Shown: positions 1-64,000 of the stretch, one piece after another
Numbering within the stretch: position 1 is the stretch's first letter
How the letters are laid out: each line of letters starts with the position of its first letter
Assembly (NCBI GenBank): GCA_024345305.1
Contig: BRON01000006.1
Location: 558,001 to 622,000, forward strand
Length of the DNA: 64,000 nt
Source of the DNA: Mrakia gelida
Lineage: Eukaryota; Basidiomycota; Tremellomycetes; Cystofilobasidiales; Mrakiaceae
Direction: 5' to 3'
The notes under the pieces: model-generated
What the model saw: only the letters and a program-made list of their open reading frames with translations
Told to the model about the DNA's origin: nothing
Databases searched by the model: none
Made by a program: the position numbers and the translations under genes

Positions 1-94
1 CTCTCCCTACCAAACGCTCGCGCTCCCACCTCGCTCTCTCCTTGCCAAACCGTCACCTCGCACCTCCAACAACTCTCAACTTCCCTGCCTCCAG

Positions 95-909
<815 letters not shown>

Positions 910-1410
910 ACGTCCCCACTACTTCTTCTCGAGTTGTGTGCGTTTTGGATCCGGTGGTGTGGTGGTGAGAGAGAAGGAGAAGGATGGAATGGATGAACAT
1001 GTCCTTTCGAACACTTAAACCCATACTGAATTTACTGAGAGGGGGAAAGAGTGGGGGGAGAGGGAAGGGAGAGGTGGGTGGAGGAGAGGAGGAGACGAGC
1101 GGAGAAGATGACGAGCGCGTCCTTCGGTTTGCGAGGTCAAGTTCCAGAGAGAGAGAGAGAAAGGGAGCGTGCGTACGTCATGGATGATCGTAGAGGGAAG
1201 AGAAGAGAAGGGTACGAAGCTGGTTTGGATTGAGGAACGTTAAAACGAGAATGAGAACGAGAGGGAGAAGGAAGGCAAAGAGAGTCGAGGACAGACCAAG
1301 GGCGCGTCGTCGAACGAACGGCACGCGAAACCCAAAAGAAAGGAGAACGAAGCTGATGAACGAAACGAGAAGAGCGTGGTGCCTATTGTACAGAGCGTGG
1401 AACCAACAAA
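910..1410. other. Convergent 3' intergenic region RPL23 / DUF6534 gene
   Basis: Lies between the stop codons of two converging genes. It is GA-rich on the + strand, with no convincing coding potential. It presumably holds both 3' UTRs and polyadenylation signals, but I see no clear AATAAA-like element. Confidence 0.6.
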
Positions 1411-3528
1411 TCAACGAGCCTGCAACGAACTCGTAAGAGGTCTTCGATAAACCTCGAGTTGCAAGACGGGGTTGGTCGCGAAGGCTGCTGGTGCGGGAGG
1501 AGGGACGAGGTAGTTTGTGCTGCTGCTGATGCTTGGGGAGGAGGGTCTGTATTCCCTCTGGGTGAGCGAGAGAAGGAGGGAGAAGGGGGTGGGGGGAGGG
1601 GGGTTAGTGAGAGGAACAGAGGGAAGGAGGGAGGGAGAGGGACGCGCGCGACGCAACGGCAAGCGAGAAGAGAGATGGGAGATGCTGCTCACCTGACTAT
1701 ACTCCATCATAGGCAACGCCGTCGCATCCGAATCGTACGTTTCTCTCCTCTCCAACCTTCTACTAGTCTCCCTCTTCTCCCCACCCCACCTCCTCTTCTC
1801 CATCCTCGCATCAACGGACGATCCATCCCACACCATCCCCGTCGAAGCCATCGCAAGAGGGTAGGAGTACCTCTTGCTTGGCCCTGCTCCTGAGTTGAGG
1901 GAAACGAGGAGTCCGATGGTGTAGATTTTGGAGAGGGGGAGGATGAGGAGGTAGCACCATGAGCCGGAGGAGGTGGTGTGTTCCGAGAGGAGTTGGACGA
2001 GCATGGTGCAGAGTTGGATGAGGGCTGTGAGGAGACCGCCTGGAGAGGTGGAAGAAGAGAGAGGAAGGGTGGTGAGTTGGAGTTGGAGGTGGGGAGAGAA
2101 GGGAGGGGGAGAGAAGAGAGGAGGGAAGAAGAGAAGACGCACTCCCGAGGACGATCATTCCGAGACGCGTTAGGATGTCGTTCGTTTGAGCGAATTCGGA
2201 CTGAGAGATGAGGAGGGTGAGGGAAGAGTCAGCTCCAAGCTCGAGCTGACTCGAAGTAGAATGAGAAGAAGGTCCGACTCACCCTCGATGAACGAAGCTG
2301 AAGCGTGAAGACGAACGCGAGAACGATGTCGATGGCGCTCGACGCGGCGAGCCAGGTTCGGTTCGCGTAGTTGAACCTGCACTCATCCCAACGCAAGGTC
2401 AGCTCTCCGCCGTCGTTCAACACTCAAGAAAAGCAGAAGAAGAAGAACCAAAGGAACTCGAGGAACTCACAAGCTCGACTTCGCACCCTCTCCTCCGAGC
2501 CCAACCAAGCTCCCAGAGTTCAGCAACGCGTATCCCGTCATGACTCCGGTGACAGCCGCCAGCGCGATCGCCATTCCCATGATCGTAGCGTAGAGAGTTC
2601 TACCGATCCTGGAAAAGACGATTCGTTTGGAGAGGGAGGAGGTTGAGGAGGGAGGCGAGATGAGAGCGAGGGTCGACAGGAAGACGAGCGTTCGATGGAG
2701 GAGGAAGGATTGGCAGAGGAAGGCGATGAGGGTTGAGAGGCTGCGACGGTAAAGAGCGAAATCGGAAGGTCAGTTGGACGGAAGAGGCGAGCGAGGGGAG
2801 GGAGGAAGCAAGGACGGGAAAGGAGAAGAGAAAGGAGACACGAGTGAGCTCACATCTGCGACGTTTCGTCCGATATCCTCGGTGTGAGGAAGTAGAAGAA
2901 GTTCCCGTAGTTCAAAACTAGAATCTGATTCACGTTCCAGACCATCCCAAACGAAAAAGATCAGCTCTACTCCTTCTTCGTCTCGAAAACCCAAACCAAA
3001 CCGTTCCTCCTCCTTGAAGTGGAGTCGACTCGTGCGAGACTGACCGCATGAACCCTCGCCACATCGAGCATGGTCTGAGCAAGATTCAAGACCAAGAGGA
3101 CCCCGACTCCTACGCAGAGGTAGATAGGATGCTTTGCTTTTGAAGAACCTGAAGAGGAGTCGACGAAGTAGCGAAGCGATTGGAGCTGAACCAAACGAGG
3201 AGGAGGGTGTGAGCTCGTTCGTCCGTTCGTTCCCTCCCTCTCGTCCCCCTTGCGACTTCCTTCCTCCCAGAAGAATGCGAGAGGAAGAGATGCTCACCAG
3301 TACGACTCCCATCCCTTTCGTTGTCCGAAAACGAAACGCAAACTCTCGTCAGCTCCACTCGTCTCCCTCCTCCCCCTCTGAGTCTCTCGTCTTCAGTCGC
3401 TCGCCCTCGTCCATGAACTCACCGAAGCACTCCAGGCAGACTCCGAGGAAGTAGGGACCTAAAACGCCGGGGAGGTTGGCATTCTGAGGGATCTGCTGCT
3501 GAGGAGCTGGGAAGAGAGGAGCGACCAT
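1411..3528 (-). CDS. DUF6534-type seven-transmembrane protein
   Basis: Multi-exon membrane protein of a family greatly expanded in basidiomycetes, function unknown. I start at ATG 3526-3528 (MVAPLFPAPQQQ) because the short N-tail is followed at once by the usual first helix, LPGVLGPYFLGVCLECF. The first exon ends at 3423. A 17-nt exon (3298-3314) then adds GMGVVL, and the next exon carries a helix VGVGVLLVLNLAQTMLDVA. Later helices include RSLSTLIAFLCQSFLLHR, MGMAIALAAVTGVMTGYALL, TWLAASSAIDIVLAFVFTLQ and TGLLxALIQLCTMLVQLL-like text. The exon with LPLSKIYTIGLLVSLNSGAG is the conserved C-terminal block. The tail is Ser/Pro-rich and ends at TGA 1411-1413. The family call rests on the helix order plus the LxKxYxxxLLxxLNxR-like block. 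It is likely a plasma- or endomembrane protein. Confidence 0.8.
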
Positions 3529-4205
3529 CGTGGGAGGGAGGGAGGGTGGTGGTTGGGAGGCGAAAGGAAGACTGGAGCCGAGCAAAGAAAGTCGTTCCTG
3601 GTCGCTCGGCGAGTGAACGAAGGGTTCAAGGCCGAAGGGAGAGTTGAGTTTTTGAGTGAGAGGATGAATATGAAGAAGACAGGGGAGAAGGAAGGCAGAA
3701 AAAGAGAGGACGAAAGTTTGGAGAGTCGAAAGAGGGAGAGAGGGAGAGAACGAGTCGACGCGTCGCCTTGTGCTTCGACTTTCGTCTTCCTGCCGTTAGG
3801 ACATGAAAGGGATCGACGCAAAGTCTTCTGCATATCTAAAAAAGATGTGAGTCGACGTCTTAAAGTAACAAAATCGAAAGGGAGGAAGAAGAAAGAAGGT
3901 CCGAAGCTTGGACACCGCGGCCGGGATCAACAAACGGAGCAGAGATAGAAAGGAGAGGGGAAGCGTTCTGATGATAGGCTGCCCAAGATCTGCGTCTGGT
4001 CTCAAGTTGATCAGAAGGAACGTCATAGAAAGCCAACGAAGCGGCGGTCTTGAACGCGTCGCATTTTCGAATGCGTCGAACCTCCCTTTCGTTGTTCGTT
4101 GCACCACCGCCATCAAGACCAATCGAACGTCACCCCATAAAACATCGAAACTACATAGAAGCCAACAAACGACAAGAGAGAACCCAAAAGGCTAGACTAG
4201 GAAGA
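3529..4205. promoter_or_regulatory. Promoter region of the DUF6534 gene and 3' region of TAF5
   Basis: About 680 bp upstream of the DUF6534 start and downstream of the TAF5 stop. The open frames here are GA/CT-biased shadows without recognisable domains. I see no specific regulatory element. Confidence 0.5.
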
Positions 4206-7200
4206 CTAGTGCTGATCGAACGGCAAGAACACGCCCGCGACCATGCAGAGGTTCCTCGGGGTGAACTGAACGTTGAGGATCGGGGTTCGTTTCGTTGGAA
4301 AGGTCGTTAGTAGGGAGGGACTGTGTTCGAGAACAGCAATGAGGCGAGAGGATAGTCAGCGTCGGTTCGAAAGAAGAAGCAAAGCCGAGCTCCGCAGACG
4401 CGACGCGACACGAAACGAAACGAAGGGACGACTCACCATCTCCTCTCCATCCCTCCCAAAATCCCCTTCCTCATCGTCACCTCCCCGCCAGCAGTCCCCT
4501 TCTTCTCCCCACCCATCCCCATCGGCAACTCTCCCTTCTCCATCCCAACCCCACCCACAACAGGTCCAGGAACGACGACCTTCTCCTTCTCTCCTCCATC
4601 CTTCCCTCCTTCCCCTCCAGCTTTCCCACCGACTCCAGCTCCTCCTCCTCCAGTGAGAGATACGATGGTGCCCTCCGTTTCAGCGGACTTGACGTCCCAA
4701 ACTCTGACGGTGCAGTCTGCTGAACCTGAAACGAGGAGGGCGGATTCGGAGGAGAAGGCGAGGGAGTTGATGGTGGAGGTGTGACCTGTCATTTTCTTGA
4801 TGAGTCGAGAGGAGCCGAGGTCCCAGAGGTTGATGGTGTAGTCTTCGGCTGTTGAGGGAGGGAAGGAGGGAGGAAAGGGACAAAGTCAGTTGGGTTTCGT
4901 TCGTTCTTTGTTGGACGCGAGAAGGAGAGGAGAGTCGTTCGTCGCTGGAAGGGAAAGGGGAAGGGTGGATACGAGGGGAAGATAGGGGGGGATTACGGAC
5001 CTGCTGAAGCGAGATATCGACCGTCGGGAGAAATAGCGAGGGAAGAGATGGCGTTGTCGTGGTGGCCGACGAAGAGTCGAACGCAAGCTCCTCGTTGGAT
5101 GTCCCAGAGTCGACACGTCCGATCGGCTGACCCGGTGGCGAGGTAGAGGGAGTTGGGGTGGAACTTGACGCACTGTCGAAAGCGAAATAAAGAGGGGACG
5201 ACAAGCACGAGGGAGGTCGAGTCAGTTCGCGTCGATTCGATTCGATTCGATTCGTCCTCGTCCGCCTGTTCGCCTCCTTCGCTCTCCCTTCGCTCTCGTC
5301 CAAAAGAGAAAAACTCACCTCAACATCTCCCAAATGCCCAACCATAATCCTCAACGCTCCACTCCTCTCAGTTCCCCAGATCCTCGCTGTCCTATCCCTA
5401 CTCCCCGTAGCGAAGTAAACTCCCATCGGTCCCCACTCGACGTCCCAGACGGGTTCCTGATGACCCTTGTAGGCAGCGAGGGCCGAGAACGATTCGAGAG
5501 ACCAGAGGCGGACTGATCCGTCTTGGGAGGAGGAGAGGAGATGTTTGGGAGGAGCGGAGGAACCGGTGAGAGGGGAGAAGGAGAGGGAGTAGACGGGTCC
5601 GGAGTGACCGATCAGTTTTCGCATTGGCGAGCCGGGTTTCTCGCGGATCTTCTTGAGGGAGGAGGCTGTACGAGATGGAGATGCGATGGGGAGGGCGAGG
5701 AGGGATGAAGAGAAGAGGAGGGAGGATGAAAGAAGGGAGGGAGAACGTCAATTCTCGATTCGACGCGTCCTCGTCTCGAAGTTTGAAGACCACAGAGACA
5801 GACTCACCATCTCTCACACTCCCAGCCTCGTAATCACTCCTCATCCCTCTCAGCCTCTCCCCTTTCAAGCTCCAAACCCTCACCACACTCTCCTCACTCC
5901 CAGCAGCCAACAAACTCATATCGTCCGAGAACCTCGTACTCGTCACTCCCTCCCCGTTGTCGTGGAACGTGTACGCGCACACCGACGGCAGCACCACTCT
6001 TCCTTCCACTCCCTCTCCCTCCCAGGCTGCTCCCGACGCAGGGAGGCCATAGGACGATCCGTCGGTGGTAGTGGAGGAGGCGGAAGTGGGACCGAGTCGG
6101 ATCCGTTTGCGAGAGTCGAGGATTTTGGAGACTTCTCGTTTGACGTCGAACGTTCTGAAGTTCTGAGGTAAGGGGATGAGGTCGGCGTCGGAGGGCATGA
6201 GGAGGGTTGGGTCGGAGAGAGGGACGTCGAGTCCTAGGGGTGGAGGCGGTGGAGGGAGGTTGGATGAAGGTGGGACGGCTGGAGTTGCTGAAGTCGAAGC
6301 TGCTCCTCCTTCTCCTGCGGCGGTCGCTGCTGGTGCGGGTGCTGAAGGATCCACGTCCATAGCTGTTGCGGTCGAGGACGAGGCTGCTGGTGCGGATCCA
6401 TCTGCTCCTGCTGAGGGTGCTGCCGCTCCGTCGGGACCAGGAGGACTAGGAACGACGACGGCGGGAGGAGGAGGAGGAGGAGCGTTGGACGCGTCTTCGG
6501 CTTTGATGACCTTCTTGACTTCCTCGGCGAGCTTCTCCGACAAGAGAGGGATCCCGAGTTTGAGGGGAGGCTGAGAGTCGTTGAAGGCTGAGGGAGAGGG
6601 TTTGGCTGTTGGACCCGCAGGTCGATTGGGGAGGTGCGAGGCGAGAAGACCGGTTTCGGTGAGAAGAGCGAGAGAGGAGATGGGCTTGGTGGTTTCGGCG
6701 ACTTGAACATCGATAAAGAGAGAGGTCGAAGCCAGGTCAGTCGGAGAGATGGGCTCTTCAGGTCGAGGACAAACGAGAAGGATCGGAAGAGAACGACGCG
6801 AGAAGACGGCAGACTCACCATCGACCAAGATCCTCTCGTTCACCACCCCTCTAACGGCTTCCTTGCCTCTCTCAAACTTGTTCCCTCCTTCCCACTCTCC
6901 CTCCACACCACCCGAACTAATCCACCCAACGAGCAACCCGAATCCACCTCTCGACATCCGAACGACGTACTTCTCCGACCTGAACCGACGAGCGAGAGGA
7001 GAGTTGGCGATATGGGTCGGAGACGAGATGGCCGAGAGAGTGGAGAGTGGAGAGGAGTGTAGAGCTTGGAGGGGTGGGGAGTGGGTTTTGAAGAAAGATC
7101 GAGCTGGTAGTAAGGGTCGAGAGAGAAGCGAGAAGGAGGTCAGCGACGGACGACGACGGGGAGGAGAGGCGAGGTCGCGAGACGAGGAGAGACACGAACC

Positions 7201-7974
7201 TGCTGCCGGGAACCCAGTAGCGACAAGATCGAGGAAGGTGTGTACGAAGACTGGGAAGAGGAGATGCCTCAACTCGGCCTAGAAAGGAAGGGAAGAAACC
7301 AAACGTAAAGGTCAGCTCGCGAGCTCGCCAACCTCCCTTCCGTTCCCTCTCGTCCGGCTCGAACTGACCTTCCAACCTTCCAGCCCACTCTCGACCCATC
7401 TCTTCAACCCTTCGTATCCCACGACCCTCTCCATAGGTTCCAAGACCTTGACGACGTTCCCTGCTACTCCTCCAGGACCGTTGTTTCCGATCGCTGCTCT
7501 CCTCTCCTTCTCTGCCTGAGCGTTGGCTGCCGCTGCTGCTGTGAGACCTAGAGCGTGTAAGGAGGCTGGTGGTAAGGTTTGAAGGAGATAGTTGAATACG
7601 ACGTGAGCGTCTGGTGGAGTTTGACTGTTTGCGAGAGGTCCAGCTGCTCGTTGTTGAGGGACGTTGGAGGATCGCTGAACGAGAGTCGGGAGGTTGACCG
7701 TGTTGGTCGCGGCTGCTGCTCCTCCTGCTGCTGGCGTGGGTGATCCTCCAGCTCCTGCTCCTCCTGTAGAAGGTCCTGCTGCTGCTGATGGTGCGCCTGA
7801 TCCTGCTGCTGCTGTTGTTCCATCTCCTGGCGAGGCTGCTGGTTGGTTCTTTCCCTCGATTTCCTTCCTGAGGGCTTCCTCTGCTCTCGCGTATCCTCGT
7901 CGTTTGAGGAAAGCGAGAACGACGTCGTTGTAGGCGGGATCAGATTCAGAGAGAGGAGGAGGAGTGGGAGCCAT
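4206..7974 (-). CDS. TAF5: TFIID subunit 5 (TAF5), LisH + WD40
   Basis: General transcription factor subunit, also shared with SAGA in some fungi. It starts at ATG 7972-7974 (MAPTPPPLSESDPAYNDVV), followed by a LisH-like helix pair containing VLAFLKRRGYARAEEALRKE. Exon 1 runs to 7369. The conserved TAF5 N-terminal domain then spans ERVVGYEGLKRWVESGLEGW, AELRHLLFPVFVHTFLDLVA and SEKYVVRMSRGGFGLLVGW. An Ala/Pro-rich linker leads into DVKREVSKILDSRKRIRLG. WD40 blades follow: SDDMSLLAAGSEESVVRVWS, LIGHSGPVYSLSFSP, YKGHQEPVWDVEWGP, MVGHLGDVE, FVGHHDNAISSLAIS and MTGHTSTINSLAFSS. The last part, TPILNVQFTPRNLCMVAGVF, ends in FDQH and TAG 4206-4208. An unusual Gly/Lys-rich insert follows the sixth blade (about 4440-4660). 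Shares a 557-bp promoter region with FCF1. Confidence 0.93.
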
Positions 7975-8531
7975 GATGGGAGAGGGAGAGAGAGGGAGGT
8001 CGAGTGGATAGAGAGAGCTCGAGCTGACTGGAAGGAGGAGGAGGGAGGGGATGGGAGGAAGGAGGTTAGCGAGCTCGCAAGAGAGAACCGTAAAGTCTTT
8101 GAGGCTGAGACGATGGTGAGGCACTGTCCGCTCTGATCTACCAGCTCTTATGGTGGAATCCGAGTGAATATCTCGCTCGTATGGTCCGGATGGAAGGGCG
8201 AAACGAGAATGAGACGAGCTCAACTCCATCGCTCCTCCTCTCCTTCGCCTCCGTCCGTTCCTCCTCGCGCTCGAATGGATAGTAGAAACTCACTTTGTTC
8301 TACGTCCTTGTTGTAATCCTCTCTCCTGGTGATGTCTCTATTCTTAGGTGGATGGATTCCAGAAACTCGTTCGTTTCAGTGCTGGACGGTTGAGACCACT
8401 CGACGCTCTCAAATCGTTCAAGTTTCGAAGCTCGTCGACCCTCCCCTTCCTGCCTTCAACTCTCTCTCCCTCCCTCCTCCCCTTTCCCCACCTTTTCCTC
8501 TCTCCACCCACCAGTACACTCGGAATCAGAT
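7975..8531. promoter_or_regulatory. Bidirectional promoter region TAF5 / FCF1
   Basis: Intergenic stretch between two divergent start codons. It contains pyrimidine-rich leader sequence on the FCF1 side (about 8440-8520) and the mirrored GA-rich leader on the TAF5 side. I cannot identify individual elements. Confidence 0.6.
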
Positions 8532-10137
8532 ATGGCCAAAAGCAAGAACGGAGGAAGTGGAGGATCTAAAGCGAGGAAGACTCGAGCGTTCGGAGCGGTC
8601 AAGAGGATGATCAACCCGGCAGACCCTAGGCTGTCAGTCCTACCTCCTCCCCTTCTCTCCCTCCCAAGAGCTCAGCTCACTGACAACCTCGTATGTATAT
8701 ACTCTCTACAGGAAAGCCAACGCTGAGAAGGCTGCCAAGAAGATTGCGGACGAGAAGGCAGCAGCAGTCAAGCATGTGTGAGTCTTCAGCTCGAGCTCAA
8801 CATTTTCGTTTCCTTCCCCTTCGAGCTCGTAGGGAGATAGAGACGCGATGAATTCTGCGTCCCTGGATATAGGAGATCGAAGGCTGGTCCGGGCTCTGTC
8901 TGGACCCCCCTTGAGTCGCCCTGAGGAGGAGCAACTACCAGCTGAGGTCAACGAAGGAAGAAGTGGCGAAGGTCAAACGAGCTTCCCTCGTCGCTCTCCC
9001 TTCCTTCTCGAACAAGATCCTTCTCACAGGAACTCCGCACTCTTTTCGCATCGGCCACTTCTTCTACTATACCTTCATCTTTCAACTTCTCACTTTCTCG
9101 CAAAGCTGACTCTCCCCCTCTCTCCCTCTCTGTGTTTCAGTCCTCAACCCTCCACCTCCCTCTTCCTTTCCCACAACCCTTCCCTCGGACCCCCCTACCG
9201 CGTTCTCGTAGATACAAATTTCATCAACCACTCCCTCCAGAACAAGCTCGAGCTCGTGCAGGGAATGATGGATTGTCTGTTCGCCAAGTGTGAGTCCTTC
9301 TTGCCCGTTCCAGCTCATCGAGCTCGAGTCGAACCCTTGCCTTGCTCCCTATCCTTCTCGAGCCAGAGCTGACGAGATCGCCCCGTTTCTTCGCTCGTTT
9401 CCTCCTGCTTCAGGCATTCCTACTATCACCGACTGTGTCATGGCTGAGTTGGAGAAGCTCGGACCCAAGTACAGGATGGCCTTGAAGTACGTTCGACCTC
9501 GACTTCCTCCTCCGCGTCGTCGCATCCCCTCGCGTCTCGTTGCGCTCCCTTCCACGTGCTGATCACTCTTCTGTCTACTTCTCACCTCCTTGATCCTCCT
9601 CAGAATCGCTCGTGACCCCCGATTCGAGCGACTCCCTTGCTCTCGTACGTCGCCCTCTGCCTCCCGTCGCGCGTCCCGTTTCTTTCGCACACACTGACTC
9701 CCCATATCCATCTCATTCATAGACCAGGGAAACTACGCCGATGACTGCCTCGTTCAACGAGTGACCGTCTCGAAATGCTACGTCGTCGCGACCGTGAGTT
9801 CTTCTTCCCTCCTCTTGTCTCACACGCGTTCACACGACTGACCTCACCCGCGCTCGTCTCGATCTCCCAGTGTGATAGGGATCTCCGTCGTCGTATCAGG
9901 AAGGTGCCGGGAGTGCCTCTGATGTACATCGTCAGTCGGAGGTACCAGGTCGAGAGGCTGCCGGATGGAGGAGTGAGTTTTCGTGTTCTCCTTTTCTTGG
10001 ACGCGTTCGTCGACTCGAAGACCTCCTCGAGACTGCTTTACGAGCTCTCGTTTCTCGTTCGCTCTTGATTTGTATTTCATGCTGACAGTCATGTTTGTCT
10101 CGTCTTTCATCTTCTCTTCCCTTAGGCCGCCAACTAG
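8532..10137 (+). CDS. FCF1: rRNA-processing PIN-domain endonuclease FCF1/UTP24
   Basis: Small-subunit processome nuclease that cleaves pre-rRNA at sites A1 and A2 in the nucleolus. Exons are 8532-8632, 8712-8777, 9141-9289, 9414-9486, 9604-9644, 9723-9793, 9871-9972 and 10126-10137. The joined protein opens with a basic tail (ARKTRAFGAVKRMINPADPR). It then shows GPPYRVLVDTNFINHSLQNK with the first catalytic Asp, IPTITDCVMAELEKLGPKYR with the acidic DCVMAE motif, GNYADDCLVQRV with the Asp pair, and CDRDLRRRIRKVPGVPLMYI. This is the full family length and order, and the PIN catalytic acidic residues are present. The 363-nt intron 8778-9140 is the largest in the gene. The last exon adds only AAN and a stop. 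Confidence 0.93.
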
Positions 10138-10840
10138 GTTCTCGTTTCGCTCGCCTTACTCGCCTTCTTCGGCTCGTCCTCTATCGCCGCTCTCTCTATC
10201 TACCCGCTGGAGGGACGCGATTTCCCTTTCGGTTCTATTTGCGTGAGTTTTCACCTACATACCGCTTTGTCTCCCTCCCTCCCTTCCTCCCTCCCTTCGC
10301 CTCGTCGCCGTCGTCTCGTCGCTGACCTCGTTCGTTCGTTCGTCCGTCCTTCTTCCCACTGCAGTTTATGTCACGCCTTTCTCCGTCTAGTTTCGCTCTC
10401 GATCACGTCTCGCTTGTTTCTCTTTCTCATCTATACAATAACACCCCTTGATCTCGACAGGAACGGAAACGGGAAAGCAGGACTCGACCCGCGTCTTCCT
10501 CCATCCGGGCCTTTCTATCTTTCGCTCTCTCGCACACTTCCCTTGCGGTCGTTTCCGTCTCTCCATCTCGAGTGATTGGTACAAGCGACATCAATCTGAA
10601 AGAACAAGGCCGAGTCCAAGAACTAAGAAAGGAAGGAACGAACAAACGAAGGTGATGAGATCAAAACGAGCGTGGGTGGTTTTCGTTTCGAAGAACGAAC
10701 GAAGGAGACCGAAAGAAGAAGAAGAAAAGATATAGGTCGTACATACAAACCAACCAAAGGGAAGGGAAGGGAAGACTAACCCAACGAAGAACGAAACCCT
10801 AAAAACCAAAACAAAGTAATCGACACGCGTCTTCGTCCGC
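10138..10840. other. Convergent 3' region FCF1 / secreted protein gene
   Basis: About 700 bp between two converging stop codons. It is T/C-rich on the FCF1 side and A-rich around 10590-10830. I see no convincing gene; the frames here are shadows of biased composition. It probably holds the two 3' UTRs. Confidence 0.5.
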
Positions 10841-12293
10841 TCAAGCCATCAACCCAACCATGACAGCTCCCAAAACACCCGCCCACCCAACGCTCATCTT
10901 CTGTCCCGCTCCACCTGTAGCAGCGGACCCAACGGTAGCGCTAGCAGCAGCGGATTTGGAGGATCCTGAAGCTTTGACGGACGAGGCGAGCTTGGAGGCT
11001 GAAGCGGACGCGGCTTTGGAGAGGGTAGCTGGGGCGGTGACGACTCCTCCTGCGGCTCCTGTGGTGGTGGTTCCAGCAGCGGCGGTGGTTTCAGCGGCGG
11101 CGGTGGTTTCGGCGGCGGCGGTGGTGTCGGCTGAAGGAAGAGAGAGAGGGAGGGGGGTGTGAGCTTGGATGGAGGGAAGAGGAGAGAGGAAAGAGACGAA
11201 CCAGCTCCGGTAGCAGTCAAGACGGGAGCGACGTAGGTGTCCTGGCCAGTGGGAGAGGGGAGAGCACCGCTTCCGGTGGGGGTGTTGGTGTAGGACTGAG
11301 CGGCGCAGGAGTCGGCGAGGGCCTGGACCGAAAGGGAAACGAGAAACGAAGGTCAGAAACGCGCTCGACTAGAGAACGAGCGAGGGCAAGGAGAGAAGAG
11401 GAAACGAACCTGGTAATCAGAGAGTTGAGTCTGTCCAGTGTTTCCGTTAGCGGTGTTGCAGGCTCCACAGTTGTAAATGCTTTGCAAGTCTGTCGAAGAG
11501 AAGGGAAGGGGGAGGGGGGCGTGAGAAACTCGACGCGTCGAAAGGGTCGATCGAGGACGAGAGGAGGAGGGCTCACAAGAAGCAGAGCACTGGCAAGCAA
11601 CGTCGGTAGCACCACAAGGGGTGATGTTGCATGAGAAAGCACAAGCCTGAGAACAACAGAGGAACCCGTCAGCTTTTCTCGTTTCCTCCCTCGTCGCGTT
11701 CGAAAGAAGTTGGGAAGGGAGAGTCTAGCTCACCTGGGAAGCAGTACTGCAAGAAGCCGAGGCGGCAGCAAGAGACTGAGAGAGATCACTCTGTCCCGCC
11801 GAGGAGATACAGTCGGCGCAGGAGCTGAGGTCGGAGGGGAGGGCTGGGAACGTAAGGAAACGCGTGGTGAAAGTTGGAAAAGAAAAGGGAACGATCGACA
11901 AGTCAGCTCGAGCTTTCGTGTTTTGAAGAGCGCAGCGTGTTTCTTCGCTTCGGAAGCGAAGAGGAGGAAGGAAAAATTGAACGAACCTGAGCAGAAGCAG
12001 GCAGCGGTGTCGGTAGCGTCCGGGTACTGGCCCGTGCAGAGGACGGAGGTCTCGAGACTGAGGGAGAAAGAGAGGGGAGGAGGGAGGAGGAGCGAGGTCA
12101 GCTCGGTTCCCTTCCTTCCTTGCGACCCCTCGTCGTTCGTTATCGAGCAGGGATGAAGAAGAGGAGGGACGTACGTGATAGCACACTGAGAAGAGCAGGC
12201 GGCAGGGATAGACTCGGCAGTGGGGACGCTCTGAGCAGAGGTCGCGACGACGAAGAGAGCGAGGGACGCGAGGGCGAGGGTGAAGCGGGCCAT
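10841..12293 (-). CDS. Secreted, GPI-anchor-type, cysteine-rich Ser/Ala/Thr-rich protein
   Basis: The start at ATG 12291-12293 gives a clear signal peptide (MARFTLALASLALFVVATSA then QS). Seven exons follow. The mature protein has two similar Cys-rich units. The first has IPAACSSQCAI, LCTGQYPDATDTAACFCSG and SSCADCISSAGQ. The second has ASCSTASQACAFSCNI, CGATDVACQC and YNCGACNTANGN. After these come a Thr/Ala-rich stretch with direct TTAAAE-like repeats (about 11040-11130 on the minus strand) and a hydrophobic C-terminus, SVGWAGVLGAVMVGLMA, before TGA 10841-10843. That order is typical of a GPI-anchored cell-wall protein. The Cys spacing resembles but does not match CFEM; I do not recognise the family. 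Likely exported to the wall or surface. Confidence 0.75.
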
Positions 12294-12892
12294 GTTTGGA
12301 GGGAGGGAGGGAGGGAGGAGGGTTGCTGAGAGCGTGTGGTTGGTCTGGGTAGTACGAAAAGAAGGGAAGAGAAAGGGCTAAGGTAAAAGGAAGAGAAGAA
12401 GGAAGGAAGGAAGGGGGAGATGAATGTGGTTGGGAGTCAAAGGAAAAGCTCGGGAGGGTGAGTGAAACGAAAACACGTCCATCCAAAACGCCTCCAAGCC
12501 GAGGAAAGCCTCGAACTCTGACTTTGGCACATTTTCCAACCGGTCAGTCACCCCCTATCGGAAGACAGCGTGGAGTGGGTTAGCTTCGACTTCGCTTCCG
12601 CTCTGGAGGGAAGTCTCGGAGGGTATAGAAGAGAGTTTGAGTGGTGAAGCGAAGAGGGAAAAGGACGGGAGGAGAGACGCGAGTGAAAAGACGCGACGCG
12701 ACGAGATCGTGAAGATTTCGATAGCTGTATCATTTACCGAGCGAACGAAGGGAGGGAAGAAATTTGCATGTTCGTGAAGTCAGATTTAGCTCGAGTCGAA
12801 AGTAGAACGCTCCCTTCGTATAGCCTACACCAAACGAAACCCAAAAGCAAAACGACGAACTCTCGGCCCACGCTCTCCCCTCCTCGACGAGC
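12294..12892. promoter_or_regulatory. Promoter of the secreted-protein gene and 3' region of the next gene
   Basis: 600 bp between the start of the secreted-protein gene and the stop codon at 12893. The proximal part (12294-12440) is a GA-rich leader on the + strand. No gene or specific element seen. Confidence 0.5.
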
Positions 12893-14602
12893 TCAAGCCG
12901 ACGACGACGAAGGCTGCTTCCCGTCCCCTCCGATGTTGACAGAGTGAACAATGTGGTTTCCCCAAGAGCTGAGCTGGTGAGCAGTCGAATCGAGGGTGGT
13001 AGCGTTCTAGAGAAGAGGGAAGAGGTTCTAGGTCAGCGACCGTCGAACGCACTCGGAACGAGACGGGCGAGAAATCGATGAACAACTCACGCTGACGAGC
13101 TCCGACTTGTGTTCGACGATGTGAGTATCGATGGTGGTGTAGAGCTTCATTCGTTCCCTGCTCAAATCGAACTAAAGTCCTTCAGCTCGGATATTTCAGT
13201 GTCGAAGAGGAAGAGACGACGCGACCCACATCACATGATCCCTGACTCGATCGAGAACTCCCTCCGCCTTCTCGACGAGCTCTAAAGTTAAATCGACCGA
13301 GGAAGGAAGAGCCAAGAAGAAACTCGATCAGTTAAGACTCGCACGAGAGGAAGGGAGCGAAAGCTGAACGAACCATCTCCTCCCTGAACCCACTTCGCCT
13401 CGTCGTCCGCGTCGACGGCTCCCCACTTTTCATCGAAGACCTTGTGCTGCTCAGCGTAGAGGTCCGATTGAGCGATCTTGACGTAGAGTTTCGAGTAGGG
13501 GGTTTGGGACTGGTTCGAACGAAAGGGGAGGGAGAGGAAAGGAGAGGAGCGAGAGAGGTCAGACGCGTCGACGAGTCGAAGGAAGGATGAGGGACGAAGA
13601 CGAGACGTACTCTCCCTCCAGCTCCTCCTCCACCTCGGGCGTTTAACCCAGCCTCCAATCCTCCTCCTCTACCATCACCTTGCTCTCCAGCATCGTCGTC
13701 AACTTCCATCTCAGCCTCCTGCTCGTGCTGGTGCTGCTGCTCGTGTTCGTGCTCGTGCTCAACCTCCATCTCGACTTCAGCATCAGGTTCCTGCTTCCAC
13801 GACCCCCTCTGGATGTACTTGTTGTCCCCAACGTCTCCTCCTCGTCGTCGTTCCTCTCCCTCGTCCTCCTCTTGATCGTTCTCCTCCTCCTCGTCGACGT
13901 AGTCCGAATTCGACTGATCCTGGTAGCGAGACGAGGAAGAAGGAGGAGGGCTCTCAACGACGTCTTGATGTTCCTCCTCCTGTTGTTGTTGATGATGGTG
14001 TCCTCCTCCTCCTCCTCCTCGACCGTGCTTCCCGCTCCTCTCGACGACAAGGACGACCTCCTCTCGCTCTTCCTCAAGCTCCTCGAATCGATCGTCCTCC
14101 TGCTGCTCCTGCTGATGATGACTCTTCTTGCTCCTCTTCGGGTCAGGGAGGAGGGACCTCTTCTGATGGTGTTGCTGAGAGTCATATTGGTGCTGGTGGG
14201 AGGAGAGGGTGGTGGGTTGTTGCTGGGAGGGAGGTGGGTACATGCTGCTGTTCGTCGACGCTCCTCCTCCTCCTCCACCAAAGGCGAACTTGGTCGATCC
14301 TCGCTCTTTGAAGGCGAGTCCTCCTGCACCGACATTCCCACCACCTCCTGCTGCTGAGAACTATCGAAACAAGAAACGAGGGAAGGGTCAGCTCGGTTCG
14401 CTCTTGTCTCGCTCTCGAGCGAGGTCGAAGGAAACGAGTCGAAGCTCACCCTCCCTCGTCCTCCTCCTCCTCCTCTCGAAGCGGAAGCTGGATCTCCAGG
14501 AAGAGCGAACTGAGGTTCCTTTCGAGTTCCTCCCGAGTTGGATCGACCGAGAGGGTTGCTGGTGTTGTCGGATCGGGAACGATGAGCTCGAGAGGAGGAC
14601 AT
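12893..14602 (-). CDS. Low-complexity Gln/Glu/His-rich protein with a helical C-terminal domain
   Basis: Not recognised. It starts at ATG 14600-14602 (MSSSRAHRSRSDNTSNPLG). Exon 1 ends at 14450 and exon 2 runs 14360-13611. Residues about 50-300 are very low complexity: Gly runs, poly-Gln/His, a long acidic block (DYVDEEEENDQEEDEGEE) and an EHEHEHEQQHQHEQ stretch. After this comes an ordered C-terminus: SQTPYSKLYVKIAQSDLYAE, HKVFDEKWGAVDADDEAKW, LVEKAEGVLDRVRDHVMER, MKLYTTIDTHIVEHKSELVS and STAHQLSSWGNHIVHSV. The stop is TGA 12893-12895. The helical tail with regular hydrophobic spacing suggests a small coiled-coil or binding domain. The acidic part suggests a nuclear protein, but that is inference only. 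Confidence 0.6.
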
Positions 14603-15786
14603 GGTGCAGGTTAGGAAGGACGAGCTGCTGGGAACGAGAACGAAGGCAGGCAAAGGACGGAGAGAACAAAAGTAGAGCCGGTGAGTAGATCCGACTCTTC
14701 ACGGGAGGCGGGAAGAAACGCAAGATTAGGTGGCGAGGAGGAGACGAGAGTGGAATGGAAAGCAAAGGAAGAGGGAGGGAGGGAGGTTGAGCTCGAGCTC
14801 AACACCTTGACCTCTTCTCCTCCTTCGCTTCGCCAGCAATCCCGAGCGAGTTCAGCGGTTCAAGGGTGGATGAGCGTAGTGAATGACTTGCCTTCGTTCG
14901 AGGTTCTTTTGAGGGAATCGAAGAAGGGAAGGGAAGGAGGGAAAAGAGAAGATCGTCGTTGCGGGTCGAAAGGACAAGGGATTGAGATCTCGAGGGAGGA
15001 GGAGTCGGTCGGGTCCGCTTCCGCCCCCATCTTGGGGGGCAAAACTTTCTTCGCTTGGCCAATCTCGAGGTCTCAAAAATTCTCGAATCTGACCACTCAA
15101 TTAAAATGGGTCCATATCTCGAAGCGTCGTTCTGCTCTTGGATCTCGAGCGCGAACGCGACAACGCCGTCGCCTCGACCTCTCGACCGACTGACCGATCT
15201 TTTCTCGCCTCGAGAACTTCTCTGCTCCTTTTCTGACCCCCCTTCACCTCTCTCAGAGCTGAAGTCTTGAACTAGGAGTCTTCTCCCATTGGTTGCTGCT
15301 AGATCTGCTTCCGCTGTGCTGGCCAGGTTTTAGCTCGATCCCGATCAACCACTTCGGCCTTGTTTTCCCCTCGCCCGTCTTCGAACCGTTCTCTTTCTCT
15401 CTTTCCCTGCTTCTCCCTCCATCCCTCGGCCCTTGCTCGTAACTTTTTCACCCATAGCAACGCACGACACCTTCGTCTAAAAAGCTGTCCGTCGAGAAAT
15501 CTTACGCAAGAACGAGATCTTAGCGAGAGGGAGGGATTTGAAGAGGAAGGGACGGCATGGTCTCGACTCGCCTCTCTTCCCCCCTCCCTCCCGAATGAAC
15601 CCACTTTCTGCCTCCCAACCATCACCACGCGAAGGAAAACCCGATCTTCTTTCCCCTTCCGATCCTCAAAGCCATCTCTCTCTCTCAGCCCCCCCTTCTT
15701 CCCTATCTTCAACAAAGGAAATCGATCCCCCATCGAATCGAATCGACGAGCTCTCCCTTCCAAACTCCCGAGCTCAAGAGTGAAGC
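14603..15786. promoter_or_regulatory. Divergent promoter region upstream of the Zn2Cys6 regulator
   Basis: 1.2 kb between divergent starts, the longest clear regulatory gap in the first half. It holds CCAAT-type pentamers on each strand (CCAAT near 15060, ATTGG near 15289) and a long CT-rich leader just before 15787. No coding frame looks real. Confidence 0.5.
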
Positions 15787-18700
15787 ATGAGCGATAGCGA
15801 GGATCTTCGAGAAGTGAACCAGGAGGACAGGGAGGAAACTCAGGCGGAGAAGAAGAGGAGAGTTCAGAGAGCTTGTGAGTGAACCATGCTCGCAGTTTCT
15901 ATACAAGTTGGGAGGAGGGAGGAGGGAAGGAGGAGAGGGGAGGGAGCATGATGAGGTCGGTCTGTCGGTCGGGCTGGAAGAGGACGAGCGAGACTCGTTT
16001 AGCTCTCGTCTCTCTCGTTCGTTCTGACTCGTTCTTTTGCTTATACACACGACAGGCGACATCTGTAGGAAGAAGAAGGTCAGTCATCTGGTCTCTGTCC
16101 TTTGTAGAAGGGAGATGGGGGGGAGGAGAGAAGACAAGAAGAGGGAAAGAGAGAGAGCTCATGAATCCGTTCCCTTCCCTTCCCTTTCCCCTCGTCCAGG
16201 TCAAATGCGATGGAGCTTCAAAGGATAATGGAATCTGTACCAACTGTACGACCTTCCACTTCGACTGCACCTACGTCGAAGTAGCAAAGAAGTGAGTCCA
16301 TCTCGTTCTCTGACAGAAGCTCCAGCTCGACGGTGGCCGATTTCCTACTCGGTCACTCCTTCTCGTCACCGAGTGAGCCTCACAAGCCTGGGGATCGTTT
16401 TACTGACGGAAGCTTTCGTCGTACGATCCTTCATGTGCTGTAGGAGAGGACCTGTAAGTTCTTACCTTCGTCCTCTCAGGATTCTCGCGCTCGAGCTGAC
16501 TGAACTCGATCTTCGTCCTCGTCCCCTCCCCTCCACCTCTCTCTCTCGTCTCAGCCGAAAGGATACGTGGAATCGGTCGAGAACAGGCTCGAGAGGATGG
16601 AGAAGCTTCTTACTAGGGTACGCTCTTGTCCTCCCATTAGCCTGGAAGGATTTCTCCTTCCCCAGGCGTCTGAACGGCCAGAAAATCTCGAAGCTGACTC
16701 CCCTCCTTTCGCCTTGACTCATCCCCCCCATCCCCTTCCCCTCCTTCCAAGCTCTCGCCCGGATCCGATTTCACAGCCGAGCTGGGAGCCAGGATCCCTG
16801 ATCGAGACTCGTTCGATCTGGAGTCTCATAGACAGCTGGAACCTCCTGGAGCTGCACCCATACGAACTCGGAACACCGGCTCCTCAGGAGGAGGTGGAGG
16901 TGCAGGAGTCGCGAGCTCGTCGACTTCGACGCATCAGGTTCGTTCGCTCGCTTTCTCTTCCTTCTTCGAGCTTCACGGCCAGCTCTAGAGACTGGGAGCT
17001 GATCTTTGTCCTCTCTCTCTCTTTCGAATGGTCGCTCCTCCAGGCAAGCAGACACTCGTCGCCCAACTGCTCGACTTCGGAGATCATGAAGCCTTGGACG
17101 AAGGAAGGACCTCGAGGAGCTTCTGGAGAGTTTGAGGATCCCGAGGAGGACGAGGTCGAGATGTCGCTGATGAGCTCCTTAAAGCACTTCACGCTCTCGG
17201 ACGAGGAGGAGGAGAAGAAGGGATTCGTTGGGAAGGTGCGTTTCGCTGCTCGAACCGCGTCGTCGCGTCCGCACGTCGAACTGTTTTGGCTGACGTTCCT
17301 TGTTTCTTTCTCTTCGCGTTGATAGTCATCTGGTCTGCATCTCATCACCTCGATCCGAGACTTCAAGTACCCTACGAGCGCGAACACGGCAGCGGACCCG
17401 TTCTTCGAGAGCTTGACGTCCTCGCGTCGAAGTGAGCTTCCCCTCCCCTTGCGCTGTTCTTCGCCTGAGGAGAGGAGATGCATGCACGGCCGTTCACTGA
17501 CATCTCGATCTGCTCTTCAAAATATAGGGAAGTACTGGAAACGACCTCCTTGGGAAGACATCCTCTACAACTCCAACTCCCTCACCTCTCCCTCCCTTTG
17601 GCCACCACCGGATCTCATCCAACCTCTCGTCGACTCTTACTTCCTTCATACCAACACCTTCCACCCCGTCAGTAAACCGACCGACCCACTCTACCCGACG
17701 AACTTCCGACTCTTCGTTGACGTCTTTCCCTCTTTTCCTTCTCAGCTCCTCCACCGACCAACCTTCGAACGCGAGTTCGCCTCGAGACTCTACGAAACCG
17801 ATCGCTCCTTTGCTGGACTGTGCTTGACCGTCTTCGCTCTCGGAGCCCGATACATCAACGATCCAAGAGTCTCCAACGTCAAGGCCGACGACGAGCTCGC
17901 TCCGTACGCGAAGGGTTGGTGTTTCGTTCAGGAGTTCTTCAACATCTCGAGGAGTTGGGGAGATCTCGGTCATCTCCATGGAATTCAGGCTCTGGCTGTG
18001 AGTTCCTCGAAGTCACTCTCGAATTCGCTGCTTCATCCGATGCTGACTTCGTCCCTTTTCTTGCTCGACAGCTCGCCTGCATTTTCGTTGGTGGTTGCTC
18101 GGATCCTACGCTTCACTGGACTCTCATCGGAACTGCTCTTCGAGCTGTGAGTTGCTCTTCAACTTTCTCCACCGTGGAGAGCTTCGTTGAACTGACTCTT
18201 CGCGTCCTCTCTCCGTTTCGCAGTGCCTCGTGGGTTCCCATCTCCTCCAACTCGACTTCGTTTCCCTTCTCGACACTGACCCTTTTCTCCGTCTCTTCCC
18301 CAGGACCTCGGTCTCCATCGACGACACATCATTCGAGCGATGGCTCCCGATCAGGCTGAGCTTCACAAGCGTGTCTTCTGGTTCGTTCCTCCGAGCGTCG
18401 CGTCGAGGAGACACCAAAAAGACACCAAACTGACGCGTCCTTTCTCCTCCTTCAGGTCTCTCTACATCCTGGATCGAATCACCGCCGGATGTGAGTCCAT
18501 CGATCCTATCGCTCACACCCGGAATCTACATCTGACTTCTTCCGCTCTTCCCAGTCCTCGGTAGACCTGTCGGAATTCACGACGAGGAGTGAGTTCGCTC
18601 CCTCACGACTTCGCTCTTTCCTCTCGACTGACGAGACTCTTATTCCTCTTTTCCCTTCAGCATCGACGTCGACTTCCCTCTAGACTTGGATGACGAGTTC

Positions 18701-21146
18701 TGGGAGTGCGAGGACCCGAAACTCAACTTCAAACAACCGCCGAACAAGCCTTCGAAGACCGCCGCGTTCATCTCGATGTTGAAGCTCCAGCAGATCGTCG
18801 GTTACTGCCTGAGGACGATCGTGAGTCGCCTTCGTCCTCTAGCCCTCCCCCTTTCTTCGCTGACCTCTCTCTCGCTCTCTCGCTTTCCCAGTACGCCATC
18901 AACAAGAGCAAAATGATGGCAGGTCGCCTTCGTCTCGAGTTCGTTTCTCTCCTCCCTTCGCTCAGCTGACCACGTCCCTCCTACTCTCGCAGCTCAACTT
19001 CAACACCATCGAGGCTCAACAGCACATCGTCGCTGAACTCGACAGTGGACTCAACGCTTGGCTCGACCAGATTCCCAAGCAGTTCGTTCTCCTCTCTCCC
19101 TCTCGCGTCGTCCCGCTCTCGCTGAACTTCTTCCCTGCCGCTTCCTAATCTCAGCCTCAAATGGGACCCTCACAACCGAAACAACATCTGGTTCCAGCAA
19201 TCCGCGTACCTCTACTCGACCTACTACACCGCTCAGGTGCGTTTTCCTCGCCGCTGGACGATCTTAACCGAACGCGACGCTGATTGACTCGCTCGTCCCA
19301 ACAGATCCTCGTCCACCGACCTTTCATCCCCTCGCCGTCCAAACCTTCCAGGATCGGATTCCCTTCTCTCGCCATCTGCACCAACGCCGCGAGAAGTGGT
19401 ACCCACGTCATGTCAGTCCGAAACCTCTTTCTCGTCGAGCTTCTTCGCTTCGTCGCGCTGACCTTTCCCCTCCCTTCCCTTCGCTTCAGCGACGTCGCTC
19501 GACACCGAGAGAGCTTCGATGGATTCGAGATGGTCGCTGTCTCCCAGAGCTTCATGTTTGGAGTTGTGCTTCTCATCAACGTCTGGGGAGGGAAGAAGAG
19601 TGGATCGATTGGAGATCCGGACATGGCGTGAGTCGAGAACGACTCTTTCGACTGAGCGACGCGTCGCACCCTTGCGATTCTGACGACGGCTCGTCATCTT
19701 TTTCTCGACTCGCAGGCTCAAGGACGTCGGGAAGATCGTCGCTCTGGAGACCTCGGCGGAGGGGAGATGGTTGTTCGCTGGAAAATTGAAGTGAGTCGCG
19801 TCCGAACTCGTCTCTTCTTTTTCCCTCTCTCCATCGTCCGCGTCCGCGCTCCCCTCGACGATCGCTGACCTGATTATCCTCTTTTTCCTTGCTCCCTACT
19901 ATCAGGGACATCCTGAGCGAACTCGCGAGTCAGACGAACGCTCCCATCAATCCTCCCAGATCTCTCGACGTCTCCAACAAGCGAACCCGAGATACCGGAG
20001 CGATGGAGACCGACCAAGCTTCGAGCTCGACCTCGAAAACAACCCCGAGTCGAAGGAAGAGCACGACAACGAGGAAACCATCGTCGACGAGCCGAGCGTC
20101 AGCTCAGACACCCTCGGAGGGTTCTCGACCCACCTCGATCCATCATCACTCCCCGGCCAACTCCAACCCTTCCCCTCGCGACTCGGCTCGAGGATCGTCC
20201 ACGTCGCTCGACAGGGACATCATGAACGAAACCGGAGTCAGCCAAATCCCCGTCCCTTCCCCCTTCTTCAGCAACAACACCCAGTTCTCGCCCGACGCGC
20301 TCGACCAATCGATGGATCCTCTCAACTTCCTTCCCCTCGGTCAGAACACCAACAACCCTTATGGACTCCCTCTTCCTCCTCCTCCTCAGGCCCAGAACAA
20401 CAACCCTCCTCCTCCACCACTCTCGTCCCTCAACCCTTCCAATTTCGCCGACTTCTTCCCTCATACGAGCGATCCCAACACCCGCGCTCAACAGGCTCAG
20501 TTCTTCGCATTCCTCCAGAGCCAGAACCCAGGTCTCCTCACTCCTTCCCAGCAACCACAACCTCAACCTCCTCAACAGCAGCAGCAGCAACAGCCCCAGC
20601 CGATGCAGCCCCACGGCCAACTCCCCTTCCCTCATCATCAAGCGAACGGGGGATTCCTCCCTGCTCAACAGCAACAGCAGTTCCAGCAGCAGCAACAGCT
20701 CCTCCAGCAGTACCAGCAGCAGCAGCAGCAGAACCTCGCAGGACCGTCGCCGCCGTTGAACACGAACTCGAATGGACAGTTCGGGTTTGAGCAGGTCGGA
20801 TCAGGTCTGGACATTTCGTTCTTCAACCCTCAGCTCGCGCTGTTCGGAGCGGGAGGAAGCCATAACAACGGCTCGAACGGAGGTGTTGGGAATGGGAACG
20901 TCGGTAGTGGGTCGAGTAGCGGTGGGAACGCGGACGAAGCGACCTCAGGGATTTGGGCGGCTGCTCCTAACGGGTTCGAGTGAGTCTTTATCTTCGTTCC
21001 TTTTCGTTCGCGCCTCGAGTTCTTGTTCTGACGAGCTTCCTTCCTTCCATCTTCTGTTCCGCCTCCACAGGATCGACGACTGGTCCTCTTACCTCGCTAA
21101 TTTCTCAGTCGGAGACGGGCAGCAACAACAGCCTCGACAATCTTAG
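15787..21146 (+). CDS. Zn2Cys6 transcription factor with Fungal_trans domain
   Basis: DNA-binding regulator, about 17 exons. It starts at ATG 15787 (MSDSEDLREVNQEDREE). The zinc cluster is built across exons 15787-15874, 16056-16078, 16200-16291, 16444-16453 and 16555-16617. It reads RACDICRKKKVKCDGAS, GICTNCTTFHFDCTYVEV, KKRGPPKGYVES and ENRLERMEKLLTR: a CX2CX6C...CX2CX6C cluster, a linker and a dimerisation coil. The fungal regulatory middle-homology domain follows: WKRPPWEDILYNSNS, LIQPLVDSYFLHTNTFHP, LCLTVFALGARYINDPR, QAELHKRVFWSLYILDRI and LGRPVGIHDE. The C-terminus is Ser/Pro/Asn-rich with poly-Gln blocks, probably activating. The linker and domain style resemble XlnR/xylanolytic-type activators, but the target genes cannot be told from sequence. 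The 10-nt exon is discussed in the findings. Confidence 0.9.
20565..20735 (+). repeat. Poly-glutamine (CAG/CAA) tracts in the regulator's C-terminus
   Basis: Several mixed CAG/CAA runs encode Gln blocks in the activation-type tail of the Zn2Cys6 regulator. The mixed codons argue that Gln is selected at protein level rather than being a pure microsatellite. The antisense open frame across this region is a shadow. Confidence 0.85.
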
Positions 21147-21694
21147 CTCGTCCCTCCTTTCTCTCTCCCCCCTCCTTCTTCGTTTGTTTCTCTCTCTCTG
21201 CGATCGCCTCGGTTGGACGATATTACAGTACTCTACATCTCCCTCATCTCCTCGCTTTGTTTCTTGTAGTCATCTCTCCCCTTCCCAATCTCAAGCGTTC
21301 TCTTCTCGATACAGTTTCCTTCTCGGTCTACATCTCGTTTCGACGCGTCTCCCTTCTTTGTTTTCGTCCGTCCGTTCGTTCGCTTCGTTTCGATAGCACA
21401 TGAAACACTCTCCCCCTTCCTGGTTCTGAAGGCATTGAGAGAGTGGAGATGGGGAAACCACAAGATGCGTCGTTACGATGAAAAGCAAAGCGGAGCAAGA
21501 GCAAAACGCAGAGAGAGAGAGGGAGAGATCGTGAAGAGATAAGAGACAGTGTGTGGTTGAGGAGAACCTTCCAGGTGAGAGACCAACGGAAAAAAGGAAC
21601 AGAAATGTAGGGATAAAAAGGAAGAAAAAACAACCAGAGAGCGAGAACCAGGACCAGCCCGTTTTTGTTCGACGACGCGTCGCGTCGCTTCAAA
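21147..21694. other. Convergent 3' region
   Basis: Between the stop codons of the Zn2Cys6 regulator and the membrane-protein gene. T-rich on the left and A-rich on the right, as expected for two facing 3' UTRs. No gene seen. Confidence 0.5.
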
Positions 21695-23219
21695 TCAAAC
21701 CGCGTACCCAACCCCCTCCCCCTCCTCCTCCTCCCTCTCCTTCGCTCTCACTCCGCCCACCCCAAACTCGATCATCACAAACGACCCCTCACTACCACTC
21801 CCCCCATTGCCATGCTCTTCACTACTCCCTCCTCCCCGTCCCACACTCGACGAAGTCCTCGAAACCCTCGAATTCGTAGACATCGACCCCCACGCAGACG
21901 TTCCATGTCCCGCCGCACTAGCGCTAGCGCTGGCGCTCATCGAGCTCTTACTACCAGCTCGTTTCCTCCCCGTCCCTGTAGAACTAGCTTTCGCGTCTTC
22001 GGGCGTAGCGACGACCTGAGGTGCTCCTTGATACTCTGCGAAGGGGTCTTCGCGAGCTAGTTGACAAGGGGAGGGGGGGACGGGGAGTTGGGTTTGGGGG
22101 GAGAGGGTTGAGAGGTTGGCTGAGGGGTTGTAGGAGACGACGGAGAGGGAGGATTGGGACGGTAGGGTTGAGGTGGAGTAGGTTGGGATGGAGAGGCTTG
22201 AGAGAGAGGTGTGGTGGGGGGGTTGGATGTAGAGTTGGGGTGGGGAGACGGGGGAGTCGAGAGTTTGGTAGGAGGTGGAGAACGGGGAGGGACTGGAGGA
22301 TTGATCCGAGGGACGACGCGAGATGGAGGGAGGTGGGAAGGTGGGGTAGCTGTCGATGGGAAGAGGAAGTGGAGGTGGGGAGGAGGATTGGAAGGTGAGA
22401 GAGGGGTCGATGAAGTATCTGGGTTCGTTCTGCGAATCGAACAAAGGGAAGATGAGCTTGAGTGAGCGGGGCGGAGCTCGCGAGGGGAGGAAAGGAAAGA
22501 CAACGCGCGCGACTCGACTCACCGATCCTGCTCCTCCTCCCTTTTCCCAACCACCTAGAGAGTCCTGACTCCGAGACTCGCCTAGTACACCTTCCTCTTC
22601 TCCTTGTCTAGAAAGGAAGGAGCTCTGTCGCTCGTACTGGAACTGAAGAGGAAGACCGGCTGCCCTCTTTCTGCGCAGGTACCAGAGGAGGACAAGGAAG
22701 AGGACGACGGCGAAGACGACTCCTCCAACGACGGCTGGGATGATGATCACGAGAAGAGATCTGGAAGGAAGCTCAGCACGTGTCAGGGAAGATCGAGAAG
22801 CAGAAGAGAAGCGAAACAGAAGTGTGACGAACTTGGTAGAAGGCGAGGAAGTCGCGGATGCGGACTCGCTGATCGTTTCAACCAAACGAAACCAAAAGCT
22901 CTGCAAAGATCAGTTTTTGGTTCGTCTCGTTGCGGGTGAAAAGTTTCGAAGGACGTACGTTACAAAGATGACTAGCTGAGTAGCTGTTGGTGAGATCAGA
23001 GTGCTTGCGGAAGGAAGAATGAGCCTGGAGGGGAGAGGAAGAGAACAACGAGAAGGTGATCAGCTCGCTCGTTCCCTCTCCTCCCCTCCCCTCTCACTCT
23101 CCCTCCCACTCTCCATACAAAGTCTGAAGACCGTTAACTCACTGATCCGTACCAGACGCCAGCACATCAATCCCTCCATCGGTGGTAGTAACAGGGCTCA
23201 TCCAACGAGAGAAAGTGGT
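21695..23219 (-). CDS. Single-pass membrane protein, Ser/Pro-rich cytoplasmic tail; 5' end unresolved
   Basis: Not recognised. A strong transmembrane helix (RSLLVIIIPAVVGGVVFAVV then LFLVLLWY) is followed by the stop-transfer RRKR. The long tail contains NEPRYFIDPSLTFQSSS, DSPVSPPQLYIQPPHH, SPCQLAREDPFAEYQGAP and GSFVMIEFGVGG before TGA 21695-21697. Upstream of the helix are exons that look extracellular (TTFSRWMSPVTTTDGGIDV; QAHSSFRKHSDLTNSYSA). The layout (Ser-rich ectodomain, one helix, phosphorylatable tail) recalls fungal wall-stress sensors, but there is no WSC or Mid2 motif, so this is only an analogy. Further 5' exons, including a signal peptide, probably lie between 23220 and about 23850. 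I could not place a convincing start codon. Confidence 0.6.
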
Positions 23220-23985
23220 CTAGAAAAGCGAGATCGTCCGTTTCGTCGAGCTCAGCCGCGAAGAGTCGAGGGAGGGAGGGGGAGGGGAGGGAAACGACCA
23301 GTCGAGTGGTGGGACTGCGATGGGCGAGCTGAGGAGGGACCGAAACGAAAACAAGGAAGGCGGAAAGGAGTGTGCTGAGATATGGGATGTTGGCTGTTAG
23401 GACGAAAGGGAAGAAAGGAAGGAGGAGGGGGGGAAAAGATCCGTTGGGTTTCAGGGGTCGAGAGTCGCACAGGGGGGAGCGGTTGGGCTGAGGAGGGAAC
23501 GATAGATGAAGAGAGGCTCGAGTCATGTAGAAGAGACGACGAGAACAGGTTTGATGGATGTTGAGGACCTACCTGGAGACGAACGAAGCAAGCAAGGCGA
23601 GAAGAGAGGAAGAAGAGAAAGGAGGAGGGACCTGGTCGGACGGACGCGTTCGCCCTTCGCAGTGTGTAGATCTCTGCGGAAGAAACCGCGTTTTTGGTGT
23701 AGTCTCCTTGCGTAGCTCCTTTCTTCCTGTCCCTAGAAAGGGTCGAAGAGTGGGAGTCGATCAGCCTTTGTTCCTGCCCGCTCGACCCTCGAAAATATCG
23801 TGGCTCGACAAAGGTCCAAGCTGGGACGCGTTGTGTGAATCGCACTCACCCTTTCCTCTCTTCCACAAAGAACTGCGAAGGTCAGAAGCCAACAGGCAAG
23901 ATCTCTACCTCGCTTCTCTGGTCCTTCCGCCTTTCCGAGCTCCGCAAGAACTCACCCAAACGGAACACTCGAGAGACAACAAAGC

Positions 23986-25208
23986 TCATGATCCCGCCCC
24001 TCCCTCCTTCTTCCCAAACTCCCAACTCCCCAAACACCCTCTCCTCGGATGTTCTCCCACCCTCCCTCTCCACCTCCCCCACCGCTTCGCATCCTCCCCT
24101 TCCTCCCCTCTCGCAACGACAAACTCCCTCCACGCACTCTCCACCCATTCTTCACCCAACTCGACCTCTCCTCCCCACATGATCAAGATCATCGCCAGCG
24201 TAGCCCTCGCAAACGCCCCCTCCACGACCAACCCTTCCTCCTCGCACAGCTCCAGAAGATCCAGCGACTGGGAGTAAGCGAGGGCAGGGGAGGTAGGGAA
24301 GAGGGTATCGACCGCTTCCTTGAGCGACGCGATTTCCGAGCGATTCTGATCCGAGGTCGATTGGTGAGACGGGCGAAGTTGGCCATCTCCTTCCTCCTCC
24401 GGCTTGACCTCGTCGAGGAAGACGCTCGTGGGGACCATGGAACAAGGGGGACAGTTGCAGAGGAAGTTAAAGGATTTGAGGAGGTGGACTCTTCGTTCGA
24501 AGGATGGGAGGAGCAGACGGGTCGAGAGGTAGGAGAGGGTGAGTTCTGTGTTGGGAGGGATGTCGGAAAGGGTTCGGATTTGGATGGTTTGGGTTGAGGG
24601 GTGGAAGGTGTGCTCGCAGTTGGGAAGGCAGGAGTGGTTGAGACGGGAGGCGAGAGGGAAGATGGCGGATCTGGGAAGCGAGAAGGGAGGGAGGAGGGAG
24701 GTGAGCTCGACGGATTTTGAGAAGAGCGAAGGGGGACGTCTGAAGAGCTGCGAGAGAGGGAGCTCACTCTCCTGGACCTGCTGGGAGGACGTTGGTCTGA
24801 TTGAGAAGAGCAGCAGAGATGAAAGTATAGATCAGCTCGGGTTCATCGACGAGGCTCAAACAAAGGAGAAGAGAGAGGAGAAACAGAGAAGGAGAAGATC
24901 GAGCCCACCTTGAAGACTCCCATCACGGGTGAGATCTCCTTGTCCCCCGATCTACAGTTGGACAAGGATAAGAAAGCTCTCTGTTGATCCTTCCCCAGCT
25001 TCCTAACCCTTCCTTGGACATCCTCTTCCGACCGAGCATCCTGAGGGATCGTGAAGAGCGGAGAGTCCTGAAAGAGAAGCGTCCCTCGAGGGAGGGTGGC
25101 TTCGGTCGAGCTGTAGAGTGATTGTCCGCCTTCCTCTGTGGATTTGAGAACGTAGAGAGGAGCCGAGGAGGAAGAAGGGATCCCTGAAGAAGCTGAAAGA
25201 GAGGCCAT
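23986..25208 (-). CDS. SET-domain protein (SMYD-like, without MYND finger)
   Basis: Probable protein-lysine methyltransferase. It starts at ATG 25206-25208. The N-terminal SET half reads EATLPRGTLLFQDSPLFTIP and GKDQQRAFLSLSNC. The exon ending at 24909 is followed by TNVLPAGPGE. The core then reads SAIFPLASRLNHSCLPNCEH (the NHSCxPNC motif that binds cofactor and substrate), TLSDIPPNTELTLSYL (the ELxxSY motif) and FNFLCNCPPC (post-SET Cys cluster). A C-terminal helical region follows, containing ALAYSQSLDLLELCEEEGL, and ends at TGA 23986. No MYND zinc finger interrupts the SET domain. This matches the common fungal SET-domain family of about 350-400 residues. The substrate is unknown. Confidence 0.85.
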
Positions 25209-25323
25209 GGTGGTTTGAAGGGCCTGGGGACGGTGAGCTCGAGCTCGTCGAAGACCTCCTTCGTTTCGACGATCCTCCTTCTTCTTCTTGTCGTTCAACT
25301 CCATCTCCCTCCCTCCTTTGACC

Positions 25324-26704
25324 ATGTTCTCTCGTTCACTCGCACGACCTCTCGCTCGAACCCTCTCATCTTCATCTTTATCGTACGTTCTTTTCTCATA
25401 TCAGTCTCGTTCGAATCGAGCGACGAGAGCTGGCTCACTCAACGCCTTCCTGCCTCTCTCGTTCAGCTTCCGATCTTCCCTCTCCCTCCCTCTCGCGTCC
25501 ACGCTCTCTCGCACCTACACCGGAGTTTCAAGTCGTTCGTCTCACGGTCTCTATACCTCCTCCTCGGTGGTTAGTAACTGACCTTATCTTATCTCTCTGT
25601 ACAGGCTCCAGCGTCCAAACGCTCATCGTTCGTCCAGTTCCTCCGAGCTCACCTTCCTTCCTTCCTCCCTCCCTTCTCTAACGCCGATGATCCTCCTCTC
25701 CCTTACTTGCAGCACCTCTCCCTCGACGGAGCTGAAGAGTCCGAAGACGGGATCCACACCTTGACTGATATCACCGAGAAACGTCTAGGAGATCGAGTGG
25801 AGGAAGGAGAGGTTCTTGGGTGAGTGAGCTCCGCCCATCTCCTATCCTTGTCCACCCCTCCCGTCCCTACGCCTTTCCGGCTTCTCACTTTCTCGAACTT
25901 CAGCTGACCAGCGTTGTCTGTCTTCCTTCCCTTTTGCAGCTACATCGAGCACGTAGGTCCATCTCTCTACGAGCGAGCTCAAGTGGCTTCCTTACCCGAT
26001 CCAAGTCGAGCTCACCATCCCTCCCTCCCTCCCCTCCCCGCACTCTTCCCCAATCCCAGACCATCCGAACAGAAATCCTCGCTCCCTGCAGCGGTAACAT
26101 CCAGAGAGTTCTCTTCGCCGAGGGAGATCAGATCGAGGTTGGAGAGGATCTCTTTGTCCTGCAGCAGGAGGACGACGATGAGGAGCAAAGCGGGAACGGA
26201 TCTTGTGAGTTCGCGTTCGCGTTCGCTCGTCCTTGTCGTTCGTCGAGAAGCTCAGGAGGAGTTTCAAGACGTGACCGAGTCTCAGTATCAGAGCCTCCTC
26301 GCTTTGTGTTGCACCGGACGTGCGTTTTTCCGCCTTCCTGAGGCAGCGTCGCTGATCACGTCCCTCCCTCTTCGCGTTCCCTCTTCTCCTCAGACGTCGA
26401 CGCCCTCCTCCCCTCTGACGAACACGATCTCGACCGCCAACACGAGGAAGACCACTTGATCGACGAGCACGAACACGATCTCATCGAAGAAGAAGAAGAC
26501 GAAGAGGAGGAGGACCAGGACGATGATTTCGAGGAGGACGACGAGCGTCTTCGACCTTTGACGGAGCAGGAGGAGCACGACGAGGAGGAAGCAAACGAGA
26601 GGGACGAGTCTGACCTCGTGGAAGAGGAGGACGAGGAGGAGGAAGTGGATGCGGATCCGTTTTTGAGGGAGCCTGACGGGGAGGAGAGGAAGAAGGAGAT
26701 TTGA
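25324..26704 (+). CDS. Mitochondrial-type protein with degenerate biotinyl/lipoyl-like domain and acidic tail
   Basis: It starts at ATG 25324. The first about 90 residues are Arg/Ser/Leu-rich without acidic residues (MFSRSLARPLARTLSSSS), a typical mitochondrial presequence. Exons are 25324-25569, 25605-25819, 25940-25952, 26060-26204 and 26394-26704. The fold-like part reads HTLTDITEKRLGDRVEEGEV, LGYIEHTIRTEILAPCSG and NIQRVLFAEGDQIEVGEDLF, the pattern of a single-hybrid (biotinyl/lipoyl) domain. The expected acceptor-Lys segment (EAMKM or ETDKA) is replaced by IEHTIRTEI, so no modifiable Lys is visible. The last 100 residues are strongly acidic (EEEEDEEEEDQDDDFEEDDE). The domain call is moderately secure and the function unknown. 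A 13-nt exon encodes part of the hairpin. Confidence 0.65.
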
Positions 26705-27626
26705 GCGAGAGGAGGAGGAGATGGGAGGGGTTGAGACGAGATCGTTTCAGCGCTGTTTGGGTGGTTGATGTGTCAGAGGGGGCAGATACGTTGTCTTGTA
26801 TTGCTTGTCGGGGAGAGGTGAGCGAGGAGGGGGGGATTGGGAGGTCGGAGCACGCGACTCGATGGGTCGCGTCTCTCCCTTAGTCCACCGTTCGAGGCTT
26901 TTTCTATCACGAATCGTAACGATGTATCCCACTACTCTACTTTACGCCTCTGTCGGTCTTCTCCGCGCCTCGAGCGTCTTCCAAAGCAGCGCGAAACGGT
27001 CAGGGTCGCTCCGCGACGAAGTCGTCCTCGACTTGATTGATCGTTTCTCGACGTTTCATCTCTTGCGAACGACGCGACTCTCTCAGGCGTAGCGAGCCCT
27101 CTATGACTTGCTGAAGCTTGATTTTCAGACACTGGCGAGTCAGTACGGCAGAAGGGAAGCTGAGCGGAGAGAAGACATGGAGGGGTCGAGGGAGGGAGAT
27201 GGTCGAGGTGGAAGCGAAAGATCGAGGGATTCAGAGAGGAAAGTTTCGAGCTTGCTCGTATGAAGAGCTGCACGAAGACGCCTCCTATCGAACGAAGCAT
27301 TTACCTAGTCCAGCTCAAGCTGCTCGTGTTTCGAAGTCAAGACGACGGTCGCCCAACCCCTCCCCTCTCCGCTTTCGATTCGCTGTGAGCTCGTCCCTCC
27401 TTCCTTCCGTTTCCTTCCCTCCCAAACCGCCAGCGCCTCCTTCCCCCGCCCCTTTCTCCCCTCCAGTGAGCTCATCATCGACCTCCTACTCCCCTCTCCC
27501 CTCTCTCCAGCTGACCCCTCCTCACTCTCGCTTCTTCCCTGCTGCTTCCATCTCTCCCTCCCTCCCTCGCTCCTTCCCCGCACAGATCCCTCCCTTCCCT
27601 CCCTTCTCTTCCCTTCCTCTTTCACC
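26705..27626 (+). promoter_or_regulatory. Intergenic / promoter region of the septin gene
   Basis: 920 bp between two genes on the same strand. The last about 250 bp before the septin ATG are strongly pyrimidine-rich (T/C leader), as is common for highly expressed fungal genes. No gene found; the frame at 27118-27672 is composition-driven. Confidence 0.5.
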
Positions 27627-29976
27627 ATGGCCTCTCGCAACCGAGGACGTAAATCCGTCAAGAAGGGAGTAGGACTCACCATCATGGTCTGTGGAGCGGT
27701 GAGTTGGACGTTCCATACTGAAGAAGAGACGAGCTGAAACTGACCCGAGATGGTGGTGGTGACCTGCGCACTCTCTCTCCTCTCGCAGTCTGGGTTCGTT
27801 CTTCCTTCCCTTCCTTCCTTACCCTCCTTCTATAGATTTCAAGCTAACGTTTGGACTCTGATATTTACAGAACTGGACGAACGACCTTCGTCAACACTCT
27901 CTGTGAATCAGCCGTCTTGGTGCGTTTCGTCGAACCTCCTCCCTCGAGATGATGGATGAGCTCCGCCAGCCAGCCCACCTTCTTTGCTTTCTTTCTTTCT
28001 TTGAACGAGGGAACAGGCCCACAAGGAGCTGGATATTCCTGAGAACGCTCATCTCGAGGAGAAGATCAAGATCAAGCCTGTTCAAGTTGGTGAGTCCGTC
28101 TTCGGGTGGCCGGACTTGAGCCAAAGGAGGGGAGGAGGGAGAAGTGCCTTCGCGAGAACACTCCGTTGGCTGGCGAGGGAGGTCGACTCGTTTTGCTACG
28201 ACGTTTTGGAGGGATGGCTGGGAGAACTTGGCCATGCTCTCGGGATGAATCCGTCTCTATGGCCGAGAAAGAATACGTTGAGAAAACTGACCTCCTCCTC
28301 TCCCTCTCGCCTCCCCAGAACTCGAGGAGGACGGGGTCCGTATCGTTCTCACCATCGTCGACACCCCTGGATTCGGAGACAACATCGACAACTCGGACTG
28401 CTTCTCTGAGATCCTCTCTTACCTCGAAAGGGAGTTTGATGAGAGTGGGTCTTTCTTTCTTTGAACCTTCACTCGCTCGACGAAGCGAGGGCGAGACGCG
28501 TCGTCGCCCAACCAAATCGAGCTCACCTCTTTGTTCGTTTTCGCCTCCCAGTCCTCGCTCAACAGAGTCGAATCAAACGAGATCCTAGGTTCAAGGATAA
28601 CCGAGTCCACGCTGTGATCTACTTCATCCCTCCTACTGGGTGAGCCGGCTTCTTACTTTTCGGAGGGTTGCGAGCGAGCGAGCGAGGAGAGAGACGAGTC
28701 GCTGACCTCTCGTTTCGACCTCATCCGACGCTTTCTCGTTCTTGCAGACACGCCCTTCGAGAGATGGACATCGAGCTCATGAGGCAGCTTTCATCCAGAG
28801 CTAACGTCATCCCTGGTTCGTCTTCCTTTCCCCTCTCTCCTCTCTCCCCTCTCTCCCTTCTCCCTCAACTCGACCTCAACCCACCTTCCCTCCCTCTCCT
28901 CTCCCCACCCCCCCTCCCCCAGTCATCGGAAGATCCGACTCCCTCACCCCAACCGAGCTCAAAGCGTTCAAAAAACGAATCATGGAGGACATCGACTACT
29001 ACCAGATCCCGATCTACAGCTTCCCTTTCGACCTCGAGGAGGACGACGAGGAGACCATCGAGGAGAACCAGGCGCTTAGGGCGTTGCTTCCGTTTGCCAT
29101 TGTCGGGAGCGAGGAGGAGATTGAGATTGATGGGGAGCCGGTGAGAGTGAGGAGGTATCCTTGGGGGGTTGTTGAGTGAGTGATTCTTTTTCGATTCGAT
29201 TCGAGGAGCTGGTGTTCGTTTGCGTCGAGCCCGACTTTGAGCGTTCGCTTTCGCTGACTCTTTTGGTGCGGTCTCGTTCGCAGGATCGATAACCCTTTGC
29301 ATACCGAGTACGTCAATCTCCCCTTTTGTCCTTCCCCGCTCGCTCGCTCTCCTCTCGCCTTCGCAACTCTCTCCCGCTCTCCAAACTGACGCGTCGTCCC
29401 CTCCTCCCGCCCTCCCTCCCTCCAGCTTCTCCGCCCTCCGAGGAGCCCTCTTCGGAACCCACCTCACGGAACTCAAAGAGATCTCCAACGACTTCCTCTT
29501 CGAGAACTACCGTACCGAGAAACTCAGCAAGGTCGCCAATCTCGATGGGTTCGTTCCCTCCCATTCTCCCTCTCTTCCCTTCGCTTCTTTCCCTTCCACT
29601 CGAACTAACCCCTTCCCCCCCCTACCCGCTCACCCCCCCACCCCTTTCTCCCACAGAAACTCCTCCCTCCACGCTGAGGATCTCGTCCAGCAGAGCGTGC
29701 ACCTGAAGGAGGAGCAGCTGAGGAAGGAGGAGGAGAAACTGAAGGAGATGGAGATCAGGGTGCAGAGGGAGATTGCGGGGAGGAGGCAGGAGTTGGTGAG
29801 TTTCGCGAGTCGGATTGGTTCTCCTCTTCTCTTCTCTTCTCCCTTCTTCCTTTCGCGTTCTGACCCTCTGTTCGGTCTTACGTTTGTTTTCGTTTTCTTT
29901 GGAACAGCTCGCGAAGGAGGAGTCGCTCAGGAACCTCGAGAGTCGGCTCGCTGCTCAGTCCGTTACGGAGTTCTAG
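27627..29976 (+). CDS. CDC11: Septin, Cdc11 class
   Basis: GTP-binding-fold filament protein of the bud neck or septum. It starts at ATG 27627 (MASRNRGRKSVKKG). Exon 1 (27627-27698) ends MVCGA. A 5-nt exon (27789-27793) and exon 27871-27919 complete the P-loop as SGTGRTTFVNTLCESAVL. Arg replaces the usual Lys of GKS/T, the mark of the Cdc11 class, which is thought not to hydrolyse GTP. Later parts are VLTIVDTPGFGDNIDNSDCF (G3), RIKRDPRFKDNRVHAVIYF, IPPTGHALREMDIELMRQL, VIGRSDSLTPTELKAFKKR (G4-like), FAIVGSEEEIEIDGEPV and RVRRYPWGVVEIDN. The septin unique element ends near FENYRTEKLSK, and a C-terminal coiled coil (EEQLRKEEEKLKEMEIRVQR) leads to TAG 29974-29976. Confidence 0.93.
27789..27793 (+). 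other. 5-nt microexon (septin P-loop)
   Basis: TCTGG, flanked by TCGCAG and GTTCGT. It supplies Ser and two bases of Gly in SGTGRTT. Leaving it out shifts the frame and destroys the P-loop. Confidence 0.8.
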
Positions 29977-30366
29977 ATCGACACCAGCTTCTTCCCAATC
30001 CGGCTCAGCACTTTCTTAACGACCTCTCTCTTCTTTCTCTTGGCTTACCTTCTTCAACTCGTTTCTCATCTGCTTTTTCGTTGCTTGCCTCAATATTTTC
30101 CTTCCTTTGCTTTTCCCTTCCTTTGCTTTTCGATACCCTCTTTTGCTTCGTTCCCGTCCCCGTTCTCGTTTGCTTTAGCTTCTTCTTCTTGACTTGATCC
30201 ATCTAACTGGTTTTAGACCCTCTTTTTGATCTGGGAAGCACTGAGAGGGAGGAGAGCGAGGAACGAAGGCGGAGTCGAACGACTCGAGGGCGAGAGCGAC
30301 GCGTCAGACTCAACGAATTCGATCGAGATCGTTTGTACAGATGGGTCGAGACTAGGTTTGAGTACT
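29977..30366. other. Convergent 3' region septin / copper ATPase
   Basis: T-rich 3' UTR of the septin gene (to about 30200) followed by the 3' UTR of the copper ATPase. No coding frame is convincing. Confidence 0.55.
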
Positions 30367-33300
30367 TTACCACCCCCAACGAAGAGCGAGAGAGCTCGAC
30401 ACAACGCTGACTGAACTGAGAGCCATCGCGAGGGCACTGTTGAGGAGCGGCACGACAAAGCAAGGGCTTGTCAGTTCGAAGTTTGCTCGCGTCCGATTCG
30501 AACTTCGTCGACTCACCTCCAAACGGGAGCAAGCTTCACTCCTCCGGCGGCGTAGAACACTCCGGCGGCGAGAGCTGGATGGAAGAAGTCGAAGGTTAGC
30601 TCGTTTAAGAAGGAGAATAACGGAAGACGCGACTCGAATCGACTCACGAAGACAAACGACGTTGAACACCAGAGCCCAAGCGAAGTTGAGCTTGGTCCGG
30701 TTGAACACCCTTCGGCTGATGTCTAGGAGAGCGGTGAGGGAGTCGAGGGACGAGTTGAGGAGGACGAAGTCGGCCGAGACGACTGAGACCTGCGAGCCAG
30801 AGCCCATCGCGACGCTGCGAAAGGGGAAGGGGAAGGTCAGCGCGAGTTCTGGAAGAAGTGCGGAGGAGCAGAGAGAACTCACCCAACATCTGCGGCGGCG
30901 AGAGCTACTGAATCGTTCAGTCCGTCTCCAGCGAAGAGAACGAATCGATGGCCGTTCGAACCTGACTTCGGGGTGAAGGATTTGGTCGCTTGGAGTTTCC
31001 TGATGTAATCGGCTTTCTCCTCTGGAAGAACTCCAGCGACGACGCAGGACTCGTCGATTCCAACTGCGAAAGGAGGAAAGGATAAGGGTCAGCGTTCGAA
31101 CGCATCGAGAAACGAAGAGAAGAGCAAAACGCACCTTGTCGAGCGACTGCTTTCGCCGTGGCGATGTTGTCCCCGCTGAGCATCCAAACCTCCTTCCCTG
31201 ACTCCCTCAGAGCGGTGACTGTAGCGTGAGCTTCCGGTCGAGGAGGGTCGGCGATGGCAAATCTGGCGCAGACGACGTATCCTCTGCTCGGAGAGGAGGA
31301 CGAGAGACTCTTGATTCCAACGAGGACGATCGACTTGGCCTCGTTCTTCCATCTCTCCACGCATTCGACGTCTGTATCCTCGGGTGTGACGGCTCCGATC
31401 TGGGTCATGAAGGCTTCGTTTCCGATGCAGACCTCGAAGGTTTCCGTCGACTCGGGGAGGGAGAGGACGAGAACTCCCTTGAGTCCACGGCCTGTGATCT
31501 CCTCGCTCGATCCGGCGGTGACGTTGAGTTCCGAGGGGTAGAAGGAGAGTTGTTCGGAGGCGAAGGCTCGAAGAGCGGTGGCGAGAGGGTGGGAGGACTG
31601 CTCTTCGAGTTGACGAACGGCCGAGAGGATGAAGTGAGATTGGGAGTGTTTTTCGTCGAGGTTGGAGGAAAGAGGGAAGGAGGAGATGTCGTGGTCGGTA
31701 ACGGAGGGTTTTCCAGTCGTGAGGGTTCCGGTCCTGTTTGAGGGAAGGGGATTGAGAGTCAGAATGAGAAGAGAGCAAAATCGGGACGAGGAGAGGGAAA
31801 CTCACTTGTCGAACGCGACGGTATCAACTTTGGTCGCAGCTTGGAAGGCTGAACCTCCTCCCTGAGCGAGGACTCCTTTCTGAGCGGCGAGACCGAGACC
31901 GACGGCTGAATCGAAGAAAGGGAAGCGAAGAACGAGAGTCAGGTCGCGTCGAGAAAGAAACGAGGAGAAGAGAGCAGAAACGAACCGGCAGCAGTGGGAG
32001 CGGCGAGTCCGATTCCACAAGGGCAGGCGACTGTTGAGAAGGCATAAGATTATTCAGTAAGAGGATGCAAACGTGTCAAAGAGCGACACGACTCGACTCA
32101 CCGACCAAGACCGCAATGAAGAACTCAAATGCGAAAAAGACTCGATCTCCAGACGAGGGATCGTCTCCCTTCCTGAGCGCCGAGTTCGAGAGGGTTCCAG
32201 AGACGGCGAGGGAGAGCCAAACAATAAGAACGATGAGGGCGAAGTAGACCTGGAACGCGAGGATCAAAGAAATGGAACAAGGGTGAGCTGAAGTTTGACG
32301 AAGACGACGCGACGTGAGTTTTCGACAGAACTTACCACGATGGGAACGAAAATACCAGTCACTCGCTCGGCCAAATATTCCACAGGACTCTTCTGACCTT
32401 GAGCCTCGCTCACAGCCCGAACGATCTTCTCAATCATCGTCTCGTCGCCCAACCTCTCGACCTTCACGACGAGCCCTCCGGTGAGGTTGACCGTGCCCGT
32501 CAACACCTCGTCTCCAGGGTTCTTCTTCGCTGGCTTGGATTCTCCGGTGAGGGACGACTCGTCGAAGGTGGTGGTTCCTCGAACGATGGTTCCGTCGGTG
32601 GGAGGAAGGGAGCCGGGTTGAATGAGGATGAGATCGTTGATTTCGAGATGGTCGACGGAGACGAGCAGAGTGGTGATGTTTCCGACACCCGAGGCGGCAG
32701 GGGAGGCGTCCGAAGACTCGGGTGTCTTGGTATCGACGGAGCTGGAGGTGGTGGCGAGTGAGAGGCGGTTGTGGTTTGAGGAAGGAGAGGGAGGGGAGGG
32801 ATCGTCCGAGGTGATGAGCAGGGCTTTGTCGGGTCGAAGGGTTCCGAGAAGAGCAACGGCATCGCCAGTCCTCGACTTCGCGTAGGCTTCGAGAACTCGA
32901 CCGATGAGGATGAAGAAGATGAGAAAGACGCTCGCATCGAAGAGCGTCATCATCCTGAGGGTCGAATGAAGAGGAAACGAGTCAGACGAACCGAAGTCAG
33001 ACGCGCCTTAAGTTGACTGAACTCACTTTTCTTCCCCGACCTCCATGTGCCCGTCCGTCATCATCATCTCCCTCTCGCTCGTCACGTCCACCGCCATCAT
33101 CGCCACGCTCGAAAAGTACGCCGTCGTAGTCGAGAGAACGACGAGGAGGTCCATCGATCCGAAGCTGAAGAGCGTCTTCCAGGTGAACGAGCGTTGAAGA
33201 GCGGGAGAGGTCGATACGCGTCGACGTCGACGAAGGTGAGGGAGGATTGAACGGAAGGCTCGCATGTAGAAGATCCTGCAGAGAAACGAGGTTGAGAAGG

Positions 33301-35365
33301 AGAGTCAGTGAATGACGCTTCGAAACAGAGAAGAAACGAACTCACTTGCCCACGCCGAACTGGACGATCGTCGCGAAGACGAACAGAACAACCGTTCCCT
33401 TCCCAGCTCCTCCCCAGACCGGCGTCTCCCAGTAGATCCTAAACGCGCTGTCCTTCGGCATCAAAGTCATCCCGACGATCGCGATCACGAAAGTTGGTAG
33501 CGCGAAAGCGAAAGCCACGAGGAAGTGCATCAGGAGAACCCTCGCCTCCCTGGCCTGGATTTCTCGCGCTCGACTGGTGATGGAGGGAGGTTTGACGAGG
33601 GAAGCGCTGAACGCTGGGTCGAGATCGGGTCCGAGAAGAGTGAGGAGGGTTCGGATGTTGCTGGTAGAGGAAGGGGTGTAGGTGATGATGGTGGTGGGAG
33701 ACGAGAGAGCGATGGGAGTGAAGGATTTGACGAAGGAGGAAGGGAGGGAAGAGAGGGAGGAGTTGACCTTTTTGACGCATTGCTGGCAGAACATTCCTTC
33801 GATGGCGAGAGTGATGGTTCGATCGGAGACGGTGGAGGTAGAAGTGGTGGTCTTGAGAGGCGAAGAGGAGATGAAGGAGCATTCGAAGCCAGCGTCCTCG
33901 ATGATTTCGGCGATGGAAGAGGTGGAGAGCGAGACGAGGTGGGTGACCGTTGCTGAGGACGTGAGGACGGAGACTTCGGAGCTGGAGATGGAGGGATGAG
34001 CTGAGAGGAGTTGAGAGATGGAGGTGGTGCAGGCCCTGAGAAAGGAGCAAAGAGGCGAGGTCAGTCGACGCGTCGACCGGAATGAGACGAGACCCGGCGA
34101 ACACTCACGAGCAGGTCATCCCTCCTACTGCGAACCGACTAACGACCATCTTCTCCTGATCCTCCTTCGTCTCAAGTGTCTCCTCTTTCGCCGTCTCTCC
34201 CACCTTCTTCAGCTCTCCTCCGTCCACCAACGCCTTGCTCTCGACAACCTCAGCTCCGTATCCCGTATCCTCGATGACCTCCTTGACTCCCTCGGTTGAC
34301 AAGACGTTCGAGTCGTAGACCACCGTAGCTGAGTTGGCGAGGAGATTGACGTTGGCTCGGATGACGGAGGCCTGCGAGAGGAGGGAGTTAGTGATCGTTC
34401 CAGAGCAGGATCTGAATTCGACGCGAGAAAGAGGATCCCGGTCAGCCCTCCGAGTTCCCGAACGCGTTGCAAAGAGTTGCAGATCACTCACCCGCAGAAC
34501 ATCCCTTCGACACTGAACACCGTCTCCAAGATCTTGGGCTTCCCAGGCTCCTCAATCCTGAGATCCAGCTTCTCCTCCTCTCGCGTCGAGATTTCCCTAC
34601 CCTTGCCCTTCCCAACCACGTTCTCCTCCGCCTCGTCCCTCTGACAATCCTCGCACACCTCTACGTGCCTTCTCCTCCTTTCCCTCCGCTCCTTCTCCTT
34701 CCTTCCAACGGTCCCAGTCCATCGCTCAAGCCAACCCTTCGACTCGACCCGTCGTGCGGCTGGACCGTGTCCGTCTTCAGCTCTTGATTCCCGTCGAACC
34801 TCGAGCTTCCCAGGCTTGATAGGAGAAATGCGCTCGACGTCGAAGCCTGCCTCTCGGAGAAGAGCTTCGACCTCTTGGATGAAGGTCTCCTTGGAGGAGG
34901 TCGAGGGCGAAGACGAGGCGGTGGTGGAGGGGTCGGAGGCGAACGAAGGAGCGAGTCGGAAGGCGACCTTGTGGGTGAGGTAGGAGATGGAGAGGTCGTA
35001 AAGTTGGGGAGTGGATGAAGAAGAGGCGGAGAAGGGTTCGAGGATGGTGGTGATGTGAGAGACGCAAGAAGGGCAATCTGGGAGCGAAGAGGAAAGAGAG
35101 GAGGGAGGAAGTTGGTCAGCTTGAGCTCGGACGGTCTCCTTCCGTCGCTCGTTCTTCTGACGGCAAAAACCGTATACGCACGAGCATTGGGGACTGGAGA
35201 GTGAAGGAAGGAATAGGTCAGTAACGGGGTCCTTGCAGAGGGGATGGTATCAACGCGAGGAGGGAGGGAAGGAAGGAAGGAAAGTGCGAGCTCACCGAAG
35301 AGGACGACCTCGTCTTCATCTCCTGCTCTGCCTGAATCCTTCGATTTCGTGCGCTTGAAGTCCAT
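30367..35365 (-). CDS. CCC2: Copper-transporting P1B-type ATPase (CCC2/ATP7 type)
   Basis: Pumps Cu(I) into the late Golgi for loading of multicopper oxidases. It starts at ATG 35363-35365 ([19 protein letters not shown]). Four HMA-type metal-binding sites can be seen: [31 protein letters not shown] and [11 protein letters not shown]. Between the first two there is a charged linker containing CEDCQ. Membrane and catalytic parts follow: [38 protein letters not shown] (TGE actuator), [15 protein letters not shown] (CPC copper motif), DTVAFDKTGTLTTG (phosphorylated Asp), [10 protein letters not shown] (HP motif), [18 protein letters not shown] and [20 protein letters not shown] (GDGxND hinge). 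It ends ALRWGW and TAA. All catalytic residues are present. It shares a 378-bp promoter region with the arrestin-like gene. Confidence 0.95.
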
Positions 35366-35743
35366 GGCTAGAGTTATGTGGTTGATCTTTGATGCGATGT
35401 GGTGGTTGGAGGTCAGTGGGAGAGCTGAGAGGCGAAAAGAGACGCCAAGTTGGGGTTGAGGGACTTTGAGAATCGAGGGGTCGCGAGGGCATGAGGGACT
35501 TCGAGAACCGACCAATCACAGGAAGAAGGCCTAATCGGAGTTGAAACATTATGCCAGCCCAGAAACGCTGAAGGTTTGAAAGCGAGCTCAGCCGAAATCG
35601 CGAGCAGATTTGCTCAGAGGTTGAAAGGCTATTCTCGTCGGAGGAAAGCGAAGCGAGCTCGAGCTCAAGCTCGTCACTTCTCCTCCTTGCTCTCTCACCC
35701 TTGACCCCCACGACCTCTTGCCACGAATCTCCCTCTCTCGGAT
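35366..35743. promoter_or_regulatory. Bidirectional promoter region copper ATPase / arrestin-like gene
   Basis: 378 bp between divergent starts. It contains CCAAT at about 35511 and one TTTGCTC heptamer at 35609-35615, which is identical to the core copper-response element known from yeast Mac1 targets. A single heptamer is weak evidence of copper control. Confidence 0.4.
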
Positions 35744-37849
35744 ATGCAGGCTTCGTCTTCAACCCTCCCCAGTTACACTCCTCCTTCCAAGGATGCGATC
35801 TCCGTCGTTCCTTCCCTCTCAGCTCTCCATCCGGATCCGTCTCATCCAGCTCACTCAGCCCTCCTGGCCAACTTGGACCTCAAGAAGGACTCGGTCAAGA
35901 TTTTCTCGTTCGCTCAAGGAGGGATTGTAGTTCTACCCGAAGAGATCGGGATCGGACCGAATCGAGGTGGAGTAGAGGAGGAGGTGAGCTCGGTCTTGGA
36001 AGGGTCGGAAAACAGAGGAGGACGAAGGAAGCTCACCTCGTCGACGCCGGCCCCCTTCCTTCTTCCCCTCCTTCCTTCAGAGTTGGGCGAGAGTATCAGG
36101 ATACGTTCAGGTCATCAGCACCCAGAAGAAGATGGTTCCTCGGCTCAGCGTCAAGCTCGTAGCTCTCCAGAGTCTCGCCTTTCCGCAGGATCTCGGTGAG
36201 CGGGAAGAGGACGAGGTGTTCTCAAAGGAGATCATCTTGGAGGACGTTCAGCTCGAGAAAGGTCTCAACACGTACGTAGAACTGCAAAAAAACATCTGCT
36301 TCTCTCGGTGGACGAGAACTGAATTGTTCCAATCTTGTCGGAAGAGCAGCTTCGAGTTTCTCCTCGCCGTTCCCCACGACGCGCCAGTTTGCGAAGGCTC
36401 GACGGTCGACAACAGCTCGTTCGCCAACCTCAAGCACTACCTCATCGCAACTGTCGAAGGAGGTACTAGGAGTCTGTTCGGGACGAAAATCCTCGTGGTG
36501 GAGGAGCCAGTGTGGCTGGCAGCGTCGCCGGTAGATCTCGAGAGTGAGCGTTTCTTCTCTTCGGGCTTCCCTAGTCTTACTCAGTTCTTCGACTCATGCA
36601 TCAGCTTACGCGTCTCAACATCGTTCTTGTTCCAGGTATGAGCCTAAACCTTCATTTGGAGAATCACACGGACGAGCTCGGTGCTGTCTCGCTCGACGCG
36701 TCTTCCTCTGTTCGTCCACTCTCCATCTCTTCCACTCCTCATCGGCTCTAGCACTCTCCGAAGCTCCCGTTAATCTCTCCTGCTGGTGATCGTCTCCCGT
36801 CTGATCTCCATCGTTCCCTCAATCTTATCTCTTGCCTCTCGTCGTCGCGTCCAACTCACAGAGCTTCACCATCGCCGCTCCCATCCTCGTCTCCCTCACC
36901 CTTCATTCACCACCACCAGCACTCAAAGTCTACACCATCAAATCTTACATCGAACAAACCGCGGACCTGACGTCCTTTCGAGATCAAGCCAAAGTCGCGA
37001 CCGTCAAGAAGAAGGGCAGCATCTTCGAGCACGGTTGGAAGGGACCGTATACGAGCCTGCAAGGCGAGGACTTGGATCTACATGCCATCTTTAACTCCTC
37101 AACCTCCGACGGCACCAGCTGGTCATTCGAGGAGATCGGGAGAGTGGTGAGTTCAATCGCGTCGAAATCTCGACGCCGCCGTTTTGGCGAGCCCAAGACT
37201 GATCTCTTCTACCTCCCAACTCTTCCCATTTCCTCAAATGTGTCGATTCTCTTTAATTCCTGCCTCGTCAGCCGACAGGACGGAACTTCCGAGCTTCAAC
37301 CTACCCTCAAACCAAATCGTCGATTCGCGTCTCGTCCGAGCTCGTGGTCGACCTCTACTTCACCTTAACGCCTTCCGACCCATCCTCACCGCCCCCAAAG
37401 GTTCTCATCGCTACCCTTCTTCGTAAACCAGTCTTCATCGGAGGGTGAGTCCCACCTTTCACGCTGAGAGCCCGTCACCGCTTGTGCGACGACATCTCGC
37501 TCACCGAGTTTGGTTGTGTTTCATGGCAGATGTCGATCTATACCAGGAAGGATATCACTCCCGGACTACTCTGAGAACGCGGATGATCATCCTTCAATCA
37601 AGGTGTACGTCCGGACTCCCTCCTCTCCTCGAATGATCGCATTCGAACGAACCAAGGACCTCGAGCTGACTTGATCGCTCGTCCCGATCTGTTTCACCCA
37701 GTCGCAACCCCTGCAAATGCGACGAGCCGTTCGACGAGAAGCTCCGGGAGGAAGAGATGGAATTCGTTCGATCCTCGCGAGAAGGAAGAGGAAACGAACT
37801 GAACCTGGACGCGTCTGCTTCGGGAATGAAGATTGGAGAAGCGTATTGA
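35744..37849 (+). CDS. Arrestin-like (alpha-arrestin fold) protein 1
   Basis: It starts at ATG 35744 (MQASSSTLPSYTPPSKDAIS). The N-terminal sheet reads ANLDLKKDSVKIFSFAQGGI and, after an intron, SWARVSGYVQVISTQKKM and PRLSVKLVALQSLAFPQDLG. Then come FEFLLAVPHDAPVCEGSTVD and FANLKHYLIATVEGGTRSLF (arrestin-N style), MSLNLHLENHTDELGAVSLD, and the C-domain SFTIAAPILVSLTLHSPPP and LKVYTIKSYIEQTADLTSF. The end has SIKVRNPCKCDEPFDEKL and finishes MKIGEAY, TGA 37847-37849. Alpha-arrestins act as cargo adaptors for ubiquitin ligases at the plasma membrane. No PPxY motif was noticed in the parts I read, so that role is inference. It is paralogous to the gene at 51002. Confidence 0.7.
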
Positions 37850-37923
37850 GCATTACCTCTCTTTGAACTTCCGCGAACCGAACCTAAAAGATGAAATCCT
37901 TCCTCATCAAGATCTCTCTACTC

Positions 37924-40249
37924 CTACTCCTCGCTCCTTTTCCAAACCTCCCTCCCACCCACCCACGTCGCCTTCACCCTCCCCTCCCCATCCAACACGA
38001 CCATATCCCCATCCCACCCCTTCTCCAACCTCCCCTTCCTCCCCTCCCACTCCTTCCCCAGAGCTCTCGCAGCGTTCTTCGTACAGCAAACAATCGCCTG
38101 CCACAGCGGGATGGAAGCGAACGCGGAGAGGTTTCGAACGCAGGTGGTCATGTCGACAGCGGATCCAGCGAGGGTGGAGGTTCCTTCCAGGGTGATGCTG
38201 AGACCTTGACGGAGGATTTGTTGAGGTGGGCGGAAGGGGTAGAGACCATCTTTGGCGGAGGGGTCCATGACGAAGACGCCTTGAGAAAGAATGAAAGGAA
38301 AGAAGACGGGTCAGGAAAGGGGAAGAGACGCGTCGAAAGGAAGATGAACGAAGAGCTTCTTCGAGAGATGAACTCACAATCCGTCACCAACACACACCCT
38401 TCAGGGAAAGCTTGATAAGCCAACCTCACCGCATTGGGATGGACATGAATCCCATCGACGATAATCCCCCAGAACGGTCGTTGGAACTTAGGTCCGACCT
38501 GCGAGCCCATGACTTGATCTCCAACGACGACGACTTCCTCTATGACCTCGTCGTCTTCTTCCTCGTCCGACTCGGAAGACTGAGCGGAGGAGAGAGATGA
38601 CTCGTGGGTGTCGTTGACGATGACGGACGAGGGTGGGGAGGAGGAGGTTTTGAGAGAAGCGAGGGAGGCGGTGAGGTTTTTGGGAGAGGCTGGACGGGAG
38701 ATGAATTTGGAGATGGGGTCGGGGAGGAGTTTTCGGACTGATTTGGAGAGGGAGGGTGGGATGTAGGTTGGGGAACCGATGAGTCCGATGATTCCGCTGA
38801 GAGAAGGAAGGAAGGAGGGAAAGCAAAGTCAGCGTTCGGTCGAGACGCGTCGTCGCAGCTGCGAAAGTGGGAGAAGAAAGGGATACTGACGTGTCTCGGT
38901 GATGCAGTTGAGGCATGGCGTTGTAGAGGTGGGTGATCATGGTTGCTCCAGCGAGGACGGCAGCCATGGCTGAGGGAAAGAAGCGAAGGAGGAGCGAAGA
39001 AGACGCGTCGGGTCAGCAACGACATGAGCTGAAGCCTTTGCCTTCCGTCCGAACAATGAACGAACCTTCTACTCCACTCGCATCACTAGGAGACATGAAG
39101 AAGAAGATGTCAGCACGCCGTCAAAGCTCCAACCCTCTCGGACGAGCTCAAAAACGACTCACCTATGCCCAACGCAAACCAGCCCACCTCTCTTCTTCAC
39201 CTCCTCCACAGCTCTCAGCACACCTTTTACCTCCGGAGCCACCGTAAACATCCTCAACCTATCTCCATCATCCAAGAACCCCCTCCCATAGACCTTCTCG
39301 AACGTATCCCACCCCCCTTCGCACGAGAGGAGGTTGGTTTGAGGATGGCAGCCTGGCTTGTGAGGCGAGAGGAAGGGACCTTCGGCGTGGAAACCGAGGG
39401 AGGAAGCTCCGGTGGGGAAGCGGTAGTGTTTGAGGAGAGGAAGAAGGCGTTGGTAGAGGTCTGGGGTCTGGGTCTGGATGAGGAGAAAAAGGAGAGGTGG
39501 AGGAGGTGAGAAGGACGCGTTAGTTCGAAGAGCGAAGCGAGACGAAGACGAGATGCGGCCGAGACAAGGGGGCGAGGGACTTACGATGATGGTAGGAACG
39601 AAGGAAGTGACTCCAGTCTCGACGAGTCTGGACGCGACGTACTCGAGCCGACGAACGTACTCGATGTTTTGAGCTTCGGGCGTTGGGAACTCGTCCGAGA
39701 GATCAGGTAGAGTTGAGAAATCGTATCCGTAGGCTCCGTTGATTTGAACGTCGAGGTATCTATACGAGGCCAAAGCGAGAAGGAAGGCTCCCAGTCAGCG
39801 AATCATCGGGAAGGAGGAAAGTGACGACGAGAACGAGAACGAGGATGGGCTGACGGCCAGAACCGATGAGCCTTCTCGTTCGAAAAGCTTGTGAAAATGT
39901 GAGCTTACCCAGGAGCGACGACATCCCCACCCATGTCGACTTCCCTGACCTCCCTCCCACGTTCTTGAGCGGCGTAGAAGGCTTCTTGAGCTCCGACGAT
40001 CTTGCCTGAACAAGGATCGAACCAGATGGACGAGGGCTGACCGACTCCTGAGTCGGAAGCGATCCTACAGTTTTGGAGGTGGACGAGAGGTTCCTCTGTT
40101 GACATGGGAGGAGGAGAAGGTGGGGATGGGAGGTCGGAGGAGGAAGGGGTTGGAGGAGGGATGGTGTGCGAGTGAGGTGAACGAGAGAAGGAAGGGAGGA
40201 CGGAGGAGGTTGGGGAAGGGGGAAGGGTGAGGGCTGGGATCACGCTCAT
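37924..40249 (-). CDS. DAC1: N-acetylglucosamine-6-phosphate deacetylase
   Basis: Converts GlcNAc-6-P to GlcN-6-P plus acetate in amino-sugar catabolism. Metal-dependent amidohydrolase landmarks: VHLQNCRIAS near the start, YLDVQINGAYGYDFSTLPDL, TGVTSFVPTIIV, SSLGFHAEGPFLSPHKPGCH (GPF block), LVCVGHSDASGVE, TMITHLYNAMPQLHHRDTG (HLFNAMxxLHHR block), WGIIVDGIHVHPNAVRLAY and CVLVTD. It ends TWVGGREVWKRSEE. The GHSDASG block needs a 20-nt exon near 39057-39076. I use the outer ATG (40247-40249), which adds a Pro/Ser-rich 48-residue leader; ATG 40103-40105 (MSTEEPLVHLQN) fits the family length better and is a real alternative. A Ser-rich acidic insert (about 38520-38660) is unusual. Divergently paired with the deaminase gene. 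Confidence 0.9.
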
Positions 40250-40716
40250 CTGGAGCGGAGAGTAAGGGGGAGTGAAGAAGGGAAGACGAGAGAGATGTAG
40301 GAGTTGGACTATGGTGGTTGAGGGCTAGCCGAAAGTTTGAGGAGGGGGGAGGAGAAGTTCAGGGTTGAATTCGAGCTGGCGGTGAAGATTCCGAGAGAGC
40401 CGGCGGCTTTCCCTCCTTCCTTTCGTCCTCCCAATTTCAAGGCGACTCAACCTTCAGTCCTCCAACCACCATCCAACAAACGTGCATCCTTCTCTTATCC
40501 CTACCCTTCTAAGTGAGTTGACTGGAGCAGAGCCAGACCGAGAAGAGACGAGAGAAGAGCAGCTTCGACCCGCGGGCATGTCCGTCGAAAGATTCAAGCT
40601 GGCCCTCCTTCCCTCTCTCCTTCCCTCTTCTGACTTTTGGACCTCTTTATTCGGATTCAGACCACCTTCCCACACCTCTTCTTCCAAACTTCCATCTCTT
40701 TCCTTTCTTCCTCTCC
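40250..40716. promoter_or_regulatory. Shared divergent promoter of the GlcNAc catabolic pair
   Basis: 467 bp between the deacetylase and deaminase starts. In Candida the corresponding genes are neighbours and are induced together by GlcNAc. I infer joint control here, but I see no named motif. Confidence 0.55.
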
Positions 40717-42572
40717 ATGCGACTCATCATCCGAGACTCCGGTGCGTTCCTCCTCCCTCCCTCCCCCTTCCCTCCTTCCTCTCCCCGCTTTCACCGAAGG
40801 CTGACCTGCTAGCTCTCGCTCTCCCTCTGTGTTTCCGCTTCAGCCGAGGAGACTGCCATCTACCTTGCTCGCTACTTCGTCCGAAGAATCAAGGTCAGTC
40901 GTCCGTCGCAATCTCAACCCGTCGGTCTTCTTTCCGATCGACAAAAGCTCGAGCTGACCATCTCGCTCTCCTCCCTCTCGTTCCTTCCCTCGCTTGCTTG
41001 TCGCAGACCTTCAACCCTTCCGCTTCTCGTCCATTCGTGATCGGTCTTCCAACAGGATCGAGCCCACTCTCGACCTACAAGCACCTCATCGCTATGTACA
41101 GGGCTGGAGAGGTCTCGTTCAAGGTCAGCTCGCGTTCTTGCCTTCCCTCCCGTTCGACTCGACCTTGCCTCCTCAGCTCGGCTCGAACACCTTCCGAGCT
41201 ACTTTAACACCTGAACCTGACCCTCTTCTACCCGAAACTCTTATCTAGCACGTGGTGACCTTCAACATGGACGAGTACGTCGGAATCCCTCGAGATCACC
41301 CTCAGTCGTACCACACCTTCATGTTCGAGAACTGTTCGTCTTCCTTCTTTTCTCTCTACGCTACTATAAGCTCGTCCTCGCAACTTCGTCTTCTGACCTC
41401 CGTTTCTCTTATCGCGATCCTCCCCCTCACTCGTCGCTGCTCGTTGTCAACTCAAGTCTTCCAGCACATCGACATCCCTCCCACCTCCGTCCACATCCTC
41501 AACGGTTCCGTCCCAGATCTCATCGCCGAGTGCAGGAGGTACGAGGAGAAGATCAAATCGTACGGAGGTATCGAGCTCTTCTTCGGAGGGATTGGAGAGG
41601 ATGGACATCTCGCTTTCAACGAGCCTGGTGAGTTCGCGAGACCGTCTCCTCGTCCGCTTCTGCCTTCGTCTGGGCGCCTCCTTACAGGGCTGACCTGTCC
41701 GAAACTCCAATTCGTGTCTCGTAGGATCTTCCTTGGCCTCGAGAACTCGTATCAAAACCCTCGCTCAGGACACCATCGAGGCGAACGTGAGTCCTCTTTT
41801 TCTTCGACGTCAACTCCTTTTTGGGACTCGAACCTGACTTCGCCTTGCTTTCTCTTCGACCCAACAGTCCCGGTTCTTCGATAACGACGTCGAGAAGGTT
41901 CCCAAGATGGCTCTTACCGTTCGTTTCCAACCCCTTTCTCGCTCCTCGTCGTTTCTCTCCTCTCCTCGACCGCGTCGCTTACCGCTCTCCCCTCCCCCGC
42001 TCTCTTTGCCACGCGTTTTCTCATAATCAGGTAGGAGTCGCCACTGTTCTCGAAGCTCGAGAAGTCGTCATCGTCATCACCGGACGAAGGAAAGCTCTTG
42101 CTCTCAGCAAGTGCATCGAGGAGGGAGTCAACCACTTAGTTCGTCGCGATCTTCCTATCTTGCCATTCTCTTTTACCTCTCCTCGAACACACCGCTGACT
42201 CTCGACTCATTCTTCTTCCTCTCCTCCGTAGTGGACCGTCTCGGCAATCCAACTCCACCCTTGGGCTCTGGTCGTAGCCGATCGAGACGCGACGATGGGT
42301 TCGTCCTTTTCTTCCCTCTCTCCCTGCTCTCTCTCTCCCTTCCCTCGATCCTTACCCACCCCCCTTCCTCTCTTGTCGCTTTCCCAGAACTCCGAGTCAA
42401 AACCGTCTCCTACTTCAAATCCATCGAGGCCGTCCAGGAGGAGGTCGAGATCTCGCAGGGAAAGCTGCAGCAGGAGGCCGAGAGGTCAGCGCGTGGATTG
42501 ATCAACGGATCCCAGATGGGCAGGGGGAGCGCGAGTCCTGCTCCTCAGGGATCGAATGGGGCTGGTCGCTAA
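40717..42572 (+). CDS. NAG1: Glucosamine-6-phosphate deaminase/isomerase
   Basis: Converts GlcN-6-P to fructose-6-P and ammonia. It starts at ATG 40717 (MRLIIRDS); the first exon is 25 nt (40717-40741). Family blocks in order: [36 protein letters not shown] (phosphate loop), [20 protein letters not shown] (catalytic Asp in MDEY), [37 protein letters not shown] (catalytic [11 protein letters not shown]), [40 protein letters not shown] and [13 protein letters not shown]-terminal extension ([19 protein letters not shown]) follows, to TAA 42570-42572. Full length for the family, with an added tail of about 40 residues. Confidence 0.93.
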
Positions 42573-42856
42573 GTTAAGCTAGGCTATGAGGAGGAAGGGT
42601 TTTCGGGTTGGGCTTTCAGCGTCCTCGGGTTTTGCGTTTGTATTTCTCATGTCCTTTGCTCGGTTTTGAAAAGAGAGAGAGAGAGAAAGAGGGCTAAGCA
42701 GGAGACGAGCATAGCATCGTAAGATAGGAGGAGAGCACGAGCAAGAAACCAACACCAACGCAAGAGAAACAAATCCATAACAAAAAATCGAGGGAACCAA
42801 AACGACACGTCGCAATGAGACGCGCGAAAGGCGACGACCCAGATTCGAGAACGAGA

Positions 42857-45800
42857 CTACCAAAGGGGAGGAGGAGCATCGACGGGGTACCTGAATGTAT
42901 GAAAAAGGCGTCGAAAAGCAGTCAGCTCGAGGGTTAGCCGAAGCGGAACGCGAAAGGAAAAAACGATCGATCGACGGACTGACCCTTTCGTCTCTCCCTC
43001 GCCCTGCTTCACCTCAACTCGGATGTCGAATCGAAGAGAGTCCGTCTCGGGAAGGTAGTCGACCATCGTCCAGTCTGAAAATCGTCAAAGAGAGACCAGG
43101 TCAGCCCCTCGCCTCGTACGTCGAAGAGAGGATAGAAAGAGCGAACTCACTTCGCTTCCCCATCACCGTCTGATGCTTGAGCGAGGATCCGTCGGTGTCG
43201 TGAGTGAAGGTGTTGAGCATCTCCTCGTCCGTGTCGACGTCTGGGTAGAAGGAAAAGGTCGGTGAGCGATGAAGTCTCGAAGAAGAAGGATCAGAGGGGA
43301 GAAAGGGACGAACAGTGAAGAGTCTTGTGTCGAATCTTCCCGAGCTGAGCGACCATCGACGAGACCAAGGCAGGTGGAGGAGTGTTCACGATCGCGCTGG
43401 TAACGATCTGAGAAGGAGGACCTAGGTCAGTTCTCGAATGGCAGGCTTCGAAACGTCGACGCGACCTCGAAGATGCGCGACTTCGACGTTGCACGAGAAC
43501 AAGAACCCACCTGAACCATGTACTTCTTGTCCATCTCAGGCTGGATCCTATCCTTGCTCTTCGTGTAGAAGGCAGCGGTAGCAGCGCAATGCACGTCTCC
43601 GCTGAGGAACGAGATTCGAACGTACTGCTCTTCAGCAATCCTCTGGCACTGCTCGACGAGCCAATTTCGTTCGTCCTTGTGGTCTCCGGCGGTCCAGTGA
43701 TCCGAGAGACTGATTAGGAAGACGAAGGGAAAGAGGGGAGACGGGAAGGGTCAGAAAAGTGTCGTCGAACGAGAAAGTGAGACGCGTCGCGGAGGGAGAA
43801 GGCGTACTCGTCGAGAAGCCTGCAGGGACGAGAAGAGGGCGGACGATCAGTATGGATCGATGAAACGGGACTAGAGAGAGGTCGAAGACTTACTCGGCCT
43901 CCTTGTTGAACCTTCGAGCCGAAGAAGAAAGAAGACGAGCAGTCAGCAACTAATCGCTCGTCGGATCGAGCGAAACAACTCGAGGCCCAAACTCACTTGT
44001 TCAGCGATCCAGCCATCATCCCCAGCTTATTGAGAGCAAACATCGGGTTCAGCTTCGAATCCAGAGCCTTCTCGAGGAAGTTCATTCGAGCTGCAAGGTC
44101 AAAGAAAGGGAAGGAGGAGTCAGCGTCTGCATCGTCTCGGGTCGCGAACTCGTCTCGACTCACGATAGGCGATTGGGATTCCGAGCTGGAAGACGATGTG
44201 TTTGACCGTCTTGGGAAGAGCAGCGATCTCCTTGAAGACTCGATCGTACGTGAGGGTGCTGCAGACAAGACCCTTCTTCCTCTCGGCACTTTGGGACGGG
44301 AAGAAAGGAACGAGAACGCGTCGAGTCGTCGTCAGTCTCGAGATATGCTAGGTCCAGGAAGATGAGCTCAAGACGTACCGGCAGTCGAGGAGAACCATCG
44401 CGACCTCAGGTCCGAAGTAAACGAGGAGCGAGTGGTTGGGAGCAGGGATCCAAGGTCCGTCGCCGCCGATGATCATCGACTGTTCGAAGAAGCGAAGAGA
44501 AGGAGGTCAGTCGAACCGACAGATCGACGAGGAGAAGTCGTGAGGGTGGAAAGCTAGAGCTGGGATACGAACCTTCATGTGGTGATCTCCACCGTATTGA
44601 GTACCGTCCACGGCGTCAACGACGAAGAGTTGGAAAAGGAGATACCAGAAGTAACCTCGCGATCCAATCGTTCTGAAGACGGGCGACTGCTGTAGATCGT
44701 CGGGGTATGAACCGAAACCGTCGATGAGGTCGTGATCGTCAAGCATGTTACTGGAGTAAAAAACGAAAATCGGAAGGAGGATCAGCGAGAGGCGAAAGGC
44801 GGAAAAGGGAACGCGTCGACTCACACCATCGGAATTGTCGCGTTCGCGAGACCGAACGCTCCAGATCGGAAGATCTTGCAGTAGTGAGAGAAGTAGTACC
44901 TAAGGATAGAGAGAGTGATGAGCACGAGGGCTTGGCAAGTGAATGCAGGAGACGCGAGCGAAGAGGAGGAGAGATGGCCGAAGCGGCGAACGTACCGGTC
45001 GATGGCGAAACTGATTTCGTCTGTGAGGGGAGTCTCGAGCTTCGCGTTGGCAGATCCAGATTTGACCCAATCTGAGCAGAGCAACGTGAGAGAGTCGTCG
45101 TTAGCTCGCGGAACGAAGAGCCGAAGGAGAGGCGAAAAGAACGGCGAGCGAACCTTGAAGCTCAGGCTCGAAGGTAAGACTGGATGAAGAGAGAGAGAAC
45201 AGATTCAGCTCTCGAGGCACAAAGGTTGTAGAAGGGAGCAGGACGTACCTGTCGCAGTAGATCTAGACAGTTCGAAGAATCAGGATCAGCGCGAGTCCAC
45301 TTCGTTTCGTCGCGTCGACCAGTTCAAGTCGAAAGGAAGACGAACCTGATCTCCTCCACCAACCATGCAGTGGAAAGGCTTCTCCGCATGCTTCTCGAGC
45401 ATATCCTCCCAGAGCGGGTCGTACCCAGACGTGAACTGGACGAAAGGCGGAAAGAGAAAGCGACGAAGCAGAGTGAAAGAGATCCATCAGCAGTCGGCGT
45501 CTCGTCGGATCGACTCGGTCTCAGACGGGACGAGGCGAGAGAAAAAGCGTCGAGGACTGACCTTATCATGGTTGTAAAATGGCTCAGGATCCACACCCGA
45601 CGAGAACCCATTACACGAATGAGCAGCCCACCTCAATGGTTCGTTCTTCCCTGGCACCCAGAACGAGAGCTCCGTCCCGTGGTTGACTCGGTAGGAGACT
45701 TGAGTTGATTTGTCGGAGGTGAGGGGGACGAGGATGGTGAATCGGGTGAAGGTGAAGGATCCCTGTGATGAAGCGAGAGCCGAACCAGAAGAGGTCAGTT

Positions 45801-47398
45801 GAGAGAACGAGAGGACGAAACGAGAAACGAAAACGAACGCGACGAAACGAAACGAAACGAACGTACTTGAGGACCGTGGTAGACGTAGATCGACTCTCCT
45901 GGAACCTCAACCTTCTGAGTCGATCCTTCGGAAGAGATCGAAGGTTTGGGGATCGAGGAATCGTTCTGGAGGTTGAGGTCGTTGGCGAGAGAGGAGAGGG
46001 TCGCGTCCGTCGACGAGTTGGATCCAGCGTCCCAGGAGAGCGAGAGCGAGGGTCTTGGGTCCATGATCGATCCAGCGTCAGCGGTGACCTGCAAATAGCC
46101 ACGAAAGAAAACAAATCGATCAGCAAGGGAAACGCGAAAAGAAGAGCTCGACTCGACGCGACTGAAGCGAGAGCGAAAGGAAGCAACAACAACTCACGAT
46201 CATCGCAGCTCCTCTCCAAACTCCATCCTTGACGGTATGATACGTCAACATGGGTCCCGCCATGAACTGAAGATGAGGTTCCATCTGGTTCTGTACCGAA
46301 TGGTGTCGCTTCAAGCCAGGTCGACCGTCAGGGGCCGTCGTCGACGAGGGAGGAGGAGCGAGGTTCGAGGCTTCCTCTGAGGAGACGTCCTTTCCATCGA
46401 TGGGACCGCCGAGGTCGGTGGGAAAGGTAGTAGAAGGAGGAGGAGGAGGAGCTGGTTCCTGAAGCGAAGGAGTGGTAGGAGTAGGGGAAGCGGCGATGAT
46501 GGAGGCTGCTGAAGGACCTCCGTGCGACCAGGTTGATTGAGCTGTTGCTTCGAGGGAGGTAGGACCTGGGATGTCTTCTTGGTGACTGATAGAGGGAAGG
46601 CAAGTAGAGAAGAGTGGGGCAAAGGAAGTCAGCGCAGATTTAAAGGGGCGAGGTCAGCTCGATTGAATTCAATCCCTCTCCTCTCCCTCCTCCTTCGTTC
46701 TCGAGCTCGCACAACACCGCCCCGCCCATGCTCCTTCCCTCCAGCTCGTACACCCTTCCCAACCCCTCTACGGTGCACTCTACACTCGTACTCACACCCA
46801 GATAGGAGGTCGATATCCAGGAACTTGGTATCCTCCTGCCTGAGTCTCTGGAATGACTACCTTCTCCCTCTCCTCCGCGGAGGGAAGGTAGCCATGGTGA
46901 GCTTGCTCTTCCGGGGTTGGACCTGGTCGAGGCTTGAGGTTGAGATCGTTGGACTCAATCTGAGTCTTGGAAGGAGCAGGGCCGTTGAGAGGCTCGATCG
47001 TTTCGACTCCGTGGAGTTGGGAGGAGTGAGGATGGGCACTGAAAGAGGAGAGTGAGTTGAAGGAGGAGGGGGAGGGATGAATCGTTGAGCGGAGCGGGAC
47101 ACAGAGAGAGAGAGAGAGAGTCAGAACTGCCAGAACTGAGCTTGAAGCATCGAGAAGAGGCGAAAAGAGCTCACTAGTAAGCTGCTTGCTACATAGATTG
47201 AGTCGTTTGGAAAAGAGAGTGTTCGTTATCAGCTCAAAGCGAAGGACGGGAGGGAGGAAGGCAGCTTCGAACGGACTCACCTGCTCAGCTCGCTTTCGAG
47301 CGTGTCGTCCTAGTAAGGAGAGCTCAAAACGAGTCAGTTTCCATAGAGACCTCCCAGGGCTGACAGAGGAGGCGCACGATCTCACCAACTTCGTCCAT
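42857..47398 (-). CDS. PhoD-like phosphatase-domain protein
   Basis: Large multi-exon protein of the fungal PhoD-like metallophosphatase family. It starts at ATG 47396-47398 and opens with three tiny exons (47386-47398, 47281-47309, 47175-47188) giving MDEVGRHARKRAEQQAAYAH. A Pro-rich region follows, with GVWRGAAMIVTADAGS and FHCMVGGGDQIYCDSLTFEP (metal-binding GGDQxYxD). Then come SFAIDRYYFSHYCKIFRSGA, IPMVNMLDDHDLIDGFGSYP (DDHDxxDG), VDGTQYGGDHHMK, VYFGPEVAMVLLDCRAERKK, KTVKHIVFQLGIPIAY, NKEAELLDDLSDHWTAGDHK, VRISFLSGDVHCAATAAFYT (SGDVHCxA) and SDWTMVDYLPE. It ends PVDAPPPLW, TAG. The metal-site motifs are all present. Family members are often annotated as membrane-associated or uncharacterised; the substrate is unknown. 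Confidence 0.88.
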
Positions 47399-48017
47399 AG
47401 CTGTAGAGTGAGAGTGAGTTGAAGGTCAACGAGGGCGAACTGATTCGTCGACCTGTCGACCCCCTCCTTTTCATCAGGCGCAAGAGCCGATCGCTTGGCG
47501 GCGAGGATGACGCTAATATCGGAAGGAGAAGAGAGCAAGAAGCAGTGGATCAGGAAAGATCAAGGAGGAGAGGGCGTGCAGAGCTCAGCCGAGAGACGAG
47601 ATAAGATAGCGAGAAAGTCTGATCTATAAAGGGCAGAAGGGAGCGACGGAGGGGCGAGGGAAAAAGAGCGACTCCGACGTGACGCGTTGTTGTCGAGGTT
47701 TGTTTTTGGTTTCCGCGACCTTCAGAGAAGGAGAAGCGAACTAACTGACTGAAGAGATGTAGAGAGCATTTGCTCATTCGAGCTTTAACTGTGAGGAGAA
47801 GGGCAAGCAGATTCGAGGGGCAAGTCCGTCGAGCTGAGAACGAACGGTTCGAGTGTTTCTTTTGCTGCTGCGTCTTCCTCGTCCTTTCCTCCCAAACGCC
47901 CCTTGCTTCGTGGACTAACAGCAGGGATATAAGATCATTTTAAGGTCAAAACAAAGAACTCTAGCTAGGAAGACCGACATCGAGAGAGCGAGCTGCAGGA
48001 CGCGTTTATGCAGTCTC
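47399..48017 (-). promoter_or_regulatory. Promoter region of the PhoD-like gene
   Basis: About 620 bp between the PhoD-like start and the stop codon of the next gene. The frames seen here are short and composition-driven. Nothing specific recognised. Confidence 0.5.
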
Positions 48018-49699
48018 CTACACTTGTTTCGAACCCTCTTCCATCACCTTCCACCTCCACCCAACCCCGAACCAACCCTCCGTCACCTCACTCAGCCATA
48101 CATCATCCAGCGCCGCTCCTTCTCCGTTCGTTCGAGATGAAAGCCTGACGAGTTTCGAAGGAAGAGGAGTGTCCGAGGACGACGCGGGTTCGAGGGCTGA
48201 AGCTTTTCGCCTGAGGGACGTGCTCGTGGTCGTGGTCGGTCGAACGCTCGGAAAATCGAGTGAGACGAAGTTTCGAGTAGAGTCGAGGTGGTTGGGACCG
48301 AAAGCGAGAGGCGAGAGAGCGATGAACGAGGACGACGAAATGACGGACGTGTCTGATCGTCGTTGTGCTTCTCGGTTCTGTTCCCTTTGGCGTTGTCGAG
48401 CGAGGGAGGCGAGGGTGAGGTCTTCGGACGATCGTGGAGTTCCGAGCTCAAGGGCCGCGAGAGATGGACCTTCGGCGGAGGTGGAGAGGAAGGAGGCGAT
48501 GAAGTCCGAGCTTGATGAGGAGGACGATTGGGAGGAGTGAAGTTGACTGAAGGAGATGAGGAAATCGAGGTCCGAGGTATGGCTAATGCTCCTACTCCCT
48601 TGGCTAGAGAGGGAGGAGGAGCAGTCCATTGGAATCGGAGGGAGGAAAGGTAGAGACGGTGGAAGTGAGTGATCCGAAGGCGTGTTGAGAAGAGCGAGGA
48701 CGTCCGAGGGTGAGGATAAGTGTGGTTTCGGAGGTTGGAGATCTCGAAAGAGGACGCAGTGAGATGAGTGTGAGGTTTCGAAAGGTGAGCTGGATGGGGG
48801 TGGTAGTTGGAAGGAAGGAAAGGGGGAGGAGAACGGAAGAGCAGACGCGACGACTTGAGTGTATGCGTTCGTCGAGGTCGAGGAGGTAGATTTCTGGGCA
48901 GTGTAGAGCGTACAACGAATCGTAGATATCAGTGAAGGGCGGAATTAGGAGTAGGGAAGCAGACAGCCAGGCCGGGAGAGGAGCGTACCCTCACGTCTCG
49001 TCGAAGGCTCTTCGCGACACCCCCTCCTTCGAGCTCATCGGAACTCCCTCCTTCACACCCGACTTCATCATCTTCCTCCGAAGAAGATGAAGACTCTTAC
49101 ACCACCTCCTCCCCTGTAACCACCTCCGAGACGAACGAAGCGTCCACCATCAGCGAGCTCGTTACCTTCAGCTCTTCCTCCTCTTCGCCCTCCTCCTCCT
49201 CCACTCCCTCCGTCAATGCCGACTCTCCCTTACCCACCCGCTCCCTCTTAAGCTCTTCCTTCCTGAGAGAAATCCATCGAACGACGCGGCTGTAAGGGAC
49301 CGAGAGGTAGAGAGCGAGGGGACGTCGAAGGGAGTGTGGGATCGAGTCCTCCTCTTGAACGAAGGCTGCTTTGAGGATTTCGAGATGGGAGTCTGGCCAG
49401 CGAGCTCCTTTGATGAGTGGTTCGAAGGGTGAGGTAGAGAGGAGGTTGATTTGGGACCCGTTGGAGAGGAGGAGGGTCGTTCGAGGGGGGAAGGAGGACG
49501 ACGACGAGTGGAGAGTCTTGCTTTTTTAGGTTGCGAGGGCGGAGATAGTGTTGCTGAGTCCGCTGAGCTCGGTGTGGACGTCGGAAGAGAAGATGATGAA
49601 GTGGGTGCCATTTTGGGAGAAGATGTAGAAATCGCTGCTGGTTGTCGAGAGGGAAGGAGGGGAGGAGGAGACGGACGAGCTGAAATCGCCCGAGCTCAT
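48018..49699 (-). CDS. Homeodomain-like protein, gene model disrupted or unresolved at 5' end
   Basis: The frame that reads SHLEILKAAFVQEEDSIPH and LALYLSVPYSRVVRWISLRK (about 49405 down to 49255) lines up with the homeodomain. It keeps the helix-1 LExLKxxF, helix-2 LAxxL and helix-3 VxxW positions, but has WISLRK in place of WFxNRR. The same frame runs up to ATG 49697-49699 (MSSGDFSSSVSSSPP; SDFYIFSQNGTHFIIFSSDV) but is cut by TAA at 49526-49528, with no good intron around it. Downstream, a Glu-rich stretch (EEEEGEEEEELKVTSS) reaches TAA 49098-49100 and must be spliced to the long C-terminal frame. That frame includes KPHLSSPSDVLALLNTPSDH, SISHTSDLDFLISFSQLHSS and DDVWLSEVTEGWFGVGWRWK, and stops at 48018. 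Possible transcription factor, possibly a decaying gene. Confidence 0.5.
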
Positions 49700-49908
49700 C
49701 GACGCAAGATTGAGAGCTCAACGACCAGCGCAGAAACCACCGAACCTCTTCAAATCTTCACTCAGAGTCCAACGCGTACACTCAGGAACCCATCCCCATC
49801 CCCTTTCTTTTCACCAGCTCGGAAGCGTTCCCAACAGCGAGCTCAATCTCCCACTCCCCACCTCCTTCCCTCGTCACCTTCCCCTGCCCCTCCCCTCCCC
49901 TCTGAACG

Positions 49909-50534
49909 ATGGTACGTTCCGTCTCTTCTACTGCTCTCTTGTCTCCTTGCCCTTCCATTACCTCACAATCCTATCATCCGGCTGAATCTCCTCCTTTACC
50001 TGTCTTTCTGTTCCTCTCGCAGACGGCTCTGTTCAACTTCTCCTCCCTCCTCCTATGCATCCTCCTCTTCGTCTGCACCTGCACCTACGCCCGAGCTACA
50101 GCTCCAGGATTGATCGATAGGAACAAAGAAGGGTAAGTTTATCATCCTCTGCTAGCTCTGCTTCCTCCCAGGGTGACGGGGGGACGTTCGGAAAGCAGGC
50201 AAAGAGGGAAGGAGAGATGAGCTGGAGCTCAACCTCCTTCCCTTCCTTCCACGTCCCCTCTTCGAACGCACCCAAGTTGACTCCTCAAACCTCTCTCTTC
50301 GACTACTACAGCTTTTCGGGACTCTTCTGGAAGTGCTCTCGTATAGGTACGTCCCCCTGTCTTCCTCGACCTCTGGTCACAGAGCTCGCTCGTCACCTCT
50401 CGCCTTTCGTTCGAGCTCACCTCGTCTTCCTCCCTCTCTTCTCTCCCTCTCCTCCTCTCTTTCCAGGAGAGCGCTTATCACCCTATGTAGCGCTCTGTTG
50501 CATAGTTATGGGGGTCAAGATTCTCATCAGTTAG
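49909..50534 (+). CDS. KISH1: Kish protein (TMEM167 family)
   Basis: Small, two-helix Golgi membrane protein involved in early secretory transport. Coding parts: 49909-49911 (ATG alone), 50023-50132, 50312-50346 and 50468-50534. The protein reads [58 protein letters not shown] and [13 protein letters not shown], matching the 72-75 residue family from end to end (FNFxSLL, APxLIDRN, GxFWKCxRIGER, SPYVxxCC). A divergent 209-bp gap separates it from the homeodomain-like gene. Confidence 0.93.
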
Positions 50535-51001
50535 GGTGGGCTTCGTTGGGTTTGAGCTGGGGGGCAGGAGAGGAGGAAGGGAGTAGATGGGTGCGAGGAC
50601 GAGGGTGAACTCGGATCGGTCGATTTCGTTTGTTTCATGGCTTTTACGAACTTGATGGCCTGCCCGCGCTGTAGCGGCAGTGAGTGCGAATACATCTGCC
50701 GAACTGGGGATGGTCAGAAGGAGGAGGAAGGAGAAACTTCAGCCCTTCAGCCCTGGCGCGTCGCCCCTTCAACCATTCCTGCCTCTACTCGCTGCTGCCA
50801 TCTCGCTCTTCTTCTTGATCCACCTAGCTCCACGTGCCTCCTATCCTCTCGTATCCTGTGCTCACGAATCTCGAGAGATAAGAAACGCCTTCGCTGACTG
50901 AGGCTCTCGTTTCCTCTCGACGTGCACTTACAAAGCATCGAACGAGTCATGCACCATCGAAACGTTGGTCTTCCTCTCCTTCCACCGAAACCACCACCAA
51001 C
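50535..51001 (+). promoter_or_regulatory. Intergenic region upstream of arrestin-like gene 2
   Basis: 467 bp between Kish and the next gene on the same strand. The open frames are short, and I see no conserved protein. It likely contains the Kish 3' UTR and the arrestin-like promoter. Confidence 0.5.
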
Positions 51002-53128
51002 ATGTCCTCAGCTCCACCTCCTTCTTACTCTCCTTCAGCTTCCGTCTTCGCTTCTCCTCCTACAGAAGAGAGCAGATACCCAGCAGTCGACGCGATCGCT
51101 CGACTCTCAACCTGCAACACTCCAGCCCTCTTCTCTCCAGAAACGATAGGACAGGATCGAGACGTCTACCCCGCTCGCCACCTTATCAAGAACTCCATCA
51201 ACCTTAAGAAGGATGCAGTCCACATCGCTCTCGTGCAGAGGTTCATCTTCCTTCAGCCGCCGGGGAGGCTGTATGGGAGTGGGGAGGAGGACGGGAGGGG
51301 AGTTGATGTGAGCCCGCGTTTCAGCCTTTCCTTTCTTCTTTCTTCGGGTCGGTTTCTTGAAGACGCAGAGAGCTGACTCGACCCGGTTTGGTTTCATCTT
51401 CGCTTTTTTTTTCAGGGTCAGGCGAATGGGTTCATCTATGTGACTTCGACCGAAGCGAGGACGGTTCGAGGGATTCAAGTTCGTTTGGTGGGACATCAAA
51501 AACTCGCTTTCACCAAGGACGGAGGAAAGACGGAGGATAGTGATATCTTCGAGAGAGAAGTGATGCTCGGTGGTCCTGGCACGGACGGTGTGAGGCTGGA
51601 GGTCGGATTGAACAGGTGAGTCCTCTTCGGTTCGACTCGCGTCGCGTCGAGCTTGCTTTCCTCCCCGCCCTCGTTCTCGCGAGGTTCGCTTCCTTCGCCG
51701 ATCTACCAGTCCTTCAGCTCTTCTGACCATTTTTCATTCTCTTCGCTCCAGCTTTGAATTCCGCTTCACGGTCCCCGCAACTTCAGCGACCTTCGAACGA
51801 ACGACCTCAGGGAGGATCCAGCATCACATTCGCGTCAAGGTCCTCGGTTCAGCTGGATCCAAGAAGAAGAAGAGCCTACTATTCAAGTCAGTGGATCTGG
51901 AGGATGAGGCGGATCTCTACTTCGTTGGGGTTCCACCGAGAGATGAGAACAGTACGTTCTTTCATCTCGACGCGTCGTTTCAATTTTGACCTTCGGCAGG
52001 CTTCAACGCTGACCTCTTGTTCTCCCCGTCGCTTTTCTTCAGACCTATCCCTCTCTCTGAACAAGACAGGCTACGACCCATCCCTCGGCCCTCTCACCCT
52101 CTCGCTCTCCTCCTCTCACTTCGTCGTCGGTTCTCCTCTCGACGTCTCTCTCCATCTCGCCTCGCCCCCCCCGAACCTCGCCATCTACGCTCTCAATGTC
52201 TTCGTCTCGGAAACCATCACCATCCAGTCGGCGAAGGATCCGGAAAAGACGAGCAGCTTGAAGCGACCGAAGGCGTTTGCGTTGAGGGCGGGTTCGAAAG
52301 CGACCGGAGGACAGTTCGCTGAAAAGGGTTGGGCGAAGAAGGCCAGGGAGAGAGGGGAGGTGCTGTGGGTGAACGATGTGGAGGGAGGGGAAGAGGCGGA
52401 GTGGAGGTTCGAGAAGATTGGGAGGATGGTGAGTTCTCTAAATTTTCGAGGTTCGCTCGAGAACGTGAACGCGTCGAACTGACTTCGATTTGCTTTCCTT
52501 CGACTCCTCAGCCTGACGACGACAAGATGCGACCTGCTACTCTTCCAGGAACCATCACTTCCATTCGGATCTCGTCGGAAATCGTCGTCGAGCTCGCTTT
52601 CAGCGTGCCTACTTCGACGGGAGAGGAGAAGGTCTTCATCGCGACTATGCTCAGAGAACCCATCTCGGTGGTTTCGTGAGCTTCCCTCCTCCCCTCTTAT
52701 CCCCTTATCTTCCACTGCTAACTTCGCTACCTTTCTTCTTCAGATGCTGTGCTTTGTCCGGCTCCACCGTCCTCCCCGACTACACAGCAACAGCCGGCGA
52801 AACTTACGTCCACGACCGAATCGAGTTCGTCTTCTTTCCCTCCTGTTTTCTCTTCCCTTCTCCCTCGATCTGACACCTTTCCTCGCTTTCGATATACAGT
52901 CACTGCCCCTGCATGTGCAACCAGCCTTGGGCTCTTCTGGAGAAGAAGGAACTCGATCTGAGGAAGAGCCTCGAATCGAGTTCGTCGACGAGTCGAACCT
53001 CGCGTTCGAGCGATAGCTCGATTGATCTGGATCGATTGGGACTTGGGGAGAGGGGAGGAGTTGGAGGGCTGGGAATCATCGAGTATGGAAGGGACGGGAG
53101 AGAGAGGAAGGTGGGCGAACTTTACTGA
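51002..53128 (+). CDS. Arrestin-like (alpha-arrestin fold) protein 2
   Basis: It starts at ATG 51002 (MSSAPPPSYSPSASVFASPP). The N-terminal sheet includes NSINLKKDAVHIALVQRFIF, FIYVTSTEARTVRGIQVRLV, SDIFEREVMLGGPGTDGVRL and FEFRFTVPATSATFERTTSG. The second sheet has LSLSLNKTGYDPSLGPLTLS, FVVGSPLDVSLHLASPPPNL and IYALNVFVSETITIQSAKD. It continues SIRISSEIVVELAFSVPTST and STVLPDYTATAGETYVHDRI, then the Cys motif HCPCMCNQPWALLEKKELDL and a Ser-rich tail ending VGELY, TGA 53126-53128. It shares fold order, the LKKD(S/A)V start and the C-x-C-x-x-P ending, at the same intron phase, with the gene at 35744. It is probably a membrane-protein trafficking adaptor by family; that role is inferred. Confidence 0.75.
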
Positions 53129-53326
53129 GGAGGAGAGGGAGCTCTGGCTCGACGCGTCTCGATTTTGTGATTCGTTTTGTTCTCTTTGCGTTCTTTCTCC
53201 TCGCTCTTCTCTACGGTTCTTGGGTGTCTCTTCGTGATAACCTACTCTACCTATATAACATCCAGATCTCGCTTCGTTTTGACTTGCGCAACGCAAAGAA
53301 AGGACGGAAGACAACTTCATTCCAGA

Positions 53327-56145
53327 TCATGCCGTCGAGGCCATCGTCTCCTCTTCTTCATCCCCCCGACCTCCTACTACTCCCTCAACAACATCGACGA
53401 CAACCACACCTCCCTCCTCTCCCTTCCCCTTCTTCCCAATCACCCCTTCCTTCCCAAGAACCGGTCCCTCCCCCTCGCTCCCACTCCCACCCTTCCCTTT
53501 CCTCTTCCTCCCCTTCCCCTTCCCGAGTTGCTGCTCCCTCTCGATAGCAGCAGCAGCCACCGCCTTCTCCTTCTTCTTCGCGTTCCTCTCCGCGTTCTTC
53601 GCCACCTTCGCCTCCTTCCTAGCTCGAACCTTCGCCTCGTGAGACTCGCACCCAAACCCTTCCCATTCCTTCGCGTTGAGAGTTTTGAGAGCCTTCTCGT
53701 CCATGGCGGCGATCTCAGATTCGGAGGGGTAGCCTGAGGTAGAAGGGGAGGCGCGAGCTCCGTTGAGACGGCAGTGGGTGAGGCAAGACGAGGTGGTGCA
53801 GAGGGTGGCGCTTATGTTGGTGCAAGGGGAGGTGGGAGTTGAGGAGGAGCAGTGGAGGGATTTGGGTTGGGCTGGAGGAGGCGACGAAGGGACGACGAAG
53901 CTTCAGCGCGGCAAGACGGGAGCGAACCGATGTTGATGAGAAGCGGAGGGACGAACCTGCTGAAGGGACGAGCGAAGAGGAAGAAGGATCCGCCGACGCG
54001 TTCGTTTCCGGGACGTTGCTGGGGAGTGGACGAGTGTGGGGTTGAGAGAGCCAGAAGGGAATGATTCGAAGACCTGTTGTTGAGTCGAGTGCGAAGTGTT
54101 TGGGCACCGGCCAAGGGGAGGATGGGTCGGAAGCGAGAGAATCCGGCGGCGAGGGAGGGAGGGTGGCGATGTGGGCCTGAAGGAACGCGAAACGAACGAA
54201 GACGAACAGGTCAGTTTCTTCGTCTCCTGATCCACGGACAGCGGAGCCTCCACAGAAGGACAAGGAAGGGGTAAAGAGACGAGAAAAAAGCTACTGACCA
54301 GCATCTTCTCCGCAACCTCATCGATCAAAGCTCTCCAACCCTGCACGAGTCTCTCTCCCCTCCCTTCGTCCTTCGCTCCGGACGCGAACCCTCTCGAGAA
54401 CTTGTCTCTCACCTCCCTCATATCCTCCCTCTCCAGGGTCCGTCCGAAGATCTTGAACAGGTGACCTTTGATCGCTGAGGGTAAAGTCGTGCTCTCGAGC
54501 GAGGCGACGACGTCGAGGTAGCGATGAGCGAGAGGAACGACGGGAGAGTGCTCGTAGGGCGGTGGAAGGAAGAGGGAAGGGTTGTAGAGGTTTCCCTGAG
54601 GAAGACGAAGATAGAAGGAAGAGGGGTCAGTCAGAGGAAGAGTCGAGAAAGTGGAAAGCGGACGAAGCGAAGAAGACGCGTCTTTCGTAGCGACTCACCT
54701 CAGCAGACATGACTCCATCGCAGCCAGTGAAATCGAGACATTTCTGAACGTCCTCGAAGTAGAGGATGTTTCCGTTCGCGAAGACGGGGACTTTGACGGC
54801 TTGCTTGACGGCTCGAATCTTCTCCCAGTCGGCGAGACCCTGCGATTCGAGAAGACGAGTCAGCTTCGTCCCTTCTATCTCGGTCGCGCGAACACAAAGC
54901 CGAGTTCATTACTCACGGTGTTGTGTCCCTTCATCTCCCTCGTCCTTCCGTGACAAGTCAAAATCTGAGCTCCCGCTCGTTCGAGCATGAGGGCGTACTC
55001 GACCGTCTTCTCGGTGGTGTCAAACACTCTGAACTTGGCTGTCACTGGGATATCAAGGTTGACGTGGAGAATGTTGACTGAGTGAAGAAGATGACGAGAA
55101 CGCATCGGTTGAAAGTTGTGTGGAAGCGGCAGAGGAAGAGGGATGAAGACGCGTCGTCGAAGAGCAAGACGAAGACGAGAGGTATCGAGGGACTCACCAA
55201 GGTTGAAGATCAGATCCCAATCCTCCATGAGGAAAGCACCGTACATTCCCTTTTTGGCGATTCCTTGAGGGCAGCCTCTGAAGAAAAAAGACGAGGAAAA
55301 GAAACGAACGACCGTCAGCTTCAGCTTCTTCGAGCGTTTCGACGCGGCCGTGCAACTCACAAGTTCAAGTCTACAGCGTCGCATCGATGCTGAATCCTTC
55401 TAGCGGACTGAAGAAGAGCGTCTGGATCGTTGGCACAGAACTGGCGAAAGAGAACCCCGAGGGAGAGGGGAAGAAAGGACGCGCGAGGTCAGCTTCGAAG
55501 TCGAGACTTCGAGGCAAGCGACGAGAGATATTTTAGGACGAGATCGGACGTACCTGAGCGATCAAAGGTCTATCTGAAACTCCGAAGGCAGGGAAGGGGT
55601 CCTCGGAACCTTCGTCCGCTGATGGAAGAGAGAGCGGCGAACGAGAGAAGAGAAGGGGCAGACCTCTCGGTCAGCTTCGAGTTCGTTCGTTCCCTTCGTT
55701 CCTTTCAGGAGAGCCAGAAGGAGAGGAAAAACGTACGAGTGACGAGATCGAAAGCACTTCTAAGCTTGTTGTTCTTGATATCCAGATCTCCAAAGAACTT
55801 TGCGTTGATCATAGGAGTGTAGCAGAGCTCAGCTGCCGGAGGGATGGCGAGCTCAACGTTCTGCTCCTGCTTCTCCTTTCCCTTGGACGCTGCTGCTGCT
55901 GCTACGGGAGTTCGAGAGAAGATCCTCCATGCGAGCTCAGATGCATCCACCATAGGAGCGAGAACGTGTCGGGGAGAGCCCATGGCTCGATAGAGGTCGT
56001 AGCCCTGGAGCTTCGTTGAAGAGGTGGGAGGAGGAGGAGGAGGGAGGGAAGAGGTTGAAGGGAGGGGAGCAGGGGTGGAAGAGGAGGAGGGGTCTGCTGA
56101 ACTCGTTGGAGCGAGAGGGAGAGTGGAGGAAGAGGCGGAGGACAT
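53327..56145 (-). CDS. DUS1: tRNA-dihydrouridine synthase, DUS1 type
   Basis: Flavoenzyme that reduces uridine to dihydrouridine at tRNA positions 16/17. It starts at ATG 56143-56145 ([16 protein letters not shown]); an upstream in-frame ATG at 56236-56238 is possible. Landmarks: [79 protein letters not shown] (catalytic Cys in NGCPQ), [40 protein letters not shown] (HGRTR), [19 protein letters not shown] and [18 protein letters not shown]. The C-terminal part has [16 protein letters not shown], a Cys/His-rich stretch ([18 protein letters not shown]) and a Lys-rich coiled tail ([17 protein letters not shown]). It ends MASTA, TGA 53327. Confidence 0.92.
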
Positions 56146-56504
56146 CCTGAGGGAGCAGAGTCCGTCGGAGGAGAAGGTGCTGAAAGAAACGGGGTCGAAG
56201 TTGAAGGAGAGGAGGGAGGGAGCGCTGGTGAGCTCCAAAACTGAACGGGACTGCGAGTCGTCTTTAAGCTTTCCCTCCTGACAAAAATTGCCATGAATAC
56301 TTCTTCGTCAACTCAGACCGTACCAAGCTCACGTATGAGCTAAGTTTTGACTCCGAGGTCGAATCACTTCCCTTGACGACGAGCGGACGCAAGGCGAGCG
56401 AGCTCACCTTGAATCGTCTGACCTCTGACCGCATCCTTCTCCTTCCTTCGTTCCTCCTCCTCCTCCCCCTTCCCCTCGGTTCACCTCTCGCTTATACCAG
56501 GGCT
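56146..56504. promoter_or_regulatory. Bidirectional promoter region DUS1 / F-box-like gene
   Basis: 359 bp between divergent starts, with a pyrimidine-rich leader just before 56505. No specific element recognised. Confidence 0.5.
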
Positions 56505-58557
56505 ATGTTCCTCTCCCTCTTCGAGAGCTCCTCAACCCAGCCAGCGAGACCCTTCTCCCTCGACCCTTCGACCTCCTTGGTCCCCTTCCCTCCTCTCCCT
56601 TTCGAGCTCGTCCACGCCATCCTTCGAGCAGGATCGGACACCGCCTTCTACTCGGAATACAACAAGGACGATGCCAACGAGCAGAAGAAGGTCTACAGAT
56701 TCCTGAGGAACGCTAGATTGGTCTGTAGAGACTTCGAGGTGAGTCGAGAGAGAGCGAACAGTTCGGAGGGAAGCATATGGAAGCCCGGATTCAATCTCGC
56801 TCAGACCACACACGATGATCTTCCATCTCTCCGTCTGCACTAGAAGCTGACCGTGTTCCCTGACTCCCTTCTGCAGCACGTGGTCACCCCTCTTCTCTAC
56901 CGCGACGTCCTCCTCACGAACCCTCGTCACGCCTCCCTCCTCCTCCCACTCCTTCTCTCTCCCTCCTCCTCCCCTCTTCCCCACATCCGTACCTTCACCT
57001 GGCTCACTTGGGATCATCCCGAGATTCAAGTCAACTACCCGAACGTCACAAGCCTTCGAGCCCAGCTCATCCACATCCTTCTCCCCTCCCCTTCCCTCGT
57101 CGAGTGCTCGTTCCCCACTCTCGCGTGGCCACTCCTCGCTCCCCTCGCGCTCACTCCTCCCCACGGACTTCGAAAGCTCGGAACGATCCTCGCGGTCAAC
57201 AACGAGGAGTTGACGAAGGTCCTGGATACGCCGTTGTTCGAGGAGCTCGAAGAGCTAGCGATCTGGTGGGGGGACGTAGCGAGCGGAACCCTTCGACTTC
57301 CTCCTTCCCTCCGATCCCTCAAGATCCGGTGCGATCACTTCCACCATGGAAACCACCTCCCTTTCCCACCTCTTCCCAACCCTCAAACCGATCAACACCT
57401 CCCTCTCCTCACCCATCTCACCTTCTCCTTCACCACCCAAGTCTACACAGGCGCGTCGCCTCTCCCTCCCGTCCCCTTCCTCCTCTCCGCCGTAGGAGCC
57501 AGGATCGAACGAATCTCCCTCTTCGGAGATCGAGACGCCAAAGCCAACGACATCCGACTTCCACCCGAGGTGTTCTCCCTCTGCCCCAAACTCAGCATCC
57601 TCGAGCTCGGAAACCACCGACTCGTTCACGGATCAGGACTCGTCCCCTCGTCGTCGTCGCTCGAACGGATCCACTACCGCTTCGATAGCGTCTACCCCCT
57701 CGAGAATACCCAGTGCCACGATCAGCTCGTTCTGCGAGAGATTGCAGACGTTCTACGTGGACAGGGAGGGAAGCTTCCGAAGCTCAAGACGCTGCTGCTG
57801 TTGGGAGTGCCGGAGGTGGTGACTCCGAAGTGGGAGAGTATGTTGGAGGGGTTGTACGACCTGGAGAAGCTGGGAGTGATGGTGGAGGATCACAGGGGAA
57901 GGAGTTTGAACGAGATGATGCCGGGGAACGTCCACTCTCCTCAGTCCTCCGCCTGCACCCTCGCGTCCCTCTCCTCGTCGACGTCGCGACTCAGGATACC
58001 GACTCCTCCACCCTCAAGGAACGCATCAACCGCGGATCCAACTTGGACGGACTGTTCGGTCGACTACGACGAAGCCTGTGAGTTCATTTTCCTTCCTCTC
58101 CGACTCCTCGAACTCGTTCGCCTGACGCGACTCGTTCTTCTCTTCGTTCGTTCAAGACGACTCGTCTTCCACCCTCTCGGTCACTTCCGAAGCGGCTCCC
58201 TCTCCTCCTTCGACCACGGGTACCTAGCTCGTTCGTCTACCACCGTTTGACTCTAATCCAAACTCCCCCTCGTCGAGACTGACCAGATTTCTTCACTCGC
58301 TTCAGGACACGACTTCGCCTCTTCGCACACCGCGCGACCCTCGCCCTCTTCTTCTCTCGGATCTTCTCTTATCTCGGTGAGTCGATGCCTTATACCTCGT
58401 TCCTACAACCTTCGGACTGACCGTTTTTCCTCCTCCACCTTCACCAGCAGCATCACCTCGACTCAAACTCAACCTCTCGACCGAACGCGTCGCACGTCTC
58501 CTCTTTCATCCCATCTCTTCGCTTCTCTGTAACGATTTATTTCTCCCTCTCCTGTAG
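56505..58557 (+). CDS. F-box-like / leucine-rich protein with apparent late frame break
   Basis: It starts at ATG 56505 (MFLSLFESSSTQPARPFSLD). An F-box-like segment (FPPLPFELVHAILRAG, KKVYRFLRNARLVCRDFEHV) is followed by leucine-rich text: PHIRTFTWLTWDHPEIQVNY, LEELAIWWGDVASGTLRLPP, FSLCPKLSILELGNHRLVHG and LPKLKTLLLLGVPEVVTPKW. After MLEGLYDLEKLGVMVEDHRG and SLNEMMPG the frame must change by one base to continue with SVLRLHPRVPLLVDVATQD and TLKERINRGSNLDGLFGRL. That second frame then splices in phase to LTRLRLFAHRATLALFFSRI and a final exon (58448-58557) ending NDLFLPLL, TAG. Basidiomycete F-box/LRR proteins of this type are usually orphan ubiquitin-ligase adaptors. The frame break lies near the G4 run at 57924-57927. 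Confidence 0.65.
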
Positions 58558-58720
58558 TGTAACCCTATACCTCTCCATCTCTCTTCCCTCTATCTGTTGT
58601 GTGCCACCCTTTCCTAGTTCTCTTACCTTGATCTTGACGACGACCCAAAACCAAACAACCCTTTCTTCTCTCACTCGCAACGACCAGCGTCCGAAGGAAA
58701 AAGCTCCTCAGCTTCTGCAG

Positions 58721-61270
58721 ATGTACAGGCGCAGCCTTGAACAGATATCGATCGACAACAACATCAACAACAGATCGAGAAGAGGTGACAACCACATTCC
58801 GCCTCATCCAAGCTCACCCCAAACCAAACCGTCGCCCTTCCTCTTCTCCCCACCACCCACCCACTCTCCCCTCCCTCTCTCTTCGCATGTCACTAGACTC
58901 GTTCGTCCCCCTCCCCTCGTCCCCTCCCTTCTCCTCTGCGCTCCCTCCCTTCCTCCTTCTCACCCACCCACTCCCCTTTCCCACCCACTGACCTCCCTTC
59001 CCCTCCCTTGCTCAGATCCCTCCCGATCTTCCACCTCCGTCCCTCTTCCTCAGACCCGAACGTGGTTGATTTGGAGAATGCAAAGGGACAAGCGATTTAT
59101 ACGAGGACGAGGATGGGGGGAGAAGGAGGGAGGTATGAGGTGAGGTTGGAAGGTGAGTTGCAGGGAGGCGGTGCGAGGGGGGGAGATGGGAGGGTTAGGC
59201 GAGGGTTTGGAAGGGCTGGGAGGGAGATGGAGTGGGAGGAGGGATGGGATGAGTGCGATTGAGAGGGAGGAGAGTGAGAGGAACGACGAGAAGGGAATGA
59301 GCGAAGGAAGGAAACGAAGGAGATGTTGAGCTCGAGCTGACTCTTCCCTCCCTCCTCCCTCTCCCTTCACCTCACCTCACCATCCACCACCAACCCACCC
59401 TCCGCCCTCCCCCATCCCCCACTGCCCGCCCACCCACCCCCACCCCAGACTCCCTCTCCCACGCCCACCTCTCAACTCTCAGCTCCCCCTCCTCCTCCTC
59501 GAAAACCAAGACCCTCCTCCTACACAACCCCGACTCGTCCCTCACCCTCTCCCTCACAGGTCGACTCTCCTTCACCTGGTCCTTTCAGTGGGAAGGGGAG
59601 ACCTACGAGTGGAGGCAGGCGAAGATGAGTAAGGAGTGGACGCTTTGGATGATTAGGGAGCCGGATCCGAATGTGGATGTTGCTAGGTGAGTGAGTGAGG
59701 GAGACCAAGAGGGGGGGAGGGGGGAGGGAGAGAGAAGCTGATTGGTTTGTGGTTTGGGTTTGGATGATAAGAGCAAGATCAGGGGATCAGAAGACAAAAC
59801 CGTTCTGTTGTATGCAGAGCTATAATCTTCAGAGGTTCGAGACGTTGGATCAGAAGGGTGAGTTCGTCAGTCTCTCTCGCGACCCGACGCGACCTGTCCA
59901 GCTCGTCCCCTTTTTCCCTTCCTTCCTTCCCCAGCTGACACCTCATTCCCTTTGACTCTCGTTGCAAGCAGGCCTCGAGATAGTCATCCTCTCCTCCTTC
60001 ATCAGCTTCATCGACGCAGAACAGGATCGGAACCCGTCGGAACGACCCGCCGTCCTCAGCAAGACTTCTTCGTCCTCGACCGGAAAGGGTTCGGACAACG
60101 ATAAGAGTCTTCCACCACCTCTTCCTCCGAAGCCGAATATCAGGGAGGAGTTGGGATATGGGGATTTCGAGGAACCTGTGAGTTCGCTTGGGACGTTTTG
60201 CTCGAAGTCGTTTCGTTCGAAGCTGTGAGTCGCGAGCTCACCCCGTTCTCGCTCTCGTCCTCGTCCTTCGTTCCCTCCCAGCCCGACCCCAACGAAATCA
60301 TCATCAAGTCCACTCAATCCATTGACTTCTACGCTGATAAGGCATTCAAACTCATCAACGTTCGTCTCCCTCCCTTCCCTCGTCTCATCTCATCTCGTCT
60401 CGACGCGTCGCTGACCCTTCTCCCCCCCTTCTCAGGACCCCTCCTTCCTGTTCATCATCATCCGAGCCAAATCCATCGACGTCATCCAGAAGGCCGTTCA
60501 CGTCGCTGAAGCGACCAAGAGGTTGAGGCATACGAGGTGGCAGGAGGTGACGGATGAGGAGGAGATCAGACAGTTAGTTCCGTTTCGAGAGCTCCTCACG
60601 TTTCGTTTCGGGTTCGGAGTGGTTGCGCACACCACTAACGATGATGTGGGCTCGTTGGGTTTGCGACAGATACGTAGTAGAAGAGAAATCTCTCCCTTCG
60701 CCCATCGCTCCTCCTCCTTCAAGCAGCACCGTCTCTTCGGCTCCCTCGAAACGAAAACCTCCTCAGGTTATCAATTTGAACGATCGCTCTTCGGCAGTGT
60801 GCGTTATCTATCCCCTGTTGCCTCTCTCTCTCTCTCTTTCGAACGCTCACTGACCCGTCCTCTTTCTCTCCGCTTCAAACGACGCGATACAACACAGGCT
60901 CTCCAAACCCCCTCCTCCCCCTCCAGCTCCCTCCCCTCCACCCAACCACCCTCCCCACCACCCCTGGGACGCCAATCCCATCACCTCCCTCTCCATCTAC
61001 CTCTCCAAGATCGATTTGCCCGATCTTCAGCCTAAGATCAAACGAGGAGGGACGACGACCTCGAACTCACCGAGGAACAGCTTCGGAGGACCAGAGGGAG
61101 GCAGAGCGTCGCCTGCGAGCGGAGGGGAAGGGGTCGGAGGAGAGAGCAGGTTCGGGAGGTTGATGGATGGGTTTGGGAGACTTGGGTTGGGTGGTGGGAG
61201 TGGGGGTGGTGGAGGGTTGAGGATCGGTAACACGAGCACGAGCGGAGGAGGAGGAGGAGGGAGAGGTTGA
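58721..61270 (+). CDS. Uncharacterised fungal protein with W-E-G-x-x-Y-E-W motif; start uncertain
   Basis: Not assigned to a named family. Secure exons are about 59054-59152, 59449-59686, the exon beginning YNLQRFETLDQK, the one beginning GLEIVILSSFISFIDAEQ, then PDPNEIIIKSTQSIDFYADK, and later ones. Parts seen: NVVDLENAKGQAIYTRTRM, TKTLLLHNPDSSLTLSLTG, RLSFTWSFQWEGETYEWRQA, SKEWTLWMIREPDPNVDVAS, PSFLFIIIRAKSIDVIQKAV and EATKRLRHTRWQEVTDEEE. It ends ANPITSLSIYLSKIDLPDLQ then PKIKRGGTTTS and a Gly-rich tail. The splice after NVDVA uses an acceptor GAG (exon starts CTATAAT) to stay in frame. The ATG 58721 used here is a guess; a start near 58889 is possible. The last intron (60799-60894) leaves a frame conflict. 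Confidence 0.55.
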
Positions 61271-62461
61271 ATTCCTGGCGTTCACGACGCTCCCTGCTGA
61301 GCTCACCTGTCTTCTTTCCTTTCTGTAGACTTAGTTCGTTCCTTCGCTCTTTCTTTTGTCACTCTTCCTCTTCCTTTCGCTCCTCGCTCCTCCCTCCTCC
61401 CTTTTGCTTTCTCGTTCCGCACGACGCGTCGTTTCTCCTCGCTTCCTCCTTCTCTTTCCTCTCGCTTCTTCAGAACTGCAAACTTACATACCTTTCTCCA
61501 TACATACGTACCCCCTTGTCACCCTCGACCACCCTACTTACCTTACATCTTTACCCTCTTCCCTTCCCTATTCACCGGTGTCTAGCTCTCTTCGCGACGT
61601 GATGATTTTGACGACCTTTCCTCCCCCCAAGCTCAAGTCGCTCGACATGCCGCTCGCTTTTTTGATTTCTCCGTTCTTCTGTCTCCTTACCGACGGTCCG
61701 TCTTGATGCCGCTGTCTGCTGTCGAGGGGGCTGGGACCGAGGAGAGGAGACTCGCGTGGGTGCGAGCGAAAAGCACGACCAACGAAACCGACGGCGTCTT
61801 TACGACGACGACGACGAGACTTTTCTTTCTTTTTGCTCTGGCTTCGGAACTTGAAGGAGCGAGCGAGCGAGTGGGAGAAGAGCGAGATGGCTGAAGGCCG
61901 AGGGTCGAGTGCCAGACCGGGGGATAGGTAGGTCGAGGCGGGAGAGTTGAGGAGGAGGAGACGGCAGTGGACGCGACGTCAACGAAGCTGGGGGAGGGGA
62001 GGGGAGGGGAGACTCCAGAGGGACCTCAAATTTCTCTTGTTTTGAGTTCGGATGTTCGGAACGGTACCTGGTCGTCTCGATGAAGATGAGAGAGCGAGCT
62101 GGGAGGGAAGGGAAGCTAGAGGAGAGAGTGAGAGCAAAGGAGGGTGTTTTCGGAGGTGGGCTGGCAGGAAGGACGATGAGGGGTGGAAGAAGGTGAAGAA
62201 AGTAGAGACGGAGGATTGTCGGTCTCGACGCGTCTCTTCGTGTTTCTGTGTTTTCGTTTGGACAGATTTTCGAAGGAGAGGTCAAATTTTCACGTGAAGA
62301 CCGAGATCGATCTTCTCGGGTGAGCCCAAGCGCTCCTCGTTTTTTTTTTTTCCTGTTGGAGGGGATCAACGAGTTCTGCCGGACCGTCTCGCTCTTCCCG
62401 GCGGAAGGTCGTTTCGTTTCGTTTCGCCTCTGTCCTCTCCCCTCCCTCCTTTACAACACCC
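61271..62461 (+). promoter_or_regulatory. Intergenic / promoter region of the second Zn2Cys6 regulator
   Basis: 1.2 kb between two genes on the same strand. It contains the 3' UTR of the upstream gene (T/C-rich to about 61600), a purine-rich stretch 61860-62020, and a T run of about 11 at 62340. The antisense frame at 61800-62369 has no recognisable domain and I treat it as a shadow. Confidence 0.5.
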
Positions 62462-64000
62462 ATGTCGATTCCATCCGACTCCCCCTCTCTCCTGTTCTCT
62501 CCCTCCTCCTTCTCCCCTTCCTCTCCTCACTCGTCCGCCTCAGGTTCGGATTTAAACACTCCTACAGCCGGCTCTCCACCGCGTTCGAGTTTTCAATCAG
62601 CCCGACGGTCGTCCACCTCCTCCTCTTCCCACAACCACGAGCGAACGGCTTCCCCCCTGGACGTCCTCGTCGCCGTTTCACTCAAAATGGATCTCCCTCC
62701 TCCTACGACCATCGCTTCATTAGCAGGAGGATCAGGCTCCTCAAGTCCTACCGCGGCTACCACCAAAATCGACGTTCCGCTCCTCGTCGAACCGTCAACT
62801 TCCTCCTCCTCCTCGTCGTCTTCCTACCCGGTCTCCTCCTTCTTCCCTCCTTCCAACAACTCCTCGTCCTCCTACCTTCAAGAATCCAGCTACCCTACCG
62901 AATCGACTCCGATGGTCGATGTCGTCGACGCTCGTGAAGGGAGAGCGGGTTCAGGCTCGGAGGAATCGCGACGGATGGATTGGAAAGCGTCCTCAACGAC
63001 AGGCTCGAACGAAGACGAACGAGACGAAGAGCTCACAAGCAAGGGGAAGAAAAGGAAACGTCTCGCTAAAGCTGTAAGTTATCACTTCGCTCTCTCTCTT
63101 GCTTTGCTTGCTCTTGCCTTCGCGTTCATGTACTGATGATCGCATATCCACCGACTCTTTAACTTTTGCCGGGGCCTTCAAGTGCAGTGAGTCGGTTCTT
63201 CGAATCTCGCGAGAGGGGGCGGAGGAGGGGAAGGGAGGAGGAAGGAGGGAGCCCAGCTGAGCCCAACTCAACTTCCCCGAGTCGCTGCTGATCGGTTTTG
63301 TTCGCCGTCCTTCGTTTTCTTCGTCCTTCTTCCTCTCAGGTGCATGCCACAAGGTGAGTTCCCCACAATTTTCCCGGTTGATCCTTTCACGAGGAAGATT
63401 ACGGAAGCTCACACACCCCCCCTCGGTCTTTTGCTTTCCGTCCCTACAAGTCCAAACGACGTTGTTCAGGCGAGGAGCGTTGTTCGAATTGGTGAGTCGA
63501 GCTGAGCTCGCCGTTTTTCTTCTACATCCTTCCTGCTGTTTTACCAGGATGGTCTGTTCTGACAGCGGTCCCTGCCCTCTTCTTCTTCTTCTTCTTCTTC
63601 TTCTTGAATCCTTCCTTGCAGTGAATTTTCGGGTGTGAGTCTTGCCGTCGCGTTTCTGCTTCTCTCTTTCACTCGCGCGACCTCCGAACGAAACCTCCTT
63701 TTGCTCACTCGTCCCTCCCTTCCTCCCTCCCTCGTTTTTGCGCCCCCTTTTCCAGCGCGAGTGCATCTACGTAACATCAAAAGGAGAACCTGTCCCAGCA
63801 CCTCGAGCTTCTCGGCCTCGGTCCAACTCCAACCTCTCCACCGCGAGCTCAGCTCGTTCGCCAACCGACTCCCTCTCCAACTCGTTCGGATCCGCCTCCC
63901 TCCTCCCTTCGAGGAAACCTACCGCTTTCTCTATGGGAGCCAGCACTCTAGGAGAGGGATTCTACGGAGGTCCCAAGTCAAGGCAAAGCTTCGGGACCAG
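62462..64000 (+). CDS. Zn2Cys6 transcription factor, 3' end outside window
   Basis: It starts at ATG 62462 (MSIPSDSPSLLFSPSSFSPS). Exon 1 (62462-63073) encodes a 204-residue Ser-rich, disordered N-terminal region ending KGKKRKRLAKA. The zinc cluster is then assembled from exons 63183-63186 (4 nt), 63340-63353 (14 nt), 63451-63491 (41 nt), 63622-63634 (13 nt) and 63756 onward. They give KACSACHKSKRRCSGEER then CSNCEFSGRECIYVTS. This is a perfect CX2CX6C...CX2CX6C zinc cluster in frame through five introns. After it come SKGEPVPAPRPRSNSNL and a Ser-rich linker running to the window end. It looks like a fungal binuclear-cluster regulator with an unusually long N-terminal extension. Targets unknown. 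Confidence 0.85.
63183..63186 (+). other. 4-nt microexon (first Cys of Zn2Cys6 cluster)
   Basis: TGCA, flanked by TTCAAG and GTGAGT. It is needed to make the first cysteine and the correct frame: GCT|TGCA|GTGCATGCCACAAG reads A-C-S-A-C-H-K. Confidence 0.75.
63577..63605 (+). repeat. CTT trinucleotide microsatellite in intron
   Basis: About nine tandem CTT/TTC units in the polypyrimidine part of the intron before the 13-nt exon at 63622. Likely length-variable. Confidence 0.85.

What the first reader, a model, noticed from the sequence alone, without database searches (positions are those of the whole stretch)
63183..63186. A 4-nt microexon encodes the first cysteine of a Zn2Cys6 DNA-binding domain
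Exon 1 ends ...AAA GCT (63073) and a later exon begins GTGCATGCC (63340). Joining them directly gives a wrong frame and only part of the cluster. Inserting TGCA (63183-63186, preceded by AAG and followed by GTGAGT) restores the frame and gives K-A-C-S-A-C-H-K-S-K-R-R-C, a perfect CX2CX6C. An exon of 4 nt is at the lower limit of what spliceosomes are known to recognise, and here it sits in the residue that ligates zinc. Skipping it would abolish DNA binding, so it could serve as a splicing switch.
Basis: partly seen in the sequence, partly recalled or inferred. Interest (0 to 1): 0.87.

Follow-up and report, generated by a model that had tools for sequence, protein, structure and literature searches.

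The report
Four-base exon in fungal regulator
A fungal gene-control protein appears to get one of its six zinc-holding cysteines from an exon only four bases long; this looks real, but very small exons seem normal in this fungus and four-base exons are already known elsewhere.

Summary
Exon 1 ends at 63073, TGCA lies at 63183-63186 between TTCAAG and GTGAGT, exon 3 starts at 63340. With TGCA the gene reads as a 965-aa Zn2Cys6/Fungal_trans regulator in 11 exons, including 4, 14, 13 and 17 nt. Without it the frame stops at codon 233. All 14 aligned homologues keep KAC; 12 read KACSACHK. A spliced alignment to 13 of them picks TGCA; 0 of 600 shuffles score as high. Both flanking introns carry a CTGAT branch-like motif at normal distance. 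But the acceptor before TGCA scores below all 55 control acceptors.

Size is not special here: modelled the same way, Cdc42 has 6- and 3-nt exons, Ran 7, EF1A 9. A 4-bp exon (MPC1) and a 1-nt exon (Fusarium CYP621A) are published, as is a 20-nt glucose-dependent microexon in a Trichoderma Zn2Cys6 domain. Most likely TGCA is an ordinary, mainly constitutive microexon of a microexon-rich fungus. A splicing switch is possible; only the weak acceptor hints at it. No transcripts were available.

The parts
62462..63073 (+). exon 1 (612 nt): start codon to ..KRKRLAKA
   Evidence: ends GCT|GTAAGT; KRKRLAKA is invariant in the 15-row alignment
63074..63182 (+). intron 1, 109 nt, GTAAGT..TTCAAG; acceptor scores below all 55 control acceptors; no AG between the donor motif and the acceptor
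63133..63137 (+). CTGAT branch-point-like motif, its A 46 nt upstream of the intron 1 end
   Evidence: 55 of 55 control introns have a CTNAY motif, the last one 9-58 nt upstream
63183..63186 (+). 4-nt microexon TGCA: Cys205 (C1 of the zinc cluster) plus the first base of Ser206
63187..63339 (+). intron 2, 153 nt, GTGAGT..CTCAG
63288..63292 (+). CTGAT branch-point-like motif, its A 48 nt upstream of the intron 2 end
63340..63353 (+). exon 3, 14 nt (end of Ser206, A-C2-H-K)
63451..63491 (+). exon 4, 41 nt (SKRR-C3-SGEER-C4-SN and the first two bases of C5)
63622..63634 (+). exon 5, 13 nt (end of C5, EFSG)
63756..64000 (+). exon 6, part inside the window (RE-C6-IYV..); the gene continues to contig C6:624387 with exons 7-11, exon 10 being 17 nt

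Best explanation
TGCA at 63183-63186 is a genuine coding microexon of a basidiomycete Zn2Cys6/Fungal_trans transcription factor. The stated confidence is for the exon being real and used, regulated or not; that its use is mainly constitutive I put at 0.70, within the 0.85. Shown from sequence: the exon is needed for the frame, for the first zinc ligand and for the rest of the protein, and it lies between GT-AG introns of normal length with branch-like motifs. Inferred: the two introns (109 and 153 nt) are each recognised as a unit (intron definition), one after the other. After removal of intron 1, exon 1 ends ..GCTTGCA|GTGAGT, an ordinary donor for intron 2. Very small exons look like a normal part of gene architecture in this genome.
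For: Domain: with TGCA, Pfam Zn_clus 27 bits (cut-off 21) and, in a 570-aa part of the protein, Fungal_trans E 2.5e-17; the frameshifted product of skipping matches no family. Homology: of 23 homologues found 14 were aligned; all 14 keep K203-A204-C205 and 12 read KACSACHK; the exceptions are Phaffia (KACST..) and Hymenopellis (KACDGCHK). Modelling: a spliced alignment to a profile of 13 homologues (own row and Phaffia row left out) finds introns 63074-63182 and 63187-63339, score 172.8, against 153.4 with TGCA masked; 0 of 600 shuffles reach it, highest 159.7 (its splice models come from introns 3-10 of the same gene). It holds with splice models from 55 control introns for intron penalties -6 to -22 and fails at -26. 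Intron anatomy: CTGAT 46 and 48 nt upstream of the two acceptors, 102 AG-free nt before the intron 1 acceptor. Genome habit: 10 of 74 internal exons in ten control loci are 15 nt or less, 5 of 74 are 9 nt or less.
Against: No RNA evidence. The acceptor TTCAAG scores -0.85, below the weakest of 55 control acceptors (-0.2); -3 A occurs in 1 of 55 (the controls helped to build the model, which favours them a little). The last 40 nt of intron 1 are 0.33 purine, near the control maximum of 0.38. A CAG 5 nt downstream (63185-63187) could compete. No orthologous DNA could be read, and the nearest relative (Phaffia, 39%) has a gene model without the domain. Against the intron-definition step: the 4-bp MPC1 exon is reported to depend on an exon-definition region (PMC9929638, abstract). 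Assembly error cannot be excluded.
Confidence: 0.85

Rival explanations
1. TGCA is real and is a regulated splicing switch. Inclusion gives the DNA-binding regulator; skipping gives a frameshifted message (stop at codon 233, with introns downstream, so likely degraded), which turns the factor off under some condition.
For: The acceptor of intron 1 scores below all 55 control acceptors, while exon 3's competing acceptor ranks 43 of 55. The exon is not a multiple of 3; skipping stops at 63772. Precedent: Trichoderma virens Xlr2, a 20-nt microexon in a Zn2Cys6 domain with glucose-dependent inclusion (PMC11121469; abstract, passages and section 2.5 read).
Against: No transcript data. A weak acceptor alone does not show regulation; introns 3 and 4 of the same gene also rank 2 of 55. 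Tiny exons occur in the models of housekeeping genes of this genome, where switching is not expected. In Xlr2 the paper saw no reads joining exons 1 and 3, so even there it is not plain skipping.
Confidence: 0.15
2. TGCA is not an exon. The real message joins 63077 to 63340, using the GT 4 nt inside GTAAGT as donor, and the protein carries K-A-V-S-A-C, a cluster without its first ligand.
For: This is the best path when TGCA is masked, and it stays in frame.
Against: The donor GTTATC scores -0.61, while the lowest of 55 control donors scores 4.8. It replaces a Cys kept in all 14 aligned homologues and would probably make the domain non-functional.
Confidence: 0.05
3. The locus is a decaying gene or an assembly error, and the apparent microexon is a coincidence.
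For: No RNA evidence; one genome only; the deposited Phaffia model lacks the domain.
Against: The 965-aa frame is open through 11 exons with GT-AG borders and alignable to relatives over the searched region; the shuffle tests speak against coincidence.
Confidence: 0.05

Closest known systems
Xlr2 microexon of Trichoderma virens (PMC11121469)
   Same: A microexon inside the Zn2Cys6 domain of a regulator with a fungal transcription factor domain; without it no DNA-binding domain is encoded; missed by automatic annotation.
   Different: 20 nt encoding PCRRCE with two cysteines, in an ascomycete, with RNA-seq and RT-PCR evidence for glucose-dependent inclusion. Here 4 nt, one cysteine, no RNA evidence; whether the genes are orthologous was not tested.
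MPC1 4-bp microexon (PMC9929638, abstract read)
   Same: Exactly 4 nt, not a multiple of three; shown to be constitutively included.
   Different: [quoted passage not shown] here short fungal introns, intron definition presumed.
1-nt exon of Fusarium CYP621A (PMC12940212, part 1 of 3 read)
   Same: Fungal exon inferred from frame and a conserved motif, missed by gene finders.
   Different: 1 nt, found in 20 orthologues with reads from two species; a P450, not a transcription factor.
Microexons of basidiomycete bglA genes (PMC9142197, passages) and P450 genes (PMC1184071, passages)
   Same: Basidiomycete genes with many introns and exons down to 5 bp (Sirobasidium magnum, by cDNA), 6 bp (Rhodotorula minuta; Phanerochaete P450s).
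   Different: Enzymes; smallest exon 5 bp.

Membership tests
Zn2Cys6 (Gal4-type) fungal transcription factor | C-X2-C-X6-C-X5-12-C-X2-C-X6-8-C (spacing recalled) | tested here: met
   CSACHKSKRRCSGEERCSNCEFSGREC, only with TGCA
Zn2Cys6 (Gal4-type) fungal transcription factor | Pfam PF00172 above its cut-off | tested here: met
   27 bits against 21; the skipping product has no match
Zn2Cys6 (Gal4-type) fungal transcription factor | Fungal_trans domain (common, not obligatory) | tested here: met
   PF04082, 63.3 bits in a 570-aa part of the protein
Zn2Cys6 (Gal4-type) fungal transcription factor | binds zinc and DNA | not testable with these tools
   needs protein work
microexon | internal coding exon of about 30 nt or less with splice signals on both sides | tested here: met
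   4 nt, AAG|TGCA|GTGAGT, CTGAT motifs at 46 and 48 nt; the acceptor is weak
microexon | present in mature transcripts | not testable with these tools
   no RNA data held
microexon | needed for frame or a conserved motif | tested here: met
switch-like microexon (as in Xlr2) | regulated inclusion and skipping | not testable with these tools
   no transcripts; weak acceptor only
switch-like microexon (as in Xlr2) | conserved exon in related species | tested here: inconclusive
   Phaffia protein reads KACS then departs and lacks Zn_clus; no relative found in viral contigs, and no other fungal DNA could be searched

The most novel reading that the evidence does not exclude
In a fungal lineage whose spliceosome routinely reads exons of 3-9 nt, this 4-nt exon with its unusually weak acceptor has become an on/off control for a transcription factor: inclusion makes the zinc cluster, skipping shifts the frame and destroys the message.
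Probability: 0.15. Interest if true: 0.65.

Novelty: new member of a known kind. Interest (0 to 1): 0.42.

Why it matters
Gene finders tend to drop such exons. The deposited Phaffia relative of this factor appears to have lost its DNA-binding domain in annotation (inference), and the same may happen to other regulators in such genomes. The wider point is that, in gene models made here, this genome uses exons of 3-9 nt in housekeeping genes. If transcripts confirm that, it is a handy system for asking how a fungal spliceosome finds exons this small.

Tried and rejected

Considered and rejected: direct joining of 63073 to 63340 (frame lost, stop at codon 233); the eight other frame-restoring exons between the two (none gives CxxCHK, none has a GTRAGT donor); retention of intron 1 or intron 2 (each runs into a stop); the +4 donor (score below all 55 controls). 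Twenty stretches of the genome with zinc-cluster matches were printed around the match and looked over by eye; several carry introns in or near the domain. A TGCA-like exon was not searched for there systematically. A protein search for close paralogues gave 6 matches, 3 of them this gene.

Dropped rows and choices: 14 of the 23 homologues were aligned. The control loci (11) were picked by me from the hits of seven searches; L042 (poor alignment) and a 0-nt artefact in the Arf1-like gene (500-nt intron cap) were left out. The splice-site and branch statistics use 55 introns of seven loci; the exon count uses ten loci, three of them added later (L044, L045, L047). Some control loci are paralogues of the query (L043, L047). 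One search ended in a script error after its first result; one search repeated it.

Full report
What is there. The window is G000:C6:558001-622000 of a 34.86-Mb, 25-contig genome. Near its right end a gene starts at 62462 and runs on to C6:624387. I spliced it by reading frame and GT-AG borders into 11 exons of 612, 4, 14, 41, 13, 826, 329, 258, 154, 17 and 630 nt, giving 965 aa. The finding's coordinates are correct. Zn_clus was found in the window part of the protein, Zn_clus and Fungal_trans in a 570-aa part. A search scored the 7989 candidates sharing most words and gave 23 proteins at E 0.001 or better; the best is a Phaffia rhodozyma protein (39% over the searched residues 190-740), followed by proteins of Kwoniella, Tremella, Cryptococcus, Naganishia and others. 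The organism is therefore probably a tremellomycete, perhaps near Cystofilobasidiales (inference), an order reported with the highest intron numbers among the fungi compared (PMC5103461, abstract and passages).

Is TGCA an exon? In an alignment of our protein with 14 of the 23 homologues, K203, A204 and C205 are identical in all rows and S206 in at least 90%; 12 of the 14 read KACSACHK. So the message should supply Cys right after exon 1's Ala. Nine stretches between the exons restore frame; only TGCA supplies that Cys and only TGCA has a GTRAGT donor. A spliced alignment of the DNA to a profile of 13 homologues, with exons of any length allowed, returned exactly the finding's structure (172.8; masked 153.4; 0 of 600 shuffles as good, best 159.7). 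With splice models from 55 control introns the result holds for intron penalties -6 to -22 and is lost at -26.

Intron anatomy. The 55 control introns have a median of 115 nt, range 78-351; 2 of 55 are 262 nt or longer. Introns 1 and 2 are 109 and 153 nt; a single intron without TGCA would be 266. All 55 controls have a CTNAY motif, the last one 9-58 nt upstream of the acceptor; introns 1 and 2 have CTGAT at 46 and 48 nt. Intron 1 is AG-free for 102 nt before its acceptor; controls range from 23 to 136. Against this, its acceptor scores -0.85 where the weakest control scores -0.2, and its last 40 nt are purine-rich for this genome (0.33; control median 0.23, maximum 0.38). These features speak for inefficient or regulated use, or against the exon.

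What skipping would do. Joining 63073 to 63340 shifts the frame and stops at 63772, codon 233, in exon 6 with further introns downstream, so the message would probably be degraded (inference). The in-frame escape found uses the GT inside GTAAGT and gives C1->V; that donor scores below all 55 controls.

Is it unusual here? I spliced eleven housekeeping or related loci of the same genome and kept ten. In these models Cdc42 has internal exons of 6 and 3 nt, Ran 14 and 7, EF1A 9, two Rab-type genes 13 each, a second calmodulin-like gene 12, and calmodulin 12 plus a 7-nt exon that follows a separate ATG exon. In all, 10 of 74 internal exons are 15 nt or less and 5 of 74 are 9 nt or less. Masking lowers the score by 17.0 (6 nt), 7.6 (3 nt), 25.5 (7 nt, Ran) and 23.9 (9 nt). 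For the first three, 0 of 60 shuffles each reached the observed score, though the best shuffle came within 3 to 9 bits (508.7 and 505.2 against 511.6; 494.3 against 503.5). The calmodulin 7-nt exon was read by eye, not masked.

Known background. A constitutive 4-bp exon in MPC1 (PMC9929638, abstract), a 1-nt exon in Fusarium CYP621A (PMC12940212, part 1 of 3), 5- and 6-bp exons in basidiomycete bglA genes (PMC9142197, passages), P450 exons down to 6 bp in Phanerochaete (PMC1184071, passages) and a 20-nt glucose-dependent microexon in the Zn2Cys6 domain of Trichoderma Xlr2 (PMC11121469; abstract, passages and section 2.5) together cover the elements of the finding. I saw no paper on a 4-nt exon in a Zn2Cys6 gene in the listings; the library holds open-licence papers only, and some listings were cut (30 of 61, 20 of 31, 12 of 21).

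Phaffia. The deposited protein reads ..KRKRLAKACS, then TSPSLFSLTPALAT before RECIYL, and its precomputed domains do not include Zn_clus. This fits a donor right after TGC-A and small exons missed by the gene finder (inference). Whether TGC-A is a separate exon there cannot be told from protein.

Verdict. The exon is most likely real (0.85) and, by size, ordinary for this genome. Within that, mainly constitutive use gets 0.70 and a switch 0.15; the switch is an open, testable idea.

Noticed in passing
L038 (G000:C2:1753600-1755600): The Cdc42 model has a 6-nt exon (GTCGTC) and a 3-nt exon (AAA), each inside near-invariant protein sequence; one is smaller and one slightly larger than the exon of the finding.
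   Followed up: partly
L040, L041, L044, L045, L047 (own genome): Models of Ran (14 and 7 nt), calmodulin (7 and 12), EF1A (9) and two Rab-type genes (13 each) also have very small internal exons: the genome looks microexon-rich.
   Followed up: partly
window 63340-63353, 63622-63634; C6:623669-623685: The same gene has further microexons of 14, 13 and 17 nt; the zinc cluster from C1 to C6 is spread over five exons (2-6).
   Followed up: yes
P0001 (Phaffia rhodozyma protein): The deposited model lacks the zinc cluster and carries what looks like translated intron after KACS: probably a mis-spliced annotation.
   Followed up: partly
L021 (C6:1164100-1165900) and L022 (C24:119700-121500): Two zinc-cluster loci on different contigs are much alike (1619 of 1783 positions at a fixed offset): a duplication or a duplicated piece of assembly.
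   Followed up: no
L039 (G000:C8:206300-208900): The Arf1-like gene seems to have an intron of about 529 nt, which the aligner, capped at 500, split at an internal AG|GT.
   Followed up: no
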